Below are positions 1 through 64,000 of a stretch of 64,000 bases of DNA, piece after piece (within the stretch, counting starts at the first letter, position 1; every line of letters begins with the position of its first letter). The DNA is taken from assembly GCF_004363075.1 (NCBI RefSeq), contig NZ_SNYN01000002.1:248001-312000 (forward strand), in the 5' to 3' direction. Source of the DNA: Actinorugispora endophytica (GTDB taxonomy: Bacteria > Actinomycetota > Actinomycetes > Streptosporangiales > Streptosporangiaceae). The notes under the pieces were generated by a model. The model was not told where the DNA came from, made no database searches, and worked only from the letters and a program-made list of their open reading frames with translations. The translations under genes were made by a program, and so were the position numbers.

Positions 1-320
1 CGGTCGTCGACGCGTTCGTCGAGTACGACACCGGCACCGAGCCCCTGGACCGGGTCGCCGCCAAACTTCCCGGCTACGCGGCTCTGGCCCACACCAGCGC
101 CATCACCACCCCGCTACTGGTCATCACCACCGGTCCGATCCGCGAGGAGAACCTGGCCGAACGCCTCGCCTCCGCGGCCCCCGCCGTGGTGCCGACCTGG
201 CTCACCACCGTTGCCCGGCTCGACGCGCCCGGCCCCGCCGCCGCCGTCTGGCGGCCGGCCTCCGCCCCGGACCGGCACCTCCTGGCGGCCCTGGCCCCGG
301 CCGAAGACGAGGACCCGTGA
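1..320 (+). CDS. Replication-relaxation family protein, C-terminal part
   Basis: The frame is open from the window edge (first complete codon at base 3) to a TGA at 318-320. It holds about 105 residues including EYDTGTEPLDRVAAKLPGY, which matches the conserved C-terminal region of actinobacterial replication-relaxation proteins. These are winged-helix proteins of conjugative plasmids and integrative elements, thought to act in plasmid replication or relaxase function. The stop overlaps the start of the next gene by one base (TGATG), so the two are translationally coupled. The N-terminus lies outside the window. Assignment rests on motif memory, not on a search. Confidence 0.6.
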   Translation, partial: VVDAFVEYDTGTEPLDRVAAKLPGYAALAHTSAITTPLLVITTGPIREENLAERLASAAPAVVPTWLTTVARLDAPGPAAAVWRPASAPDRHLLAALAPAEDEDP

Positions 321-1366
321 TGGCCAAAGCCGCGATCGCCGCCACCGCGGCGCTGCTTCTGCTTCCGGTCCTTCTCGGCGCGGTCGCGGGCACCACCTCC
401 GCCCGCACCACCAGTAGCGGTCCCGCCCACGTCGACGGCATCCCCGACGTCCTGCTGGACGCCTACCTCCGCGCCGCCGCCCGCCTGAACAGCCTCGAAC
501 CCGGCTGCACCGGCATGACCTGGGCGATCCTCGCCGGAATCGGCCGCGTCGAGTCCACCCACGCCGCTGGACACGACATCGCCGCCCACGGCGACGTGGA
601 GCCGCCCTTCACCGGCCCCCGCCTCGACGGCTCCGGCGTCGGCGGAAACCTCACCCCCCACTACGACACCGACAACGGGCGCTGGGACGGCGACACCACC
701 TACGACCGGGCGGTGGGCGTCACCCAGCACCTGCCCGCCAACTGGGCCCGCTACGGCCGCGACGGCAACGGCGACGGCGCCGCCGACCCCCACAACGCCT
801 ACGACAGCGTGCTGTCCACCGCGGTGGAGCTGTGCGCCAGCGGTGGGAGCAGCGTGGACTTCACCGACCGCGCCCAACTCGACGCCGCCCTGTACCGGTA
901 CAACCCGAGCCGCGACTACGTCGACCACGTCCTGGAGTGGATCGACGCCTACACCGCCCTCCCACCCGCCACCGTCGGCGGGGGAGAAGGCAGCGACGCC
1001 GGACGCGCCGCCGCCGAATGGGCACTGGCCCAGGTCGGCAAGCCCTACCTGTGGGGCGGAACCGGCCCCAACGCCTTCGACTGCTCAGGCCTGACCATGC
1101 GCGCCTGGCAGGCCGCCGGAGTGGACATCCCCCGCGTCACCACCGACCAGGTCCGAACCGGAACCCCCGTCGGCCTGGACGAACTCGCCCCCGGCGACCT
1201 GCTGTTCTACGACACCGGATCGGGCCCCGCGCCCAGCCACGTCACCATGTACGTCGGCGGCGGCCAGATGGTCAACGCCCCCTCCACCGGCAACCCCGTC
1301 CGCGTCGAACCCGTCCGGTCCGACTACTACTCCCCCCGCTTCACACAAGCCCGACGTCCCGCGTGA
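320..1366 (+). CDS. Secreted bifunctional lytic transglycosylase / NlpC-P60 endopeptidase
   Basis: About 348 residues. An N-terminal hydrophobic segment (about residues 6-25) looks like a signal peptide or membrane anchor. It is followed by a transglycosylase-like domain (about 45-210) with the catalytic-type GRVES Glu. A C-terminal NlpC/P60 domain (about 225-349) carries the DCSGL Cys motif and the SHVTMYVGGG His motif. The first domain should cut glycan strands and the second stem peptides, as is typical of wall hydrolases that open the cell wall for a conjugation pore. ATG at 320 overlaps the upstream stop; a GTG at 317 in the same frame is less likely. Location next to a replication-relaxation gene supports an element-borne conjugation role. 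Confidence 0.88.
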   Translation: MAKAAIAATAALLLLPVLLGAVAGTTSARTTSSGPAHVDGIPDVLLDAYLRAAARLNSLEPGCTGMTWAILAGIGRVESTHAAGHDIAAHGDVEPPFTGPRLDGSGVGGNLTPHYDTDNGRWDGDTTYDRAVGVTQHLPANWARYGRDGNGDGAADPHNAYDSVLSTAVELCASGGSSVDFTDRAQLDAALYRYNPSRDYVDHVLEWIDAYTALPPATVGGGEGSDAGRAAAEWALAQVGKPYLWGGTGPNAFDCSGLTMRAWQAAGVDIPRVTTDQVRTGTPVGLDELAPGDLLFYDTGSGPAPSHVTMYVGGGQMVNAPSTGNPVRVEPVRSDYYSPRFTQARRPA

Positions 1367-1607
1367 CCGCTGGTTGACCGTCGGCCGACCGCCGCCGTGG
1401 CCCGGTCTGCAGGAAAGGCCGGACCACGATTCCCGGCCATGCGACCAACTCTTGACGAGACCGGCAAGGAGCGCTCCCGTTTCAGTCCGTCCCACCGGGT
1501 GTTCGTCAGGGCCGATGATGAGCGGGGTCTGGTAATAGACGTTCGTTGAGTAACTGATGACTTCCCCCGATGCGGCAGTTGATCACGGTCGCCAGAGCCT
1601 CCAATAA
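1367..1607. other. Intergenic, no recognised gene
   Basis: No gene with convincing start, ribosome binding site and family resemblance was found on either strand. A minus-strand open stretch in this segment reads plausibly as protein over about 35 codons but has no recognisable domain, so it may be a fragment of a lost gene. Confidence 0.5.
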
Positions 1608-1811
1608 AACCGGCACAAGACAATCACCGACTTACGACGGAGGCTGCGCGAGGCCAACAGCCGGGTCACTGAACTGCAGGGCAAGCTCGACGCACTCGCC
1701 ACGGTGACCGCGAACCTCTACTACGAGAACCTCGAGCTGAAGAAGAAGGCGTCTGCCCAGGGACAGCGCCGGATCGCCATCCTGCCTGCTTCGGGTCCCT
1801 GGCTGGAGTAA
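1608..1811 (+). pseudogene. Remnant of a DUF6262 / Tn554 TnpC-like gene (3' end)
   Basis: An open frame ends at a TAA (1809-1811) and is bounded upstream by an in-frame stop at 1605. It encodes a charged coiled coil with LRRRLREANSRVTELQGKL followed by an NLYYENLELKKKA motif. That is the pattern of C-termini of the small coiled-coil proteins encoded with tyrosine-recombinase transposition genes (DUF6262/TnpC type). No suitable start codon precedes the coiled coil, so I read it as the 3' remnant of a longer gene. It fits the chimeric recombinase fragment at 5.7 kb as a trace of a broken mobile element. Confidence 0.4.
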
Positions 1812-1850
1812 CTCCGCAGGCACCGAAGCCGAGACGCGGACGGGGATCTG

Positions 1851-3803
1851 TTAGTCATCATTGATGTCTGCGGTGATCCAATCCTGAGGCACGAGAGCCT
1901 GGTCGTTGCTGCGCCTCCAACGTGCCTCGACCGAACTACGGAAGGGTTCGTCGTCCAGGTCCGCGTGTTCCATCACAATCACCTGGAAGTCACCGTCAAG
2001 GGCTTCAACCGTGCTCTGAATGGTCTTGTAGAGGTTGAGTAGAGCTGTTCTGTCGGGTCCGGCCAAGGCGGTGCTGTCCGGAGCGTCTTCAGGGAAATAG
2101 ACCTGGGACGGCTGGTCGAGGATGAGGAAGCGAGGCACGGGACTGCGCTGCTCGGAGAACCATTCGTGCATGCTCAGGAGGGTGGCGACGTGGTAGCCGA
2201 GCCAGTTCTCGCCGCCTCCCATGTCGGCCAGACGGACCGGACCGCGAGCGGTATCTGCGATGACGGTCAACCCCTGCGGATCGAGACGGATTGGTGACTC
2301 TTTGTGTTCAAGGTCCAAAGTGGCAGCCTTGTCCTTGATCTTCGTATTGATCCGGGAGACGAAACTGTTGAGTCGGTCGTCTCGTGCTCCGGCTCCGATC
2401 GCCTCCTCGAGTTCTGCAATCTTCGCTCCGATTTCTTCGCGCCGGTCCACGACCTGAGGGCCTTGGACATGGCGTCCAGCCGTCTCGAGGAAAAGGCTGA
2501 TGCGGCCTTGGACAAGCACGGCCCGTCGCGAGACGTCCGCCTGGCCTTGCGCAGCGCGCTGGCCGGCGGTCAGCGTATCGAGCTGCTCCTGATTGCGGCC
2601 CAAAGCACTGCGGATCTCCTGGAGGGTGTCTTTTTCCGCTGCGATGAGGGCGTTGATTTCAGGGGTGTCGCTGCCGATGACAGTCATGTCGGCGTCGAGA
2701 CGGCCGAGGTCCCGGTTGATGACCTCCGCGATCTGGCTCAACTGCGGCTGGTGGCTGTCACACACCGGACAACGCGGCTCCTGGTCTGCCGTGTTGGCTG
2801 GTGCGAAGAGGTTGAGTGTGGCCAGACGGGCATGCTGCTCTGCCGCCTGGTCCAGGAATTCATTGTTCTCCTGAGCGGCACGCTTCAGGTTGGCGATGCG
2901 TGCGCGAGCCCGTCCGTGCCGTTCACGCAGGCCTCGACGCTGCTCTACGAGAGCGGAGACGGGATCATCTCCGGCATCAGGTATCTGTGTGGGGGCGCTC
3001 TCCGCGATGGCTTGGCGGAGATGCTCCAACGCTCTCTCTGCTGTCATCCCCTCACGTGGCGGTTGCAGCAGGCCTGCCTCGACAGCTTCAGTGACCAGAG
3101 CCAGTGCCTGCCCGGAGGCTGCTGACAGGCTACGGGCGGCAGCCAACGCAGCCTCCAACTGGGCGAGTTCGTGGCGCAGTAGACGGAGCCGGTTTTCCAG
3201 CAACGCCTGATCGGGATCGACGGCACCAAGGAAGTAGGGAATCATCGCCCGGATCGTCGCTGGCAAAAACTCCTCGCCCTGCGAGTGGAACAGCAGGTCC
3301 GGATTGGCGACCTCGTTCTGCTTCTGCAGACAGAAGAAGAGCGCATGGCGCACTGACGGTGGGATCGGGGTAGCGCTGCGGACGGCCGGGATCCGCACTG
3401 TCCGGTCGATGTCGGCGAACTCCGACAGGACGTTCTTGGCTATGTCGAGAGGAGTGGAGAAGTTCAGCTCTGCCCACTGCGGCGGTGGTGCGCCAAGTGC
3501 TTGAGCGACGACGCACATCGTCGTCGCTGTTGCCGCCTTGCCGGCCGGGGCAGGCCGCGCGACGAACAATTGCTGCTGGTCCTTCACCAGGGTGACGGCA
3601 AAGACCTGCACGAAGTTGCGCAGCGCGGCGCCCTTAATGACGTACTTCTTGCTGGCCAGGCAGTAGTCGACGATGTTGAGCAGAGCGCTCTTCCCGCGCC
3701 GCGAGTCGCCAGTAATGATGTTGAGCTTGCCGGTCTTGAAGGGGACGGTGCGGATGCGGCCGTCTTCGTTGTAGATGGAGATGGCGCTGATCTGGAACGT
3801 CAC
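1851..3803 (-). CDS. ABC three-component system ATPase (DUF3732, SMC/Rad50-like)
   Basis: 650 residues. Walker A GDSRRGKS lies at residues 32-39. Long charged helical arms flank a CPVC zinc-hook-like turn near residue 345, and a Walker B RFLILDQPSQ is near 555, followed by an EHAD switch-like motif. The layout is that of a Rad50/SMC ATPase and matches DUF3732 proteins, the ATPase part of ABC-3C systems. Its start overlaps the middle-component gene by 4 bp (ATGA). By family knowledge it probably senses DNA or nucleoprotein structure and gates the effector encoded two genes upstream. It is last in a three-gene operon. Confidence 0.85.
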   Translation of the reverse strand: MTFQISAISIYNEDGRIRTVPFKTGKLNIITGDSRRGKSALLNIVDYCLASKKYVIKGAALRNFVQVFAVTLVKDQQQLFVARPAPAGKAATATTMCVVAQALGAPPPQWAELNFSTPLDIAKNVLSEFADIDRTVRIPAVRSATPIPPSVRHALFFCLQKQNEVANPDLLFHSQGEEFLPATIRAMIPYFLGAVDPDQALLENRLRLLRHELAQLEAALAAARSLSAASGQALALVTEAVEAGLLQPPREGMTAERALEHLRQAIAESAPTQIPDAGDDPVSALVEQRRGLRERHGRARARIANLKRAAQENNEFLDQAAEQHARLATLNLFAPANTADQEPRCPVCDSHQPQLSQIAEVINRDLGRLDADMTVIGSDTPEINALIAAEKDTLQEIRSALGRNQEQLDTLTAGQRAAQGQADVSRRAVLVQGRISLFLETAGRHVQGPQVVDRREEIGAKIAELEEAIGAGARDDRLNSFVSRINTKIKDKAATLDLEHKESPIRLDPQGLTVIADTARGPVRLADMGGGENWLGYHVATLLSMHEWFSEQRSPVPRFLILDQPSQVYFPEDAPDSTALAGPDRTALLNLYKTIQSTVEALDGDFQVIVMEHADLDDEPFRSSVEARWRRSNDQALVPQDWITADINDD

Positions 3804-4291
3804 GGCCGGACTCCTAGCAATGCCATGACGGTGCTCAGGCTGCCCGTACTCGGGAGCCAGCGGCCCAAAAGGTATGCCGCCTTCTGGATGGCCTGGATCT
3901 CGTCCGTGGCACCGTTGATCGTTTTCGTGAGCCGACTGGGTGCCACTGTGAGCTTGCCTGCCTCATTGACGTGTACGGCCTCGCTCTGCAGCGCCAGGAG
4001 AAGCCCTGGGCGCACCACTGCGGCCAAGACGGTGGCGTTCTGTGACATGGTCACTTTGACAGCCTTGTTCTCCTCCAGCCATCGAGTCAGCCCACTGTTG
4101 AGGGATTTCGGCAGGGTGCGGCGCACAGCCGGTTGCAGGGCCATCACGGCAGACAAGACAGCTACCGCGATCGGGCATGGCTGGCTGTACTGAAACTCAT
4201 GGCCCTGGACTGCGCGGCAGGTGACGAGCGCGGTAAACGGCGGGTTGTACAAGGCACGTTCTTCCCGGCTGAGTTGAGTGAAAGCGTTCAC
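3800..4291 (-). CDS. ABC three-component system middle component
   Basis: 163 residues, no signal peptide or membrane segment. It sits between the effector-like gene and the DUF3732 ATPase with 4-bp ATGA overlaps on both sides. This is the position and size of the small 'middle component' of ABC-3C systems, thought to bridge ATPase and effector. It opens with NAFTQLSREERALYNPPF, a pattern I associate with this family. Residues about 50-130 suggest a winged-helix-like fold (RWLEENKAVKV). Function is inferred mainly from position. Confidence 0.7.
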   Translation of the reverse strand: MNAFTQLSREERALYNPPFTALVTCRAVQGHEFQYSQPCPIAVAVLSAVMALQPAVRRTLPKSLNSGLTRWLEENKAVKVTMSQNATVLAAVVRPGLLLALQSEAVHVNEAGKLTVAPSRLTKTINGATDEIQAIQKAAYLLGRWLPSTGSLSTVMALLGVRP

Positions 4292-5499
4292 GCCTTCGCC
4301 ACTCCTACCGGCTCCAGTACGGCCATGAGCCGTGTCATGAAATCAATATGCCAGCCCACCTGCAGGTCGTTAGCCAGGATGTGGAAGGAGCCCTTGGAGA
4401 CGAACGGTTCGTCGCATCCGACGCGGATACGCGGACGTGCTTCGCGCGTGGCCCACTGATAGATCTTCTTGGCGGCCGCCACCTTCTCCGCTTCCGTCGA
4501 CTCTGCGCCGATGTTGTCTTCCATCTCCGCGAAGAGGTCCTGCCATTCCTCGACGAGCCGGCGCTCATACTTGCTGATCTCGCCGGGCAACAGCAATTTG
4601 TCCTCCGACCACCGGGAACGCTGGGTGAAGGCGCGAATGTAGTCGCGCACTGCGATCCCGACCCTGGTCTTTCCGATGTCGATCAGGTCCATCTGGCGGA
4701 CGAAGACCATGCTTGCGTAGTCCGACGGATTCGGTTGGAGGACGGCAATGTCCTCGTCGATGGGAAGGTTCTCCGGCCGGAACTGATTACGCAGGTCGGT
4801 GAACACGTAGTCGAACTCGTTCCCCGTGATTGCGTCCATCTCCTCCGTGCGCAGCTGCCGGATCGTACGCTGATAGAACCAGCCTTCCAGGCGCTGCAGG
4901 AAGGGGCTGGCATACGCATGTCCGACGGCGGAGACCACTCGCTCGAGCAGCAACTTTTCCACCTCATCGACATCTGGGGCATTGCCGATGACCTGTACTC
5001 GGGCGAGCATGGCTCGTCGCTCATCCGCCGAGAGCTTGTCGAAGGCTTCGTATGCCTTCTTGTTGTCCTTGCTGGTGGAGGCTTTCCTAGCAGCCTCCAG
5101 CGCTTGGAGCCCGCGGCTCTCGTCCCTGACCCCCGAGGCGACGGGCTGCAGTAGGTAGCCAGCCGAATCGGGAGTCAGGTCGGCGGTAGTCAGGAGGAAG
5201 AGGTCCGTCTCGTCAAGATCAAGCTGCTTGTTGGTGACACTATGGGCCCAGATCCGCAGGGTTTTCCACAGGTCTGTGCTGTAATCCGACATTGTGACGC
5301 CAGCGGCTCGATGCTTGAGCTGGTAGAGGATCCGGCCGCCTTCGACGACTTCCTCTACGTCGTCGCCCGCTTCGATGGCAATGCACCAGTCAAGCCCGCG
5401 GCCGTGCTGGTCGACACAGGAATGAAGGGCCTTGCGGAGCTGGTACACGTACCCAACCGCGGATGCCGATGCTTCGAACGGAGCTGTCGTACCCGCCAT
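4288..5499 (-). CDS. ABC three-component system effector (restriction-endonuclease-fold protein)
   Basis: 403 residues, first gene of the operon. The N-terminus has VGYVYQLRKALH and, at about residues 46-62, an acidic stretch followed by YQLKH. That E/D...QxK arrangement is the core seen in Cap4-like dsDNA endonuclease domains of prokaryotic conflict systems. The remaining roughly 300 residues are helical and probably contain the conserved C-terminal domain that docks to the middle component. A strong ribosome binding site (GGAGGAAAG) directly precedes ATG 5499. Likely role: abortive or DNA-cutting effector, held in check until the ATPase is triggered. Catalytic function is inferred from motif shape, not shown. 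Confidence 0.72.
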   Translation of the reverse strand: MAGTTAPFEASASAVGYVYQLRKALHSCVDQHGRGLDWCIAIEAGDDVEEVVEGGRILYQLKHRAAGVTMSDYSTDLWKTLRIWAHSVTNKQLDLDETDLFLLTTADLTPDSAGYLLQPVASGVRDESRGLQALEAARKASTSKDNKKAYEAFDKLSADERRAMLARVQVIGNAPDVDEVEKLLLERVVSAVGHAYASPFLQRLEGWFYQRTIRQLRTEEMDAITGNEFDYVFTDLRNQFRPENLPIDEDIAVLQPNPSDYASMVFVRQMDLIDIGKTRVGIAVRDYIRAFTQRSRWSEDKLLLPGEISKYERRLVEEWQDLFAEMEDNIGAESTEAEKVAAAKKIYQWATREARPRIRVGCDEPFVSKGSFHILANDLQVGWHIDFMTRLMAVLEPVGVAKA

Positions 5500-5597
5500 C
5501 TTTCCTCCAGCCTGACCTCTGGCGTATGCCTCACTGATCTTTACATGGCACGCATATCACCCGGAACCCTTTCGCCAAGAGGTGAGGTGGATCCGCA

Positions 5598-5615
5598 CAC
5601 TCCATTAGGGGAGTG
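5598..5615 (-). terminator. Small hairpin downstream of the helicase-recombinase gene
   Basis: CACTCC and GGAGTG form a 6-bp stem with a 6-base loop, 59 bases past the stop of the minus-strand gene ending at 5674. It is weak and has no T-run. It lies in the short gap that must also hold the promoter of the ABC-3C operon. Confidence 0.25.
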
Positions 5616-5673
5616 ACTGAGATACACGCCAAAGGGGAAACGGGGTGATCTTGAAGCCCTGATCCGCTCGGAT

Positions 5674-6942
5674 TTACGTGCGGCGACGTGCAGCGGGGTC
5701 GCGTTCGGCGACGTGCCGGGCGACCGAGTCGACGCCGGGGCGGGCGTACCGCTTCAGGGAGCGGACGGAGGCATGGCGGGAGCGGGCCAGCAGCATCGGG
5801 GTCGAGGTGCCGTCCTCTGCGTCGTGCGTCAGGGCACTGTGCCGTAGCCGGTGAAGCGTCCAGAACCCCTCGCGGAACAGCCGCACGTTGGTGAGCACCC
5901 GCACCTGGGCGGGTGACGCCAGTGGCGCGGAGAACCAGTCCAGGGCGGCGGTGCGCTGGGTGGCGCGATGGGTGGAGTTGAGGTGGCGCGCCGCGACGTC
6001 GACGCGGTGCTCGCCGTCGAGTAGGGCCGCGGCTTGGGGCAGCACCGCCGTCCACAGCCGGGCGGCCGCCACCCGGGGATGGAAGGACAGGGCGCGGTGG
6101 GCGCCGAACTCGCGCATGGCCTTGAGCGCGGCGATCTGCGCGGCGAGCACGTCGGCGCTCACCGCGGCCCGCCCCACCCGCACGGGCGCGGAGCGGTCCC
6201 ACAGGTCGTGGACCTGGCTGTCGGTGACGACCGGTACCACCACCCGGAACGGGGCGAGCAAGCCGCGCCGGATCGCGGCGTGGAAGCCGAGTTCGTAGCC
6301 GCGCACCCCGAACACCGCGGGGTCGTTCATCGACGCCGCCTCGGTGTCGCCGCCGCGCCGCGCGGTCAGCAGCTTGGCGGTGGCGGTGGTGTACCGGCGC
6401 CGCCGGGCGGGCAGGTGCGCGTCGGAGTGGACCCGGGTCCAGGCCCCGGTGCCGACGGTGTGGTGGGCTTCGTCCAGCTGCACCAGGTCCCAGGCGGGGA
6501 GGGCGTGGGAGGCGTGGGCGGTCATGACCGCCTCGCAGGTGCTGTCGTAGGTCGCCACCACCGTAACCCTCCCCGGTGCGTCGGACACGAGGCGGGTGAT
6601 CGCGGCGGGGTCGGTGGTCACCACCGTGTCCAGGCCCGCCAGGCGCGGGTCCCGGGCGACGGAGGGATCCGAGCAGATGATGAGCACGCGGCCGAGCCCG
6701 GCGTCGTCGAGCCGCTGGTAGTCGTGCAGGGTCTGGGTGATCAGGTTGATGCGCGGCACCACGGCCAGCGTCCGGCCGTTGGGGGCGACGGTGTCGGCCA
6801 CGACGCGGCCGAGGATCGTCTTGCCGGTGCCGCAGGCCAGGATGTCGTGGACGCGGTCGTGGAGGGTGAGCTGTTTGGCCGCGGCTTCGACGGCTTCGAT
6901 CTGGTGCGGCCACAAGGTGAACACCGCGGAGGACGTTTCCAT
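5674..6942 (-). CDS. Chimera: DEAD/DEAH helicase N-terminus joined to a tyrosine recombinase C-terminus
   Basis: 422 residues from ATG 6942 (METSSAVF); upstream codons of the same frame look non-coding. Residues 1 to about 360 are a superfamily-2 helicase: CGTGKT Walker A at 37-42, DEAHH at 157-161 and a TATAK motif, reaching into the second RecA lobe (VRVLTNVRLFREGF). The helicase then stops short, with no arginine-finger region. The last 62 residues read as a tyrosine recombinase: HRLRH at 364-368, SRH at 388-390 and a candidate nucleophile Tyr near 399 (KRYARP). I infer a deletion or recombination fusing two element genes. The product could be a dead helicase, though the frame is intact and maintained. 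Confidence 0.8.
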   Translation of the reverse strand: METSSAVFTLWPHQIEAVEAAAKQLTLHDRVHDILACGTGKTILGRVVADTVAPNGRTLAVVPRINLITQTLHDYQRLDDAGLGRVLIICSDPSVARDPRLAGLDTVVTTDPAAITRLVSDAPGRVTVVATYDSTCEAVMTAHASHALPAWDLVQLDEAHHTVGTGAWTRVHSDAHLPARRRRYTTATAKLLTARRGGDTEAASMNDPAVFGVRGYELGFHAAIRRGLLAPFRVVVPVVTDSQVHDLWDRSAPVRVGRAAVSADVLAAQIAALKAMREFGAHRALSFHPRVAAARLWTAVLPQAAALLDGEHRVDVAARHLNSTHRATQRTAALDWFSAPLASPAQVRVLTNVRLFREGFWTLHRLRHSALTHDAEDGTSTPMLLARSRHASVRSLKRYARPGVDSVARHVAERDPAARRRT

Positions 6943-7061
6943 GAGGGTTTTTCGTGGTCGAGGAGGCGAATAGGGGGCGGGGCGGGGGTGGTGGCCCCGC
7001 CCGGCGGCCTGACGTACTGGAGCAGACCAGGACGGAAGCTGCGGTGAGGTGGAAGAGGAGG

Positions 7062-7346
7062 TCAGGTTTTCGCGGTGCGGGCGTGGCGGGTTTCGTCGAA
7101 CAGCACGCGCCACGAGACCACGTCGGGGTGTTCGCGGAGCAGCTCCCGGCGTTGGCGGGTGGTCATTCCGCCCCACACCCCGGCGGGGATCTGGTTGTCG
7201 AGGGCTTCGGCCAGGCACTCGGTGCGTACCGGGCAGGGGCCGCACACGCGTTTCGCCCCCTTCTTGCGGTAGGCCTCCTCGGCGGCGAACAGCAGCCAGT
7301 CGTCGTCGGGGGTGCAGGCGCCGTGCCTGCGCCATCCGTGGGACAC
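7062..7346 (-). CDS. WhiB-family iron-sulfur transcription factor
   Basis: 94 residues from GTG 7346, which has a GGGAG ribosome binding site five bases upstream; a GTG at 7361 is an alternative. Cysteines at 11, 35, 38 and 44 fit the [4Fe-4S]-binding C-xn-C-x2-C-x5-C pattern of the family. GVWGG (about 57-61) is the hallmark turn and TRQRRELLR follows it as the basic DNA-binding tail. WhiB-like proteins bind sigma factor region 4 and DNA. Many actinomycete mobile elements carry one, which fits its place beside the helicase-recombinase gene. Confidence 0.9.
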   Translation of the reverse strand: MSHGWRRHGACTPDDDWLLFAAEEAYRKKGAKRVCGPCPVRTECLAEALDNQIPAGVWGGMTTRQRRELLREHPDVVSWRVLFDETRHARTAKT

Positions 7347-7486
7347 GCCTACTCCCGGCACTCGCGGGCAGTGGCGGTTCCCGGGCCGACGGCAGGGGCG
7401 GGCACGGCGGTGGAGCCGGTGGGTGGTGTCACGGGGAGTGGTTTCTTGTTCTCGATCATGTGGCCGGGCGGAAGGGAAGTCCGGGG

Positions 7487-8311
7487 TCAGGGTGGGGGTG
7501 TGGCGGGGTGGTCGAGGCGGCCGACGCCGGCGAGGACCCAGGCCTGTTCGGGGGTCCAGGTGGGTTCTCCGGGGGCGGGGCGCCAGTGGCCGACGTGGAC
7601 GAGGCCGGGGTCGAGCAGGCGCAGGCCGGTGAGGAAGCGGGCGATCTCCTCGGGGGAGCGGGTCTTCCCGGGCGGGGAGAGGGTGGCGTAGAGCTGGTCC
7701 AAGTGGGCGGCCTGGTCGGGGGCGACGGTGTTGTCGGGGTGGCTGACGGCCAGGTAGGAGCCGGGGGCGAGGCGGGCGCGCAGGGCGGCCACCGCGTCGT
7801 GGGGACGGTCGTGGTCGCCGAGGAAGGCCAGGACCGAGGACAGGATGAGCGCGATGGGGCGGGTGGGGTCGATGAGGCCGGTGACCTCGGGGTGGTCCAG
7901 GATGCGGTGGGGGTCGCGCAGGTCGCCGTGCACCACCCGCACCCGGGGGTTCTCGGTGAGCAGGGCGCGGCAGTGGGCCAGGACCAGGTGGTCGTTGTCG
8001 ACGTAGACCACCCGCGCGGCGGGGGCGGCCGTCTGGGCGATGGTGTGGGTGTTGCCGGTGGTGGGCAGGCCCGAGCCGATGTCGAGGAACTGGGTGACGC
8101 CGGCTTCGCCGGCCAGGTGGGTGACGACGCGGCCCAGCCACGCCCGGGTGGCCAGTGCCATGGCGGGCAGGCTGGGGATGGTGTCGGTGAGTTCCCGGAC
8201 GGCGGCGCGGTCGACCTCGAAGTTGTCCTTGCCGCCGATGAGGTAGTCGTGGACGCGGGCGGGGGAGGGGTTGTAGAAGTCGATCTCGGGTTCGGGGGGG
8301 TGCGCGGTCAT
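7487..8311 (-). CDS. DUF574 / Methyltransf_19 SAM-dependent methyltransferase
   Basis: 274 residues. The opening IDFYNPSPARVHDYLIGGKDN is the diagnostic start of actinobacterial DUF574 S-adenosylmethionine methyltransferases. It is followed by the SAM-binding LDIGSGLPTTGN and VYVDND strands. Members are numerous in Streptomyces and Nocardiopsis, often beside XRE or HATPase regulatory genes; substrates are largely unknown. It is transcribed in the same direction as the polyketide operon upstream but is separated by about 80 bp, so membership of that operon is uncertain. Confidence 0.88.
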   Translation of the reverse strand: MTAHPPEPEIDFYNPSPARVHDYLIGGKDNFEVDRAAVRELTDTIPSLPAMALATRAWLGRVVTHLAGEAGVTQFLDIGSGLPTTGNTHTIAQTAAPAARVVYVDNDHLVLAHCRALLTENPRVRVVHGDLRDPHRILDHPEVTGLIDPTRPIALILSSVLAFLGDHDRPHDAVAALRARLAPGSYLAVSHPDNTVAPDQAAHLDQLYATLSPPGKTRSPEEIARFLTGLRLLDPGLVHVGHWRPAPGEPTWTPEQAWVLAGVGRLDHPATPPP

Positions 8312-8330
8312 CGTGTGGGCCTTCGGTGTG

Positions 8331-8360
8331 CGGACGGACGGGTGGCGGACGGACGGGTGG
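8331..8360. repeat. Two tandem copies of a 15-bp unit
   Basis: CGGACGGACGGGTGG is present twice back to back between the DUF574 gene and the PKS stop. A partial third unit follows. It is probably replication slippage. Confidence 0.7.
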
Positions 8361-8393
8361 CGGATGCGGGTGGCCGTGGCGCGGCGGGGATCT

Positions 8394-11327
8394 TCAGTGA
8401 CTGTCCCGCGCGGGTAGGGCCAGGCCGATGGCGAGGCCGGCCAGGTGGTTCAGGGTGGTGCCGGGGTCGAGAAGGGTGCGCACGTTCAGGGCGGCCAGGG
8501 CCGGGTGGGCGGCGCGCAGGACGTCGCGCAGGCCGATCACGGCGACCGAGGACAGGCCCAGGTCGATGAGGGGGACGTCCCGTGGCAGGGCGTCGGGGGT
8601 GGTGGCCAGGGCGTCGGCGGCGAGCCGGGCCAGCGCCTCGGCGGTGGCCGCGGCGTCACCGGGCCCGTCGGCCAGGACCGCGGCCAGACTCGGCCGGTCC
8701 GCGCTGCTTGGCGCCTTTTCGCGTTCCCAGAACACCGGGAGCCGGACCGGGGCGCGGCGCGGTTCGGGCCACCGCGCGGGGGTGTGTCCGGCGGTGTGCA
8801 GGGCCGCGAGTTGGGTGAGCAGGGCGGCGTGGTCGTCGGCGCCGCCGCGGTCGGTGGCGGCCACCACCAGACTGGAGTCCGCCCCGGTGGTGGCCAGGGT
8901 CGAGGCGGCGGCCGAAGCGAGGGTGGAGCGTCCCGCGACCTCCAGCACGACCGCGCCCGGCGCCGCCGCGTCGGCCAGCGCCTCGGCGAACCGCACCGGG
9001 GCGCGGAGCTGGTCCGTCCAGTAGCCGGCGTCCAGCCGGTCGCCGTCCACCGGGCCCGCCTGGACGGTGGAGCAGAAGACGGTGCCGGGCGTGGCACGGG
9101 GGGCCAGCCCCGCCAGCGCCTCGCCCAGGCGCGGCACCAGCGGCTCCACCGCCGGCGAGTGCGCGGGCACGTCGTCGGCGACGCGGCGCACGTACGCCCC
9201 GTCCGCCTCCAGGGCGGCGCGCAGCTCCTCCAACGGGGCCTCGAAGCCGCTCACCACGGTGGTGTCGGGCGCGTTGCGCGCGGCCACGACCAGGGTTTCG
9301 GTGTGTCCGTGCTGGTCGATGACGTGTTCGGCGTGCTCCGGGGTCAGGTCGGTGACCAGCAGCCCGCCCAGGTGCTCGGTCTGGGCCAGCAGCGACGAGC
9401 GTGCGGCGACCACCCGTGTGGCGTCGTCCAGGGTGAGCGCCCCGGCGGCGTGCGCGGCGGCGACCTCGCCGAGCGAGTGCCCGATCACCACGTCGGGGGC
9501 GTACCCCCAGTGCCGCCAGGTCGCGGCCTGGGCGACCTGGGTGAGGAAGATGGCGTGCTGGGCGGCCTCGAACCCGTCGATCTCCTGGCCCGGCCGCCAC
9601 ACCGCGCGGCCCAGGTGCGCGACCAGCGCGTCGCGGGCCTCCTCCAGCGCCTCGCGGAACACGGGCAGGTCCCGGTAGGAGCTCCGGGCCATCGCCGCGT
9701 GCTGGGAGCCCTGGCCGGCGAACATCCACACCAGCGGCCCCGGCCGGGCCGGCGCGGCGCGCGGCCCGACCAGCGCGGGGTGGGGGGTCCCGTCGGCGAG
9801 CGCGCGCAGCGCGTCGGCCGCCTTCTCGGAGGTGGAGGCGACGACGGCGGCCCGCACCGGGGCGTGGTCGCGGCGGTGCTGCGCGGTCGAGGCCACCGCG
9901 CCCGCGTCCGCACCCTCGGCCAGGAGCGACGCCCACGCCTCGGCGGTCCCCGCCAGCCGGGCGGGGGTGGCGGCGCTGACGGGGACGAGGAAGAACCCCG
10001 CCCCCGCTTCCGGTGCCGGGTCCGGTTCGGGGTCGGGGGCCTGCTCCAGGACGACGTGCACGTTGGAGCCGCCGAACCCGAACGCGCTCACCCCGGCGGT
10101 GCGGGGCCGCCCCGTCTCGGGCCAGGGCTCGGCCTCGGTCGGCACCCGCAGGGGCTGCCGCGCCAGGGCCGGGCGGGGCCGGGTGTGGTTGGCGGTCGGC
10201 GGTACCGTGCCGTGGTGGATCGCGAGCGCGGCGGCGACCACCCCGACCAGCCCGGACGCGCCCTCGCTGTGGCCGAGTACGCCCTTGACCGACCCGACCA
10301 GCAGTGGCCGCTCCGCGGGGCGGCCCGCGCCGGGCACCGCGGCCAGGGCGCGCGTCTCGGAGGAGTCGCCGGCCTTGGTGCCGGTGCCGTGTGCCTGCAC
10401 GTAGTCCACGTGCGCGGGGTCCAGGTCCGCGGCCGCGTACGCCGCGGCGAGCAGGGCCCGGTGCGCGGGCGGGTTGGGGGCGTACAGGCCGCGGGAGCGG
10501 CCGTCGGAGTTGGCGGCCGAGCCGCGCACCACCGCGTAGACCCGGTCCCGGTCCTCCCGCGCGTCGGCGAGGCGGCGCAGCACCACGGCCACGACTCCTT
10601 CGGCGCGCACGTACCCGTCGCCCGCCTCGTCGAAGGGGCGGCACACCCCGTCGGGCGCGAGCACCCCGGCGTCGGCGAACGCGGCCGTGACCCCGGGGTT
10701 GAGCAGGATGTTGGAGCCGGTGACGATCGCGGTGTCGACCTCGCCCAGCTCCACGGAGCGGCGGGCCAGGTGCAGCGCGGTCGCCGACGCGCTGCACGCG
10801 GTGTCCACGGCCATGGACGGGCCCCGCAGGTCCAGCAGGTAGGAGACCCGGTTGGCCAGGATCGACGGCGACGTCCCCGACACGGTGCCCATCGCGATCG
10901 CGCGGCCGGGCGCGAAGTTGATCCCCGCCTGGTCGAAAGACGCGGACCCGGACCACACGCCGACCCGATCCGACCCGGCCAGCGCGCCGGGCGCGATCCC
11001 GGCGTCGGCCAGCGCCTCGGTCACGACCTCGGCGATCATGCGCTGCTGGGGGTCCATCTCGGCGGCCTCGGCCGCGCCGATGGCGAAGAAGGCGTGGTCG
11101 AAGGCGTCGATGTCGTCGATCACCCCGACGCTCCACGGCCGCTCGGGCCGCTGGTCGGGGTGCAGGCGTCCGACCATCCGCGCCCACCGGTCCGCGGGGA
11201 TCGGCCCCGTCAGATCCTCGCCCGCCGTGAGCGCGTCCCACAGTTTTTGAGGGGAGTCGACGCCGCCGGGCAGGCGGCAGCCGATCCCGGTGACCGCCGC
11301 ACGCGTCCGTGGCTGCCGGGAGCTCAT
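8394..11327 (-). CDS. Single-module type I polyketide synthase (KS-AT-ACP)
   Basis: 977 residues from ATG 11327. The ketosynthase (about 8-430) has the DTACSAS active-site Cys and both catalytic His motifs (HGTGTKAGD, KGVLGHSEG). The acyltransferase (about 530-830) has MFAGQGSQ and the GHSLGE nucleophile Ser. Its later specificity stretch reads VPAHSP rather than the usual HAFH or YASH, so extender choice cannot be read off. The acyl carrier domain (about 890-960) has LGLSSV with the attachment Ser. There are no KR, DH, ER or thioesterase domains, so the chain stays unreduced and release needs another enzyme. The start overlaps the methyltransferase stop by 4 bp. It is the last gene of the operon starting at 14711. 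Confidence 0.92.
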   Translation of the reverse strand: MSSRQPRTRAAVTGIGCRLPGGVDSPQKLWDALTAGEDLTGPIPADRWARMVGRLHPDQRPERPWSVGVIDDIDAFDHAFFAIGAAEAAEMDPQQRMIAEVVTEALADAGIAPGALAGSDRVGVWSGSASFDQAGINFAPGRAIAMGTVSGTSPSILANRVSYLLDLRGPSMAVDTACSASATALHLARRSVELGEVDTAIVTGSNILLNPGVTAAFADAGVLAPDGVCRPFDEAGDGYVRAEGVVAVVLRRLADAREDRDRVYAVVRGSAANSDGRSRGLYAPNPPAHRALLAAAYAAADLDPAHVDYVQAHGTGTKAGDSSETRALAAVPGAGRPAERPLLVGSVKGVLGHSEGASGLVGVVAAALAIHHGTVPPTANHTRPRPALARQPLRVPTEAEPWPETGRPRTAGVSAFGFGGSNVHVVLEQAPDPEPDPAPEAGAGFFLVPVSAATPARLAGTAEAWASLLAEGADAGAVASTAQHRRDHAPVRAAVVASTSEKAADALRALADGTPHPALVGPRAAPARPGPLVWMFAGQGSQHAAMARSSYRDLPVFREALEEARDALVAHLGRAVWRPGQEIDGFEAAQHAIFLTQVAQAATWRHWGYAPDVVIGHSLGEVAAAHAAGALTLDDATRVVAARSSLLAQTEHLGGLLVTDLTPEHAEHVIDQHGHTETLVVAARNAPDTTVVSGFEAPLEELRAALEADGAYVRRVADDVPAHSPAVEPLVPRLGEALAGLAPRATPGTVFCSTVQAGPVDGDRLDAGYWTDQLRAPVRFAEALADAAAPGAVVLEVAGRSTLASAAASTLATTGADSSLVVAATDRGGADDHAALLTQLAALHTAGHTPARWPEPRRAPVRLPVFWEREKAPSSADRPSLAAVLADGPGDAAATAEALARLAADALATTPDALPRDVPLIDLGLSSVAVIGLRDVLRAAHPALAALNVRTLLDPGTTLNHLAGLAIGLALPARDSH

Positions 11328-12013
11328 CGGGTCACCACCCACACCCCGGTGCATCCGTGCACTTCGTAGCGCACCTCGGAGAAGTGCTTCTCCAGGAGCG
11401 CGCGCAGGTCCTCGGAGGAGTCGTTGGCGTTGGCGAACGTGTTGCTCTGGCCGTTGTAGGTGTTCATCAGCCTGGTGGCGAGCCCGTTGAGGACCACGCC
11501 CTCGCCCTTGGCCAGGATCGTGGCGCCGATAAACCTCCCGCCCGGTCGGAGCGCCTTGGCCGCCTCGGCGATCAGCCCCTCCTTGTCCAGCATGCTCGAA
11601 CCGCGCACGGTGTGCAGCATCATGTGGCAGTCCACCGAGTCGAGGCCGCCCTCGGCCACCGGCCACGGCTTGAGCGCGTCCTGCTCGATCGTGCGCACGT
11701 CGAACCGGCCCCGGAGCCGGTCCCCGGCGACCTTCAGGCAGGTGGCGTTCAGGTCCATCAGGGTCAGCGAGCGCAGCGCCGTGGAAGGCGGCAGCTTGGA
11801 CAGGAAGTAGCCGTTTCCGGGACCGACCGTCAGGTGGTTCGCCCCGATGTTGTCGGCGTGGTTGCGGTGCAGGACGGAGTTGGGAACCTGCCAGGCGAAA
11901 CGGTGGCTGAAACGGATCACATAAGGCGTGTAGACGAAACCCAGCACGGCCGGGCTGTAGGCGTTGGGGTTGGGCTCGTTGGATCTGCGGGGTCGGGAAG
12001 GGGGCTGGGGCAT
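11324..12013 (-). CDS. SAM-dependent methyltransferase of the PKS operon
   Basis: 229 residues from ATG 12013; longer upstream frames lack coding character. The Rossmann SAM-binding motif is HLTVGPGNGYF, followed by the acidic LMDLN and the late strand LRPGGRFIGATIL, typical of class I small-molecule methyltransferases. Genes on both sides make it likely that it methylates an intermediate or product of the PKS. The stop overlaps the PKS start (ATGA), and a 53-bp gap separates it from the monooxygenase. Confidence 0.85.
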   Translation of the reverse strand: MPQPPSRPRRSNEPNPNAYSPAVLGFVYTPYVIRFSHRFAWQVPNSVLHRNHADNIGANHLTVGPGNGYFLSKLPPSTALRSLTLMDLNATCLKVAGDRLRGRFDVRTIEQDALKPWPVAEGGLDSVDCHMMLHTVRGSSMLDKEGLIAEAAKALRPGGRFIGATILAKGEGVVLNGLATRLMNTYNGQSNTFANANDSSEDLRALLEKHFSEVRYEVHGCTGVWVVTR

Positions 12014-12066
12014 GAGGGGGCCTCGATTCGGCGCGTGGGTGTAGAGGAGCGGAGACGGCGAGGAGG

Positions 12067-13296
12067 TCAGGTGGTGAGGAACCAGTCGGAGAACGCGGCG
12101 GGGTGATCGAAGGAGGACACCCACTCGTCGGCGACGGCCGGGTCGGTCGAGGCCTGGGCGAACGTCGCCAGCACGGTCTCGGGCAGGGTGCCGGCCCAGA
12201 ACTCGGTGACCATGCGGGAGAAGTCGCTGGTGTAGCGGCCGTGCGCCCGCCAGTACGCCTCGTAGGCGCCGGTCAGGAACGCGGCGTCGGACAGGAGCCC
12301 TCCCGCGGCGGCGCGGTCCAGGAGCCACTCGCGCACGGTCGCCGCGACCAGCGTGGAGGCGGCCGCGCCCTGCCCCGAGGCGGGGTCCACGGTCAGCACC
12401 AGGTCACCGATTCCCAGCACCGGGGTGCCGCCGACCATCGCGACCGGGCGGCGCACCGCCGGATCCACGCGGACCACGAGCGCCGAGTGGTCCACGGCCT
12501 CGGCCCCGGCGCACCGCTCGGCCAGCGCCGGGGCGCACCGCCGCAGCGCGCCGGCGGTGAACGCCCCGACCTGGGGGGTCGGGTCGGCGCGGCGGCGCGG
12601 CCCCGGACCGGCGGGGTCGAGCAGGCCTGGGTCCAGCGGCCCGCCGGGGCGGGCGAAGACCTGCACGCTCGTGGCGGGCCCGTCCGGAGTCAGCACCGGA
12701 ACCGCGACGACCTCGCCGTGCGGAGTGGTGGCCACTTCCATGTCGGCGCCGCCGGGGACGACGCCGTCGAGGTAGACCTGGGAGACGACCCGGGCGGTGG
12801 CGCCGCCCGAACGGGAGGCGTCGTTCTCGAACAGGACGCCGAGTTCGCTCCGGCTGCCTCCGGCGAGCACCACCACGTCGTACATGCCCCGCCGGGCGAA
12901 CCACTCCAGGTCCGACAGCGTGACCGTTTTGACGTGCACGCTCCCGCCCTGGTCCTCGAAGTGCTCGAGCCAGTCCGCGGTCTTGAGCCGGTGGTCGACC
13001 GCGTACCCGGGGGCCGGCAGACGGCCGGTGAACGACGACGGCGGCGCGTTGTCGGGGCCCATGGTGAGCCGGATCGACGTGAACCCCGGGGCGCTCGCGG
13101 ACCAGAAGTCCAGGTGCGCGTCCCGCTCGGCGGCCAGGACCGCGGGAAAGGTGAGCTGGGTCAGGGCGGGCGGACGCGCGCGCAGCTCGGCGGTGGAGTC
13201 GCGGGTGAACACGTCCACCGCCACGCCCCGGCCCAGCAGCCCGGCGGCCAGCATCAGCCCGGACTGGCCCGACCCGACGATCAACATCCTGGTCAT
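12067..13296 (-). CDS. Styrene/indole monooxygenase-like FAD-dependent monooxygenase
   Basis: 409 residues. An N-terminal FAD-binding GSGQSGLMLAAGLL is characteristic of StyA-type (group E) flavoprotein monooxygenases, which use a separate reductase to supply FADH2. A second FAD motif GIGDLVLTVDPASGQGAA lies in the C-terminal half. StyA enzymes epoxidise alkenes or oxidise indole-like rings. No StyB-like reductase gene is nearby. The gene takes the place that a cytochrome P450 has in many conservons, directly after the GTPase gene (4-bp overlap), which suggests the conservon controls or recruits it. Confidence 0.85.
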   Translation of the reverse strand: MTRMLIVGSGQSGLMLAAGLLGRGVAVDVFTRDSTAELRARPPALTQLTFPAVLAAERDAHLDFWSASAPGFTSIRLTMGPDNAPPSSFTGRLPAPGYAVDHRLKTADWLEHFEDQGGSVHVKTVTLSDLEWFARRGMYDVVVLAGGSRSELGVLFENDASRSGGATARVVSQVYLDGVVPGGADMEVATTPHGEVVAVPVLTPDGPATSVQVFARPGGPLDPGLLDPAGPGPRRRADPTPQVGAFTAGALRRCAPALAERCAGAEAVDHSALVVRVDPAVRRPVAMVGGTPVLGIGDLVLTVDPASGQGAAASTLVAATVREWLLDRAAAGGLLSDAAFLTGAYEAYWRAHGRYTSDFSRMVTEFWAGTLPETVLATFAQASTDPAVADEWVSSFDHPAAFSDWFLTT

Positions 13297-13910
13297 GACC
13301 GGCCTCCTTCGTGACCGTCATCCATCGCAGGGGGCAGGGCCGGAAGCCGGTCTCGGGCGACGCGCAGGGCATCGCGCAGCAGCCCCACCCCCGAGGCGCG
13401 CAGTCGCAGGTCGCAGAGTATGACCGGGACTGCGGACGCCAGCTCCAACAGCTCCCGAACCGCGGACGAGGACGGCAGCGGAATGCCGGCCACCATGGAC
13501 ACGGCGACCACGAACGGGACGCCCCGCTCCTCCAGCAGCGCGATGTGCTCGTAGGCCGCTGCGACCTCGCGCGGGTGCGCCAGCACGATTGCCGCCGCAG
13601 CATCGCGCAGCGCCTCGTCCCACATCGGGTCGGTCCACGGCGCGGACGGCGCGCCCACCAGCGCCAGCACCAGACCGTCGGGCAGGATGCGGCGCCCGAC
13701 GTTCATCACCACCGCCCCCGCGGCGAACGCCCCGGGCCAGGACGAGACCGACATCTCAGCCAGGCCGTCCGCGGAGTACACCAGGTCGGCCACCAGCAGC
13801 GGAGGGGAATCCGACAGGGCGGCCACCAGCGTGGACTTTCCGGCCCCCGGCGCACCCGTCACCAGCACCTTCACCGAGGTCAGCGAACCGTCAAAGACCG
13901 GCGAGGGCAT
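13293..13910 (-). CDS. cvnD: Conservon GTPase (CvnD-like)
   Basis: 205 residues from ATG 13910. Walker A GAPGAGKST is at about residues 16-24. The rest follows the small Ras-like fold of actinobacterial CvnD proteins, with hydrophobic strands VLALVG and VPFVVAVSMV. Conservons are membrane-associated signalling sets made of a histidine-kinase-like protein, a roadblock protein, a DUF742 protein and this GTPase. Here no kinase is present. The gene overlaps DUF742 by 20 bp and the monooxygenase by 4 bp. Codons upstream of 13910 in this frame overlap the DUF742 gene and are not used. Confidence 0.82.
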   Translation of the reverse strand: MPSPVFDGSLTSVKVLVTGAPGAGKSTLVAALSDSPPLLVADLVYSADGLAEMSVSSWPGAFAAGAVVMNVGRRILPDGLVLALVGAPSAPWTDPMWDEALRDAAAAIVLAHPREVAAAYEHIALLEERGVPFVVAVSMVAGIPLPSSSAVRELLELASAVPVILCDLRLRASGVGLLRDALRVARDRLPALPPAMDDGHEGGRS

Positions 13911-14238
13911 CGAGAACCCCTTCCAACATGATCCGCGTGGGCACACCGGTGCCCGCACGCAGCAGCCCCTGCTCCACCAGGCCGGTGACCAGAACCAGCG
14001 CCGCGCCCCGGGGGATCTGCAACCGGGCCGCGACCTCCACCAGCAGCAACGGCTGCTGCGCTTCCAGGCATACTCCATACACGGCTCCGGCCCCGTCAGG
14101 CAGCGCCACGACCACCGGATCTGACGGTGCCACCGAAGCGTCGGCCACCCGCACCAGGGTGTGGGCCTGCACCATTACTCGCGGACACGACCCGCGCCGA
14201 GGCGCGCCGGCTTCAGGACGGAAGGAAACACGGGTCAT
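13891..14238 (-). CDS. cvnC: DUF742 conservon protein (CvnC-like)
   Basis: 115 residues. The C-terminal half has the winged-helix-like DUF742 pattern (LLLVEVAARLQIPRGAALVL, then a glycine turn and LEGVLDAL). DUF742 proteins act with the roadblock protein and GTPase in conservons, possibly as DNA- or partner-binding adaptors. The start overlaps the roadblock stop by 4 bp. The N-terminal 45 residues are poorly conserved in type. Confidence 0.82.
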   Translation of the reverse strand: MTRVSFRPEAGAPRRGSCPRVMVQAHTLVRVADASVAPSDPVVVALPDGAGAVYGVCLEAQQPLLLVEVAARLQIPRGAALVLVTGLVEQGLLRAGTGVPTRIMLEGVLDALAGL

Positions 14239-14711
14239 CGGACCGCGACCTCCCGCCGGCCGTTCCGCAGCTGCTGGCGCAGCCGCGGGGTGAGCGCGTG
14301 CCCGGCGCCCTCGACCAGCACGGCCATCTGGTAGGCCACCACCTTCATGTCGGCGTCCGGCGCGGTCAGAACCGCCAGTGAGGAACCCTCACCGATCGCC
14401 GTCACCACCAGGTGGCCGCGCCGCATCCGCAGCAGCAGCTCCTCGCTCTCGCCCTTGCCGAACAGCCAGGCCGCCCCCTTGGCCAGGGACTGCAGCCCGC
14501 TGACGACCGCCGCCAGCTGCTCGGCGTGCTCGACGGGGAAACCGCGCGAAGAGGTGAGTAGTAGCCCGTCCGCGGACACCACGACCGCGTGCTCGACCCC
14601 CGAAACCTCGGAGGCGAAGTTGCCGACCAGCCATGCGAAATCCTCGGGAGTGAACACCTGTAATGGTTTGGCGCCGCTTGAGGTGGGGGGACCCTGGTGT
14701 GTTCTGTGCAT
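14235..14711 (-). CDS. cvnB: Roadblock/LC7 conservon protein (CvnB-like)
   Basis: 158 residues from ATG 14711; a GTG at 14657 would give a 140-residue protein closer to usual length, and neither has a clear ribosome binding site. The roadblock fold shows FASEVSGVEHAVVVSADGLL followed by helices and the strand pair HLVVTAIGEGSSLAVL. Roadblock proteins regulate the small GTPase encoded two genes downstream. It starts the operon that runs through the monooxygenase, methyltransferase and PKS. About 390 bp are nearly identical to a second copy at 18.9-19.3 kb. Confidence 0.87.
   Translation of the reverse strand: MHRTHQGPPTSSGAKPLQVFTPEDFAWLVGNFASEVSGVEHAVVVSADGLLLTSSRGFPVEHAEQLAAVVSGLQSLAKGAAWLFGKGESEELLLRMRRGHLVVTAIGEGSSLAVLTAPDADMKVVAYQMAVLVEGAGHALTPRLRQQLRNGRREVAVR
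14262..14655. repeat. Long direct repeat within cvnB, copy 1
   Basis: This segment is nearly identical in the same orientation to 18904-19296. I count fewer than ten mismatches by eye. It covers most of the roadblock coding region. The repeats are about 4.6 kb apart. Confidence 0.85.
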
Positions 14712-14830
14712 GCTGTAATCGTTGCGAAGCGGCTGTGCGCAGTGCTTGCCCGTACGAGGGGTACCCATCATGGGTAGAGCCGCTGATGGCAATTCATGTG
14801 CAACCGTCGAGGATGTCTGCGAGACAAGCG

Positions 14831-16090
14831 ATGAGCGACTATGTTCCTCCTGCCGCACTCCCGACTCATGTCTTGCAGCGCTTGGATGTCCAGCAGGCCC
14901 TAGCGCGTAAGGACTTCGGTCGTCTCTTCTACCTCACCCGCAAATGGGGCGGTATCAGCTACAGCAAGATTGCCGAGTCTTGCGATATCAAACCCGAACG
15001 GGTGGGAACCCTGGCCCGAGGGAAAGGAGGAATTACCACTTACGACAAGATCATCCAGATTGCTGACGGAATGCGGATCCCCGGGCACTTCCTCGGTCTA
15101 CTCCCTCGTCCATGGGAAGCCGCCACTGCCAGTAGTTCTATCGCTGGGCAGCCTGGTCATCCAGAAGTCGCTGCAGTGGAGCTTGCGGGACAGATGTACG
15201 AATCCGAACTCCTGCGACACCTGGGTCAGCAGTGGCATCACCTGGTCAAGACCGACAATCTGCTCGGCCCGCGAGCAGCTCTACGAGGAGTCTGCGACCA
15301 GATCCGAATCATTGAAGAACTCCTGAATCTGGCGTCCTTCGGAACGGCCCTGCGCAAAGGACTGCTGTCTCTGGCAGCACGCTACGCCGAATCAGCCTCC
15401 TGGCTGTATGAGGACTCCGGCGATGTCGTTAAAGCCCATGCCTGGACCGACCGTGCTGTTCAATGGGCTTACGAAGCTGATGACCAAGCCATGCTGGCCT
15501 GGGCGTTCTTTCGGAAGAGCCAACAGGCCGAAGAGCCTGGCAACAGCATCGCTCTGGCTGAGACAGCTCAACGCAACCGCGACGCACTACCCAGGCCAAT
15601 GCGTTCGGCTATCGTCCAGCAGCAGGCCGCTGGTTTCGCGCGCATTGGGGATGAACAAGGCGCACACCGCCTCTTCGATCAGGCTTTGGAATGGGCGGTG
15701 GACCCAGACCTCTACGGCGATGCCCGCAACGGTCACGGCAGTTTCTGCACGCTCAGCTACATCGAACTCGAGCGCGCCCGTGCCTGGACCGTTTTGGGGC
15801 TTCCTCAGCGCGCCGTCGCTATCTATGACCACGTCATTCCCCGCATGCCAGTCGTCTACCAACGCGACCGAGGTGTCGCGCTCGCTCGCTGTGCTGCCGC
15901 CTACACCTTCCTTGAAGAGCCCGAACACGCTGCTGTTTTAGCCCGCGAGGCTTTGGCGATCGCCCATGCCACCGGGACCGGCAGAGCGGTCAATGACCTT
16001 GCCGCTATCGCTGCTCCTCTTCGTCGGCACCAAGCTCTGCCTGTGGTGAAGAGGCTTCTCAACGAACTTGATGCGGCAGGAGAGAATTGA
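14831..16090 (+). CDS. XRE-type transcriptional regulator with TPR-like C-terminus
   Basis: About 419 residues from ATG 14831 (MSDYVPPAALP); ATGs at 14786 and 14813 in frame are alternatives with no better ribosome binding site. An atypical HTH occupies about residues 30-75 (ISYSKIAESCDIKPERVGTL). The rest is a helical repeat array (TPR-like) with pattern AHAWTDRAVQWAYEADDQAMLAWAFF. Such regulators bind a ligand or peptide through the repeats. It is divergent from the conservon-PKS operon (119-bp gap) and is followed after two bases by a RibD-like deaminase, with which it forms an operon. Confidence 0.85.
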   Translation: MSDYVPPAALPTHVLQRLDVQQALARKDFGRLFYLTRKWGGISYSKIAESCDIKPERVGTLARGKGGITTYDKIIQIADGMRIPGHFLGLLPRPWEAATASSSIAGQPGHPEVAAVELAGQMYESELLRHLGQQWHHLVKTDNLLGPRAALRGVCDQIRIIEELLNLASFGTALRKGLLSLAARYAESASWLYEDSGDVVKAHAWTDRAVQWAYEADDQAMLAWAFFRKSQQAEEPGNSIALAETAQRNRDALPRPMRSAIVQQQAAGFARIGDEQGAHRLFDQALEWAVDPDLYGDARNGHGSFCTLSYIELERARAWTVLGLPQRAVAIYDHVIPRMPVVYQRDRGVALARCAAAYTFLEEPEHAAVLAREALAIAHATGTGRAVNDLAAIAAPLRRHQALPVVKRLLNELDAAGEN

Positions 16091-16092
16091 TC

Positions 16093-16956
16093 ATGGCCAA
16101 CCCCACCGAACAGGCCGCGATGAGACGCGCTATCGCGCTTTCAGCCCATGGTCTGGGTACTACCAGCCCCAATCCGCCTGTGGGATGCCTGATTCTCGAT
16201 GTCACTGGAAAGCCGGTAGGGGAGGGCTATCACCATCGCAAGGGCGAAGCCCACGCAGAAGCCTTGGCCCTCGCCCAAGCAGGAGTCCGCGCACGAGGGG
16301 GGACCGCAATCGTGACTCTGGAACCGTGCAACCATCACGGCCGCACCCCACCCTGCCGTCAAGCCCTCATCGATGCCCGCATTGCCCGCGTTGTCATCTC
16401 CCTGATCGATCCCACATCCCGGGGTGAAGGCGGTGCAGCACTCCTACGTACCGCCGGCCTCGACGTCGAAGTCGGGGTTCTCGCGGACGAAACCAGACTG
16501 GTCCTGGGGCCCTGGATGGAAACTCTGAACACCCGTCATCCGAACGTGTGGTGGGCCTACACTTTCGGTCCCAACGGGGTTGCCGCTTCTGATTTTTCTC
16601 GTATCCGTACTCACGCGGACGCGGTTATCTTTGCCGATGGCCGTATCGCTGAAGCTGTTCCGGACAGTCACGGGGTCGGTATCCTCAACATCCCTGACCG
16701 TCACGATCCTGCCGATCCTTTCGCCACTCTGCGCGCATTGTTCGACGGTGGAGTCCGCACCGTCCAGCTTCACGGAGGGTACGAGCTCGCCGGACCGTTT
16801 CTTCAGCGGAGCCTGATCAATCAAATTACCGCTCGGCTCACTGCTGAAGGCCATGGAAAAAGCGACGGTAAGTGGGAAATCCTTCCGGATGGCTTTGCTA
16901 TCAGCGGCATCACGCGTGAAGCAGACGCGGTCATCATCGAGGCCGCTTTGAGTTGA
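16093..16956 (+). CDS. RibD-like cytidine-deaminase-fold enzyme with degenerate reductase domain
   Basis: 287 residues from ATG 16093, preceded by AGGAGA; a TTG at 16087 is less likely. The N-terminal deaminase half has zinc-binding HAE (about 54-56) and PCNHHGRTPPC (Cys at about 79 and 88), as in the riboflavin enzyme RibD. The C-terminal half retains a few dihydrofolate-reductase-like strands (WWAYTFGPNGVAA, RTVQLHGGYELAG) but looks eroded, so reductase activity is doubtful. No rib genes are adjacent. Pairing with the XRE-TPR regulator suggests a specialised nucleotide or secondary-metabolite deamination rather than housekeeping riboflavin synthesis. Confidence 0.85.
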   Translation: MANPTEQAAMRRAIALSAHGLGTTSPNPPVGCLILDVTGKPVGEGYHHRKGEAHAEALALAQAGVRARGGTAIVTLEPCNHHGRTPPCRQALIDARIARVVISLIDPTSRGEGGAALLRTAGLDVEVGVLADETRLVLGPWMETLNTRHPNVWWAYTFGPNGVAASDFSRIRTHADAVIFADGRIAEAVPDSHGVGILNIPDRHDPADPFATLRALFDGGVRTVQLHGGYELAGPFLQRSLINQITARLTAEGHGKSDGKWEILPDGFAISGITREADAVIIEAALS

Positions 16957-17042
16957 ACCGAACGGGCGCAGAAGCGCGTACCGCTACCAGCTTCGCTCGC
17001 CCGTGATCTTCGAAACCCGCTGCTGAGATTTAATTCGTGGGG

Positions 17043-18107
17043 TTACGGATCCAGGAACAGACCGGTCCCAGCCAGACACCCCTCGAGTACTCCGGGGCGG
17101 TACTGCATGGGTTTGAGTCGGGCGCGGATCAGCGCGGCGAGCTGGTCGATACCTCCGGGTACCAGGTTGGCCAGGCCGCCGCGCATCACCGACCACACCC
17201 CCTCGACCGGGTTGAGGTCAGGGGCATAGCCGGGCAGCTGCTCCTTGACCGGGCGCCACCGCGCGGTGAGGTCGCCGTGGTAGAAGTCCACGGGGCCGCC
17301 GCGCGCGGCCTCCAGGTGGTGGCGCAGGGCCAGCAGGTCGCGGTCCACGTCCCCGCTGCGCTCGGTCGGCTCGTCGGCGAAGGCGTCGACGATCTGCTGC
17401 TTGTGGGTCCGCGACACGATCGCCTCGAACACGGCGGGGAACGTCAGGTGCAGGAGGGCGTTGCGCTGGCTGTACGCCGTCATGACGGGAATCGAGTCCA
17501 CGATGCCGCGGAACGTCCACGGGTCGTCCAGGGCCTGGCGGCGGCTGTCCGGAGGGAGGGCCTTCCACGCCTGCACCAGGCGGACGAGCCAGCCGATCTG
17601 GCGGTCCCGGTAGGCGACGTAGGCGCGGCCGACGTTCGCGAACCCGTCACCGAGCGCGCTGTCCAGGCCCGAGGGGACCGGGATCGGTTCGGCCGCGGCC
17701 GCGAGGACACGCGACAGCAGGGCCTTCTTGGCCGGGGCGCCCACGTTGCTGGGCGCGAGAAGGTGCAGGAAAAGCAGTTCGCCGAGAAGCTGGACGGTCT
17801 CCGTGGGAGCGCCGTGCAGCTTGCGCTCCACCGTTTCGGTGAAGGACTCCTTCTCCAGCCGCGGAGGATCGACGAACCGGAGGCGCAGATCGTCGGCGAC
17901 GGCGGCGGTCCACACCGCGCGTTCGGGCGTGAACAGGGAGCCGTCTCCTGCGAAGCCGGCTTTCACCAGGGCGCGGGTGGCGGCGTGGATGGGTCTCTCG
18001 GGCACCTGCTCTGGCCCTTCGGGGTCGAGGGGACGCGTTCTTCGTGGTCGGCGGCGTCTCGAAGGAGTGGGATTCTCCACCATTCTAGTGGCCGGGGAAA
18101 GAGGCAT
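17043..18107 (-). pseudogene. Chimeric remnant: McrB-like N-terminal region joined to IS630 transposase C-terminus
   Basis: The open frame runs to ATG 18152; ATG 18107 or 18083 may be the original start. The first 280 or so residues resemble the region N-terminal to the AAA module of McrB-type restriction GTPases (helical, with VERKLHGAPTETVQLLGELL and SQRNALLHLTFPAVFEA). The AAA motor is absent. At about base 17250 the protein switches to LPGYAPDLNPVEGVW, the signature C-terminal DDE segment of IS630-family transposases. I infer that an IS630 insertion plus deletion removed the motor domain and the upstream transposase part, leaving one fused frame. Restriction activity should be lost. Confidence 0.7.
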
Positions 18108-18306
18108 TAGCCATGGTCTTTTCTCCCCCCATGAAGAAGGGCCCGGACGCATGGGTGTGCGCTGACGGGTCAGGCCTCTGGAAAACGTGGAGGAGTCTCA
18201 CCGATATCCCGGCGGTGGATTGCCGGTGCGTGCACGCCATTCCGGTTCGCTGTATGTTGGCGACTGGTGGAAGCCAGTTCTATTCCGATTGAAGGAGAAA
18301 GAAGCC

Positions 18307-18441
18307 ATGGTGCAGAAAGTCCGCGTTCCTCTTGTTGACGACCTCAACGGCGGGCAGGCCGAGGAGGCGGTCCCGTTCGGGGTCGACGGCTCCGTCTACG
18401 AGATCGACCTCAGCGGCGACAACGCCGCTTCGGCGTTGACC
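18307..18441 (+). pseudogene. lsr2: Lsr2 nucleoid protein, 5' fragment
   Basis: ATG 18307 follows a strong GGAGAAAGAAG ribosome binding site. The first 45 or so residues (MVQKVRVPLVDDLNGG, then YEIDLSGDNA) are the N-terminal dimerisation strand region of Lsr2, an H-NS-like xenogeneic silencer. After about codon 45 the frame runs antisense through a conservon GTPase fragment and another 150 codons of non-family sequence. The C-terminal AT-hook-like DNA-binding domain is missing. The native promoter and start remain, so a dimerisation-only peptide could be made and might interfere with the intact Lsr2 elsewhere in the genome. Confidence 0.7.
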
Positions 18442-18563
18442 ACCGGAGGGAAGTCGCAGAAGGACCCGAGGAACGAGGACACCCCCGCCCCGGACTCGCC
18501 CAGCACGACCAGCTTGACCAGCAGCGGCTCCGCGGGAGCGGGGTCAAAGACGTCGAAGGCCAT
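18396..18563 (-). pseudogene. Second conservon GTPase, N-terminal fragment
   Basis: A minus-strand frame from ATG 18563 encodes the start of a small GTPase: LLVKLVVLGESGAG with a P-loop-like glycine stretch and SFLGSF. It then runs into antisense lsr2 and stops after 55 codons. It overlaps the second DUF742 gene by 20 bp, exactly as in the intact copy at 13.9 kb. The 3' two thirds of the gene are gone. Confidence 0.65.
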
Positions 18564-18885
18564 CAAGGACCCCTTCCACGACCTCAGGGGGGTACGGGAG
18601 GACCGGGCGGGCCGACACCCGCAGCAGACCGGGACCGGCGAGTTCGGAGGCCAGGACCACGGCGACGCCGAGGGGCAGCCGTTGGCGCGCGGCGATCTCG
18701 GCCACCGCGACCGGACGCGGCGCGCACCGCACCGCTTCGTACACCGCCACCACCGCGTCGGGAAGGCCGGCGGCGGATCGGTTCGGGTCAGCGGCGCTGA
18801 GGAGGCTGTGCGCGAACACCGTCCTCGACCATCGCGGGCGCGGCGGCGAGGGCTCGGTCGGACGCGGGGCCGATGCGGGCGTCAC
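18544..18885 (-). CDS. Second DUF742 conservon protein
   Basis: 113 residues with the DUF742 pattern in the C-terminal half (PVAVAEIAARQRLPLGVAVV, then PPEVVEGVLDGLRRL). It aligns with the protein at 13891-14238 in layout but is clearly divergent in sequence, unlike the neighbouring roadblock gene, which is almost identical to its partner. It overlaps the roadblock stop by 4 bp. With the GTPase partner truncated, it may no longer act in a conservon. Confidence 0.75.
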   Translation of the reverse strand: MTPASAPRPTEPSPPRPRWSRTVFAHSLLSAADPNRSAAGLPDAVVAVYEAVRCAPRPVAVAEIAARQRLPLGVAVVLASELAGPGLLRVSARPVLPYPPEVVEGVLDGLRRL

Positions 18886-19310
18886 GACACCGGTCTCGGG
18901 GGAACCGTCCGCAGCTGCTGGCGCAGCCGCGGGGTGAGCGCGTGCCCGGCGCCCTCGACCAGCACGGCCATCTGGTAGGCCACCACCTTCATGTCGGCGC
19001 CCGGCGCGGTCAGAACCGCCAGTGAGGAACCCTCACCGATCGCCGTCACCACCAGGTGGCCGCGCCGCATCCGCAGCAGCAGCTCCTCGCTCTCGCCCTT
19101 GCCGAACAGCCAGGCCGCTCCCTTGGCCAGGGACTGCAGCCCGCTGACGATCGCCGCCAGCTGCTCGGCGTGCTCGACGGGGAAACCGCGCGAAGAGGTG
19201 AGTAGTAGCCCGTCCGCCGACACCACGACCGCGTGCTCGACCCCCGAAACCTCGGAGGCGAAGTCGCCGACCAGCCAGACGAAATCCTCGGGAGTGGATA
19301 CGGTGCCCAT
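18882..19310 (-). CDS. Second roadblock/LC7 conservon protein
   Basis: 142 residues from ATG 19310, with GGAG five bases upstream. It is almost identical to the roadblock protein at 14.2-14.7 kb from TPEDF to the RLRQQLR stretch near the end. Near-identity next to divergent DUF742 genes points to gene conversion or recent duplication. Without an intact GTPase or kinase gene nearby its partner may be the other conservon. Confidence 0.85.
   Translation of the reverse strand: MGTVSTPEDFVWLVGDFASEVSGVEHAVVVSADGLLLTSSRGFPVEHAEQLAAIVSGLQSLAKGAAWLFGKGESEELLLRMRRGHLVVTAIGEGSSLAVLTAPGADMKVVAYQMAVLVEGAGHALTPRLRQQLRTVPPRPVS
18904..19296. repeat. Long direct repeat within the roadblock gene, copy 2
   Basis: Partner of 14262-14655 in the same orientation. 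Recombination between the two would delete about 4.6 kb carrying the XRE regulator, the RibD-like gene and the scar region. Confidence 0.85.
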
Positions 19311-19427
19311 CACCACTCCAGTCCGGGAGAGGACGCGGACTCTGTGTGCGACCAGGCGCACCGATACCGGTAATTCATGGAAACGAGTCTCGGAGAAGAG
19401 GGAATAGGATCCCATTAGAAGCCGATA

Positions 19428-20810
19428 GTGATCTGCAATGAATTGCGATATTGCTGCAATGAAGAGGCGGTGGTTGTCCTGGTCTGCGGGAATTGTGGCC
19501 GTGAGCGCGGAGGTGTCGCCGGGTGCCGGTGTATTCCCTCGGGGTTCTGGCGGAGACCGGAGGTCGCGGCGGCACTGGAGTCCCGGGATGTGACGCGCGT
19601 CGTTCGGCTGCTGCGGGCGCACACCGACCTGAGCCAGGACGCCATCGCCCGAATGACCGACCTGTCGCAGGGGATGCTCTCGCAGATGGAGTCCGGGCAA
19701 CGCTCCCTGCGCTCGGCCACCAAGAAGCAGCGCGCCCTCGAAGGACTCGGCGCACCGGAACCTGCCGTCGAACGACCGGACAAAACCCCGGAAGCACCGA
19801 AGGAAAACCGCAGTGGCGTGTTTATCCCAGCTCCCGAACTACCACCGGACGAGCTGCCGAAGCCGCTGTCGTCACGTGGCGGCAGGCGTGTCGGCACAGC
19901 CGTAGCCGACACTCTGGCATCGCGTGTGCATGCCTTGCGTCTGGCTGACGACTTCCTCGCTGGAGGCGACCTGATCGGCCCTGCACGGCGTGAACTGGAA
20001 GCCGCCGTGGCGCTTCACCGGGGCAGCGTCTACACGGACCGTGTGGGAAACGCGCTCTTGGTCGCTATCGGCGAGTTCTCACAGATCACCGGATGGATAC
20101 TCAGCGACGCCGGACAGCACTCCGAAGCGGAACAGGTTTACCGGCTCGGCCTGAGCGCGGCCCGGGAGGCCGGGGACTCCGCCCTTGCCGGGCACCTCGC
20201 GGGAAGCCTGGCCTACCAGTGGACCAACACCGGCCGCGAGCGCGAAGGACTGCGACTGGCGCTGGCCGCGCTCGACGAAGCAGGCTCGCACGCGCACCCG
20301 AAAACACGCGCACTGTTCCTCGACCGCGTCGCCTGGGCCCACACCCGAAACGGTGACCAGCAAGCCGCGGTCCGCGCTCTGGGCGAGGCACACGACACCC
20401 TGGTCCAGGTCGCCGCCGACGAAGCTCCGACCTGGGCATACTGGGTCTCAGACGACGAACTGGAGGTGATGGACGCCCGGGTCTACACCGAACTGCACCG
20501 CCCCCTGCGCGCCGTTCCCCTGCTCTCAACCGTTCTGGGGCGCTACGACACCACCCACGCCCGCGAGTTCGCGCTCTACCTGTCGTGGCTCGCCGTGGCA
20601 CTGACCGACGCCAACGAACCCGAGCAGGCCGCCGAGGTCACCACGCGCATGCTGGCCGTATCCGCCGACACGGCCAGCGACCGCACCGCGCAGCGCTCGC
20701 GTGTTGTTCTGCGGCATCTGACACGCTTCCGCGACGTGCCCGAGGTCGAAGAACTGTTCGCCTCACTCCCAGACCCCGGGGAACGGAAAACCACGGACCG
20801 GTCGTGCTGA
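19428..20810 (+). CDS. XRE regulator with N-terminal zinc ribbon and TPR-like repeats (cassette 1)
   Basis: Up to 460 residues from GTG 19428; a GTG at 19470 is an alternative start nearer to the first motif. A short zinc ribbon CGNCGRERGGVAGCRC is followed by an XRE helix-turn-helix (LSQDAIARMTDLSQGMLSQM). Behind a proline-rich linker comes a helical TPR-like array of about 300 residues. It is first in a chain of translationally coupled genes reaching 26830. The 5' roughly 250 bp closely match the regulator at 23.2 kb while the C-terminal halves do not match at all. It probably controls the operon through a ligand bound by the repeats. Confidence 0.85.
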   Translation: MICNELRYCCNEEAVVVLVCGNCGRERGGVAGCRCIPSGFWRRPEVAAALESRDVTRVVRLLRAHTDLSQDAIARMTDLSQGMLSQMESGQRSLRSATKKQRALEGLGAPEPAVERPDKTPEAPKENRSGVFIPAPELPPDELPKPLSSRGGRRVGTAVADTLASRVHALRLADDFLAGGDLIGPARRELEAAVALHRGSVYTDRVGNALLVAIGEFSQITGWILSDAGQHSEAEQVYRLGLSAAREAGDSALAGHLAGSLAYQWTNTGREREGLRLALAALDEAGSHAHPKTRALFLDRVAWAHTRNGDQQAAVRALGEAHDTLVQVAADEAPTWAYWVSDDELEVMDARVYTELHRPLRAVPLLSTVLGRYDTTHAREFALYLSWLAVALTDANEPEQAAEVTTRMLAVSADTASDRTAQRSRVVLRHLTRFRDVPEVEELFASLPDPGERKTTDRSC

Positions 20811-20817
20811 GGTCCGG

Positions 20818-21735
20818 ATGAGCACCTCCACCACCCCCACGCCGACCGGCGGCAGCCTCTCCCTCGCCACCCTCCCCGCGGTCCTGGACGCCGTATGCGC
20901 CCAGGCCGGACTCGATCCCGCTGGCGCGCGGCTGATCAAGTTCACCAACAACGCCGCGCTCCGGCTCGCCTCCGCGCCGGTGGTGGTGCGCATCGCCGGA
21001 TCACGGGCGATCAGCACCAGTATCACCAAGGTCGTGAACGTCGCGGCCTGGCTGGCCGAACACGACATGCCCACGGTCCGGCTGCTGCCCGGCATCACCC
21101 AGCCCGTCCACGCCGCCGGTCACGCCGCCACGCTCTGGGAGGAGGTCCCCGCCACCGGCCCCGCTCCCACCGGGGCCGACCTCGGCCGGATCCTGCGCCG
21201 GTTCCACGCCCTGCCCGAACCGGGCTTCGAACTGCCGCGCTGGGATCCCTTCACCCGGATCCGCACACGCATCGACGACGCCCGCGGCATCGGTCCGGAC
21301 GACCGGGAGTGGCTGCTGGAGCGCTGCGCCGAGACCGAGACCGCGGTCCGGGCGCTGGACTACAGACTGGAGCCCGGCCCCATCCACGGGGACCCGTTCC
21401 CGGGCAACCTCGTCCCCGGCCCCGACGGCCCCGTCCTGTGCGACTTCGACGGAGTCTCCCACGGCCCCCGCGAATGGGACCTCACCCCCGTGGCCGTGGG
21501 ACGGCTGCGCATGAACTACCCCGTCGACCACCACACCCCGCTCGCCGCGGCCTACGGCGCCGACGTCACCGCCTGGCCCGGGTTCGACGTCCTGCGCCGG
21601 GTTCGCGAGCTGGTCCTGGTCACCAGCGTCCTGCCCCAACTGGACAGCAACCCCGGCCTCCGCGCCCAGTGGGAGCCCCGCTACCGGAGCCTGCGCCAGA
21701 GTGACACCAGGACCCGCTGGAACACCTACCGCTGA
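20818..21735 (+). CDS. Phosphotransferase, aminoglycoside-phosphotransferase fold (cassette 1)
   Basis: 305 residues. The Brenner-type catalytic loop IHGDPFPGNL is near residue 192 and the metal-binding LCDFDGVS near 217. These are the two hallmarks of the APH/choline-kinase fold. It starts seven bases after the regulator stop with AGGT upstream. Substrate is unknown. A resistance role is possible, but tandem coupling to a PIMT-like methyltransferase and duplication of the same pair downstream argue for a shared biochemical step. Confidence 0.85.
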   Translation: MSTSTTPTPTGGSLSLATLPAVLDAVCAQAGLDPAGARLIKFTNNAALRLASAPVVVRIAGSRAISTSITKVVNVAAWLAEHDMPTVRLLPGITQPVHAAGHAATLWEEVPATGPAPTGADLGRILRRFHALPEPGFELPRWDPFTRIRTRIDDARGIGPDDREWLLERCAETETAVRALDYRLEPGPIHGDPFPGNLVPGPDGPVLCDFDGVSHGPREWDLTPVAVGRLRMNYPVDHHTPLAAAYGADVTAWPGFDVLRRVRELVLVTSVLPQLDSNPGLRAQWEPRYRSLRQSDTRTRWNTYR

Positions 21736-21887
21736 TCCATAGTGATTAGAACCCGGGCGGCGCGGAGCGGCGTCCCGCGCACGGTGCTCCCCGGTCGCGG
21801 CCACGATCCGCCGAACCGGCTGACACGGCGGCGCCCACCGGGCTACCGTCGGGGCGGCGATGCCCTTCCCGCACCCGAGGAGAGCGA

Positions 21888-22028
21888 ATGGGCGGTCACG
21901 GAAACCCGGACAAACCCACCGACACCAACCCCGGCAGCGACCGCGACGGCCAGAAACCCGGCAGCGGCCACGGCAGCGGCGAGCCGTTCCCCGAGCAGGG
22001 CGGCGACGGCCAGAGGCCCGGAGGATGA
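21888..22028 (+). CDS. 46-residue Gly/Pro/Asp-rich peptide
   Basis: ATG 21888 has a good GAGGAGA ribosome binding site with 5-base spacing. The 46 codons end in a TGA overlapping the methyltransferase start (ATGA), so it is translationally coupled to it. The composition is unusual: Gly, Pro, Asp, Asn, Gln, His, one Phe, and no Cys, Trp or Tyr. Runs include DKPTDTNPGSDRDGQKPG. It could be a leader peptide for coupling, or a substrate of the adjacent PIMT-like enzyme, which as a family modifies Asp or isoAsp; Asp- and Asn-rich sequence fits that idea. No known precursor family is recognised. Confidence 0.55.
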   Translation: MGGHGNPDKPTDTNPGSDRDGQKPGSGHGSGEPFPEQGGDGQRPGG

Positions 22029-23212
22029 CCGTCCGGCCCGGCGCGGCGATCGCGCGGCGGCTCACCGCGCGCGGCGTGGTCCAGGACCCGGCCTGGCACC
22101 GCGCGGTCCTCGCGGTGGACCGCGCGGCGTTCATCCCCGACACCGTTTGGGCCCCCTCCACCGAGCATCCCGGATGGGAGGAACCCGTCACCCGCGACGA
22201 CCCCCGCTACCGGGAATGGATCGACGAGGACTACGCACTGGTCACCCAGGTCGACGACGGCGCACCGGCGGGGGCGGGCGGCCTCGGGCGGGTTCCCACC
22301 AGCAGCATCAGCCAGCCGTCGCTCGCCGTGGCCATGCTCCAGGCCCTCGACACCACCCGGGGCCACAGAGTCCTGGAGATCGGCACGGGGACCGGATACA
22401 ACACGGCGCTGCTGTGCGAGCGCCTCGGCGACCGGAACGTCGTCTCGGTCGAACTCGACGAGGACGTGGCCGCCCGGGCCCGCGAGAACCTGCGCGCCCT
22501 GGGCTACGAACCCACCCTGGTCACCGGGGACGGCGCCCGGGCGGTGGAGGGCGGCCCCTTCGACCGGGTCCTGGCCACCGTCGCCGCCAAGCGCGTCCCC
22601 GCCTCGTGGCTCGCCCAGACCCGGCCCGGCGGCGTCATCGTCACCCCGTGGGGGCCGGGCTTCACCTCCGCGGCCCTGCTCCGGCTCCACACCGCCCAGG
22701 ACGGTACCGCGTCCGGGCGGATGCTCGCGGACGCGCCCTTCATGTGGCTGCGCGCCCAGCGGCGCGGCGCCGACCCGTGGCACGCCTACGTCGACGAGAA
22801 CGCCCCCGGTGTGCGAACCGGGAGGACCGGCGTCAACCCGAGAGTGGTGGCCGACCGGGCTCCCGGATGGGGCGTGGCGCTCGGACATCTGGTGCCCGGT
22901 CTGGCCTACGCCGGTTTCGAGGCCGACGCGCACGAGCACGCGGCCGCCGGGGAGGCGTCGGTGTACGTGTACGACCGGGCGGGCTCCTGGGCCCTGGGCG
23001 AGTACACGCCCGACGGCGGCCCCTACGAGGCGAAGACGGCCGGGCCCCGGGACCTGTGGGCCGAGATCGGCGCCGCCCGGCGGACATGGGAGGCGGCGGG
23101 ACGCCCCGGACGGGACCGGCTCGGCCTCACCGTCACCCCGGACGGCCAACACCTGCTCTGGGTCGATGACCCGGCCAAGGCCATCGAGGTGTCCGGGGGT
23201 TCCCGGCCGTGA
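22025..23212 (+). CDS. PIMT-like protein methyltransferase (cassette 1)
   Basis: 395 residues from ATG 22025. It has protein-L-isoaspartate O-methyltransferase architecture: SISQPSLAVAML before the SAM-binding VLEIGTGTGYNTAL, then VVSVELDEDVA and the FDRVLATVAAKRVP strand. A C-terminal extension of about 180 residues is not part of repair-type PIMTs and is seen in PIMT homologues of peptide-modifying systems. The start overlaps the 46-residue peptide gene and the stop overlaps the next regulator (GTGA). No ATP-grasp ligase or lanthionine synthetase gene is nearby. Confidence 0.85.
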   Translation: MTVRPGAAIARRLTARGVVQDPAWHRAVLAVDRAAFIPDTVWAPSTEHPGWEEPVTRDDPRYREWIDEDYALVTQVDDGAPAGAGGLGRVPTSSISQPSLAVAMLQALDTTRGHRVLEIGTGTGYNTALLCERLGDRNVVSVELDEDVAARARENLRALGYEPTLVTGDGARAVEGGPFDRVLATVAAKRVPASWLAQTRPGGVIVTPWGPGFTSAALLRLHTAQDGTASGRMLADAPFMWLRAQRRGADPWHAYVDENAPGVRTGRTGVNPRVVADRAPGWGVALGHLVPGLAYAGFEADAHEHAAAGEASVYVYDRAGSWALGEYTPDGGPYEAKTAGPRDLWAEIGAARRTWEAAGRPGRDRLGLTVTPDGQHLLWVDDPAKAIEVSGGSRP

Positions 23213-24672
23213 ACCCGTCCGATGAGGGGAAGGACACCGTGCTGTGCGGTAACTGCGGCCGCGTCCGAACCGGTGGTTGCCAGTGCATCCCCTCGGATTT
23301 CTGGCGGCGTCCCGAGGCCGAGGCGGCGCTGGAATCCCGGGACGTGACGCGGATCGTCCGGCTGCTGCGGGCGCGCACCGACCTGAGCCAGGACGCCATC
23401 GCCCGGATGACCGGCCTGTCGCAGGGGATGGTCTCGCAGATGGAGTCCGGGCAGCGCACCCTGCGCTCGGCCACCAAGAAGCAGCGCGCCCTCGAAGGAC
23501 TCGGCGCACCCTGGCCCGAGCCCGTCCCGGATAGCTCCCCGTACACGAGACAGGCACTTCCGACGGCTACTTTCCTCCAACACGCTGTTGGCACGGGCAG
23601 CATGACAGGAGACCCACCACATAGCGCTCAGAACCGCGAGTCGCGCATCCTTGAGGATGTGCAACGTCGAGAATTCCTCAAGACCGCGGGTGCGGGCTTG
23701 GCCGTCTCCCCCCTGATGTCGCTGACCTCTTTCTTTTCCCAGAACCAGGGTGTCGACCAGATCCGCGCCGCTGATATCGGCCAGATCCGAGACGCCGCCG
23801 CGGTGTTCTCCGGTTGGGACCACACCTACGGAGGTACGGCCGCCCGCGCCGCTGTCGGCGGACAACTGCGTTGGGCCGCCGAACTTCTCAACACCCCTTG
23901 CCCTGGAGCGCTGCGCGCCGACGCCTTCGCGGCGGTGGCCCAGCTGTTCATGGTCGCCGGGTTCATGGCCTTCGACGCCTACGCGCACGACGACGCCCGA
24001 ATCCTGTTCGCATTCGCCACCGAATGCGCCGAGGAGGCGGGAGACTGGCATCTGCGCGCCAAGGTCTACTCCCACCGATCCAGGCAAGCGATCTGGTGCG
24101 GCGACCCCGATACCGGAATCACCTACGCCGACCTGGCCCTGGTCCGCTCGGACCGGCTCTCGGCACGGGAAAAAGCGATGCTGCACACCGCGCGAGCCCG
24201 GGGCTTCGCCAAGCTGGGAATGCCGAAGGAGACGCTGGCAGCGGTTGACGCAGCCGATTCCGCGTTCACCACGCAGTCGGATGCCGCGGTTCCCGAGTGG
24301 ATGGGCTACTACGACGCCGCCCAGCACGCGGGCGACACAGGGCACGCCCTGTGGGATCTGGCCACCGTTGGCCTGTACTCGACAGCCTCGGCCAAGAGCC
24401 GCCTCCAAGAGGCTGTTGACGGGCACCGCGACACTTACGCGCGCTCACGCGCCATCTCGGGCATCAAGCTCGCGTCCCTCCAAATGCATGACCGCGATAT
24501 CGAATACGGCGTCGCCACCGCCACTCGCGCCTTGGAGGACATGAGCCGGGTGCGTTCACGCCGTGCCCAAGACGACCTGCGTCAACTCCGCGCCATCGCC
24601 GCGCGCACGCCCGACGCCGCAGGGGTCGAGGCTCTTGACACCCGGATCAAGACGCTGGTGGCCGCGTCATGA
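23209..24672 (+). CDS. XRE regulator with N-terminal zinc ribbon and helical C-terminus (cassette 2)
   Basis: 487 residues from GTG 23209. The N-terminus repeats that of cassette 1: CGNCGRVRTGGCQC, FWRRPE, then the HTH LSQDAIARMTGLSQGMVSQM. Near residue 146 a twin-arginine-like RREFLKTAGAGLAVS segment follows, common in this actinomycete regulator class and probably not an export signal. The remaining 300 residues form a different helical repeat array from cassette 1. Overlaps of 4 bp on both sides keep it inside the operon. Confidence 0.85.
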   Translation: MNPSDEGKDTVLCGNCGRVRTGGCQCIPSDFWRRPEAEAALESRDVTRIVRLLRARTDLSQDAIARMTGLSQGMVSQMESGQRTLRSATKKQRALEGLGAPWPEPVPDSSPYTRQALPTATFLQHAVGTGSMTGDPPHSAQNRESRILEDVQRREFLKTAGAGLAVSPLMSLTSFFSQNQGVDQIRAADIGQIRDAAAVFSGWDHTYGGTAARAAVGGQLRWAAELLNTPCPGALRADAFAAVAQLFMVAGFMAFDAYAHDDARILFAFATECAEEAGDWHLRAKVYSHRSRQAIWCGDPDTGITYADLALVRSDRLSAREKAMLHTARARGFAKLGMPKETLAAVDAADSAFTTQSDAAVPEWMGYYDAAQHAGDTGHALWDLATVGLYSTASAKSRLQEAVDGHRDTYARSRAISGIKLASLQMHDRDIEYGVATATRALEDMSRVRSRRAQDDLRQLRAIAARTPDAAGVEALDTRIKTLVAAS

Positions 24673-25553
24673 CGATTCCCGAACCGTACGACCGGATTCT
24701 GGCCGAGGCGGGCCGCCGCGCGGGCGTGGCCACCGCGGGAGCGGAGGTGGTGAGGATCGGGGAGAACGCCGTGCTGCGCCTTCCCGGCAAGGTGGTCGCC
24801 CGGATCTCACGGCTAGGACAAGACGCCGCGGCGGCCCGCGAGGTCGCCGTCGCGCGCTGGCTCGCCGACCAGGGGGTCCCGGCGGTGCGCGCCCTCGCCA
24901 TCGACCAGCCCGCCTTCGTGTGCGGGCGCGCCGTCACCTGGTGGGAGGAACTCCCGCCCCACGGCCCCGGCACGGTCACCGACGCCGCCGTCCTGATCAG
25001 CGCGCTGCACGCGCTCACCCCACCCGCAGACCTGAACCTGGGGCGCCTGGACCCGTTCGTGCGCCTGGACCAGCGCATCGACGACGCCACCACCCTGGCC
25101 GAGAACGACCGCGCGTGGCTGCGCGGCCACCTCGACCAGTTGAGAGCCGCCTGGCGCGGTCTTCCCCAAGGACTGCCGGAACGCGTCGTGCACGGCGACG
25201 CCTGGGTCGGCAACATCGCCAGGACCGAAGACGGCGAAGCCCGGCTGATGGACCTGGAACGCTGCTCGCTGGGACGGCCCGAATGGGACCTGGTGTCCAC
25301 CGCGATCAAGCACACCAGCTTCGGCTGGGTCTCCGCCCCGGACTACGAGCGGTTTGTGGAGGTCTACGGCTACGACGTCACGGCCTGGGACGGCTTCGAG
25401 GTCATGCGCGATGTCCGAGAACTCCGGATGACCTTGTACTTCGCCCAGCACGCCTCCGGCGATCCCGTAATGGACACCGAGGCGAAGCTGCGCCTCGATT
25501 CCCTGAGAGGCGGACAGGCCCCCCGTCCCTGGACGTGGACTCCATCGTCCTGA
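24669..25553 (+). CDS. Phosphotransferase, aminoglycoside-phosphotransferase fold (cassette 2)
   Basis: 294 residues. The catalytic loop VVHGDAWVGNI and metal-binding RLMDLERCS define the APH fold. It parallels the cassette 1 enzyme in size, position and several segments (RIDDA..., W-D-L before the C-terminal helices, YGYDVTAWDGFEV versus YGADVTAWPGFDV). They are diverged paralogues rather than a recent copy. The start overlaps the regulator stop (ATGA). Substrate unknown. Confidence 0.85.
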   Translation: MTIPEPYDRILAEAGRRAGVATAGAEVVRIGENAVLRLPGKVVARISRLGQDAAAAREVAVARWLADQGVPAVRALAIDQPAFVCGRAVTWWEELPPHGPGTVTDAAVLISALHALTPPADLNLGRLDPFVRLDQRIDDATTLAENDRAWLRGHLDQLRAAWRGLPQGLPERVVHGDAWVGNIARTEDGEARLMDLERCSLGRPEWDLVSTAIKHTSFGWVSAPDYERFVEVYGYDVTAWDGFEVMRDVRELRMTLYFAQHASGDPVMDTEAKLRLDSLRGGQAPRPWTWTPSS

Positions 25554-25603
25554 CCGCCGTGAAAACGACGTTCTCCCGACTTCTGGCAGGAAAGAGCCGT
25601 CCC

Positions 25604-26830
25604 GTGACCGAAACAACCGTTGACTCCGAGCGCGCGGCGCGGCTGCGGAACCGGGTCGTCGATGACCTCGTCGCAGACGGCACGATCGTCTCCGCGCGCG
25701 TCGAGGCCGCGATGCGCACGGTTCCCCGGCACCTGTTCGCCCCGGAGGCGAGCCTGGAGGAGGCCTACCACCCCTACAACGCCGTGTTCACCAAGACCGA
25801 CGAGCACGGGGCCACGGTGAGCTCGGTGTCCGCGCCCCAGATCCAGGCGATGATGCTGGAGCAGGCCGGGATCGCGCCCGGCATGCGGGTGCTGGAGATC
25901 GGGTCCGGGGGCTGCAACGCGGCGCTGATCGCCGAACTGGTCGGCGGCTCGGGCGAGGTGACCACCGTCGACATCGACCCCGAGGTCACGGCCCGCGCCA
26001 CCCGCCTGCTCGCCGCCACCGGCTATGCTCGGGTGCGGGTCGTGCGCGCCGACGCCGAGAACGGCGTGCCCGCGCACGCGCCCTACGACCGGATCCTGGT
26101 CACCGTCGGAGCGTGGGACGTCCCCGCGGCCTGGACCGCGCAACTGGCCGAGGACGGGCGGCTCGTCGTGCCGCTGCGGATGCGGGGCCTGACCCGCTCG
26201 GTCGCGTTCGAGCGAACCGGCGACCACCTGACCAGCACCTCGGCACTGGTCTGCGGCTTCGTGCCCATGCAGGGCGCGGGAGCCCACCAGGAGCAGCTGC
26301 TGCTGGTCAACGGGACGAACGCGATCGCCCTGCGCTTCGACGACGGGCTGCCCGCCGACCCGGGCCTGCTGGACAACGCGGTGCGCACCCCCCGGGCCGA
26401 GGCGTGGACGGGCGTGACGGTGGGCCGCCAAGAGCCGTTCGACACGCTCCAGACGCACCTGGCCACGGTGCTGCCGGGCTTCTGCGTCATGGCCGTGGAC
26501 CCCGACCTCGACACCGGCCCGGTGACCCCCGCCAACAAGTGGTTCTCGCTCGCCACCGTCGACGGGGACGGCTTCGCCTACGTCACCACGCGCCGCACGC
26601 CCGACGACGCGTCGGTCGAGTTCGGCGTCCACGCGCTCGGCCCCGGCGGCCCCGCGCTGGCCGAGGCGGTGGCCGGGCAGGTGCGCGCCTGGGACCGGGA
26701 ACGGCGCGGCGGCCCCGGCCCGCGCGTCAGTGTCCACCCGGCCCACACCCCCGATGACCGGCTGCCCGGCGGGCGGGTCGTCGACAAGAAGCACAGCCGC
26801 GTCGTCCTCTCCTGGCCTCCGCAGGACTGA
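25604..26830 (+). CDS. PIMT-like methyltransferase resembling the 'FxLD system' type (cassette 2)
   Basis: 408 residues from GTG 25604, with AGGAAAG upstream; GTG 25559 is an alternative. The N-terminal region ARLRNRVVDDLVADG and RTVPRHLFAPEA is followed by SVSAPQIQAMMLEQAG, the SAM motif VLEIGSGGCNAAL and VTTVDIDPEV. This resembles PIMT-like enzymes assigned to FxLD lanthipeptide-type systems. I find no FxLD precursor with a Cys/Ser/Thr core in the window. The end of the operon is here; the next gene is about 600 bp away on the other strand. Confidence 0.8.
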   Translation: MTETTVDSERAARLRNRVVDDLVADGTIVSARVEAAMRTVPRHLFAPEASLEEAYHPYNAVFTKTDEHGATVSSVSAPQIQAMMLEQAGIAPGMRVLEIGSGGCNAALIAELVGGSGEVTTVDIDPEVTARATRLLAATGYARVRVVRADAENGVPAHAPYDRILVTVGAWDVPAAWTAQLAEDGRLVVPLRMRGLTRSVAFERTGDHLTSTSALVCGFVPMQGAGAHQEQLLLVNGTNAIALRFDDGLPADPGLLDNAVRTPRAEAWTGVTVGRQEPFDTLQTHLATVLPGFCVMAVDPDLDTGPVTPANKWFSLATVDGDGFAYVTTRRTPDDASVEFGVHALGPGGPALAEAVAGQVRAWDRERRGGPGPRVSVHPAHTPDDRLPGGRVVDKKHSRVVLSWPPQD

Positions 26831-27224
26831 AGAGGCCCGCACCGGTTCGCGAAGAAGCCGGGGCTCAGCGCGCCCGCCCCCGGGGCGGGACGGGCCCGGT
26901 CGATGGTCCGGGCGAGGGTGCTGGTGTGCGGGGCGGCGTGCTCGTCGGTTTCGGCGAGCAGGTCCACGGGCCGGCACCAGGCGTGCGTCTGCGGTTCGCC
27001 GGACCCGGCGGCCTGAGTGGGGATGAACCCGCACGGCGGGCACAGCGGGCTGCGCGGAGTGGAACAGGGCTTGGAAACGAGCGACCGTGTCCCCACGAAG
27101 ACCAGCTGGTGTGGACAGTCGGTCCGGGGCGAAGCGATGAGGGCCGCGCATGCCGATCGCGCGGATCAGCGCCTTGGGCGCGGAAAGCCCGCGTGGCCTC
27201 GATGGCCGGTTCCGCCCCCGCCCG
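26831..27224. other. Intergenic, no confident gene
   Basis: A minus-strand open stretch here (about 27096 to 26830) reads partly like protein, with a CPPCG motif, but its frame runs on into the antisense of the methyltransferase and no family is recognised. It may be a decayed gene. Confidence 0.4.
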
Positions 27225-27412
27225 GAATGATCCCGGGCGTTCCGCCCTTCCCGGCCCCGAAGCGGGCAGAACGCTCAAGGCCGTCGACGAGACCCCTGCG
27301 CAACGGACGTCGTGGGCGCGGCCCCGACCGGCGCCCGCCGTCGCCGCCCGCCGTGACAGACCCCGATCGGACCCCGACCCGACAGAGCCCGGACCACCCC
27401 GCGCCGGAGGCT
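27225..27412 (+). repeat. MITE-like dispersed element, diverged copy C
   Basis: It shares with 40499-40752 the order: palindromic core built on GGGCAGAA, then CGCAACGGAC and GGGCGCGGCCCCGACCGGC, and finally a terminal CCCCGCGCCGGAGGCTCC. Only the right end is clear. Confidence 0.6.
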
Positions 27413-27433
27413 CCGTACAGTCCCGCGCGGGGG

Positions 27434-28360
27434 TCAGGTCCGCGGGGCCGGGAACGTGACCCCGGTCAGCCGTTCGCTCTCACGCCACAGCCGGGAACCC
27501 AGCTCAGGGCTGTCGGCCCCGGCGGGCAGGGGTGTCGGCTTGGGGGTCCCGGAGGTCTGGTCCCGTCCGGCGGGACCGAGGAAGGCGCCGCTGGCGGCCG
27601 CGGTGTGGGTCGCGCCATACAGGGAGGGCCAGGCGGCACCCTCGGCCGAACCCATCAGGGTGCGCGCGGCCAGGGCGACGAACAGCCGCCCCGTCCGCCC
27701 GGCGGACGTGTGGCGCTGCAGGTTGGTGACGGCCGAACCCGGATGCACGGCCAGGGCGCGGTGCGCGCTGCCGTCAAGGCGGCGGGCGAGTTCCTGGGTG
27801 AAGACGATATTGGCGCGCTTGGACTTCGCGTACGCGCCCATCGGGCGGTAGCGCTGTTCGCTCATCAGATCGGCGAGGTCGCCTGAGCGCCAGGTGGCGG
27901 CGATGGCGCTGACCGTGACGATCCGCGCGGCCACCGAACGCGTCAGGGCGGGCATCAGATGGGCGGTCAGTGCGAAGTGGCCGAGGTGGTTCGTGCCGAC
28001 GGTCAGTTCGAGGCCGTCACGGGTAGTGCGCCGTTCGGGGACATCCATGACGCCGGCGTTGTTGATGAGGATGTCGATCGTCTCTCCAGCGGCGAGCGGG
28101 GCCGCCGCGTCGCGGATCGCGGCCAGGTCGCCGAGGTCGAGCTCCACGGTCTCCGGGCGCGCGCTGGGCACGTCGGCACGGAGGCGGGCGGCGGCTTCGG
28201 CCATCGCATCCGGACGGCGCCCGGCGAGCAGGACGCGGGCACCGTGCTGGGCCAGGACCCGGGCGGTGCGGTAGCCGATGCCGCTGTTGGCGCCGGTGAT
28301 CAGAGCGGTCCGGCCGTCGAGCGACGGAATGTCGGCGGGAGTCCAGTGCTGCGCGGTCAT
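27434..28360 (-). CDS. Short-chain dehydrogenase/reductase
   Basis: 308 residues from ATG 28360. It has the NAD(P)-binding TGANSGIG, the structural NNAG and the catalytic Ser (VTVSAIA) and YAKSK (YxxxK). The C-terminal part resembles retinol-dehydrogenase/WW-oxidoreductase-like SDRs of actinomycetes. It is divergent from a TetR gene with two inverted-repeat operators in the 96-bp gap, so it is probably the regulated target. Substrate unknown. Confidence 0.9.
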   Translation of the reverse strand: MTAQHWTPADIPSLDGRTALITGANSGIGYRTARVLAQHGARVLLAGRRPDAMAEAAARLRADVPSARPETVELDLGDLAAIRDAAAPLAAGETIDILINNAGVMDVPERRTTRDGLELTVGTNHLGHFALTAHLMPALTRSVAARIVTVSAIAATWRSGDLADLMSEQRYRPMGAYAKSKRANIVFTQELARRLDGSAHRALAVHPGSAVTNLQRHTSAGRTGRLFVALAARTLMGSAEGAAWPSLYGATHTAAASGAFLGPAGRDQTSGTPKPTPLPAGADSPELGSRLWRESERLTGVTFPAPRT

Positions 28361-28372
28361 CACACACCTTCT

Positions 28373-28440
28373 TAAATGAATGTTCATTTAACGCGTTCAG
28401 CATGCTCGCGCGATCCCGGATTGTCAAATGAACGTTCATT
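28373..28440. promoter_or_regulatory. Two TetR-type palindromic operators in a divergent promoter
   Basis: TAAATGAATGTTCATTTA (28373-28390) and AATGAACGTTCATT (28427-28440, a perfect dyad) share the half-site AATGAA/TTCATT. They flank the divergent starts of the SDR and TetR genes, as expected for an autoregulated repressor. AT-rich sequence stands out from the surroundings. Confidence 0.8.
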
Positions 28441-28456
28441 AAGCGAGGATGGAGGC

Positions 28457-29014
28457 ATGGCAACGCGTGATCCCGACCGCAAGCGGCAGCAGTTGATGGA
28501 AGCGGCCCTGGCCGAGTTCGCCGAGTACGGCGTGGCCGGCGCCCGGGTGGACCGGCTCGCCAAACGCGCCGGCATCAGCCCCGGCCTCGTGTACTCGTTC
28601 TTCGCCGGCAAGGAGGGCCTGTTCGAGGCGGTCTACGAAGCGATCGTCGAGCAGACGGTGGACGCCGTGCCCATCGACGCCGACGACCTGCCCGAATACG
28701 CCGGACGCCTGCACGACACCGCGGCACGGCACCCGCAGGTCATGCGGTTCCTCGCGTGGTATGCGCTCGAACGCGCCGAACGGCCGGTCCCCGAGGTCGT
28801 CGCCCGCTCCATGGACGAAAAGATCACGGCCATCGAGGCGGCGCAGCGGAGCGGCACCGTCAGATCCGACAAGCCGGCCGGCGAGGTCCTCGCCCTGGTG
28901 CTGGCGCTGGCCAACATGTGGCAGCACCAGGGCGAGGACGTCGGCCACCTCGTCACCGACGCACAGCGACGCTCCGTCATCACTGACGCCGTACGCCGCC
29001 TGGTCACCCCGTAG
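28457..29014 (+). CDS. TetR-family transcriptional repressor
   Basis: 185 residues from ATG 28457 with GGAGG upstream. The N-terminal HTH (about 10-55) has LMEAALAEFAEYGVAGARV, then ISPGLVYSFFAGKEGLFEAV. The C-terminal half is the helical ligand-binding domain of TetR_C type. It likely binds the two AATGAA/TTCATT operators next to its start and represses itself and the SDR gene until an inducer binds. Confidence 0.92.
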   Translation: MATRDPDRKRQQLMEAALAEFAEYGVAGARVDRLAKRAGISPGLVYSFFAGKEGLFEAVYEAIVEQTVDAVPIDADDLPEYAGRLHDTAARHPQVMRFLAWYALERAERPVPEVVARSMDEKITAIEAAQRSGTVRSDKPAGEVLALVLALANMWQHQGEDVGHLVTDAQRRSVITDAVRRLVTP

Positions 29015-29390
29015 GAGCTCCCTCGGGGCCGGCCACATCACGGCGGCCCGGTGGCAGGGCTGACCGCCTGCCAGATCGCAGACCAGGCCCGCCCGGACGC
29101 GCCGGCGCACCGGCCGTGACCGAAGCGGGGCCACGCGCCGTCGCCGAGCGCGATGGCGACGGGCGCGATGGCGACGGGCGGGCCTTCACCGGGCTCCGGA
29201 CTCGAACAGCCGGCACCCACGCCGCCCGCGTACAGGCGCGACCGGATGCCGGCGGGCGGCTCCCGCCGGCCGGGGTGCCGATCGGCACCCCGGCCGGCGA
29301 AGGAACGGGCGGCATCCCGTCCCAGCGGATGACCGCGGCAGGCTGCGTACCTGTTCCGTACCGGGTTTTCAGGGTTTCGGCGAGTACCGG
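29015..29390. other. Intergenic with tandem repeat and long palindrome
   Basis: No gene. It holds two tandem GATGGCGACGGGCGC units around 29151-29180 and a 34-bp perfect palindrome listed separately. The TetR and acyl-CoA dehydrogenase genes converge on it. Confidence 0.6.
29265..29298. terminator. 34-bp perfect palindrome, probable bidirectional terminator
   Basis: GCCGGCCGGGGTGCCG and its exact complement meet with no true loop. It lies between convergent genes. A strong GC hairpin without a T-run is a common actinomycete terminator form. Confidence 0.6.
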
Positions 29391-30545
29391 CTACTTCAGG
29401 AGCTGGCGGGCCATCACCAGGCGCTGGATCTGGTTGGTGCCCTCGTAGATCTGGGTGATCTTGGCATCGCGCATCATGCGCTCCACCGGGTAGTCGCGGG
29501 TGTAGCCGTAGCCGCCCAGGAGCTGGACGGCGTCGGTGGTGATGTCCATGGCCACGTCCGAGGCCAGGCACTTGGCCGCGGCGCCGAAGAAGGGGAGGTC
29601 GGCGTCGCCGCGTTCGGACTTGGCGGCGGCGACGTAGACCATCTGGCGGGCAGACTCCAGCTTCATGGCCATGTCGGCGAGCATGAACTGGATGCCCTGG
29701 AAGTCGGCGACGGCCTTGCCGAACTGCTTGCGCTCCTTGACGTAGCCGAGCGCGTAGTCGAGCGCGCCCTGGGCGATGCCCACGGCCTGGGCGCCGATCG
29801 TGACGCGGGTGTGGTCCAGGGTGCGCAGCGCGGTCCGCAGGCCGGAGCCGACCTCGCCGACCAGGCGGTCGCCCGGGAGGCGGACGTTGTCGAAGACCAG
29901 CTCGCGCGTCGGCGAGCCCTTGATGCCGAGCTTCCGCTCCGGTTCGCCCAGGGAGAAGCCCGGGTCGTCGGCGTGCACCACGAAGGCGCTGATGTTGCGA
30001 CCGCGCGGGCCGTCGGGGTCGGTCACGGCCATCACCGTGTAGTACTGGGACACCCCGGCGTTGGTGATCCAGGACTTCTGGCCCGACAGGATCCAGTCGT
30101 CGCCGTCGGCGACCGCGCGGGTGCGCATGCTCGCGGTGTCCGAACCCGCCTCGCGCTCGGACAGGCCGTAGGAGAACATCGCCTCGCCGGCGGCCAGCGG
30201 GGTGAGGTAGCGCTGCTTGACGTCCTCGGAGCCCGCCAGGATCAGCGGCATCGAGCCGAGCTTGTTCACCGCGGGGATGAGCGAGGACGAGGCGCACACC
30301 CGGGCGACCTCCTCGATGACGACGCAGGTGGCCAGCGCGTCCGCGCCCGCGCCGCCGTAGGCCTCGGACACGTGCGGGGCGTGGAAGTCGCTCGCGCGCA
30401 GCGCGTCGTAGGCCGCCTGCGGGAACCGCGCGGTCTCGTCGACGGCCGCGGCGTGCGGGGCGATCTTGTCCTCGGCGACGGCGCGCACCGCTTCGCGGAT
30501 CGCGTCGTGCTCCTCGGACGGGCGGTAGAGGTCGAAGGCGCTCAT
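29391..30545 (-). CDS. Acyl-CoA dehydrogenase
   Basis: 384 residues, AGGAGAT ribosome binding site before ATG 30545. It is a full-length flavoprotein dehydrogenase with signature motifs [14 protein letters not shown] and [11 protein letters not shown], the FAD-contacting [16 protein letters not shown] and the catalytic-base Glu in [10 protein letters not shown] near the C-terminus (short/medium-chain position). It oxidises acyl-CoA thioesters at the alpha-beta bond and passes electrons to ETF. A divergent TetR gene lies across a 140-bp gap, suggesting local control by acyl-CoA. Confidence 0.95.
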
Positions 30546-30685
30546 GGGATCTCCTTGCGTGGCGACATTCCGAGTATGACACTGCGTATCAGGAAAAGGA
30601 ACGGAGTCTCAATCCGAGTGTCGCGCGGGATCGCGGGACAATGAGCGTCGCCCCGTCGGGACGCGGGCGTGGAAACGAGGAGCAC

Positions 30686-31378
30686 ATGACCGAGCGCGCG
30701 GGTTCCCGCGGGGTCGTGGCCGCGGCGCTGCGGCTGTTCGACGAGCGGGGTTTCGAGGCCACCACGATGGACGACGTCGCGGTGGCGGCCGGGGTCAGCC
30801 GCAGCACCCTGTTCCGCCGCTTCGGCTCCAAGGACGACGTGGTCTTCGCCGACCAGGAGGAGCTGGTGGAGTCGGTGCGCGCGCTGCTGGACGCCTCGCA
30901 CGGGGACCCGGTCGCGGCGGTGCGCGCGGCCGCGCACGCCGTGCTGCGCGCCTACACGAGCCGCCCCGAGGTGGCGCTGCGGCGCTACCGGCTGGTGCGC
31001 GCCCACGCCGCGCTGCGCGACCGGGAGCTCGCGATGACGGCCCGCTACCAGGCGCTGTTCACCCAGCACCTGTCGCGCGGGTACGGCGACCCCCGGCGGC
31101 TGCTCGCGGCCGAGGTGCTGGCGGCGGCGGTCATCGCCGCGCACAACCACGTGCTGCGCGCCTGGCTGCGCGACCCCGGGGAGGGCGGCCCCTCGCCCGC
31201 CGCGCGCCTGGAGGAGGCGCTGGAGTTCGTGGTGGCCGGGCGCGCCGCACCGCCGGGCGGCTCGGGAGGACCGGTCCCGGCGGGCGGCGGGGAGGTCCTG
31301 GTGGCGGTGTACCCGGCCGGGGCCTCGGGGGAGGAGGTCCTGGCCCGGGTGCGCGCGGCGCTGGGGGGCGCTCCCTGA
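30686..31378 (+). CDS. TetR-family transcriptional regulator
   Basis: 230 residues from ATG 30686 with AGGAG five bases upstream. The N-terminal HTH reads ATTMDDVAVAAGVSRSTLFRRFGSKDDV in type, followed by a helical effector domain and a Gly/Pro-rich tail of about 50 residues. It is divergent from acyl-CoA dehydrogenase, which fits the fatty-acid-metabolism repressors of this family. No clean dyad operator was found in the gap. Confidence 0.9.
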   Translation: MTERAGSRGVVAAALRLFDERGFEATTMDDVAVAAGVSRSTLFRRFGSKDDVVFADQEELVESVRALLDASHGDPVAAVRAAAHAVLRAYTSRPEVALRRYRLVRAHAALRDRELAMTARYQALFTQHLSRGYGDPRRLLAAEVLAAAVIAAHNHVLRAWLRDPGEGGPSPAARLEEALEFVVAGRAAPPGGSGGPVPAGGGEVLVAVYPAGASGEEVLARVRAALGGAP

Positions 31379-31816
31379 GTCGTCCCGGGCCCGCTCGTCC
31401 GGTGGTCTGCTGACCGGTCGGCGTCCCTTCGGGCAGGGGGCGCCGGGCCGTCCGGGCGAAGGTGCGCGAAGTGTCGGGGCCTGCTTCGGAAAACGCATTC
31501 CTGAACGACCGGGCGCTATTTCTTATTGGTGGAAACATGGGATGTCCGTGTGCTTTCCTCCGATGTGTCGTTATTGGGGAGTGTGAGTGTGATCCCAATG
31601 CCGGAGCGCGTCCGAGGTTCATCCGCCAGACACCAATGAGGGGTTTATAGTTTTTCTGATTGGTTTCAGTTGTCTTTTTGTTGGCTTGGTTGTGGCAATG
31701 GGGCCCGGCCGGGCCACGAAGCCCCTTCACTGCCGGCGCGGGCTCACTGAGCAGCGCGGACACCGGCACAGGGCACCCGAACTCGTCCGGGTCGACAGAA
31801 AGGAAACCCCCCGCCC
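31379..31816. other. Intergenic with AT-rich leader of the next gene
   Basis: No convincing gene. Bases about 31485-31700 are markedly T-rich and lower in GC than the rest of the window, so they probably contain the promoter and untranslated leader of the repeat-domain gene, or horizontally acquired sequence. A small plus-strand frame (31462-31650) overlaps it but has no ribosome binding site or family. Confidence 0.4.
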
Positions 31817-33343
31817 ATGCGGAACACGCAGACACTGGACGCCCCCTCTGGTCAGGCCGCCGTCTTCGACATCGAGGCGCTTCTGGCCTCTGTGGGAGAG
31901 AGCGGCGACAAGGGGGTCGATCCCTTCGCCGGACTCCCCGCCTACTTCGGCGACCTGTTCGCCGGCGCGACGCTCGGTGTCGACGTCCTCTCCAAACCGG
32001 CTCCCGACGCGGACACCGCCGAAACCGCCGATGACGTCGACGCCGACGCGCCTCCCACCGATCCGGCCTCGCTGAGCGCGGCCGAGGTCCGGATGCTGCG
32101 CGGTCACCTCGCCCACGACCTGAGGAGCGACCGGGTGACGCGGAGGGCGTTCGACGCCTACCGCGTCCACCGCGGCGGCCTCGGCGTCGCCGACATCGCC
32201 AGGGCGCTCGCCTACCGGCCCAGGGTCGTCGACGCCGCCGGGATCACGCGGACGCTCGCGTCGGCGGAGAGCAAGGGCGAGTGGCTGGGCCGGGTGTTCG
32301 CGATGTGGGAGGGCGACGCCGGAATCCGGCGGCTGCTGGCCGCGCGCGCCGTTCCGGTGGCGGGGGAGGAGGCCCTCCTGCTGTGCGGCGGCCCCCTCCT
32401 CAACCACCGGAACGACGCGCCGGACGCCGCCCCGGATGCGGAGGCGGCCGGGCCCCCCGACGCCACCGCGGACCCCGCCCCCGACACCGGCCCGAAGGCC
32501 CCGGGAGCGGCCGACCGTCCGACCGGCGCGGACGGGACCGCTCCTTCGCGCACCGCCTCCGACGAGTCCCCCGCTCCCGCCGCCCCGCGCCCGCCGAGCG
32601 ACGCCGAGGTCGAGGTGCTGCGCGCCCCCCTCGCCCGCGACCTGAGGAGCGACCGGCTGGCGCGCCGGGCGTTCGGGTCCTACGCCGCCTACCACGGCGG
32701 CGGGAGCGTCGTCGACATCGTCAGGACGCTCGCCTACCAGGTCAAGGTCCTGGACGAGGACGGCGCCACGCGGACGCTCCGCTCGGTGGCGAGCCGGAGC
32801 GAGTGGCTGGACCGGGTGATCGCCGGCTGGGAGGGCGACACCGGGGCCCGGCGGCTGCTGGCCGACCGCGGCCTGGACCCCGCCACCGCGACGGGATGGC
32901 GCCTGGACCCCCGGGCGCTGACCGAGGCCGAGGTCGAGGTGCTGCGCGCCCCCCTCGCCCGCGACCTGAGGAGCGACCGGATGGCGCGCCGGGCGTTCGA
33001 CGCCTACCGCGCCCGCAGGAGCGGCCTCGGCGTCGCCGAGATCGCCCGGACCCTCCTGTACTTCCCCACGGTCCTCGACGAGGACGGCGCCACGCGCGCG
33101 CTCCGCTCGGTGGAGCAGAAGAAGGACTGGCTGGACCGGGTGTTCGCGGCGTGGGAGGGCGACGCCGGGACCCGGCGGGTCCTGGCCGCGCGCGGGGGCC
33201 CGGCGGCCGGGGCGAGCGGCGACGACGCCCCGCCCGCCGAGGACGCCGCGCCGGTCCCCGAGCCCACCGGGCCCGAGGCGGGCCAGGCCACGCTGAACAG
33301 CGTGTTCGCCGGGGCCCTCCTGCCGTCCGACGACCCCGCCTGA
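31817..33343 (+). CDS. Unrecognised protein with three copies of a ~90-residue domain
   Basis: 508 residues, AGGAAACC upstream of the start. No signal peptide or membrane segment. Three similar units lie at about 84-178, 258-351 and 368-459. Each has the order E-V-x2-LR...L-x-DLRSDR, RRAFdaYr...GG, a hydrophobic helix DIaRtLaY, TRtLrS, a WLdRV segment and WEGDaGxRRlLAaR. Units are joined by Ala/Pro/Asp-rich linkers. The N-terminal 80 residues are acidic and the C-terminus ends in a hydrophobic LNSVFAGALL stretch. I know no family with this pattern. It looks like a helical ligand- or partner-binding array. It stands alone between an AT-rich leader and a strong terminator. Confidence 0.85.
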   Translation: MRNTQTLDAPSGQAAVFDIEALLASVGESGDKGVDPFAGLPAYFGDLFAGATLGVDVLSKPAPDADTAETADDVDADAPPTDPASLSAAEVRMLRGHLAHDLRSDRVTRRAFDAYRVHRGGLGVADIARALAYRPRVVDAAGITRTLASAESKGEWLGRVFAMWEGDAGIRRLLAARAVPVAGEEALLLCGGPLLNHRNDAPDAAPDAEAAGPPDATADPAPDTGPKAPGAADRPTGADGTAPSRTASDESPAPAAPRPPSDAEVEVLRAPLARDLRSDRLARRAFGSYAAYHGGGSVVDIVRTLAYQVKVLDEDGATRTLRSVASRSEWLDRVIAGWEGDTGARRLLADRGLDPATATGWRLDPRALTEAEVEVLRAPLARDLRSDRMARRAFDAYRARRSGLGVAEIARTLLYFPTVLDEDGATRALRSVEQKKDWLDRVFAAWEGDAGTRRVLAARGGPAAGASGDDAPPAEDAAPVPEPTGPEAGQATLNSVFAGALLPSDDPA

Positions 33344-33361
33344 CCCCGGTCGGCCCCGACG

Positions 33362-33408
33362 GGCCCCGTGGCCCGGCGACCGGGGAGAGGGCGCCGGGCC
33401 ACGGGGCC
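33362..33408. terminator. Bidirectional terminator between convergent genes
   Basis: A perfect 17-bp stem (GGCCCCGTGGCCCGGCG with its complement) closes a 13-base loop. It sits 18 bases past the stop of the plus-strand gene and 14 bases past that of the minus-strand acylase. Confidence 0.85.
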
Positions 33409-33421
33409 GCCGCCGGGGCGG

Positions 33422-36001
33422 TCAGGGACGCAGGATCAGGGTGTGCTCCGCGTCGGACTCCACCGACTCGCGGGACAGGCGCATCGGGGTGGTCCCCCCG
33501 TTCGCCCACAGCTCCATCTGGTCGGCGTAGTTGGGGTGGAAGGCGTGCCCGGAGGCCCCGGTGAGGTTGACCCACCGGGAGGCGTCCTGGTCGGCCAGGT
33601 CCACCACCATGCGCATCGACGGAACCGTGGTGACGGCGTAGCCGTCCGCCGCGTCCCAGCCGGTGGCGTTGACGACGCTGGAACCGCCGCCGGCCTCCAC
33701 CGGGCCGCGGTTGAACAGCCGCTCCACCGGAGCGATGCCCGACGTGCCGAAGGAGGCGTTGCGCGCGGTCAGGGAGTGCAGCGCCCCCCAGCGCCAGTCC
33801 TCGGGGTCCTCCTCGCCGGTCAGCACGGTCAGCTCCTCGACGGCCTGCTCCATGGCCACCGCCAGCGCCTCCTCGCGGGTGCCCGTGCGCTCGCCGCGCC
33901 ACCACGGCGAGTCCGGCTCCTCCAGCAGGCCCGACAGCAGCACCCAGCCCCGGGAGGCGCCGATCGCGGGGTCCTCGCCCAGCTCGTCGAAGACCAGCGG
34001 GACCAGGTGCCGGTAGACGGAGTTGTAGAAGGCGGCCGGGGCCGAGTCGGCGTCCTGCTGGAAGTCCCAGTCCGCCAGCAGCTCCCGCGCCCGGGCGGCC
34101 GTGCCCGAGACCTCGGCGCCGAGCAGGTGCGGCACGACGGCGCGCGCCCCGGAGTTCTCGTTGTCCATCTGGATCGCGGACATGTCGGCCACCGTCAGCC
34201 CGCCTTCGGCGATCGAGGCGTCCAGCAGGTCGTTGATCCGCTGCGAGCGGTACCCGTGGTCCCAGTCGGTGGTGAGCAGGTGCGGGTAGTCCGCGCCGAC
34301 GACCGCCTGGTTGGCGGTGACGACGACCCCCGACCCGGGGTTGAGCACGCTCGGCAGCTCCTCGAAGGGCAGATACCCCTGCCAGTCGTAGTCGGAGTCC
34401 CAGCCCGGCGCGGGCCAGCGGCCGTCGCCCTCGCCGCGCACCGGGATGCGCCCCGGCGCCTGGTAGCCGATGTTGCCGGAGGTGTCCGCGTAGACGAGGT
34501 TCTGCGCGGGGACCTCGAAGGCCGCGGCCGCCGCGCGGAACTCGTCGAAGTCGCGGGCCCGGTTCAGCATGAAGAGCGCGTCGGCGGTGCGGCCGGGCCG
34601 CAGCGCCGTCCAGCTGATCGCGACGGCGTAGGAGCCCTCCTGCCAGGTGTCGGTGTAGGCGCCCCCGGGGTCCACCGGGGCCTTCTCACCGAGCGCGCGC
34701 AGCTGCGCGCCCAGCTCGGGGTCCGACAGCAGGGGGCCGTGCCCGGAGCCGCGCACGGTGATCTCCACGTCCTCGCCGCCCGCGACCCCGATGGTCTCGG
34801 TCCGGGACTCCAGCGGCCGGGGCTCGCCGTCCACGACCACCGAGTCGCCCTCGACCTTCTCCAGGTACAGGTCGACGACGTCGGGGCCCAGGTTGGTGAA
34901 GCCCCAGGCGACCGTGTCGTTGGCGCCGATCACCACGGCGGGCAGGCCGGGGAAGGTGAAGCCGGTGACGTCGAACGGGCACGCCCGGCCGACGGAGGTG
35001 CAGTGCAGCCCCATCTGGTGCCACACCGAGGGCATGGCCGCGCCCAGGTGCGGGTCGTTGGCCAGCAGCGGGAGCCCCGAGTCGGTGTGCTCGCCGGAGA
35101 CCACCCAGGAGTTCGAGCCCAGCTCCGGTGACGTGGGCCCCAGGACCTCGGGCAGCGCGGACAGGTCGGCGCCGAGGTCGGCCACCGCCCGGGCGGCGTC
35201 GGCGTCGGTGGGCGGGGGAGCCGGGGGGTTGGCCTCGTCGGCGGGCTCCTCCCCGCCGGCCGGGCCGGCGGTGAACGTCCCGTCGCTGATCCGGCCGTCG
35301 GGGACGATGGGCTCGTGCAGCTCCTCCGGGTAGGCCGGGTACAGCTCCTCGACCTGCTCGCGGGACAGTCCGCGGGCCAGCAGGGAGGCCCGGTCGATCT
35401 CCTCGGCCATGTTCCCGGCCAGGTCCCAGGCCATCGCCTTGAGCCAGGCCAGGCTGTCGGCGGCGGTCCAGGGCTCGATCTCGTAGTCGCCGTTGGTCAG
35501 CCCCAGCACCGCGTACTCGAGGCTCGCCCGGGGGCCGGACCGGCCGTCCAGGTAGGCGTTGACGCCGTCGGCGTAGGCGTCCAGGTAGTCGCGGGTGTCC
35601 TGGTCCAGCAGGTCGTACTCGGCCTCGGCGACCCGCCGCCAGCCCATCGTGCGCAGGTACGCGTCCGTGGCGACCTGGTCGGGGCCGAACAGCTCGGCGA
35701 GCCGCCCCGCGGTGAGGTGCCGGTTGAAGTCCATGGCCCAGAAGCGGTCCTGGGCGTGCACGTAGCCCTGGGCGGTGAACAGGTCCTCGGGGGTGTCGGC
35801 GTACACGTGCGGGATGCCGTGGGCGTCGCGGTGCACGGTGGCGGGGGCGCTCAGGGCGGGCAGCTCCAGGGCTCCCTCGGTTACGGGGAAGGACCGCCGC
35901 ACGGTCCACGTGCCGAGCGCGGCGGCGACCAGGAGGAGGGTCAGCAGGACGGCGAGGACACCGGCGGTCCATCGCTTGAGGAGGGGGACGGCAGCAGGCA
36001 T
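33422..36001 (-). CDS. Penicillin acylase family protein (Ntn hydrolase)
   Basis: 859 residues. A hydrophobic segment at about 10-33 is a signal anchor or signal peptide. The alpha part includes VHRDAHGIPHVYADTPEDLF and GYVHAQDRFWAMDFNRH, typical of the family. An acidic spacer precedes GSNSWVVSG, where autoproteolysis frees the Ser as N-terminal nucleophile of the beta chain. NDPHLGAAMPSVWHQMGLHC and the GFTNLGPDVVDLYLE segment follow. Such enzymes hydrolyse amides such as beta-lactam side chains or acyl-homoserine lactones; the substrate here is not evident. The length is normal and the gene appears intact. Confidence 0.95.
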   Translation of the reverse strand: MPAAVPLLKRWTAGVLAVLLTLLLVAAALGTWTVRRSFPVTEGALELPALSAPATVHRDAHGIPHVYADTPEDLFTAQGYVHAQDRFWAMDFNRHLTAGRLAELFGPDQVATDAYLRTMGWRRVAEAEYDLLDQDTRDYLDAYADGVNAYLDGRSGPRASLEYAVLGLTNGDYEIEPWTAADSLAWLKAMAWDLAGNMAEEIDRASLLARGLSREQVEELYPAYPEELHEPIVPDGRISDGTFTAGPAGGEEPADEANPPAPPPTDADAARAVADLGADLSALPEVLGPTSPELGSNSWVVSGEHTDSGLPLLANDPHLGAAMPSVWHQMGLHCTSVGRACPFDVTGFTFPGLPAVVIGANDTVAWGFTNLGPDVVDLYLEKVEGDSVVVDGEPRPLESRTETIGVAGGEDVEITVRGSGHGPLLSDPELGAQLRALGEKAPVDPGGAYTDTWQEGSYAVAISWTALRPGRTADALFMLNRARDFDEFRAAAAAFEVPAQNLVYADTSGNIGYQAPGRIPVRGEGDGRWPAPGWDSDYDWQGYLPFEELPSVLNPGSGVVVTANQAVVGADYPHLLTTDWDHGYRSQRINDLLDASIAEGGLTVADMSAIQMDNENSGARAVVPHLLGAEVSGTAARARELLADWDFQQDADSAPAAFYNSVYRHLVPLVFDELGEDPAIGASRGWVLLSGLLEEPDSPWWRGERTGTREEALAVAMEQAVEELTVLTGEEDPEDWRWGALHSLTARNASFGTSGIAPVERLFNRGPVEAGGGSSVVNATGWDAADGYAVTTVPSMRMVVDLADQDASRWVNLTGASGHAFHPNYADQMELWANGGTTPMRLSRESVESDAEHTLILRP

Positions 36002-36028
36002 GGGGTGACCTTAGGGCCCCGGCATCGC

Positions 36029-36181
36029 GGTGGAACAGGTTCTCTGTATCGCTTCCGCAACTCCGACGTCGCCATCCGGAACCTGACGGTGACCAACACC
36101 GCCATCAGGGAGAGCCCGTGCGGGGACGACGTCACCTTCGGCAACATCACCCGCGTCAACAGCAGCCTCGACGTCTGCTGA
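36029..36181 (+). pseudogene. 3' fragment of a secreted pectate-lyase-like beta-helix protein
   Basis: A short open tail ends at TGA 36179-36181. The sequence AIRNLTVTNTAI followed by VTFGNITRVNSSLDVC is the repeating hydrophobic pattern of a parallel beta-helix with a terminal Cys, as in pectate lyases. No start or upstream part is present; the frame begins at the edge of the acylase promoter. A terminator hairpin follows 17 bases later, as expected for the end of a real gene. It is probably a deletion remnant. Confidence 0.4.
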
Positions 36182-36197
36182 CGCGCGCCGTCCCGCA

Positions 36198-36229
36198 AGG
36201 GCGCCCGCCGGTCCGCCGACGGGCGCCCT
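36198..36229 (+). terminator. GC-rich terminator hairpin
   Basis: AGGGCGCCCG and CGGGCGCCCT form a perfect 10-bp stem with a 12-base loop, just after the beta-helix remnant. Confidence 0.75.
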
Positions 36230-36314
36230 CCGCCGTCCGAGAGGGGGGTTAGAGTGCGAAGCGGGGCTCCCGGGGCGTCGGGGGCCGATCGAGTCGATGG
36301 ACGGGACTTGAACC

Positions 36315-36761
36315 GTGCGTGATCAAGGACAGGACCCGGCCGCCGCGGGGCCGGCCGCCGCGCCGGAGCGCCCCCTGCCGCCGGGGCCGCCCTCGGGCCG
36401 GGTGGACCGCTGGCTGTGGGCGGTGCGCCTCACCAAGACCCGCGCCGACGCCGCGGGGGTGTGCAGGGCCGGGCACGTGAAGGTCAACGACAAGCCGGCC
36501 AAGCCCGCCACCCCGGTGCGCGCCGGGGACGTGGTCCGGGCCCACATCAACGGGACCACCCGGATCATCGAGGTCGCCCACGTGATCGAGAAGCGGGTGG
36601 GCGCGCCGCTCGCGGTGCGCTGCTACGTCGACAACACCCCGGTCCTGCCGCCCGAGGCGGCCGTTCCGGTGGCCCGGCGGGCCCGGGGCGCGGGCCGCCC
36701 GACCAAGCGCGACCGCCGCCGCCTCGACCGGCTCCGCGGCGACGGAGGGGACGCGCTGTGA
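36315..36761 (+). CDS. RNA-binding S4 domain protein (Hsp15-like)
   Basis: 148 residues from GTG 36315. The S4 fold occupies about residues 28-95: RVDRWLWAVRLTKTRADA, then GHVKVNDKPAKPATPVRAGD. A basic tail (PTKRDRRRLDRLR) is usual for Hsp15-type proteins, which bind stalled 50S subunits carrying peptidyl-tRNA. A Pro/Ala-rich N-terminal extension of about 25 residues is present. The start has a weak ribosome binding site. Confidence 0.9.
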   Translation: MRDQGQDPAAAGPAAAPERPLPPGPPSGRVDRWLWAVRLTKTRADAAGVCRAGHVKVNDKPAKPATPVRAGDVVRAHINGTTRIIEVAHVIEKRVGAPLAVRCYVDNTPVLPPEAAVPVARRARGAGRPTKRDRRRLDRLRGDGGDAL

Positions 36762-37071
36762 CCCCCGCGCGCGGGACGGCGCGTGGACCGGGGCCCGCAG
36801 GGGGGCGCCCCCCTGCGACGTGACCTGGACGTTCGCGGGGGATCGGGCGGGTTTGAGAAGGGCCGGATCCGGCCACTGTGAACGTAACACCAGGTGAGTG
36901 CGTACACTTGCCGATAATCACCGGGTCGTCGGACACGACGGGGACAGGCGCAGCGCCGCGCCGCCGGTCAGCCGAGGAGCACCCGCTCTCCGGATCTCCG
37001 CGCTGCTGGGCCCTCCTCTCCGTCGCCGACTCGCCCGGGTCATATGCGTCCTTCACAAGCGGAGGTGGATC

Positions 37072-38394
37072 GTGTCCGTTGATCCCCGAGAGTCCCAGCC
37101 CAACCCGCAGGGTTCGCGCATCGACCCCTACGTCGGCTCCTACGCCGCACGAGCCCAGGGGATGGTGGCCTCGGAGGTCCGCGCACTGTTCGCCGTCGCC
37201 TCCCGCCCGGAGGTCGTCTCCCTCGCCGGGGGGATGCCCAACATCAGCGCGCTGCCGCTGGAGGCCCTGGGCGAGATCACCAGGCGGGTCGTCGTCGAGC
37301 AGGGCCGCGCGGCGCTGCAGTACGGCTCCGCCCAGGGCGACCCCGTGCTGCGCCAGCAGATCTGCGAGGTCATGGGCCTGGAGGGCATCGACGCCAACCC
37401 CGACGACGTGATCGTCACCGTCGGCTCCCAGCAGGCCCTGGACCTGGTCACCCGCATCTTCGTCGACCCCGGCGACGTCGTCCTGACCGAGGGCCCCACC
37501 TACGTCACCGCCATCAACACCTTCGCCGCCCACCAGGCCCGGATCGAGCACGTCCTGATGGACGACGACGGCGTGGTCCCCGAGGCGCTCGAGGAGCGGC
37601 TCGTCCGGCTGGAGAAGGAGGGCGCGCGGGTCAAGTTCTTCTACACCGTGCCGACCTTCAACAACCCGGCCGGGGTGACCCTGACCGCCGGGCGCCGCGA
37701 ACGCGTCCTGGAGATCTGCGACCGGTTCAACCTGCTGGTCCTGGAGGACAACCCGTACGGCCTGCTGCGCTACGAGGGCGAACCGGTCCGGGCGCTGCGC
37801 GCGGACTCGCCCCGCAACGTCATCTACCTCGGCTCCTTCTCCAAGATCCTGTCTCCGGGTTTCCGGATCGGCTACGCGCTGGCGCCCCCGGCGGTGCGCG
37901 ACAAGCTGGTGCTGGCCGCGGAGTCGGCGATGCTCAGCCACTCCAGCTTCAACCAGGCGGTGGTCGGCCGGTACCTGGCCGACCAGCCCTGGAAGGAGCA
38001 GGTCAAGGACTTCAACGAGATGTACCGGGCGCGCCGCGACGCCCTGCTGTCCAGCCTGGAGTCGCTGATGCCCGAGGGCAGTTCGTGGACGCGCCCCCAG
38101 GGCGGCTTCTTCGTCTGGGCCACGCTGCCCGAGGGCCTGGACTCCAAGGCCATGCTGCCCCGGGCGGTCAACGAGCGCGTGGCGTACGTGCCCGGCACCG
38201 GCTTCTACTCCGGCGGCGACGGGCGGCGCAACATGCGGCTCTCGTTCTGTTATCCCACCCCCGAGCAGATCCGCGAGGGGGTGCGTCGTCTGGTCGGTGT
38301 CCTGGAGAGCGAGATCGCGCTGCGTGATACGTTCGGCAGCGCGTCCGCCCCGCCGCGCCCGGGCGACGCCGCCCCAGCCCCGGATCTGCCGTGA
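37072..38394 (+). CDS. PLP-dependent class I/II aminotransferase (2-aminoadipate aminotransferase-like)
   Basis: 440 residues from GTG 37072, with GGAGG seven bases upstream; the longer upstream frame has no coding character. Fold-type I motifs are LQYGSAQGDPVLRQQI, FFYTVPTFNNPAGVTL, LEDNPYGLLRYEGE and the Schiff-base Lys in GSFSKILSPGFRIGY near residue 258. The sequence groups with the MocR-like aminotransferases without HTH (LysN/ARO8 type) acting on 2-aminoadipate, aromatic or branched amino acids. The Ddl-like gene follows after 57 bp on the same strand, so they may be co-transcribed. Confidence 0.92.
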   Translation: MSVDPRESQPNPQGSRIDPYVGSYAARAQGMVASEVRALFAVASRPEVVSLAGGMPNISALPLEALGEITRRVVVEQGRAALQYGSAQGDPVLRQQICEVMGLEGIDANPDDVIVTVGSQQALDLVTRIFVDPGDVVLTEGPTYVTAINTFAAHQARIEHVLMDDDGVVPEALEERLVRLEKEGARVKFFYTVPTFNNPAGVTLTAGRRERVLEICDRFNLLVLEDNPYGLLRYEGEPVRALRADSPRNVIYLGSFSKILSPGFRIGYALAPPAVRDKLVLAAESAMLSHSSFNQAVVGRYLADQPWKEQVKDFNEMYRARRDALLSSLESLMPEGSSWTRPQGGFFVWATLPEGLDSKAMLPRAVNERVAYVPGTGFYSGGDGRRNMRLSFCYPTPEQIREGVRRLVGVLESEIALRDTFGSASAPPRPGDAAPAPDLP

Positions 38395-38451
38395 CGAGAA
38401 AGACCGTAGGGTGTCGTGACCGCAGCAGCAGGACAGAAAGAGGGCAGGACC

Positions 38452-39402
38452 GTGGCCGACCTTAACCGGGTGCTCGTGCTGGCCGGAGGGTTGACGCCCG
38501 AGCACGAGGTGTCGGTGCGCTCGGGTCGGCGCGTCGCCGACGCGCTGCGCCGCCTCGGGGTGGAGGTGCAGATCGGCGACGCCGGGTCGGGGCTCGTCAA
38601 CACCCTGACCACGGACCCGCCGCAGGTGGTGTTCCCGGTCCTGCACGGCACCTCGGGCGAGGACGGCGCGATTCGCGAGGTCCTGGAGCTGTCCGGAATC
38701 CCGTACGTGGGCGCCCGCCCCGAGGCGTGCCGGATCGCCTACGCCAAGCCCATCGCCAAGACCCTGCTCGCGCGGGAGGGCGTCGCGGTCCCGCGCGGAC
38801 TGGCCCTGCCCAAGGCGCTCTTCCACGACCTGGGGGCGCCGGCGGTGCTGGAGCGGATCGTGGCGGCCCTGGGCCTGCCGCTGTTCGTCAAGCCCGACCA
38901 GGGCGGGTCCGCGTTCGGCGCGAGCGCCGTGGCCACCGCGTCCGAGCTCCCCGCGGCACTGGTCAGCTGCTTCGCCTACAGCGACACCGCGCTGATCGAG
39001 GAGCAGGTCTCGGGCACCGAGATCGCGGTGGGCGTGCTCGACATGGGCGACGGCCCGGTGGCGCTGCCCGCCGTGGAGATCGTCCCGGACGGCGGCGTCT
39101 ACGACTACACCGCCCGGTACACCGCGGGCCGCACCGAGTTCTTCAGTCCGGCCCGCCTGACCCCCGAGGCGGCGAAGGCCGCCGCGGAGGCGGCCGTCAC
39201 CGCGCACCGGGCCCTGGGTCTGCGGGACGTCTCGCGCACCGACCTCATCGTGGACGACTCCGGCCGCGTGCACTTCCTGGAGGTCAACGTCTCCCCGGGC
39301 ATGACCGAGACCTCCACCCTGCCCCTGGCCGTGGAGGCCGCCGGCATGGACTTCGCGATCGTCTGCCGCGAACTGGCCCACCGGGCACTGCTGCGCGGTT
39401 AG
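38452..39402 (+). CDS. D-alanine-D-alanine ligase-like ATP-grasp enzyme
   Basis: 316 residues from GTG 38452 (AGGAC just upstream); GTG 38416 is an alternative. Motifs: GLTPEHEVSVRSG at the N-terminus, VFPVLHGTSGEDGAI, the ATP-grasp LFVKPDQGGSAFGAS, EIAVGV and the metal-binding VHFLEVNVSPGMTETS near the end. This is the Ddl family, which joins two D-Ala for peptidoglycan. LHGTSGEDG in place of the usual LHGxxGEDG is conservative. Many actinomycetes have a second Ddl next to this kind of aminotransferase, so it may be a paralogue and not the essential copy. Confidence 0.9.
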   Translation: MADLNRVLVLAGGLTPEHEVSVRSGRRVADALRRLGVEVQIGDAGSGLVNTLTTDPPQVVFPVLHGTSGEDGAIREVLELSGIPYVGARPEACRIAYAKPIAKTLLAREGVAVPRGLALPKALFHDLGAPAVLERIVAALGLPLFVKPDQGGSAFGASAVATASELPAALVSCFAYSDTALIEEQVSGTEIAVGVLDMGDGPVALPAVEIVPDGGVYDYTARYTAGRTEFFSPARLTPEAAKAAAEAAVTAHRALGLRDVSRTDLIVDDSGRVHFLEVNVSPGMTETSTLPLAVEAAGMDFAIVCRELAHRALLRG

Positions 39403-39404
39403 GG

Positions 39405-39625
39405 AACCTCCGGCGCGGGGGTGTTTCGCGCACCGGTGCTTCGGGTGGGTCGTTCGGCTCCACGCCACGCGGAACGCGAGGTGACGGCGGGCGGCGATGG
39501 CGGGTGAGGGGCGAGGTCGCGCCCACGATGTCCGTTTCGCGTGGTTTCTGTCCGGTGGTCTTGCTGTTCCCCCCGGAATCCTTGATTTCGGGGGGAAACA
39601 GCAAGATCATCAACAGGGGCCCCGG
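39405..39625 (-). repeat. MITE-like dispersed element, copy B (inverted relative to copy A)
   Basis: It starts with CCTCCGGCGCGGGGGTG, the terminal repeat seen at both ends of copy A. The body matches the reverse complement of copy A: CACGCCACGCGGA, CGGCGGGCGGCGATGGCGGG, then GATGTCCGTT. Its core palindrome (about 39561-39608, CTTGCTGTT...AACAGCAAG) can act as a terminator for the Ddl-like gene. The far end is not recognisable, so the copy looks truncated. Confidence 0.65.
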
Positions 39626-39875
39626 GGAGGACCGCGAACCGGGGCTCTCAACGCGGCCCCAGCCTCCGCTCGTCGTCCTCTGCCGGGGAACCGGCCAGCT
39701 GGGGGTGATCGCCGGGGGTACGCGCAGCGGGCCGCCGAACCGGAGTCGGCCGGTTGACCCGGTGCGGTGACGTTGACGTTTCCTCCTTCAGGTCCCGCAT
39801 CGGCGGCGATGCGTACATATAGGCTTCCGAGTGCCCTGGCGGCCAGGAGCGTCGAGCCTGTGCCCGAGGAATTGA
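39626..39875. other. Intergenic between MITE copy B and the acetyltransferase
   Basis: No gene recognised. The AT-rich GCGTACATATAGGCTTCC around 39810-39828 could hold a promoter -10 region for the acetyltransferase. Confidence 0.3.
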
Positions 39876-40496
39876 ATGAAGGGACCGCCTCCTGTGGCTG
39901 ATGCGCATGACGAGGAAGTGCGCGCCCGGATCGCCCGCGGGCTCGTCTACACCGAGTCGGAAACGGCTTTTCTTGCCTTCGGGCGCCGGACGGAGCAGAT
40001 CTTCGAGTACAACCACACACCCCCGCGCGAGGCGGAGAGGCGTCGGTCGCTGCTCGCCGAGATCCTCGGCTCGGTCGGTGAACGCGTGGTGCTGCTGCCG
40101 CCGTTCCACGCGGCGTTCGGCAGCAACACCCACATCGGCGACGACTTCTTCGGGAACGTGAACCTGACGTGCGTCGACGACGTGGCCATCCGGATAGGCG
40201 ACGGCGTCATGATCGCCCCCAGTGTGACGCTGACGACGACGGGGCACCCGGTGCATCCCTCGCGGCGAGCCGACTTCGGGCGGTTCTCCGAACCGATCGT
40301 GATCGAGGACAAAGTGTGGATCGGCAGCAATGTGGTGGTCCTGCCCGGTGTCCGTATCGGATACGGATCGGTCATCGGTGCCGGCAGCGTCGTCAGCCGT
40401 AGCATCCCCCCGATGACCATCGCACTCGGAACCCCCTGCCGCGTGGTCCGCGACATCACGGATGAGGACCTCACCACCCGCCTCGCCGGACAGTAG
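39876..40496 (+). CDS. Sugar O-acetyltransferase (maltose/galactoside type)
   Basis: 206 residues from ATG 39876 with GAGG upstream. It is a left-handed beta-helix hexapeptide protein: NTHIGDDFFGNVNLTCVDD, then the catalytic-His region GHPVHPSRR and the repeat run VIGAGSVVSRSIPP. The GTPCRVVRDI ending is typical of the LacA/NodL/Maa group, which transfers acetyl from acetyl-CoA to sugars. The N-terminal mac domain reads YTESETAFLAFGRRTEQIFEYN. It stands alone between two MITE-like elements. Confidence 0.92.
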   Translation: MKGPPPVADAHDEEVRARIARGLVYTESETAFLAFGRRTEQIFEYNHTPPREAERRRSLLAEILGSVGERVVLLPPFHAAFGSNTHIGDDFFGNVNLTCVDDVAIRIGDGVMIAPSVTLTTTGHPVHPSRRADFGRFSEPIVIEDKVWIGSNVVVLPGVRIGYGSVIGAGSVVSRSIPPMTIALGTPCRVVRDITDEDLTTRLAGQ

Positions 40497-40498
40497 GG

Positions 40499-40752
40499 AG
40501 GCTCCGGCGCGGGGGTGATTCGCGCACCGGTGGTTTTGTTGACGGTCGTGGGCTTTCTGCCCGTTTCGGGGCCGGGAAGGGCAGAAAGCCCAAGACCGTC
40601 AACGAACCCCTCACGCAACGGACATCATGGGCGCGGCCCCGACCGGCACCCGCCGTCGCCGGCCGCCGTAACCCCGTGCTCCGCGTGGCGTGAGGCCGAA
40701 AAGCCTCCGAAGCACCGGCACGCCGAACCACCCCCGCGCCGGAACCCCCATA
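40499..40752 (+). repeat. MITE-like dispersed element, copy A (complete)
   Basis: About 250 bp flanked by imperfect ~30-bp terminal inverted repeats: GGCTCCGGCGCGGGGGTGAT at the left and CCACCCCCGCGCCGGAACC at the right. It contains no protein gene. A core palindrome (40537-40606, GTTGACGGTC...GACCGTCAAC around a GGGCTTTCTGCCC stem) is strong enough to end transcription of the acetyltransferase gene. Related copies are at 27.2 and 39.4 kb. Confidence 0.75.
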
Positions 40753-40812
40753 GACGGCCTCATCCGGTTCAGCGGGCGGGACGGCCCGCACCGGCTCCGG
40801 CGAGGCCCCGGC

Positions 40813-41295
40813 TCAGAGCCGCCGGTAGTAGACGGCGACCGGGAGCGGGGTGCACCCGAGGCTCTCGTACAGGGCCCTGGCGGGCGCGTGGAAGGGGTCT
40901 CCTCCGGTGCCGATCTCGACCGCCTCGGCCCCGAGGGCACGCATCTCCTCGAAGGCGTGCTCGCACAGGGCGGAGCCCACGTGGTGCCGGCGGTGCCCGG
41001 CCGAGACGGCGAGGATCGTGATGACGCCGTTGCGGCGGGCCGGGTCGACGCTCCACGCCACGTAGCCCGCGATGCGGCCTTCCGCCTCGGCGACGGCGAC
41101 GTACGCGTGCCGCTCGGGCGCGTGGAGCCCGGCGACCTGCCTGCGGTAGTCGCCGCGCCAGTCGCCGTGCTGGTTGGCGAAGACGACCTCGCCGACCAGG
41201 GGCCGGAAGACGTCCTCGTAGAACGGGCGGAAGGTCTCGATGGTCAGTTCGGTGAGCGGCGCCAGGTCGTGCCGGACGAACGCGCGGATGAGCAT
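40813..41295 (-). CDS. GNAT-family N-acetyltransferase
   Basis: 160 residues. Motif A of GNAT enzymes is visible as ILAVSAGHRRHHVGSALCEH (acetyl-CoA pyrophosphate loop R-x-x-x-V-G-S/A), followed by IGTGGDPFHAPARALYESLG. It probably acetylates a small-molecule amine or protein N-terminus. The C-terminal PLPVAVYYRRL strand is complete. The ribosome binding site is weak. Confidence 0.9.
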   Translation of the reverse strand: MLIRAFVRHDLAPLTELTIETFRPFYEDVFRPLVGEVVFANQHGDWRGDYRRQVAGLHAPERHAYVAVAEAEGRIAGYVAWSVDPARRNGVITILAVSAGHRRHHVGSALCEHAFEEMRALGAEAVEIGTGGDPFHAPARALYESLGCTPLPVAVYYRRL

Positions 41296-41522
41296 GGGAG
41301 TGCGCCTTTCGGGCTGAGGGCCTGGTCCCCCGGGCAGGGGGAAGGGCGTGGGCCGGCCCGCTCCCGGCCGACGGGATCGGCGGTGAGCAGGGCCCTCAGC
41401 GGCGGGTGCGCCAGGCGGCGAAGCACTCCATAGTCCGCATCATAGCCTCCGGGGCGCGTCCCGGAGGCGCCGGTCGCGGCCGCTCGCCGACGGAGGCCGC
41501 GCCCCGGACGCGGGCCCTGTTC

Positions 41523-43205
41523 TCACCGGGGCCTCCGCCCGTTCCCGCCGGACGGGTCCCCCCGCCGGTTCCCGGAGTTCCCCGCGCTCCCGGAGTTCCC
41601 CGCGCTCCCGGGGGGCCCCGCGTTCCCGGGGGACCCCGGATCCCCGGCGTTTCCGGAGTTCCCGGCCGCCGGGCCGCGCGAAGGGTTCCGGGCCGGACCG
41701 GGGGCGGCTCCCCCGGAGGAGGCGTTCGACGAGGCGGGGGGCGCGGCGTTCCCCCCGTTGCCCGCGGACGCTCCGGCGGGGCGGGCGGCCGGGCCGCCGG
41801 AGCCGCCGCCGGAGGCGGCCCCGGAGGCGGCCCCGGAGGCGGCCCCGGAGGCGCCCGGGGAGTCCGCCCCGGAGCCCTCCGCCCCCTCCGGGTCGGTCCA
41901 CTCGCACTCGGTGTCGCGGAGGCCCCCCGGGCCCCGGCCCTCCGGGAAGACCGGGACCACGGGCAGCCGCCACCACGTCGAGGCCGGCGTCCCCCTGGTC
42001 TCGGAGGGGCCGTCCTCGGGGGGAGCCCCGACGGCCAGGCACCGCCTCCGCGCGGCCTGGGCGGGCACCTGGGCCTCCGGCGGCCCGAAGGCCGGGTCGG
42101 GCGTGAGCGGGGAAGAACCCTGCCGCTCCCCGAACCGGACGGAGGACGACACCGGGGTGAGCGGGGCCGAAGCAGGGGAGGCGCCCGGAGTGGACCGGGG
42201 GTCTCCGGGGCCGCCCTGGCCCTGGACGGCGGCCGAATCCGCCGCGGCCGGCGGAATGCGCGGGTCGAGCGAGGGGACCATCGGGACGCCGACCAGCGCC
42301 AGCGCCACGGAGGCGGCGGCCATGGCGACGGTGCCGCCCCCCTCCGTCGCGGCCTGCTGCGGGCGCTCGGCCAGGGACCCCCAGAGGCCCCGGAGCGGCC
42401 CGCCGCCGGAGAGCGCGGCGAGGTAGTCCGCCGCGGCCGGGCCGATGAGGAGCGGGGCGACGACCCCGCGCAGGCCGACGTTGACCTCCGCGAGCTCGGC
42501 CCGGACGGCGCGGCAGTCCGCGCAGTCGCCCAGGTGCCGCTCCACTCTCGTCCTGTCGCGTTTGGCCAGCCCGCCGCGCACGTACGCGCCGAGGCCCTCC
42601 AGCGTCGGCCGGCAGGACTCGGTGAACGAGCCCTCGGCGAGGTGCGTCTGGAGATACGCCTGGCGCAGCCCCTCCCTGGCCCGGTAGGCGAGGGCCGCGA
42701 CGCTGTTGGGGCTCATCCCCAGCACCTCCGCGACCGCCGCGGGCTTCTCCCCCTCGATCTCGGTGTGCCAGAGGACCGCCTGCCAGCGCTGGGGCAGGGA
42801 GAGGAACGCGCGGGCGACGAAGGAGCGCTCCAGGCCTTCCACGGCGGGATCGACGAAGGGCGTGTCCCGGTCGAGGCTCTCCATGTCGTCGGTGGTGACC
42901 TGCCGCCGCTCGGCGCGGCACCGGTCGTGGCAGGCGTTGCGCACCGACGCCAGCAGGTAGGCGCGGAAGCCGTGCCGGGGACCGCCGCCCTTCCGCACGG
43001 CCTCAAGGATCCCGGCGAACGCCTCGGAGACGACGTCGTCCACCTCGGCCTCGCCCCGGACCAGTTGGCGGGCCAGTCCCCGGGCCGCGGCGGCGTGCCG
43101 TTCGTAGAGGAGGGCGTAGGCGTCGCCGTCGCCTCTGCGGACAGCCGAGACCAACCGGTCGTCACCGGGCGGGGCCTCAGCGTCATCGCGCCGCGCGTCA
43201 GTCAT
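41523..43205 (-). CDS. ECF sigma factor fused to zinc-binding anti-sigma-like domain, membrane segment and low-complexity tail
   Basis: 560 residues from ATG 43205 (GGAAGG upstream). Sigma region 2 is about residues 15-80 (GDAYALLYERHAAAARGLAR, DDVVSEAFAGIL) and region 4 about 120-170 (LPQRWQAVLWHTEIEGEKPA). A zinc motif H-x3-C-x2-C (RHLGDCADC) near 222-230 is that of ZAS anti-sigma domains. A single membrane helix (about 265-285) follows, then about 275 residues rich in Gly, Ala, Pro, Ser and Asn with repeats such as GAASGAASG and GNSGNAG. The whole looks like a membrane-tethered sigma factor with a built-in inhibitor, possibly released by proteolysis or wall signals. Confidence 0.88.
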   Translation of the reverse strand: MTDARRDDAEAPPGDDRLVSAVRRGDGDAYALLYERHAAAARGLARQLVRGEAEVDDVVSEAFAGILEAVRKGGGPRHGFRAYLLASVRNACHDRCRAERRQVTTDDMESLDRDTPFVDPAVEGLERSFVARAFLSLPQRWQAVLWHTEIEGEKPAAVAEVLGMSPNSVAALAYRAREGLRQAYLQTHLAEGSFTESCRPTLEGLGAYVRGGLAKRDRTRVERHLGDCADCRAVRAELAEVNVGLRGVVAPLLIGPAAADYLAALSGGGPLRGLWGSLAERPQQAATEGGGTVAMAAASVALALVGVPMVPSLDPRIPPAAADSAAVQGQGGPGDPRSTPGASPASAPLTPVSSSVRFGERQGSSPLTPDPAFGPPEAQVPAQAARRRCLAVGAPPEDGPSETRGTPASTWWRLPVVPVFPEGRGPGGLRDTECEWTDPEGAEGSGADSPGASGAASGAASGAASGGGSGGPAARPAGASAGNGGNAAPPASSNASSGGAAPGPARNPSRGPAAGNSGNAGDPGSPGNAGPPGSAGNSGSAGNSGNRRGDPSGGNGRRPR

Positions 43206-43678
43206 TGCCAGTGCCTTCCGACGAGGGGTCACCGCTGTCGGCCGGTGCCGTGAGCGGGGGAGGGTGACCGGGCCCGCCGCCCCCTCGGAGAGGTCGCCCG
43301 AGGGGGCGGCGGACACCTTCCAGAAAAATACTCGTATTCGGCGTCATGAACACCGCTTATCCCAGTGTTCAGGGGTGAGGGCGGTGACGCGGACCCGTTT
43401 CCGTGGGAGGAGGGGCCGCGTCGCCGACGTCCGGGCCGACCGGGGACTCCGTTGAGGGGCGGGGGAACCGGTCCGGCCCGGAACACCGACCGCGCCGCTC
43501 ACCGGCTTCCCGGCCAGGAGAGAGGGAGGCAGAGGGCCGGTCGGCGCGCGGGGAACGCGGGGGTGTTCCCCGCGCGGCCGGGGGCGCGTCCACGGAGAGG
43601 GGGGTGGACGCGCCCCCGGCACACGCCTTTCCTCCCTCAACGCTCCCTGGGTGGCGTATCCGCAGGTCGAGGGGTCTC
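43206..43678. other. Intergenic upstream of the sigma factor
   Basis: No gene. A lower-GC patch around 43320-43370 (minus-strand GGATAAGCG...CGAATACGAG) is a possible promoter for the sigma gene. Confidence 0.4.
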
Positions 43679-45337
43679 TCAGCGCTCCCCGGGTGGTTCC
43701 GACGGGTCGGCCGGGGCCAGGGCGCCGGTGGTGAGGCCGTCCCTGGCCAGGCCGGCCGCGCGGGCGGCCAGTTCGGACAGCCGCCTGGCCTGCTGCTCGA
43801 AGTCGTCCAGGGCGCGGAACGCGGCCCCGTAGCGGCGCTGCGCGTCGATGTCCATCTGCGGGACGCGCGCGGACCGGGCGTCGGCCTGGAAGGTGCCGCT
43901 GGCGCTGGTGGAGCGGCGGGTGTTGGCCGCGCCGCGCAGGAAGCCGTTGAGGTAGTCGGTGTCCAGGAGGTCGCTCGCCGACCGCAGCGCGGCCCCGTCC
44001 ACCTCGACCAGTCCGCCGTCGATCAGGTCGGCGACCCGGGCCTGGGCGCCGCCGAGGTCCCGGGGGGCGCCGTCGAGCGGGGGCAGGCCCCGGGCCAGCG
44101 CGTCGAGAACGTCGCGCAGGTCGGCGCGCGCGGCCGCGTAGTCGGCCGGGTGGTCCGGGGGCGCCGGGGCGACGTGGTGGGGCGGGGCGAGGTCCACCTG
44201 GTCGTCGAGGAGGTCGATCAGCGGAACGTCGGCCCGCTGGTGCTCCCCCGGTTCCAGGGGGCCGTCGGGGTCGGCCGAGGACAGGTCCGTCATCCGCACG
44301 GAGGAGACCGCCTCCGACGGCGCGGCGGGCCGCCGCAGCAGCCACAGGTGCACCGGCTGGGTGTGGGTGGACGCCATCCCGGCGGGCAGGGCGACGACCT
44401 CGGTCAGGAGGCCGCGCCGCACCAGGTCGGCGCGGATCCGGCGGCCGGTGCGGCGGTAGGCGGCCGACGTGGACATGACGACGGCGGCGCGGCCGCCGGG
44501 CGCGGTGTGGGCGTAGGCGTGCTGGAGCCAGGCGAGTTCGCTCTCGGCCCTGGGCGGCAGCGCCAGCTCCCAGCGGGGGTCCAGCAGGAGCTCCTCGCGG
44601 CCCCAGTCGGTGGTGGGGGTGGGAGGGTCGCACACCACCAGTTCGGCCTGGTGGCCCGGCCACCGGTCGGCGCGCAGCGAGTCGCCGGCGCGGACCTCCA
44701 CCTCGGCGGAGCACTCCATCGCGGCCCTGAGCCGGGTGAGCCTGGCCGCGTCCGGGTCGATCTCCTGGCCGGTCCGCCGCGCGTCGGGGCTCCCCGCCGC
44801 GAGCAGGAGGGAGCCGACGCCGCAGGCGGGGTCGAACACCGTGGCGGCGTCCGCCCCGGTGAAGCGGGCGACGGCCCGGGCCAGGCGGGGCGTCGACGAG
44901 GTCTCGGCGTCGGCGCGCTGGGGGGAGGCCAGCAGGCGGGCGAGGAGGGCGGCCACGACCCGCGCGGGCGAGGTCTCCTCGGCGAGCCGCAGGGCGGCCC
45001 GGACCGACGGGGCGGCGGGTTCCGCCGGGCCTTCGCCGCGCAGCGCCTCGGCCACGTCGGCGACGCCCCGGACCATGGTCTCGGGGTGCTCGCCGCGCAG
45101 CGCCTGCCACAGCCGGACCTCGCCGGACTCCTCCACGCCCTTGTGCTGGGAGTCGAGCCAGGCACGGACCTCCGACAGCGCGAAGAGGGGGCTGGCCTTC
45201 GTCCCGGCGGCGGGGGAGGGGAAGTCGTCGTGGCGCCTGCGCCAGTTGGACACGGCGGCCCGGGTGACTCCCGCGAGCCGGGCGATGTCGGCGGCGGTGA
45301 CGTGCTGCTCGTCGCTGTTCCGAGCGGTGTTCTGCAT
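43679..45337 (-). CDS. N6-adenine DNA methylase with N-terminal helix-turn-helix
   Basis: 552 residues from ATG 45337. An N-terminal HTH (about 10-45, AADIARLAGVTRAAVSNWRRR) precedes a class-gamma methylase domain. SAM motif I is VFDPACGVGSLLLAA and the catalytic motif IV VVCDPPTPTTDW corresponds to the usual (N/D)PP(Y/F), with Thr in the aromatic position. The C-terminal part resembles the specificity/helical end of HsdM. No HsdS or HsdR gene is adjacent, so it is an orphan, common in actinomycetes. The changed aromatic residue makes activity uncertain; a regulatory role is possible. Confidence 0.88.
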   Translation of the reverse strand: MQNTARNSDEQHVTAADIARLAGVTRAAVSNWRRRHDDFPSPAAGTKASPLFALSEVRAWLDSQHKGVEESGEVRLWQALRGEHPETMVRGVADVAEALRGEGPAEPAAPSVRAALRLAEETSPARVVAALLARLLASPQRADAETSSTPRLARAVARFTGADAATVFDPACGVGSLLLAAGSPDARRTGQEIDPDAARLTRLRAAMECSAEVEVRAGDSLRADRWPGHQAELVVCDPPTPTTDWGREELLLDPRWELALPPRAESELAWLQHAYAHTAPGGRAAVVMSTSAAYRRTGRRIRADLVRRGLLTEVVALPAGMASTHTQPVHLWLLRRPAAPSEAVSSVRMTDLSSADPDGPLEPGEHQRADVPLIDLLDDQVDLAPPHHVAPAPPDHPADYAAARADLRDVLDALARGLPPLDGAPRDLGGAQARVADLIDGGLVEVDGAALRSASDLLDTDYLNGFLRGAANTRRSTSASGTFQADARSARVPQMDIDAQRRYGAAFRALDDFEQQARRLSELAARAAGLARDGLTTGALAPADPSEPPGER

Positions 45338-45427
45338 GCATGCACAGTACACGGTCGGCTGTAAACCCAAGGGGTGGAGTCTGTGCGCGTTGTCAACGGC
45401 GTCAGGTCCCAATCGGACCGGACCGGC

Positions 45428-45488
45428 GATGACCGTGACGCCAGCGTTCCAAGATCGCGGTTCTCAGGACGCTGGTGTCACGATCATC
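45428..45488. repeat. Imperfect hairpin repeat, copy 1
   Basis: GATGACCGTGACGCCAGCG pairs with CGCTGGTGTCACGATCATC. Most mismatches are transitions that allow G-U pairs in RNA. It resembles the hairpin at 47701-47751 and follows the DUF397 gene as a likely terminator. Confidence 0.55.
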
Positions 45489-45495
45489 GTCGTTG

Positions 45496-45696
45496 CTACA
45501 GACGTCCCGACTTCACCTCGGTGAGGAAAGACACCCACGCCTGGGTGGGGAATCCGAGCTGTCCCAGCTCCCGGTTCTGGGTGTCGCGTATCGTCGCGCC
45601 CATCTCCCAGTCCGCCACCTCCACACACGCGGTCTGATCGGCGCTGTAGCTGGACTTTCTCCAGTTCGCCGCGTTCGTTGTGGTCTGTGGCGTCAT
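45496..45696 (-). CDS. DUF397 protein
   Basis: 66 residues with AAGGAC before ATG 45696. The sequence WRKSSYSADQTACVEVAD is the hallmark of DUF397 and the C-terminal W-x2-FL-x-EVK pattern completes the fold. DUF397 proteins are encoded beside XRE regulators with DUF5753 and are considered their antagonists or toxin-like partners. Here the XRE gene ends only 11 bases upstream on the same strand, so they form an operon. Confidence 0.93.
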   Translation of the reverse strand: MTPQTTTNAANWRKSSYSADQTACVEVADWEMGATIRDTQNRELGQLGFPTQAWVSFLTEVKSGRL

Positions 45697-45707
45697 CGCT
45701 TGTCCTT

Positions 45708-46553
45708 CTAGAACTCTTTGCGGATACCGGACAGCAGGTTCCGCAGCATGTCACCGCCGATCCCCACAAGCCGGAGCTGGTTGAAGATCGCTTCGTGGTT
45801 GGCCAGATCCTGAGGGCTGTCCAGGAAGAGGTTACTCCGGTATCCCTCCATGTATACGGTCGAAAGTCCGGATTTGGGCAGTTTCAAGATCATGAAGGTC
45901 GGTATCAGCATCCCGATATGAGCCCCTGCGATATACGGAATCACCTGGAGCGTGACCTTTGGGTGTGTGGACAGCTCTTGAAGGTGAGTGATCTGGTCAC
46001 GCATCACCTCAGCGCCGCCGACCTGCTGGCGGGTTGCTGTCTCGCCCATGATCACCCACAGATCCGGGCCGTCTTCCGAAAACGCCTGATTGATGCGTTC
46101 GCGCCGGACTTCCATCTGGCGCTCAAGGTCATCGGAAGCAATAGTGCTGTTGACCCCTGTGATGATGGCGCGGGCGTAGCGTTCCGTCTGGAGTAAGCCC
46201 GTCACCATGGTGCTGGCGTACGCCTCGATCTCTGTCGCGCTCGCTTCGAGGCCGATGAAGGTGCCGTAGCGCTGTTCTAAGTCGTAGGACTGCCACCAGC
46301 CACGTTTGCCCGCTTGGCGGCGAAGTTGGAGCAGCGCTTCGGCCTCCTGTGCGGGGAGTCCGTAGTGTTTGGCCAGCTGTCGCAGTTCCTTCTCTCGGGG
46401 AACGCGCTGTGCGGCCTCCCAGCGGCTCACTGTCGAGACGGTCACTTCAAGGATCTTGGCTACATCGGTGACGGTGAGGGGGGCTCGTTGTTCCCGTAGC
46501 TTCTGGAGCTCGCGTGCAAGCTGCCATTGGGCAACGGTAGGGGAGGTTGACAT
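45708..46553 (-). CDS. XRE regulator with DUF5753 domain
   Basis: 281 residues. The HTH (about 10-65) includes LTVTDVAKILEVTVSTVSRWE. The DUF5753 domain from about 100 to the end has YASTMVTGLLQTERYARAII, LWVIMGETATRQQVGG and LQVIPYIAGAHIGM. This is a standard actinomycete regulator working with the DUF397 partner downstream. The divergent gap holds the promoter for the HATPase set, the usual neighbour of this pair. Confidence 0.93.
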   Translation of the reverse strand: MSTSPTVAQWQLARELQKLREQRAPLTVTDVAKILEVTVSTVSRWEAAQRVPREKELRQLAKHYGLPAQEAEALLQLRRQAGKRGWWQSYDLEQRYGTFIGLEASATEIEAYASTMVTGLLQTERYARAIITGVNSTIASDDLERQMEVRRERINQAFSEDGPDLWVIMGETATRQQVGGAEVMRDQITHLQELSTHPKVTLQVIPYIAGAHIGMLIPTFMILKLPKSGLSTVYMEGYRSNLFLDSPQDLANHEAIFNQLRLVGIGGDMLRNLLSGIRKEF

Positions 46554-46662
46554 GGGCTTATCCCAACAAATTAGAGTTGCCAGTTAGGCTTGCCAAGTAG
46601 ATGACGCATAGTCATACTCTAACTATGGCTGGAGTGTGTCGCCGCCATATCCCAACGAAAAC

Positions 46663-46696
46663 GGCCCTGACCAGTGAGGACACACCGATCAGGGCC
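46663..46696 (+). terminator. Hairpin in the leader of the HATPase operon
   Basis: GGCCCTGA and TCAGGGCC form an 8-bp stem with an 18-base loop, 35 bases before the small ORF. It could be an attenuator in the leader. Confidence 0.4.
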
Positions 46697-46731
46697 TTAG
46701 TCCCCGACCTGAGAGACCAGGTGGAGACTCG

Positions 46732-46842
46732 ATGAGTAAGGCTACCCCCCGCCGTGCCCCGGGCACGGAACCCCGTCCGCGTAGGGCTTCCCGCGTCCGG
46801 CTGTACGTTCTGGCGCTCGTCCGCGCGGCGGTGACCTCGTGA
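46732..46842 (+). CDS. 36-residue basic peptide upstream of the HATPase gene
   Basis: ATG 46732 has GGTGGAG five bases upstream. The peptide is rich in Arg and Pro in its first half and ends in a short hydrophobic stretch (RLYVLALVRAAVTS). Its TGA overlaps the GTG of the next gene (GTGA), so the two are translationally coupled. It is either a leader peptide controlling expression or a small conserved partner. It is too short to be classified. Confidence 0.55.
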   Translation: MSKATPRRAPGTEPRPRRASRVRLYVLALVRAAVTS

Positions 46843-47300
46843 CCACGTTCGCCACCGCGTTCGTGGGGGCCCCCGAGCAGGTCGGTGCCGCCCGGCGCTG
46901 GCTGTCCGGGGTCCTGGGCCACACCCCCGAGACGCACGTTCCCGACGACGTGCGGGACGCCGCCGCGCTGCTGGTGTCCGAATGCGCCGCCAACGCCATC
47001 CAGCACACCCACAGCGGCCGGCCCGGCCGGTCGTTCTCCCTCTCCGTGCGCGTGGACCCCGGCAGGGTCCGGGTCGAGGCGCGGAACCGCCGCCCCTACG
47101 ACGCCCTCTCCGCGCCCCGGGCCCGCCGGGCCGCCCCCGACGAGGAGAACGGGCGGGGCCTGGCCCTGGTGCGCGCGTTCGCCGCCGAGTGGGGGCCGCT
47201 GGCGCTGGAGCACGGCGTCTTCTTCACCCTCACCTGGCAGCCCGACCCCGGCCCGGACCCCGGCGGCACGCCCCCGGCAGCCCCGGCCCAGGCCGCCTGA
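46839..47300 (+). CDS. HATPase-domain anti-sigma-like ATP-binding protein
   Basis: 153 residues from GTG 46839. It has the Bergerat-fold N box ECAANAIQHTHSG and the G box ENGRGLALVRAFA of the RsbW/SpoIIAB-like family abundant in actinomycetes. There are no other domains. Proteins of this type are found next to DUF397/XRE pairs, as here, and may act as Ser/Thr kinases or ATP-dependent binders. A Pro/Gly-rich tail ends the protein. Confidence 0.9.
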   Translation: MTTFATAFVGAPEQVGAARRWLSGVLGHTPETHVPDDVRDAAALLVSECAANAIQHTHSGRPGRSFSLSVRVDPGRVRVEARNRRPYDALSAPRARRAAPDEENGRGLALVRAFAAEWGPLALEHGVFFTLTWQPDPGPDPGGTPPAAPAQAA

Positions 47301-47347
47301 CCTCCGCCGGTCCCGCTCCGCTCCCCGTTCCGTGAAGGAGTTCCGCC

Positions 47348-47683
47348 ATGACCGTGTCCGAGCCCGAATCCGCTGCGATCCCCGAGGGGGTCACCGTGTC
47401 CGTCTCCCTGGTGCAGGTGCTCAAAGGCGGTGAGCCCGACGACCACGGGCTGAGCCTCGCGGGGCGCCGCTCGCCGCTGCGGCCCGCGATCACGGGGGCC
47501 TGCGCCTGCGCCACCGCCGTCCTCCCGTACGACCTGTGGGAGGCCCTGGAGCGCCACGACCTGTACTCGCCCGACACCGACGTCTGGGTCCGCGTCATCG
47601 ACCCCGACGCCCCCGACCCGCTCCCCGAGGGCGCGGTCCTGCTGGAGACCCGCACCGTCGTCTACGGCACCGACGGCCCCTGA
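47348..47683 (+). CDS. Hypothetical protein of the HATPase operon
   Basis: 111 residues with AAGGAG eight bases before ATG 47348. It is not recognised. The core has the pattern GVTVSVSLVQVLKGG and a CACATAVLPYDLWEAL segment that suggests a small alpha/beta domain. It follows the HATPase gene after 47 bp on the same strand, so it is probably co-transcribed. Confidence 0.7.
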   Translation: MTVSEPESAAIPEGVTVSVSLVQVLKGGEPDDHGLSLAGRRSPLRPAITGACACATAVLPYDLWEALERHDLYSPDTDVWVRVIDPDAPDPLPEGAVLLETRTVVYGTDGP

Positions 47684-47700
47684 CCCCGCCCCGGCGGTGG

Positions 47701-47751
47701 CCGTGGCGTCGGTGTTCCAGAGCCGTGGTTCTTGGAGCGTCGGCATCACGG
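47701..47751 (+). terminator. Imperfect hairpin repeat, copy 2
   Basis: CCGTGGCGTCGGTGTTCCA pairs with TTGGAGCGTCGGCATCACGG; all mismatches I see are compatible with G-U pairing in one strand. It follows the preceding stop by 17 bases. It is related to the hairpin at 45428-45488. Confidence 0.55.
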
Positions 47752-47775
47752 TCACGGCGAGAACCGCGCACACCT

Positions 47776-47811
47776 ATTGATTATCGATCGAAAACCATTG
47801 ATAATCGATAG
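47776..47811 (+). promoter_or_regulatory. Two direct copies of an ATTGATTATCGATCG-type operator
   Basis: ATTGATTATCGATCG (47776-47790) and ATTGATAATCGATAG (47797-47811) are spaced 21 bp apart, two helical turns. The second ends at the base before ATG 47812. AT-rich dyads of this kind in front of DUF2975 genes suggest binding by the usual XRE partner. Confidence 0.6.
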
Positions 47812-48309
47812 ATGGATCGATACTTCATCTTCTCCCTCCGCGTCGCCGCCGTCATGGTGATCCTCGTGGGCTTCTTCGGCCAGTTCGTGGTCATCCCCGT
47901 GACGGCGGCCGACGAGGTCGTCCGGTTCCCGCCGTACGAGCCGTACGCCGCCCCCTACGTGGCGGTGGCGATCGCCGGCGTCGCCTGCGTCCAGGTCGCC
48001 CTCGTCGCGGTGTGGATGCTGCTCCCCATGTTCCGCCGCGACGCGGCCTTCAGCTCCCGGGCCTTCCTCTGGGTGGACGTCATCATCGGCTCCACGGTCG
48101 TGGCGACGCTGCTCGCGGCCGGGGCCACGGCACACCTCGCCGTGGCCGACATCCCCTTCCGCAACGGCGCCATGGAGGCGGTCGGCACGCTGGGCACCGC
48201 GTTCGTGACCACCTGCGTGGGGGTGTCGTTCGCGATGCTGCTCGTGCTCATGCGCGGCCTCCTGCGCAAGGCGACGGACCTGCAGACAGAGATGTCCGAG
48301 GTGGTCTGA
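47812..48309 (+). CDS. DUF2975 membrane protein
   Basis: 165 residues with four predicted membrane helices (about 8-28, 48-72, 90-112, 128-150). Length, topology and the WMLLPMFRRD...AFLWVDVIIG loop fit DUF2975. These proteins are nearly always encoded just upstream of a small XRE (YozG-like) repressor. Here only a scrap of such a gene remains after the stop. The function of the family is unknown. Confidence 0.85.
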   Translation: MDRYFIFSLRVAAVMVILVGFFGQFVVIPVTAADEVVRFPPYEPYAAPYVAVAIAGVACVQVALVAVWMLLPMFRRDAAFSSRAFLWVDVIIGSTVVATLLAAGATAHLAVADIPFRNGAMEAVGTLGTAFVTTCVGVSFAMLLVLMRGLLRKATDLQTEMSEVV

Positions 48310-48356
48310 CGGCGATCGTCGTCCTCCTGCGCCGGGCGCCCGACGACGACCGTTGA
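48308..48356 (+). pseudogene. Vestige of the XRE gene normally paired with DUF2975
   Basis: Immediately after the DUF2975 stop the frame reads TAIVVLLRRAPDDDR and stops. YozG-like repressors begin with an (M)xIVVRLD-type strand at this exact position. I infer an internal deletion that removed the HTH and left the two ends. It may also be chance. Confidence 0.3.
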
Positions 48357-48367
48357 CGATCTCGACG

Positions 48368-49291
48368 TCAGTGCCCCGTGACGTCCGTTTCGGGGGCGTC
48401 GGCGTCGAGATCATCGCAGGGGCCCGCGCGGCCGGTGGGCGTCCGTGGTGGCCGCTGGCGCCGTCGGGCGAACAGCTGCGGGTACGCGGGGGCGAGCATC
48501 GAGACGAGGACCGCGCCGACGGCGAACGGCGCGGTGCCGAGGGCGAGCAGCGCGAGCGGCGGGGGACCGGCGAAGTCCAGCACCCCGTGGGTGAGGACGA
48601 GTTGGGAGCCGGTCTGGAAGGCGGTGTGGAACCCGACGGTCGTCCAGACCGATCCGGTGGCCAGGCGCAGGTAGCCGAGCCCGATGCCCATCGCGGCGAA
48701 CATCGTGAGGTCGGCGAGGCCGCTGTATCCGCGCAGCAGCAGGGCGAACCCGGTGAAGAGGGCGGACTGCGCGAGGATCGTCCACCAGTCGGGCAGCCGC
48801 TCGCCGAGCGCGCCGGTGACGTAGCCGCGGAAGACGATCTCCTCGGGGACGGCCTCGCTGAGCAGCACGGCGAGTAGCAGGAGGAACGCGGTGCCGGCGA
48901 ACTCCGGCCCCGGGGCGGTCGCGGTGAGCGGCGCGCCGAAGAGCGCGAGGACCGCGAACGCGGTGGAGGCGGGGACGAGCCAGGCCAGCGCGCCGCTCAG
49001 GAGCGCGCGCCAGGCGTCGCGGGGCGGGGTGAGCCCGAAGTGCCGCAGCGGCCGCCGGTGGGCGAAGCGCGCCAGGACGACGATCACCGCGACGGCGGCG
49101 ACGGAGACGGCGGCGCCGCCGACGGCGCGCAGGACGAGTGTCCGGACCTCGGTCACCGGGGCGTCGCCGCCGAGCGCGGTCGCGGTGAGCAGTCCGGCGC
49201 CGAGGACGCCGACGGGAAGGGCGACGCGCAGGAGGAGGGACACGATCCCCGGATCCCGGTGCGGGGCCGCCCGCTCGTCGGCGTGGGTCAT
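48368..49291 (-). CDS. CPBP-family intramembrane metalloprotease
   Basis: 307 residues from ATG 49291 (GGAGGAAG upstream). Several membrane helices and the CPBP motifs are present: EAVPEEIVFRG (EExxxR) around residue 165 and the later FHTAF His motif around 230. The family includes CAAX-type prenyl proteases and bacteriocin-immunity proteins. A charged tail of about 35 residues ends the protein. It is a lone gene convergent with DUF2975. Confidence 0.9.
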   Translation of the reverse strand: MTHADERAAPHRDPGIVSLLLRVALPVGVLGAGLLTATALGGDAPVTEVRTLVLRAVGGAAVSVAAVAVIVVLARFAHRRPLRHFGLTPPRDAWRALLSGALAWLVPASTAFAVLALFGAPLTATAPGPEFAGTAFLLLLAVLLSEAVPEEIVFRGYVTGALGERLPDWWTILAQSALFTGFALLLRGYSGLADLTMFAAMGIGLGYLRLATGSVWTTVGFHTAFQTGSQLVLTHGVLDFAGPPPLALLALGTAPFAVGAVLVSMLAPAYPQLFARRRQRPPRTPTGRAGPCDDLDADAPETDVTGH

Positions 49292-49763
49292 CCGCTTCCT
49301 CCGTCGTGTCGCCGCGCTGTCGGACACATGACGATGCCACGGTCCGCGGCCGCCCGTCACCGCGGCCGGTACGAGAACGGTCACGCCGCCACCTGCCGAC
49401 GGCGGCCGCCGGTGGCGACCCGGCTGCGCGGAATTCCCGAAACGTTTCGGAAGTAGTGGTCCGCTTCTGGTTCCGAAGTCGAGGTTCTCGTTGGCCGAAC
49501 TCGGGGCTGTCTAAATAAATACGCCATTCACCAGGGGAGATGCCTCATTGGGAAAACCCTGGTTGGCATAAAGTTTTCGTATTTTTTCCGAAAACTATTG
49601 ACAGCCCTATGGAGTCGGACGAACACTGTCGGCACCGACAGGGCTCACCCTCCGTCAAACCGGGTCGCTCACCGCGGCTCGCCCCTCCTGCCGTCGGCAG
49701 CCCCGCCGGGTCGTGTCACGCTGCCTGGCCCCCACCAGCCTTCACGGAGAAGGAAGCACGCAC
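49292..49763 (+). promoter_or_regulatory. Xylanase upstream region with LacI-type operator
   Basis: No gene. CGAAACGTTTCG (49438-49449) is a perfect 12-bp dyad of the CGAAA/TTTCG class bound by LacI-family sugar repressors such as xylose- and xylan-responsive ones. Bases 49505-49615 are AT-rich, including TAAATAAATA and TTTTCGTATTTTTTCC, and probably hold the promoter and leader. An AGAAGGAAG ribosome binding site precedes ATG 49764. Confidence 0.5.
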
Positions 49764-50753
49764 ATGAACGACGCCCCCGCCCCTCCGAAGGGCCGCAGAC
49801 GCGGCCGCGCCCTCCTCACCCGCTGCGCCGCCGCCGTCCTGGCGCTGGTCGCGGCCACGCTGATGCTGCCCGGCACCGCCCACGCGGCCATCACCTCCAA
49901 CCAGACCGGAACCAGCAACGGCTACTTCTACTCGTTCTGGACCGACGCCCCCGGAACGGTCTCCATGGAACTGGGGTCCGGCGGCGGCTACAGCACCTCG
50001 TGGCGCGACACCGGGAACTTCGTCGCCGGTACGGGATGGAGGACCGGCGGGCCCCGGACCGTGGACTACTCGGGCAGCTTCAACCCGTCCGGCAACGCGT
50101 ACCTGACCCTCTACGGGTGGACCAGGAACCCGCTCGTGGAGTACTACATCGTCGACAACTGGGGCACCTACCGGCCCACGGGCGAGTACAGGGGCACGGT
50201 CACCACCGACGGCGGCACGTACGACATCTACAAGACGACGCGGGTCAACGCGCCCTCGATCGAGGGCATCCGGACCTTCGACCAGTACTGGAGCGTCCGC
50301 CAGTCGAGGAGGACCGGCGGGACCATCACCTCGGGCAACCACTTCGACGCGTGGGCCCGCCACGGGATGAACCTGGGCGGCCACGACTACATGATCATGG
50401 CGACGGAGGGCTACCAGAGCAGCGGGAACTCCGCCATCACGGTGGGCGGCTCCGGCGGCGGCAACCCCGGAAACCCGGGCAACCCCGGCGGCTGCACCGC
50501 GACGCTGTCCGCGGGGCAGCAGTGGGGCGACCGCTACAACCTCGACGTCTCGGTCAGCGGTTCGAGCGACTGGATCGTGACGATGAACGTGCCGTCCCCG
50601 GCCCGGATCCTGTCCACCTGGAACGTCAGCGCTAGTTACCCGAGCTCCCAGGTGCTGACCGCCCGCCCCAACGGCAACGGCAACAACTGGGGCGCCACCA
50701 TCGAGCACAACGGCAACTGGACCTGGCCCACGGTCTCCTGCAGCGCCAACTGA
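49764..50753 (+). CDS. Secreted endo-1,4-beta-xylanase, GH11 with C-terminal CBM2
   Basis: 329 residues. Signal peptide about 1-41, with an Arg-rich n-region and an AHA cleavage site. GH11 domain 42 to about 227: catalytic nucleophile Glu126 in [10 protein letters not shown] and acid/base Glu215 in [11 protein letters not shown] Gly/Asn/Pro linker (about 228-243) leads to a family 2 carbohydrate-binding module (244-329) with the paired Cys ends and exposed Trp residues. It hydrolyses xylan outside the cell. A CGAAACGTTTCG operator upstream suggests sugar-responsive repression. Confidence 0.97.
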
Positions 50754-50840
50754 CCCCGACCGTGCCCTCTCCCCGCTGATCTTGACCTTTCCGGGGTCTC
50801 AACCGCTTCCGAGACCCCGAAAAGGTCAAGATCACCGCGA
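50751..50840. repeat. Palindromic terminator repeat, copy 1
   Basis: It begins at the xylanase TGA with TGACCCCGACCGTGCCCTC, followed by a stem from 50778 to 50833 (GATCTTGACCTTTCCGGGG arm, one mismatch). The 10-base loop region is AACCGCTTCC. The second copy at 63031-63120 has the same flanks with this loop inverted. Confidence 0.85.
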
Positions 50841-50904
50841 TCTGTCGGCCGGCCCCCGGCCCGATACGACCGCTGACGTAAAGGCCGCCGCTAGGATCTG
50901 TGGG

Positions 50905-52320
50905 GTGACTGACTCCTCGACGCGTACCAGGTTCGCTCCGTCGCCGACCGGCATGTTCCACGTGGGGAACGCCCGGTCGCTGCTGCTGAACTGGGTGGTC
51001 GCGCGACAATCGGGCGGAGCCCTGGTGCTGCGGATCGAGGACACCGACGCCGCCCGGTCCCGCCCCGAGTGGACCGAGGGCATCCTCTCGGCCATGGCCT
51101 GGCTCGGTGTGGACGCCGAGAAGTACGAGGGCCCGTACTCGCAGAGCGACTACCTCGACAAGCACACCGAGGCCGCGCGACGCCTGTTTGAGAAGGGCCT
51201 GGCCTACTACTGCGACTGCACCCGCGAGCAGGTCCAGGAGCGCCGGGACAACCCGAACCTGGGCTATGACGGGTTCTGCCGCGATCGCGACCTGGCCCCC
51301 GCTTCCGGCCGCGCGCTGCGTTTCCGGATTCCCGAGGGCGGCCCGACCGTGATCGAGGACCGGATCCGCGGCCGGGTGGAGTTCCCGCACGAGGCGCTCG
51401 AGGACTTCGTGATCGCCCGTGGCGACGGCTCACCGCTGTTCGTGCTCGCCAACGTGGTCGACGACGTGGAGATGGGCATCACCCACGTCATCCGCGGCGA
51501 GGAGCACCTGTCCAACACCCCCAAGCAGCAGCTGCTGTGGGAGGCGCTCGGTCACACCCCGCCGGTGTGGGCGCACGCCCCGGTGCTGGTCAACGAGAAG
51601 CGGCAGAAGCTGTCCAAGCGCCGCGACAAGGTCGCGATGGAGTCCTACCGGGCCGAGGGCTTCCTGCCCGAGGCCATGGTCAACTACCTGATGCTGCTGG
51701 GCTGGTCCCCCGGCGACGACCGGGAGATCATGCCGTTCGACGCGATGGTCCCGTTGTTCGACCTGGCCGACGTCAACTCCTCACCGGCCTTCTTCGACGA
51801 GAAGAAGCTGCGCGCGTTCAACGGCGAGTACATCCGCGCCCTCGACCCAGAGGATTTCGCCCGGAGGTGCGCCCCCTACCTGCGCGCCGAGAACGTTCCC
51901 TGGAAGGCGGACGACTACGACGAGGCCGTGTTCAGCGCGATCGCGCCGTTGGCCCAGAGCCGTATCGCGGTGCTCGGCGAGATCGTGCCCAACGTCGACT
52001 TCCTTTTCCTGGACGAACCGGTCCTCGACGACAGGAGCTGGACCAAGGCCATGAAGCCGGACGTGGCCGTACCGATGCTCACCGCCGCGCTGGAGCGTTT
52101 TACTGACCAGGCCCTGGCCTGGGAAACTGACCCCCTCAAGAACGCGTTGGAGGAGGCCGGCGCCGCCCAGGGGCTCAAACTGGGCAAGGCTCAGGCCCCG
52201 GTGCGGGTCGCCGTCACCGGCCGCACCGTCGGACTCCCGCTGTTCGAGTCGCTGGAGCTGCTGGGCCGCGACCGCACCGTGCGGCGGCTGCGCTCGGCGT
52301 TGGCCAGGCTGACCGCCTGA
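50905..52320 (+). CDS. gltX: Glutamyl-tRNA synthetase
   Basis: 471 residues from GTG 50905. Class I signature motifs are present: HVGN (19-22) in [15 protein letters not shown] and KLSKRR near 236. DTDAARS and [14 protein letters not shown] are standard GluRS elements. The anticodon-binding C-terminal half is complete. It charges tRNA-Glu, and tRNA-Gln too if the GatCAB route is used. The last 130 bp overlap, tail to tail, the coding region of a diverged GluRS paralogue on the other strand. Confidence 0.97.
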
Positions 52321-53582
52321 CGCGCCGCCGCGATCCTGCCCGGGACGAGCGCCCCGGGCAGGACCGCCAGTAGTTCGTCGATACCAGGACCATCGGTTCG
52401 GCCGGTGAGAACCCATCGGACCGCTTGCGGCGGTGTGTCCTGGGTGGTTCCCCCGGTCCAGGCGTCAAGCCAGCGCAGTGCTTCCTCCGCCTGTTCGGGG
52501 GGCGGTTCGTGATCGATCTGAGGTCGAGTGAGTGCTTGGCAGAGCCGGAGTTGCTGCGGGAGTGGTCTGCGGTAGTGGGTGGCGACCCATTCGATGGTGT
52601 GTGCGGGGCCCGAGGCCCCGTTATCACGTAGCTCGCAGGCGCACACCGCTGGAGACAGTACAGCCGAGATCTTACGGTCCAGGGATGCCAGACGTCGCTC
52701 GTCGAAGCGACTGTCGCCGTGCTTCGGTAGCACATGACAGGCCTGGGAAACCAAGTCGGCAAAGGTTTCCGGAAGCGTCGCCGGAACTGTTCCCAGATAG
52801 GGCTCGGCCAGGAACCAGCGGATTGCAGCCGGCCGAATTCCCGAATCGAGGAGATGGACGATACGGGACGCGCTGCCGTGCTCGTCGAGCAACCGTGGGA
52901 GGAACACATGAGCCGGTGGTGCTCCCCCGGAGGTCAGAGCCCAGTGGAGGCGTACCTGCACAGTGGTGGCGTTTATTTTGTCTCTGCCGCGGACGATCAG
53001 CGTTGTCCGCTGGTCGATGTCGTCGACGACAGTCGCCAGGTGCCACAGCGCGCGCCCGTCAGCGCGAGTCAAGGGAACGAAGTCCTGTGTCGGTGCGTGG
53101 GCCTTCCGAGCGTTCACCATTACCGAGGCTGCCAGTTCCTCGGGGGTGCGTCCGTGTTCGGCCATGAGGCGGTCCACGGCTGCGATATCGAGGCATGGGA
53201 CACCCCGGCGGGAGGCCAGAACCCCTTGCTTCGCGAGTGTTCGCAGTGCCTCGTTGTAGCGGGAGCCGCGCAGGCTTTGCCTGAGATCCTGCTCCCCTGA
53301 GTGGACAGGGATCTGCGCGACCCGTTGGACCTCGCCGAGCAATCGGGCCCGGTGAGCGTCGTCGCTTCGGGCTGCGTCGGTGTCGTCCCACCGGATCCGG
53401 ACCAGAGCCGATGTACCGAGGAATTCTGCGGCGGTGTACGCCAGTAGCGAGGTGAGCAGATGAGTGCGGAGCACACCGACGCGGAACGAGGCGTGGTTGG
53501 GGGCGATCCCCAGCCGGGTGCGGATCTCGCCCGAAGCCGTTGCGGCAACCGTGGGATGGGTGTACCAAGCCCTGTTCGTCAT
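52191..53582 (-). CDS. Diverged glutamyl-tRNA synthetase-like protein lacking the class I catalytic motifs
   Basis: 463 residues from ATG 53582. It aligns by eye with glt[20 protein letters not shown] against [27 protein letters not shown] against EDTDAARS, and [19 protein letters not shown] against [19 protein letters not shown]. The HVGN motif is RVGV here, with the first His lost. The KLSKRR loop is replaced near 236 by [11 protein letters not shown], so normal ATP-dependent activation is doubtful. The start overlaps the next upstream gene by 4 bp. It probably has a repurposed role in the pathway encoded upstream, perhaps binding or using glutamyl-tRNA or an amino-acid adenylate. Confidence 0.82.
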
Positions 53583-54496
53583 CCCGAGTACTCCTCGGGA
53601 TCCAGGAGCCCGCACCAGAGTGGGACGGTGGAGACCGATGAGTGGGGATGGCCGTGCCCGTACCGGCCGCTCTCACCGAACTCCTCACCGTGGTCGGCGC
53701 ACACCACCACGAGCGGCCTCCGCGTCGCCAACCGGGCGAAGAGACGACCGAGTTGGTGGTCGGCCCACTCCAAGGCCCGACGCTGCATGTCCAGAAGATG
53801 ACGGACATCGTCGCGCGAAAGTGGGGGAGGTCCGGCTGGCCATGGGACTTTGGTGTCGTGCAGGCGGTACAAGCGGCGGAGGGCGTCCGAGGTCTGCTCG
53901 GTAAGAGGGCTGTTGGGCGTGGTGTAGGGGATGTGTGTGCTTGAGCAGTTGACGAACAGGAAGAAGTGGTCGGCGTCCGCGCACCTGTCCGCCAGTGTTT
54001 CGACGTGGGTGAGAGGCAGCGTGTCGGCGCGGTCGGCAACACGGCTGTCGAGGTTGGAAAGGGCACGGGAAGAACGTCCGAAGTAGTGAAACTCGGGGAA
54101 CGGTTTCGGCAAGCTGTTGGCGGTGTCGGCAGGATCGAAGAAGGTGACGCCGCCGGCTCCGATGACGCGATGGCCGCGTTCGACGTAGTGCTCCATCAGA
54201 GTGGGACCGGTGAACGTCACCGCGACGGAGCCCCCGGTCGGGCGGGCCGCAGCGGATCGCCAGATCATCTCCACCGGCTTGCCGGACAGGAGGAAGCGCC
54301 CGGAGGCAGGGCGGGGGAGAAAGCCATTGAACAGGGCGGCATGGGCGGGAAGTGTGTAGGTTCCCGGACTCTCGGCTCGGAGCAGGGGGCCGAGCCTGGA
54401 CAGATGAGGGGTGTTCGCGTCCGCCGCGACGTCGTAGCGGCACGAGTCCAGGGTGATGAGTAGGACATCGCGATCGACGAGATCGACGCCTTGCAT
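53579..54496 (-). CDS. STM4013-like sulfatase/alkaline-phosphatase-fold hydrolase
   Basis: 305 residues from ATG 54496. Metal-binding Asp in LLITLDSCRYDVA, the nucleophile-type Thr in GTYTLPAHAALFNGFLP and the second metal site CADHGEEFGESGRYGHGH define the alkaline phosphatase superfamily. The arrangement, including GAGGVTFFDP and a VNCSSTHIPY segment, recalls the STM4013 family of hydrolases found in small clusters. It probably cleaves a phosphate, phosphonate or sulfate ester of a pathway intermediate. It lies between the SAM synthetase (4-bp gap) and the GluRS-like gene (4-bp overlap). Confidence 0.82.
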   Translation of the reverse strand: MQGVDLVDRDVLLITLDSCRYDVAADANTPHLSRLGPLLRAESPGTYTLPAHAALFNGFLPRPASGRFLLSGKPVEMIWRSAAARPTGGSVAVTFTGPTLMEHYVERGHRVIGAGGVTFFDPADTANSLPKPFPEFHYFGRSSRALSNLDSRVADRADTLPLTHVETLADRCADADHFFLFVNCSSTHIPYTTPNSPLTEQTSDALRRLYRLHDTKVPWPAGPPPLSRDDVRHLLDMQRRALEWADHQLGRLFARLATRRPLVVVCADHGEEFGESGRYGHGHPHSSVSTVPLWCGLLDPEEYSG

Positions 54497-54500
54497 CTCC

Positions 54501-55751
54501 TCACACCTCCAGGACCAGGGAAGGGGTACGGAAGCGGTCGATGGGACGCACGGTCAGCAGCTTCTGGGAGAGAAGGTGAAGCTCGCTCAGGCACGCCCCG
54601 GTGATCTCCTCGATGCTCTGCCGCTCTCTGAGGGCCACCGACTGAGCCAGGCGGACACCGACGAAGGAAGGCTCGGTGAGACGATCACCGTTGCGGGAGA
54701 CCAGGACCGTCTCGTTGGGAAGCCCGAGACGGGTGAAGACCTGATCGGCGATACGGGCGGCGACCAGGGTGTAGAGCTTGCCGGTGTGGTGGATCGGATT
54801 CTTTCCCGCGAGCGCCTCCACTCCGGATCCGTAGTTGGCGGAGATGACTCCGTTGGCCTTGTTCCCACGTCCTACGAGCCCGCAGTCGCCCTTGCCGAGA
54901 GAGGTGCCGAACGGCGCAAGGTAGGCGCTCCGGCCGCGGTCCTTGCTGTTGAGCGTCAAGCTCGTCTTCCAGTGATGCCGACGGACGGTGGAGTGGCCGC
55001 TGATGAATGCGTCGATCCGCTGCTTGGCCTGGGTTACCACGTCCGCGTATTGGCTGTGGGAGCTGATCGCCTTCGGATGCACCGGAAGGCACACGGTCGC
55101 GTCGAGGACTGTCTCGGCGCGGGTGAGCATGACTTTCACGTCGGAGCCGACCGCCGGGAACAGTGTGGAGAAGGCTGGACCGTTGATGTGGTTCTCGAGG
55201 TCGATCGCCAGCAGGTCGAGGGGGTCCGCAGGGGCGTAGGCGCTGCAGAACGCGGTGTCATTGGCGTGCGCGCTGGCCTGTGGAATCACGCAGTCCGCCG
55301 CAGTGTCCGGACGATAGAAGGAGACCGGATGATCCGCGCCGACGCCTGCGGTGTTCTCCACCCGTGTCCGTAAGTGCCGCAGGAGGGGGCTACTGCCGGT
55401 GGCACTGTGCAGTACGTCTTCGACGACGGTGCGGAACAACTCCTCGACCGGTATCACCTCACCGCCGACCGAAGGCGTCACCTTGCCGAACAGGTAGACG
55501 CTGACAGGCTTGTGAATCGTATAGCGCCCGAAACCGACCACGGCTTCGGCGCCGACCAGGGCGACCTTGTCGACCCAGTGGTTGGGGACGGCTCCGAACC
55601 GATCGACTCCAAGAAGCGAGTAACGCCGGGAGAACTCCTCGGCGATGAGGTCGGCGAGAGAGTCGGGGTGGCCGATCCCTTTGCGCTCGACCACGTTGAA
55701 ACCGAGGTCTGGCCGGGAGAGATTGAGGCCGCTGCTGAGAGTTGTACGCAT
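54501..55751 (-). CDS. Archaeal-type S-adenosylmethionine synthetase
   Basis: 416 residues from ATG 55751, with AGGAG eight bases upstream. It is not the usual bacterial MetK. VERKGIGHPDS at about 21-31, the central GDCGLVGRGNKANGVI and GKNPIHHTGKLYTLVA follow the archaeal MAT family, which makes SAM from methionine and ATP. A second, unrelated SAM synthetase in a bacterium usually serves a dedicated pathway or accepts a methionine analogue. It is the first gene of the minus-strand operon and is divergent from the HTH-kinase gene. Confidence 0.88.
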   Translation of the reverse strand: MRTTLSSGLNLSRPDLGFNVVERKGIGHPDSLADLIAEEFSRRYSLLGVDRFGAVPNHWVDKVALVGAEAVVGFGRYTIHKPVSVYLFGKVTPSVGGEVIPVEELFRTVVEDVLHSATGSSPLLRHLRTRVENTAGVGADHPVSFYRPDTAADCVIPQASAHANDTAFCSAYAPADPLDLLAIDLENHINGPAFSTLFPAVGSDVKVMLTRAETVLDATVCLPVHPKAISSHSQYADVVTQAKQRIDAFISGHSTVRRHHWKTSLTLNSKDRGRSAYLAPFGTSLGKGDCGLVGRGNKANGVISANYGSGVEALAGKNPIHHTGKLYTLVAARIADQVFTRLGLPNETVLVSRNGDRLTEPSFVGVRLAQSVALRERQSIEEITGACLSELHLLSQKLLTVRPIDRFRTPSLVLEV

Positions 55752-55952
55752 GCACAGGCTCCTGGGGGTGGGAGAGTCCCGAGGCCTCGAAGAGGCGGAG
55801 GGAATGCGCTGGTCGTGTGTGATCCATGACACCTTCGATGGGGTGGAAGCGGTATCACGTGGGCTTTCCGCTCTTGTTCAGTGAGGGGCCTCGTGATTTT
55901 TCAACATCCGTTTACACATGGTCCCGCGACGTGCAGACTTAGGGTCGCGTTC

Positions 55953-56990
55953 ATGGCGGAGCGGGGACGGGCGGACGGCGACGTGGCGAGAGCTCGCACG
56001 GGATGGCGGCCGGAGAAGCTCAGGGAGCAGCGTGAAGCACACGGCCTGACTCTCGAGTCGGCTGGGGAGACTCTGCGCGCGGTGGCCGAGGCAGCAGGAG
56101 TCACGGTCCCGGCGGCGAACTTCCAGACGCTGTGGCAGCACGAGCAGGGAGAGGTCTACCCGGGGCCGCACTATCGTCGGGCCTACTGCCTTCTCTACGC
56201 GATGAGCGAGCCAGAGCTCGGCTTTCGCAACGCGCTGCCCGGTGAGCAGACACCCATGGATTTCCTGCCAATCCGGTCGGGGAACGGAGACCGCTCCAAG
56301 GCGGTGGAGGATGTGCTGTCTCGGATCGCGTTCAATGACGTGGACGCGAACGGACGGGAACTGCGTGAACGGATCCTGCGCGCCTGGAGTCATCGCCAGG
56401 CCGGAGGTGATCTGACCGGCAGCCCGCTACTGGTGATCATCGGAGGTTACGCGGGCAGTGGTAAGTCGGAGTTCGGCCGGTTTCTGTCCCAGCTCACCGG
56501 ATGGCCCGTCCTGGACAAGGACCCCGTCACCCGCCCGCTGGTCGAGCAGTTGCTCATCGCCTTGGGAAGCGATGCGCATGACCGGCACACGGACCTCTAC
56601 TGGACGAAAGTCCGCCCACTGGAGTACCGGTGTCTGCTGGAAGCGGCCTATGCCAACCTGGACTGCGGCATCAGCACGGTACTGACGGCTCCGTTCATCG
56701 CCGAGCTGACGGACCCCGGCTGGATGCGCCGGATGGCCAACCGGTTCGAGGCTCGCGGGGTGAAGGTGTCCGTGGTCTGGATCGACTGCGACCTGGAGAC
56801 GATGCGTGAGTACATCGGGTTCCGGTCCGCCGCGCGTGACTCCTGGAAACTGCAGAACTGGGAGGACTACGCCGCCACCGTTGACATCGGCCTACGTCCG
56901 GCGGTCCCGCACCTGGTCGTCGACAACCGGATGGGATCGGCCGTCTCCCTCACCGATCAGGTTCAGCGGATGCTCGGAGCGGTCTCCTGA
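55953..56990 (+). CDS. HTH domain fused to a P-loop kinase
   Basis: 345 residues from ATG 55953. Residues about 15-85 resemble an XRE-like HTH (EKLREQREAHGLTLESAGET, NFQTLWQHEQGEVYPG). After a linker comes a P-loop domain: Walker A GGYAGSGKSEFGRF near 165-178, VLDKDPVTRPLVEQ, and WIDCDLETMREYI, as in zeta-toxin/gluconate-kinase/AAA_33-like small-molecule kinases. It may sense a metabolite by phosphorylating it and control the divergent operon. Its TGA overlaps the next ATG by one base. Confidence 0.8.
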   Translation: MAERGRADGDVARARTGWRPEKLREQREAHGLTLESAGETLRAVAEAAGVTVPAANFQTLWQHEQGEVYPGPHYRRAYCLLYAMSEPELGFRNALPGEQTPMDFLPIRSGNGDRSKAVEDVLSRIAFNDVDANGRELRERILRAWSHRQAGGDLTGSPLLVIIGGYAGSGKSEFGRFLSQLTGWPVLDKDPVTRPLVEQLLIALGSDAHDRHTDLYWTKVRPLEYRCLLEAAYANLDCGISTVLTAPFIAELTDPGWMRRMANRFEARGVKVSVVWIDCDLETMREYIGFRSAARDSWKLQNWEDYAATVDIGLRPAVPHLVVDNRMGSAVSLTDQVQRMLGAVS

Positions 56991-57544
56991 TGCGAAGGGG
57001 TGTCGTGCTGTACGGGCCGCCAGCCGCGGGCAAGGACACGATTACCGCCGCGCTGTCCGCTCTGGATACCCGGTACGCGCTCTTCCGCCGTTTGAAGATC
57101 GGTTCGGGAAGGACAACGGGATACCGTATCGGCTCCGCGAGAGTTCACGCGGAGTTGGTGGAATCCGACGCGGTGATCTACTCCAATGAGCGCTACGGCA
57201 ACGTCTATGTCATTGACCGGCCAGAGCTCGACGCGGTGTTCCGCACGGGAGGCATCCCGGTTCTACACCTTGGCCAGCTTCGCGGGGTTCAAGCCGTGGT
57301 CGAGGGCTACCCGGTTCGATGGTGCACAGTGCTTCTGCGGTGCCCGCGTGAGGTCACCCGGATACGCTCCATCGAGCGCGGGGACACGGATACCCCGGCA
57401 AGACTGGCAGCCTGGGAAGCCACGGAGGAAGACCTCGCCGCTCATCCTGACACCGTATGGGACCTGAGACTGCATACAAACGCTCTTTCCCCCGATGAGG
57501 CGGCCAAAGCGATCGACAGCCACCTCGGCCACCTCCGGTTCTAG
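56990..57544 (+). CDS. Guanylate-kinase-like P-loop nucleotide kinase
   Basis: 184 residues. Walker A YGPPAAGKDT is at residues 8-17; the order SGRTTGYR, YSNERYGNVYVIDR and VLLRCPREVTRIRSIERGD fits the guanylate-kinase/PhnN-like fold (lid Arg residues, YGN motif). PhnN phosphorylates ribose 1,5-bisphosphate in phosphonate metabolism; either substrate class is possible. It is coupled to the HTH-kinase gene (TGATG) and convergent with the oxidoreductase gene. Confidence 0.8.
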   Translation: MRRGVVLYGPPAAGKDTITAALSALDTRYALFRRLKIGSGRTTGYRIGSARVHAELVESDAVIYSNERYGNVYVIDRPELDAVFRTGGIPVLHLGQLRGVQAVVEGYPVRWCTVLLRCPREVTRIRSIERGDTDTPARLAAWEATEEDLAAHPDTVWDLRLHTNALSPDEAAKAIDSHLGHLRF

Positions 57545-57607
57545 CGTTCCGCGTCTGTTGTCCGTTCGCAGAGGGCCCGGTATCGGTATCTGGCCGAACT
57601 TCGCCGG

Positions 57608-58456
57608 TCAAATACCTGTTCGCAACGCGGCGATCGCCTGTGTGAGCGACAGATCCGCCTGGTCCTTGCACTCCTCCCAGTTCGAGAGCGCGGAGGCTGC
57701 CGCACGCATCACCTCGTCGGGTAGAGAGGCCTCAGCCAGCAGGTCCGCTGCTTCCAAGAGCTCTGGCCCCCATCTCCAGGCGCGTGCCGCGGTTATGGGG
57801 ATGTAATCGGTTTCGGCCAGGTAGCTGCCGGAGCGTTTCCGGGCGACATCGAGAAGTTCGGCCTCCACCCCGTGCTCGGCAGCCAGCGCGTAGGCGAGAG
57901 CGGCGAGAACACGTGAGGCCTTCTGGAAACTGGAGTAGGACAGTTTGAGGGCCGATGCCTGCCCTGGCAGGTCTCCGACCACCAGTGGTTTCACGTCCGT
58001 TCCTGAGAAAAGTGCCTTCACTGAGGCCGTCTTCACCGGATCACCGGACAGATAGAGCGAGGGTCGTTTGCCGTTGGCCGGAGGAGAGCCGATCACAGCC
58101 CCGTCAACCACCGTCGTGGTTGGCAGAAGGCGACTGACGGAGCGGACCTTCTCCGGTGTGACCGCGTTCGCCTCCAGGTAGACATCGCCGCTGAAACCGT
58201 GTGCGGCCACTTTCCGGGCGACGTCTTCGGCTGCGGCGGGTGGACACAGCGAGATGACCACATCGGCCTGGCCGAGCAGTGAGGAGAAGTCCGTGCCGGG
58301 GAGTAGGCCGGCCTCACGGGCGCGGAGCCGTGTCCTTTCGCTGCGGCCCTCGACGCACCACAGCACAGTGTGGCCCCGTCTCCGTAGCTGTGCTCCGACT
58401 GCGGCTCCCATGCTTCCGGGGTGCAGCAGTCCGATGGTCGGTTCAGGGGGACTCAT
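57608..58456 (-). CDS. NAD(P)-dependent oxidoreductase, 6-phosphogluconate-dehydrogenase-like with DUF1932
   Basis: 282 residues from ATG 58456. The N-terminal Rossmann motif is IGLLHPGSMGAAVGAQL, then VVISLCPPAAAEDVA and YLEANAVTPEK, as in beta-hydroxyacid dehydrogenases. The C-terminal helical domain LKLSYSSFQKASRVLAAL resembles DUF1932, in which the conserved Lys is catalytic. It probably oxidises or reduces a hydroxyacid-like intermediate. It starts 17 bases after the HAD gene stop on the same strand. Confidence 0.85.
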   Translation of the reverse strand: MSPPEPTIGLLHPGSMGAAVGAQLRRRGHTVLWCVEGRSERTRLRAREAGLLPGTDFSSLLGQADVVISLCPPAAAEDVARKVAAHGFSGDVYLEANAVTPEKVRSVSRLLPTTTVVDGAVIGSPPANGKRPSLYLSGDPVKTASVKALFSGTDVKPLVVGDLPGQASALKLSYSSFQKASRVLAALAYALAAEHGVEAELLDVARKRSGSYLAETDYIPITAARAWRWGPELLEAADLLAEASLPDEVMRAAASALSNWEECKDQADLSLTQAIAALRTGI

Positions 58457-58472
58457 TCGACCTTCCAACGGG

Positions 58473-59123
58473 CTATGCGCTTGCGGAGAGAAGAGTGCTG
58501 ATGGCGGACCGGGTATCGGCTGCGATTCGGTCCGGAACGGTGTGTTTCCCGGGCCAGGAGCGGCCATGACTGACCCAGACGGTCCGCAGGCCCGAAGCGC
58601 ATCCACCCCGGATGTCATTCACCGGTCCGTCTCCGACCATCCAGCCGGGGCTTCTTCCCCTGGCTTCAAGACTGCGCATGGCCGTATGGAAGGCTTCGAC
58701 GGCGGGCTTGCGGATTCCCGTCTCCCCGGAGACGGCCACCGCGTCCACGAGGTGGGAGAGCCCCGCCGAACGCAGTTTCGCGCGCTGGATGTCCGAGGCT
58801 CCGTTGGTGAGCACACCTACGGCCCACCCCGCGCTCCGTAGTTCTCCCAGCCCATCGAGAACGCCCGGGAAACAGGCGACCGACCGTGCCATTATCCGGC
58901 GATAGTCCGTCCACAGGTCCTGCTGGGCCATCGCGAGTCCGTACCGCTGGGACAGGGGCGCGAAGTGTTCAGGGGTGGCCCGGTCTTCAAGAGCGGCGAG
59001 TAGCCACGTCCGGGCGCCGGTGTTCAGACCATGTAGGTCACAGAAGGCCGCGACGCTTGTATCAAGGGCGGTTCTTCGGTCGATAAGGGTGTCGTCCAGG
59101 TCGAACAGTGCTGCGGGTCGCAT
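58473..59123 (-). CDS. HAD-family phosphatase
   Basis: 216 residues. HAD motif I ALFDLDDTLIDRR is at residues 5-17, motif II VLTNGAS near 110, a Lys in GIRKPAVEAFH, and motif IV MVGDGPVNDIRGG near 165. The helical cap is of the subclass I (N-acetylneuraminate/phosphoglycolate phosphatase) type. It removes phosphate from a small molecule. With the SAM synthetase, kinases and hydrolase nearby it fits a pathway running through phosphorylated intermediates. Confidence 0.9.
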   Translation of the reverse strand: MRPAALFDLDDTLIDRRTALDTSVAAFCDLHGLNTGARTWLLAALEDRATPEHFAPLSQRYGLAMAQQDLWTDYRRIMARSVACFPGVLDGLGELRSAGWAVGVLTNGASDIQRAKLRSAGLSHLVDAVAVSGETGIRKPAVEAFHTAMRSLEARGRSPGWMVGDGPVNDIRGGCASGLRTVWVSHGRSWPGKHTVPDRIAADTRSAISTLLSASA

Positions 59124-59460
59124 CCGAGGTCTCCTGAAATGTGTTCGCTTCCTGATGGTAGGGGCTCGGTATCCCGGGGCTGTGAGAGCCCGCCATCAGC
59201 CGCTGTCGCGCCCTTGCTTCTCAAACCACCGAGGATGAACTTCGCGTTCTTCTCAAACGTGTCAAAAATACTCTTTCGAAGTGTTTCCTTCATCTTCAAT
59301 ATGCAAACGGTATGAAGGTCAACTTGTATGTTGACTCAGTTTTCGATTAATGGTCAACTGTGAGTGCTGTACGTGATTGTCGCGAGACAGCGCCGGTGTG
59401 CGCTCCCGTTCGGGAGCAGGCGGCCGATGCCGCCCCTCCGGCCGACGTGAGAAGGCGAAC
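59124..59460 (+). promoter_or_regulatory. AT-rich promoter region of the Gabija-like operon with GTCAAC dyad
   Basis: No gene. GTCAAC and GTTGAC (59318-59335) form a dyad with a 6-base spacer, and a further GTCAAC half-site lies at 59353-59358. The lower GC here contrasts with flanking genes, as is common at the edge of acquired defence genes. Confidence 0.45.
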
Positions 59461-61281
59461 GTGTATCTCCAGCAGCTTCGTATCAACGGCTTCCGGTCAC
59501 TGGCCGACGCCGTCATCGACCTCCAACCGGGCGTGACGGTCCTGGTGGGGGAGAACAACGCAGGCAAGTCCAACGTCATGGACGCGGTCCGGCTCCTCAC
59601 CGCCCCTCTGGACGGCAAGCGCGATCTCTACTTCAGGGCAGAGGACCTCCATCGAGACGGATGCCCGGAAGAGGCGCACCATGACGGGTGTTCCCGGGAC
59701 ATCCGGATCTCGGGGCGCTATACGTCCGCTGACGAAGGCGACCTCGCTGTCTACAGCCAGGCGTTGAACGCGGACCTGAAGTCCCTCGGATACCACCTCA
59801 CCTACACACCGCCGTCCTTCGGCTCGCAACGAGGAGAGAGCACCTGGCGGGCCGGTGACACGGACACCACGGACCGCGATCCCGAACCGGCCGCCCGCGG
59901 GCGCATCCGCCACCTGTACCTGCCGCCTCTTCGTGACGCCCAGCGCGAACTCGCCTCCCATACGGGAAGCCGCATTCGATACGTCGTGGAGAGCCTGCTG
60001 AAGGAGCAGTCGGACCGGGACGAGTTCGTGGCCCAGGTGAGAACCGGTTTCAGTGAGGTTGAGAAGACTCCCCGACTGGCCGCCGCGGTGCAGGCCGTCC
60101 AAGGGCAACTCGACCTGCTCACCGCTGGAGCCCACGCGCAGAAGGCGGGGATCGGGTTCGCGGACGCCACCGTCCACTCGGTGACCCGGGCACTGCGCCT
60201 GCGTTTGGACGAGGCCGGACTGAAACCGCAGGACCTCGCCCAGAGCGGCCTGGGCTACGCCAACCTGCTGTTCATGGCGACCGTCTTCATCCAGCTCCAG
60301 AAGGCCGCCGAAGCCGACCTCACCCTGCTGCTGGTGGAGGAGCCCGAAGCCCACCTGCACCCGCAGCTCCAGACGATCCTCATGGGATACCTGGAGGAGG
60401 AGGCCGCCCGGAGCCGCGAGCGCCGGGTGGAGGGAGAGGCGTGGCTCGGCCGGATCCAGATCGTGGTCACCACCCACTCGCCGCACATCGCCACCGCTGT
60501 CGCCCCGGAGAACCTGGTGGTACTCCAACGGCACAAGCACGCGGGCACGGTCGCTCCCAGGGAGAACCGGACACGGGCCATCGCCGTCCGGAACCTCGGC
60601 CTGGACGCGAAGACCCTCAACAAGGTCCGGCGCTACCTCAACGCCACCCGCAGCACCATGCTCTTCGGTCCCCGGGTCCTCCTCGTCGAGGGCATCGGCG
60701 AGGCGATCCTCGCCCCCGCCTTCGCCCAGCGGCTCTTCACGGGAGAGCGCCTGCAGCGTTTCCGGGGCACCGCCGTGATCCCCATCGACGGCGTCGATTT
60801 CAAGCCGTACCTCCACGTGCTGTTGGCCGCTGACAGCAACGGCAACCGGATCGCGCAGCGGGTGGCGGTCATCACCGACGGGGACTTCCACGGCCTGGAC
60901 GAGAAAAGGAAGACCGACCGCCCCGGAGACCTCCGTAAGCAGATCAGCGACCTGGGCGCCGCTGACGCGGCCGAGGTCTTCTCCAACGAGACCACGCTGG
61001 AGCCCGAACTGCTGAACGCCGACGAACGCAATGTCCCGCTGTTGGAGGAGGCGTGGAAGAACCAGCGGTCAGGAAAAAAGGGGGACCGGGATTGGAGGTT
61101 CCTTCGCTCCGACTCCTGGGAGGGGGAGACGGAGAGCCTTCCGAAGGGCTGGGCGGAGAAGATCACCGAGTCGCGGGAGCGGAAGCTCCGTTCCTGTTCG
61201 GCGCGTGCGAAATCCGCAAGGGCGACTTCGTCCAGGAGCTTCTGGCGGCCTCGGCGGCGCGGGGCGAGGACGAGCAGCTGA
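59461..61281 (+). CDS. gajA: GajA-like OLD-family ATP-dependent nuclease, frame disrupted near the 3' end
   Basis: 606 residues as read, from GTG 59461 (AAGG upstream). The ABC-type ATPase half has Walker A GENNAGKS (30-37) and Walker B LLVEEPEAHLHPQ near 291-303, then VTTHSPHIATA. The TOPRIM half has LLVEGIGEA near 410 and VITDGDFHGLD near 472. This is the OLD/GajA layout. The last ~30 codons (after about 61188) are Arg/Ser-rich nonsense, while the -1 frame carries a proper C-terminus to 61346. Either a one-base deletion or sequencing error is present, or frameshifting is used. The partner helicase gene starts at 61336. Confidence 0.85.
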   Translation: MYLQQLRINGFRSLADAVIDLQPGVTVLVGENNAGKSNVMDAVRLLTAPLDGKRDLYFRAEDLHRDGCPEEAHHDGCSRDIRISGRYTSADEGDLAVYSQALNADLKSLGYHLTYTPPSFGSQRGESTWRAGDTDTTDRDPEPAARGRIRHLYLPPLRDAQRELASHTGSRIRYVVESLLKEQSDRDEFVAQVRTGFSEVEKTPRLAAAVQAVQGQLDLLTAGAHAQKAGIGFADATVHSVTRALRLRLDEAGLKPQDLAQSGLGYANLLFMATVFIQLQKAAEADLTLLLVEEPEAHLHPQLQTILMGYLEEEAARSRERRVEGEAWLGRIQIVVTTHSPHIATAVAPENLVVLQRHKHAGTVAPRENRTRAIAVRNLGLDAKTLNKVRRYLNATRSTMLFGPRVLLVEGIGEAILAPAFAQRLFTGERLQRFRGTAVIPIDGVDFKPYLHVLLAADSNGNRIAQRVAVITDGDFHGLDEKRKTDRPGDLRKQISDLGAADAAEVFSNETTLEPELLNADERNVPLLEEAWKNQRSGKKGDRDWRFLRSDSWEGETESLPKGWAEKITESRERKLRSCSARAKSARATSSRSFWRPRRRGARTSS

Positions 61282-61346
61282 TCGCCCCGGCCTACTTCCG
61301 GAACGCCCTCGAATGGATCACGGAAGGCCCCGCCGATGAGCGTTGA
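61190..61346 (+). pseudogene. Displaced C-terminus of the GajA-like protein (-1 frame)
   Basis: This frame encodes EAPFLFGACEIRKGDFVQEL and ends ALEWITEGPADER at a TGA (61344-61346), overlapping the helicase start by 11 bp. It has the K-G-x-F-x-Q-x-L pattern that ends GajA proteins. The switch from the main frame falls around GGAGCGGAAG at 61183-61192, where loss of one base would explain it. Confidence 0.65.
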
Positions 61347-63033
61347 GACACGGACCCAAGGCGGCCAAAACCCCCGTCAGGACGAGGCGTATCGCGCGCA
61401 GCGCGAGGTGGTCGACACGGATGTGCGGCCCGGTGTCCCGCTCCTGGTGCGGGCGTGCCCCGGAGCGGGCAAGACCCGCGTCATCGTGGAGCGGCACCTG
61501 ACCCGCCCCCTCCCTCCGCGCAAGGGACGCGCGATCGTGTCCTTCACCAAGGTGGCCGGACGGGAGCTGCGCAGGCGCTGCCAAGAGCAGGGCCTCCCCG
61601 AGTCCGCCGGATTCCCCAACTTCATCGGCACCCTTGACACGTTCTTCTGGCTCCACCTGGTCCGTCCGTATCTGGGCACGCTGCCGGAGGAGGGAAGGAC
61701 ATGGCGTCGCCTGGAGTCCTGGTGGGACCACCCGAAAGGCCGAGAAAAAGAATACGGGGACCATCCCGACCTCGCTGGGAAGGGCTACCTCACCGGCGAC
61801 CAGGTCAGAAAGCTCGCGCGGCGGCTGCTGGCCGAAGAGGGGACGGGCTCCCGCATCACGGGGTTCCTCACCGCCCGGTTCGACGAACTGATAGTCGACG
61901 AGGCGCAGGACTGCTCCAACGAGGACCTGGGCATCCTCGCGACGCTGGGCGAACGCGGTCTTCCCCTGGTGCTCGTCGAAGACCCCGACCAACGCATCTA
62001 CGGGTTCCGCGAGAAGGGCGCGCTGCGGGAGGTCCCTCCTCTTCTCCGGTCCGCGCCGGTCATGCGCCTGCGGCACAACTGGCGGAGCAGCCAGACCATC
62101 TGCGACCTCGCGGCGACCCTGCGTACGAGCGGTGGGAGCCGCCCCGACACCGCCACCGGACAGCACCAGGACGACGGCACGCCGATCACCCTCATCCCCC
62201 TCCCGGAGCAGGGCGTGGACCACGTTCGGGCCTTCTGCGCCGAAGCGGGGAAGCTCGGTATCCGGCAGTCGGAACGGCTCGTCGTCGCGTACGCCGGCGC
62301 CTCGCTGCCGGTGGAGTTGGCGGGCGCGAGCTGCTTGCCCGAGTCCCCGTTCGGCCGCATGGCCTGGGCGGTCGGGGTCCTCCGTGCCCCGGTTGCGCCG
62401 AGGAGGCAGCGGGAGAAGGCCCGCCGGATCATACGGGAGAACATCCTGGACGTCTGGTACGGGGCGGACGAACGTCTTGAGGAGGAAAGGCGCGAGAAGC
62501 ACGGCGTCACCGGGGAAGGGCTGACACGGGCGACGGCCCTGGTGCTGCGGGATCTGCCGTCCCTGGACGAGCCGGCGGAGAAGTGGCGGATCGGTGCGCG
62601 GGAGGCGTTCGAACGGTACCGACCCGGTCCCGGTCTCTCCTCCCCGGTTGGCGTTCCCGACTGGTCGGGCGCCTGGTGGGAGAGGGATGCCAGGCCCGCC
62701 CGCGAAGTCGGAGGACACGGTGTCGCCGCGCTCGCCAGCCAGGTCGAAGTAGGGCGGGTCACCACGATCCACCAGGCCAAAGGAGGGGAAGCGGACGCGG
62801 TGCTGATCGTCGTCCCGAAACGGGGGAAACAGGGTGATTCCTCCGCGAAGACCATCCGCCAGTGGCTCGCCCGGACACCGGTCAAAGGAAAGGACGAGGA
62901 GGCGCGCAACGTCCTCTACGTCGCGGCCACCCGCGCCCGCCGCCTCCTGGCCTTCGCGATGGGTGAGGAGCAGGTCCGGCTGGTGGAGGCCTTCCTGGAG
63001 GAACGCGGTATCCCGTGCCGTGTGCTCCCCTGA
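61336..63033 (+). CDS. gajB: GajB-like UvrD/Rep helicase
   Basis: 565 residues from ATG 61336. Superfamily 1 motifs: Walker A CPGAGKT (41-47), VSFTKVAGRELRRR, IVDEAQDCS near 186, VEDPDQRIYGFR, LRHNWRSSQTI and VTTIHQAKGGEADAVLI, ending in NVLYVAATRARRLLAFA. It is short for UvrD (no full 2B domain), as usual for GajB. Together with the OLD nuclease it should form the Gabija anti-phage complex that cuts DNA when nucleotide pools fall. Confidence 0.87.
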   Translation: MSVETRTQGGQNPRQDEAYRAQREVVDTDVRPGVPLLVRACPGAGKTRVIVERHLTRPLPPRKGRAIVSFTKVAGRELRRRCQEQGLPESAGFPNFIGTLDTFFWLHLVRPYLGTLPEEGRTWRRLESWWDHPKGREKEYGDHPDLAGKGYLTGDQVRKLARRLLAEEGTGSRITGFLTARFDELIVDEAQDCSNEDLGILATLGERGLPLVLVEDPDQRIYGFREKGALREVPPLLRSAPVMRLRHNWRSSQTICDLAATLRTSGGSRPDTATGQHQDDGTPITLIPLPEQGVDHVRAFCAEAGKLGIRQSERLVVAYAGASLPVELAGASCLPESPFGRMAWAVGVLRAPVAPRRQREKARRIIRENILDVWYGADERLEEERREKHGVTGEGLTRATALVLRDLPSLDEPAEKWRIGAREAFERYRPGPGLSSPVGVPDWSGAWWERDARPAREVGGHGVAALASQVEVGRVTTIHQAKGGEADAVLIVVPKRGKQGDSSAKTIRQWLARTPVKGKDEEARNVLYVAATRARRLLAFAMGEEQVRLVEAFLEERGIPCRVLP

Positions 63034-63120
63034 CCCCGACCGTGCCCTCTCCCCGGTGATCTTGACCTTTCCGGGGTCTCGGAAGCGGTTGAGACCCCGG
63101 AAAGGTCAAGATCACCGCGA
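63031..63120. repeat. Palindromic terminator repeat, copy 2
   Basis: It begins at the helicase TGA with the same TGACCCCGACCGTGCCCTC as copy 1. The stem 63056-63115 is perfect over 25 bp; its loop GGAAGCGGTT is the exact reverse complement of the loop in copy 1. Confidence 0.88.
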
Positions 63121-63205
63121 GGACCCGACGGTCGCCGTATGGTCACGATCGGCGGGAAACCGCATCCTTTCGGGGCGGTCCGGCGTCGGACGGTGCGGAT
63201 GTCGG

Positions 63206-63230
63206 TTCGGTTCGGTTCGGTTCGGTTCGG
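63206..63230. repeat. Five tandem TTCGG units
   Basis: TTCGG is repeated five times, preceded by one GTCGG, ending 16 bases before ATG 63247. Its position between promoter and ribosome binding site could change expression when the copy number shifts. Confidence 0.85.
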
Positions 63231-63246
63231 GAAGCGGGGTGCGCCC

Positions 63247-64000
63247 ATGCGGGTGGTCGGTGCGGTGCGGCGGGCGGCGGCGGTGGCGGCGGCCTCGGTG
63301 CTCGTGGTGGCGGGCGGGTGGGCCGCCCCCTCGTGGGCGTGCGCGTGCGGGGCGATGGTCGGCGCGGGCGACGTCGACGTCTACGGCGAGAGCACGATCG
63401 TGCGGTTCGGGGAGGGGACCCAGACCGTGGTGCTGCGCCTGGACGTGGACTCGGCCGAGAGCGACGCGGCGCTGCTGCTGCCCACGCCCGCGCCCGCCGA
63501 GGTGGATCTGGGCGACGCCGCGATGTTCGACGAGCTCAAGGAGGTCTCCGAACCGCGGATCGAGTACGTCGACCAGTGGTGGCCGCCGATGTCCGCCTCC
63601 GACGGCGCGGGCTCGGTCGGAGACGCGCCCGGCAGCGGGGTGGAGGTCCTGGACAGCACCCGGCTCGGCCCCTTCGAGGTGGCCACGCTCGCCGCCGACG
63701 ACGCCGCCGCGCTGCGGGACTGGCTCGACGGGCACGGCTTCGCGCTGGAGGGCGACCTGGAGGCCGCGCTGGAGCCGTACGTCACCGAGGGCTGGTACTA
63801 CGTCGCGGTCAGGCTCGCCGCCGGGGACGAGGAGGCGCTGTCGGGGACGCTGGACCCGGTCCGGGTGAGCTTCGCCGCCGAGGAGATGGTCTACCCGATG
63901 CGGTTGACCGCGCTGTCCGAGCACGGCCAGTACGCGCGCCTTTACCTGCTCGCCGAGCACCGCGTGGACCGGGCGGACGACGTCGACGTCCCCGGCGAGG
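63247..64000 (+). CDS. Secreted DUF2330 protein, N-terminal part
   Basis: At least 251 residues; the gene runs off the window. A signal peptide covers about 1-31 (Arg start, Ala/Val core, PSWA before CACG), and the CACG may be a lipobox-like or disulfide-bonded N-terminus. The mature part has MVGAGDVDVYGESTIVRFG and LRLDVDSAESDAALLLPTPAPAE, typical of DUF2330 in actinomycetes. Family function is unknown; it is probably surface-exposed with a C-terminal membrane helix beyond the window. Confidence 0.85.
   Translation, partial: MRVVGAVRRAAAVAAASVLVVAGGWAAPSWACACGAMVGAGDVDVYGESTIVRFGEGTQTVVLRLDVDSAESDAALLLPTPAPAEVDLGDAAMFDELKEVSEPRIEYVDQWWPPMSASDGAGSVGDAPGSGVEVLDSTRLGPFEVATLAADDAAALRDWLDGHGFALEGDLEAALEPYVTEGWYYVAVRLAAGDEEALSGTLDPVRVSFAAEEMVYPMRLTALSEHGQYARLYLLAEHRVDRADDVDVPGE

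Follow-up and report, generated by a model that had tools for sequence, protein, structure and literature searches.

Transferases derived from an aminoacyl-tRNA synthetase (aaRS) and second aaRS copies that confer immunity have been described for alanine, isoleucine, and serine (PMC12945691, PMC6331615, and PMC9032320, in the excerpts of these papers used here). In the ascamycin system, AcmF is a truncated AlaRS-derived class II enzyme that has lost most of its ATP-binding residues and transfers alanine. An intact aaRS encoded together with it, AcmD, supplies the aminoacyl-tRNA, and the acceptor is a nucleoside sulfamate (PMC12945691, excerpt). The IleRS-derived transferase of SB-203208, SbzA, keeps HIGH and KMSKS yet still transfers, and the product of its cluster inhibits the matching aaRS (PMC6331615, excerpt). 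In albomycin biosynthesis, AbmF is a synthetase-type condensing enzyme, whereas AbmK is a second aaRS that provides both supply and immunity (PMC9032320, excerpt). The terms GluRS and glutamyl-tRNA do not occur in PMC12945691, and glutamate is not named in the PMC6331615 passage on amino acids moved by aaRS-derived enzymes. No glutamate counterpart of such a transferase or immune aaRS was found in the open-access literature searched. LanB dehydratases use Glu-tRNA.

The window, that is, the whole stretch of DNA that was analyzed, comprises 64,000 nucleotides from Actinorugispora endophytica. The following features were assigned, with the basis of each given in parentheses.

50905..52320, + strand: gltX2, a complete second glutamyl-tRNA synthetase (TIGR00464, 425 bits; trees)
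52191..52320: convergent overlap of the gltX2 and GluL coding ends, 130 nt
52191..53582, - strand: GluL, a GluRS-derived protein (profile match, fold, motif losses)
53579..54496, - strand: STM4013-like alkaline-phosphatase-superfamily hydrolase, Sulfatase clan (family scans)
54501..55751, - strand: archaeal-type MAT (AdoMet_Synthase PF01941, 240 vs 27 bits)
55881..57544, + strand: pair of an XRE-like/AAA_33 kinase and a CPT-like kinase, outside the conserved unit (family scans, neighborhood comparison)
57608-58456, - strand: DUF1932/NAD-binding oxidoreductase, outside the conserved unit (family scan)
58473-59123, - strand: HAD hydrolase, outside the conserved unit (family scan)

Building on the observed gene content and linkage, the loss of the ATP motifs from GluL, the changed MAT pocket, and the GltX2 difference and continued selection on gltX2, we propose, with a probability of about 50%, that the locus directs the synthesis of an adenosine-containing inhibitor of GluRS by a pathway that depends on Glu-tRNA, in which gltX2 would act as supplier and immune target. 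The substrates, product, target, and resistance are all putative.

The conserved unit consisted of four genes, an operon of MAT, hydrolase, and GluL with gltX2 convergent to it (tail-to-tail), and a search of 297 family genomes showed this layout in each of the 13 full-length copies that it recovered. The 12 further genomes whose GluRS-like gene was full-length all (12/12) had the order MAT, hydrolase, GluRS-like gene, convergent GluRS gene. The convergent overlap measured 130 nt in 11 of the 13 loci and 40 nt in 2, and the GluL start codon overlapped the hydrolase stop codon (ATGA). An earlier note on this DNA had described seven genes between 52191 and 59123; all seven open reading frames were found at or near the places it gave, and its view of an unfamiliar small-metabolite locus, with an aaRS paralogue and a second, archaeal-type MAT but no PKS, NRPS, or precursor peptide, was supported. 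It had missed gltX2, which lies mostly outside that range. Most of its family names were matched by family scans, apart from a weak GluRS-like match, an STM4013 score below cut-off, and an HTH part that Pfam did not call in a protein otherwise recognized as an AAA_33 kinase.

That all seven genes form one metabolite pathway, with the HTH-kinase as its sensor, is very improbable. Their spacing is tight in the window, but only three of the seven families occurred together in the 12 related loci (12/12), along with the GluRS gene absent from the earlier list. By tblastn at E 1e-5 over stretches of 14 to 20 kb, 0/12 loci had a match to the HTH-kinase, the CPT-like kinase, or the HAD gene, and one (L042) had an oxidoreductase homologue. 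Moreover, the two kinase genes formed a separate module, an adjacent pair apart from the unit genes in 14/14 other short loci returned by the search. In place of an HTH-kinase, 7 of the 12 related loci had an XRE-TPR regulator gene divergent from MAT, with a Nudix gene after it in 6/12 (sequences read by eye).

Presence of the unit was patchy, and decayed copies were seen in three genomes (G131, G174, and G262). In G247, the contig ended soon after a GluL remnant, and the matches listed for this genome included no other GluL. Another genome (G288) was left out of both intact and lost counts; its contig ends carried the hydrolase, the C-terminal part of a MAT (L192), and part of gltX2 (L170). 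Patchiness, decay, and retention of gltX2 would also fit a tRNA-Glu or translation-stress system, such as a tRNA modification or a toxin-antidote pair, with no metabolite pathway. We regard this as improbable: MAT and the hydrolase belong to small-molecule enzyme families, and other archaeal-type MAT loci lie among glycosyltransferase, phosphotransferase, carbamoyltransferase, and oxidoreductase genes. ARAGORN predicted no tRNA genes in the window, and Rfam, run on positions 49000-60500, found no known RNAs at gathering level. No tRNA-Glu was detected in the 12 related loci, where other tRNAs were at least 2.7 kb away.

In the proposed inhibitor pathway, MAT would use ATP to 5'-adenosylate a substrate that is probably not ordinary methionine, yielding an adenosine-containing acceptor. 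Compared with the Thermococcus kodakarensis enzyme (TkMAT; PMC3853416, excerpt), it shares the fold and retains the catalytic His, the two ribose Asp residues, and the adenine-stacking Tyr. In TkMAT, His62, Asn64, and Asn161 are the methionine-carboxylate ligands (PMC3853416, excerpt). The loop PNHWVDK replaces HHNTDK in 13/13 copies, and residues 57 and 59, at the first two ligand positions, are changed (His62 to Asn and Asn64 to Trp), whereas the third ligand, Asn161, appears to be kept. The protein thus has the fold and the adenosyl-transfer residues of a MAT but not the loop His/Asn pair for the methionine carboxylate. The Asn-to-Trp change alone also occurs in Paraburkholderia and Parageobacillus MATs.

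Archaeal-type MAT loci were surveyed more widely, using BLAST to look for GluRS and SerRS only; loci were labeled type A, B, or C (labels coined in this analysis, with type-B gene names taken from the annotated L035). An extra GluRS adjoined NH(W/S) MATs in 16 of 17 loci of two operon types (a raw count), whereas 12 MATs of the SerRS type and 10 of type B had HHN. Exceptions in both directions show that the two features do not always go together: the 20-kb stretch of one altered MAT (L179) held no GluRS, and a gltX2 copy or piece lay beside ordinary HHN MATs at two SerRS-type loci (L105 and L170). Two MATs absent from the ORF call (L180 and L185) were read by tblastn, for which reason L185 was placed by motif, outside the tree; the MAT of L188 was split over two ORFs. 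Type C operons carried a radical-SAM/ATP-grasp set and an extra GluRS that shares the HIGH residue, yet they had no GluL-like gene; therefore, Glu-tRNA use is not general. SerRS-type loci carried a 349-aa protein that was AlaRS-like by profile comparison, although Pfam showed this likeness (E 0.37) in just one of the 8 members. A broader generalization is tentative and somewhat doubtful: NH(W/S) MATs may make no SAM and instead adenosylate a glutamate-like nucleophile to give a stable glutamyl-adenylate mimic. Altered MAT and modified GluRS together might then mark a hitherto unrecognized group of natural products that inhibit GluRS, completed either by a GluRS-derived transferase dependent on Glu-tRNA, as in this window, or by the radical-SAM/ATP-grasp set of type C, with a parallel SerRS branch in which the AlaRS-derived protein is present.

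GluL descends from an aminoacyl-tRNA synthetase and has lost the motifs of its amino-acid activation site. It matched the GluRS profile at E 3.9e-13 but fell below family cut-offs (64 vs 277 bits for GluQRS and 52 vs 290 bits for gltX_bact). The His of HIGH is Arg (residue 34) and the KMSKS loop is deleted (near residue 236) in 13/13 copies, so none of the HIGH, KMSKS, and family-score marks of a functional GluRS or GluQRS is present. The predicted model nevertheless has a full-length GluRS fold (pLDDT, 86; pTM, 0.82), and the best 28 rows of its structure search were all GluRS or GluQRS, with Z of 22.9 to 28.1 (25 to 28 for the GluRS fold). Two Arg residues aligned with R5 and R205 of Thermus thermophilus GluRS, which we take to be glutamate ligands, were invariant. 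Of 345 genomes in a class search at E 1e-20, only G030 and the genome of the window itself had GluL, and a named scan with two peptide patterns gave 9 loci, which belong to Nocardiopsis, Streptomonospora, and Murinocardiopsis; because of this threshold and these patterns, distant relatives could be missed. The search of the plasmid collection yielded only ordinary gltX.

Under the proposed pathway, GluL would move the glutamyl group from Glu-tRNA to the adenosine-containing acceptor; glutamyl-AMP released by GltX2 would be a less likely source. The end product would be a GluRS inhibitor similar in structure to glutamyl-adenylate. Alternatively, gltX2 could still be the immune target while GluL works independently of tRNA, holding a glutamyl-adenylate-like intermediate or serving as a noncatalytic binding or regulatory protein. 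The missing ATP motifs, the lack of tRNA genes in the window and of tRNA-Glu in the related loci, and the ability of type C to manage without GluL agree with this. We nonetheless consider it quite unlikely, given that many residues are invariant among copies only 49 to 60% identical to the window protein and that the anticodon-side part is retained in the model (382 aligned residues).

In the same pathway, GltX2 would supply Glu-tRNA, and a changed adenylate-site residue would keep the producer alive. The gene is an extra copy in addition to the housekeeping gltX (G000:C3) and lies next to the operon, as would be expected of a self-resistance aaRS if the operon is, as we infer, biosynthetic. 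Residue 22, the fourth position of HIGH, is Asn (codon 50968-50970). This position was N or S in 16/16 GluRSs linked to altered MATs and N in the 8 members of the gltX2 clade that are unlinked. It was G in 4/4 plasmid gltX copies and in 49 of 51 other chromosomal GltX copies (S in the remaining 2), a comparison set, assumed to be housekeeping, that was drawn from a subset of the 278 matching genomes and includes G236, which has two copies. Ordinary Burkholderia GluRSs also have N here; since N and S both occur in ordinary GluRSs, the change need not mean resistance. An AU test gave a P value of 0.028 against type C and the main GluRS clade as one clade, with groups named post hoc from the tree, and 0.31 for the main clade joined with the G030/G106 pair. 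Independent origin of the GluRS lineages is only partly firm.

A supplier role alone, with Glu-tRNA consumed for a signal- or cofactor-like metabolite not aimed at GluRS, is an unlikely alternative. On plasmids of two Nocardia and one Kitasatospora, gltX has G at the fourth HIGH position and is convergent with an operon that encodes a glutamyl-tRNA-reductase-like protein (3/3), a likely Glu-tRNA consumer; the protein was recognized by Pfam in L157 and through BLAST relatives in the other two loci, L158 and L160. However, 8 genomes that lack the operon still carry an intact gltX2, and the extra GluRS of type C loci shares the HIGH residue although GluL is absent there. The dN/dS was 0.07 between two operon-less genomes and 0.07 to 0.15 over all computed pairs (the identical G085 and G110 copies being uninformative); gltX2 is under continued selection.

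The hydrolase would act while the product matures or is released, stripping a phosphate-type group; this is the weakest step of the proposal. Its best-matching family was STM4013/SEN3800 (NF038075), with which it shares the Sulfatase clan, but it differs in scoring 137.4 bits, below the cut-off of 250, and in belonging to a conserved unit without a radical SAM partner. A Thr occupies what we take, from the place of a motif in the alignment, to be the usual nucleophile position. Its predicted structure (pLDDT, 49) was too poor for a structure search. The operon of a Ti-plasmid hydrolase was considered as a guide and rejected; its neighbors, assigned by eye, were GTP-cyclohydrolase-II-like, HprK-like, MFS, and PLD-like, with no profile match to MAT or GluL.

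If true, the proposed pathway predicts a natural GluRS inhibitor with an accompanying resistance gene and a novel role for the archaeal MAT scaffold. The three-gene operon is small enough to be cloned whole, and an altered MAT beside a second GluRS can serve as a search key for further loci of this sort.

Among described systems, ascamycin resembles the locus in pairing an aaRS-like enzyme short of ATP motifs with an intact aaRS for the same amino acid, here gltX2, which adjoins GluL in 13/13. It differs in that AcmF is AlaRS-derived and class II, whereas GluL is GluRS-derived and class I, and the excerpt of PMC12945691 mentions neither a MAT nor an STM4013-like hydrolase. SbzA shares class I ancestry and is an aminoacyl-tRNA-dependent transferase, but it keeps the HIGH and KMSKS motifs that GluL has lost (PMC6331615, excerpt). 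Albomycin also combines a condensing-type enzyme with a second aaRS, although its chemistry is seryl and involves a thionucleoside, and the excerpt of PMC9032320 mentions no archaeal-type MAT. By analogy, AcmF/AcmD of ascamycin, SbzA of SB-203208, and AbmF/AbmK of albomycin appear closest in logic to the GluL locus.

All seven open reading frames that the earlier note had described between 52191 and 59123 were recovered as described by ORF calls and family scans. An eighth gene, which it had left out, lies opposite them and overlaps the first by 130 nt at the coding ends:

50905-52320, + strand: gltX2, a complete glutamyl-tRNA synthetase (GluRS)
52191-53582, - strand: GluL, the GluRS-like protein

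The host genome (5.25 Mb) carries a further gltX, on contig C3, which makes gltX2 a second copy. The ATG of GluL overlaps the stop codon of the STM4013-like hydrolase gene (ATGA), and four bases separate the latter from the archaeal-type SAM synthetase (MAT) gene.

Full-length GluL was found in 13 of 297 family genomes, window included. In all 12 other loci, the trio of MAT, hydrolase, and GluL was consecutive on one strand and faced a complete gltX; in genomes G030 and G106, the GluL match continues beyond the GluL stop, into the strand opposite gltX. The seven-gene unit proposed earlier did not survive this comparison. None of the 12 related stretches matched the HTH-kinase, CPT-like kinase, or HAD gene, and a relative of the oxidoreductase adjoins an intact copy in L042 and decayed copies in L049 and L053. 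The HTH-kinase (XRE-like/AAA_33) and CPT-like kinase, at 55881-57544, form an adjacent pair of their own, kept in 14/14 further loci examined.

What we read as an XRE-TPR regulator gene stands opposite MAT in 7 of the 12 loci, followed by a Nudix gene in 6; this pair also has relatives close to some of the other archaeal-type MATs, including those of L163 (both genes), L162, and L172. A named scan placed the unit in 9 loci, exclusively in Nocardiopsis, Streptomonospora, and Murinocardiopsis. Among 345 genomes searched across the class, it was matched in two, that of the window and G030. G131, G174, and G262 carry gltX2 and GluL in decayed or cut form. L047 (G106) has, near the unit, regular repeats that translate into repetitive ORFs and are perhaps CRISPR arrays; L048 (G030) shows a trace of them. 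At 45496-47300, the window also holds what reads as a DUF397-like, XRE, and anti-sigma-type ATPase set of a kind common in actinomycetes, with relatives in 9, 11, and 7, respectively, of 21 stretches compared, window included.

An alignment of the 13 GluL sequences (49 to 60% identity to the window protein), together with a confident model (pLDDT, 86; pTM, 0.82), indicates a full GluRS fold; the model matches 7k86 with Z 28.1 and rmsd 3.4 over 382 residues. Of the 200 positions invariant in GltX in a merged alignment with 76 GltX sequences, GluL retains 38 and shows a different conserved state, gaps counted, at 61. All 13 have arginine for the HIGH histidine and lack the KMSKS residues through a deletion. 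GluL is invariant for the arginines that align with R5 and R205 of T. thermophilus GluRS, taken here as glutamate ligands. With the ATP-site motifs lost and these arginines kept, GluL seems capable of holding glutamate, and perhaps tRNA, but not of activating glutamate with ATP.

The trio MATs retain the catalytic histidine, both ribose aspartates, and the adenine-stacking tyrosine. In archaeal MAT, a loop His and Asn bind the methionine carboxylate (PMC3853416); these positions are Asn and Trp in all 13 trio MATs. By our reading of the alignment, the hydrolase has Thr at the usual position of the nucleophile. STM4013-like hydrolases 34.6 to 35.8% identical to the window's occur on Agrobacterium Ti plasmids (L083 and L084), where the operon also encodes GTP-cyclohydrolase-II-like, HprK-like, MFS, and PLD-like proteins (named partly by reading).

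Archaeal-type MATs were gathered from 10 of 345 class genomes and 34 of 297 family genomes, and neighborhoods were read for those outside the trio and for two plasmid loci; GluRS and SerRS were the only synthetases sought. Twelve actinomycete loci (L105, L161-L164, and L170-L176) pair MAT with a seryl-tRNA synthetase; like every MAT-synthetase linkage given here, this is a raw co-occurrence count. In ten of them, a 349-amino-acid protein is encoded whose motif 3 resembles that of AlaRS (PDB profile E 2.8e-4; hhalign 91.9%, E 7.1e-7). The twelve loci are probably a SerRS counterpart of the window's system. Most of the twelve also contain phosphotransferase, phosphatase, and glycosyltransferase genes. 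Ten further loci (type B, one on a plasmid) carry varying sets of glycosyltransferase, Gfo-type oxidoreductase, carbamoyltransferase, and Nudix genes, and neither GluRS nor SerRS was matched in any of them. Three (type C: L177 in G255, L185 in G074, and L188 in G027) combine radical SAM, MAT, ATP-grasp-like (by reading), and extra gltX genes. The remainder were mixed or too short.

The 13 trio MATs group with those of L177, L188, and L179 in one clade of the MAT tree, which has NHW or NHS where other MATs have HH; L185 has the same altered motif by tblastn. An extra gltX is present in 16 of the 17 altered-MAT loci (L179 lacks it), and all 12 SerRS-type and 10 type B MATs have HHN; thus, the linkage of altered MAT with extra GluRS persists while other genes vary. 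The link between MAT and GluRS is not exclusive, since SerRS-type L105 (G285) and L170 (G288) also adjoin a gltX2 copy or piece.

Nineteen genomes carry a gltX2 copy at 80% identity or more; the trio is intact in 11 of them, and 8 lack an intact trio (G085, G087, G110, G219, G247, G250, G285, and G293). The gltX of the other two trio genomes, G030 and G106, is nearer to their own housekeeping genes. The fourth HIGH position is N in the 19 gltX2 and 3 type C copies, S in the G030/G106 pair, G in four plasmid copies away from any MAT, and G (49) or S (2) in 51 other chromosomal copies. Type C loci share the altered MAT motif and the N of gltX2 in an operon of a second type. With columns of shared changes masked, AU tests separated the main gltX2 clade from type C (P = 0.028; log-likelihood 67 lower if held together); a separate origin was not established for the G030/G106 copies (P = 0.31). 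Their gltX-GluL overlap of 40 nt rather than 130 fits a separate juxtaposition. Two pairs of trio gltX2 copies gave dN/dS of 0.09 and 0.12, and the trio-less copies of G219 and G285 gave 0.07. Judged from the last value, selection continues to act on the spare GluRS; the trio may have been lost before or after the split of G219 and G285.

We read the unit as a Glu-tRNA-dependent pathway because the arrangement of GluL and gltX2 matches AcmF/AcmD, SbzA, and AbmF/AbmK. Charged Glu-tRNA would feed the pathway, and an adenosine-containing product would imitate glutamyl-adenylate. An immunity role for gltX2 is favored by type C, which lacks GluL yet has a GluRS with the same HIGH residue. A supply role is favored by plasmid operons of Nocardia and Kitasatospora, in which gltX (presumed extra, counted from plasmids only) faces an operon with a glutamyl-tRNA-reductase-like protein in 3/3. 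These loci, L157 (Nocardia sp. NBC_01388), L158 (Kitasatospora sp. NBC_01300), and L160 (Nocardia sp. NBC_00511), have gltX tail-to-tail with two radical SAM, nucleotidyltransferase-type, FAD enzyme, and reductase-like genes, likely a Glu-tRNA-consuming pathway. On a plasmid of Streptomyces sp. NBC_01216 (L159), gltX is tail-to-tail with HprK-related, adenosylhomocysteinase-like/Gfo fusion, APH kinase, and TIM-barrel genes.

AcmF of ascamycin is a truncated AlaRS-like enzyme without most ATP-binding residues, and the Ala-tRNA it uses comes from AcmD, a canonical AlaRS encoded in the same cluster (PMC12945691). The IleRS-like SbzA has Ile-tRNA as its substrate (PMC6331615). In albomycin biosynthesis, a second SerRS, AbmK, confers immunity and apparently provides the synthetase-type AbmF with seryl-adenylate (PMC9032320). 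GluL and gltX2 have the same layout for glutamate, and gltX2 may, as AbmK apparently does, hold both the supply and the immunity role.
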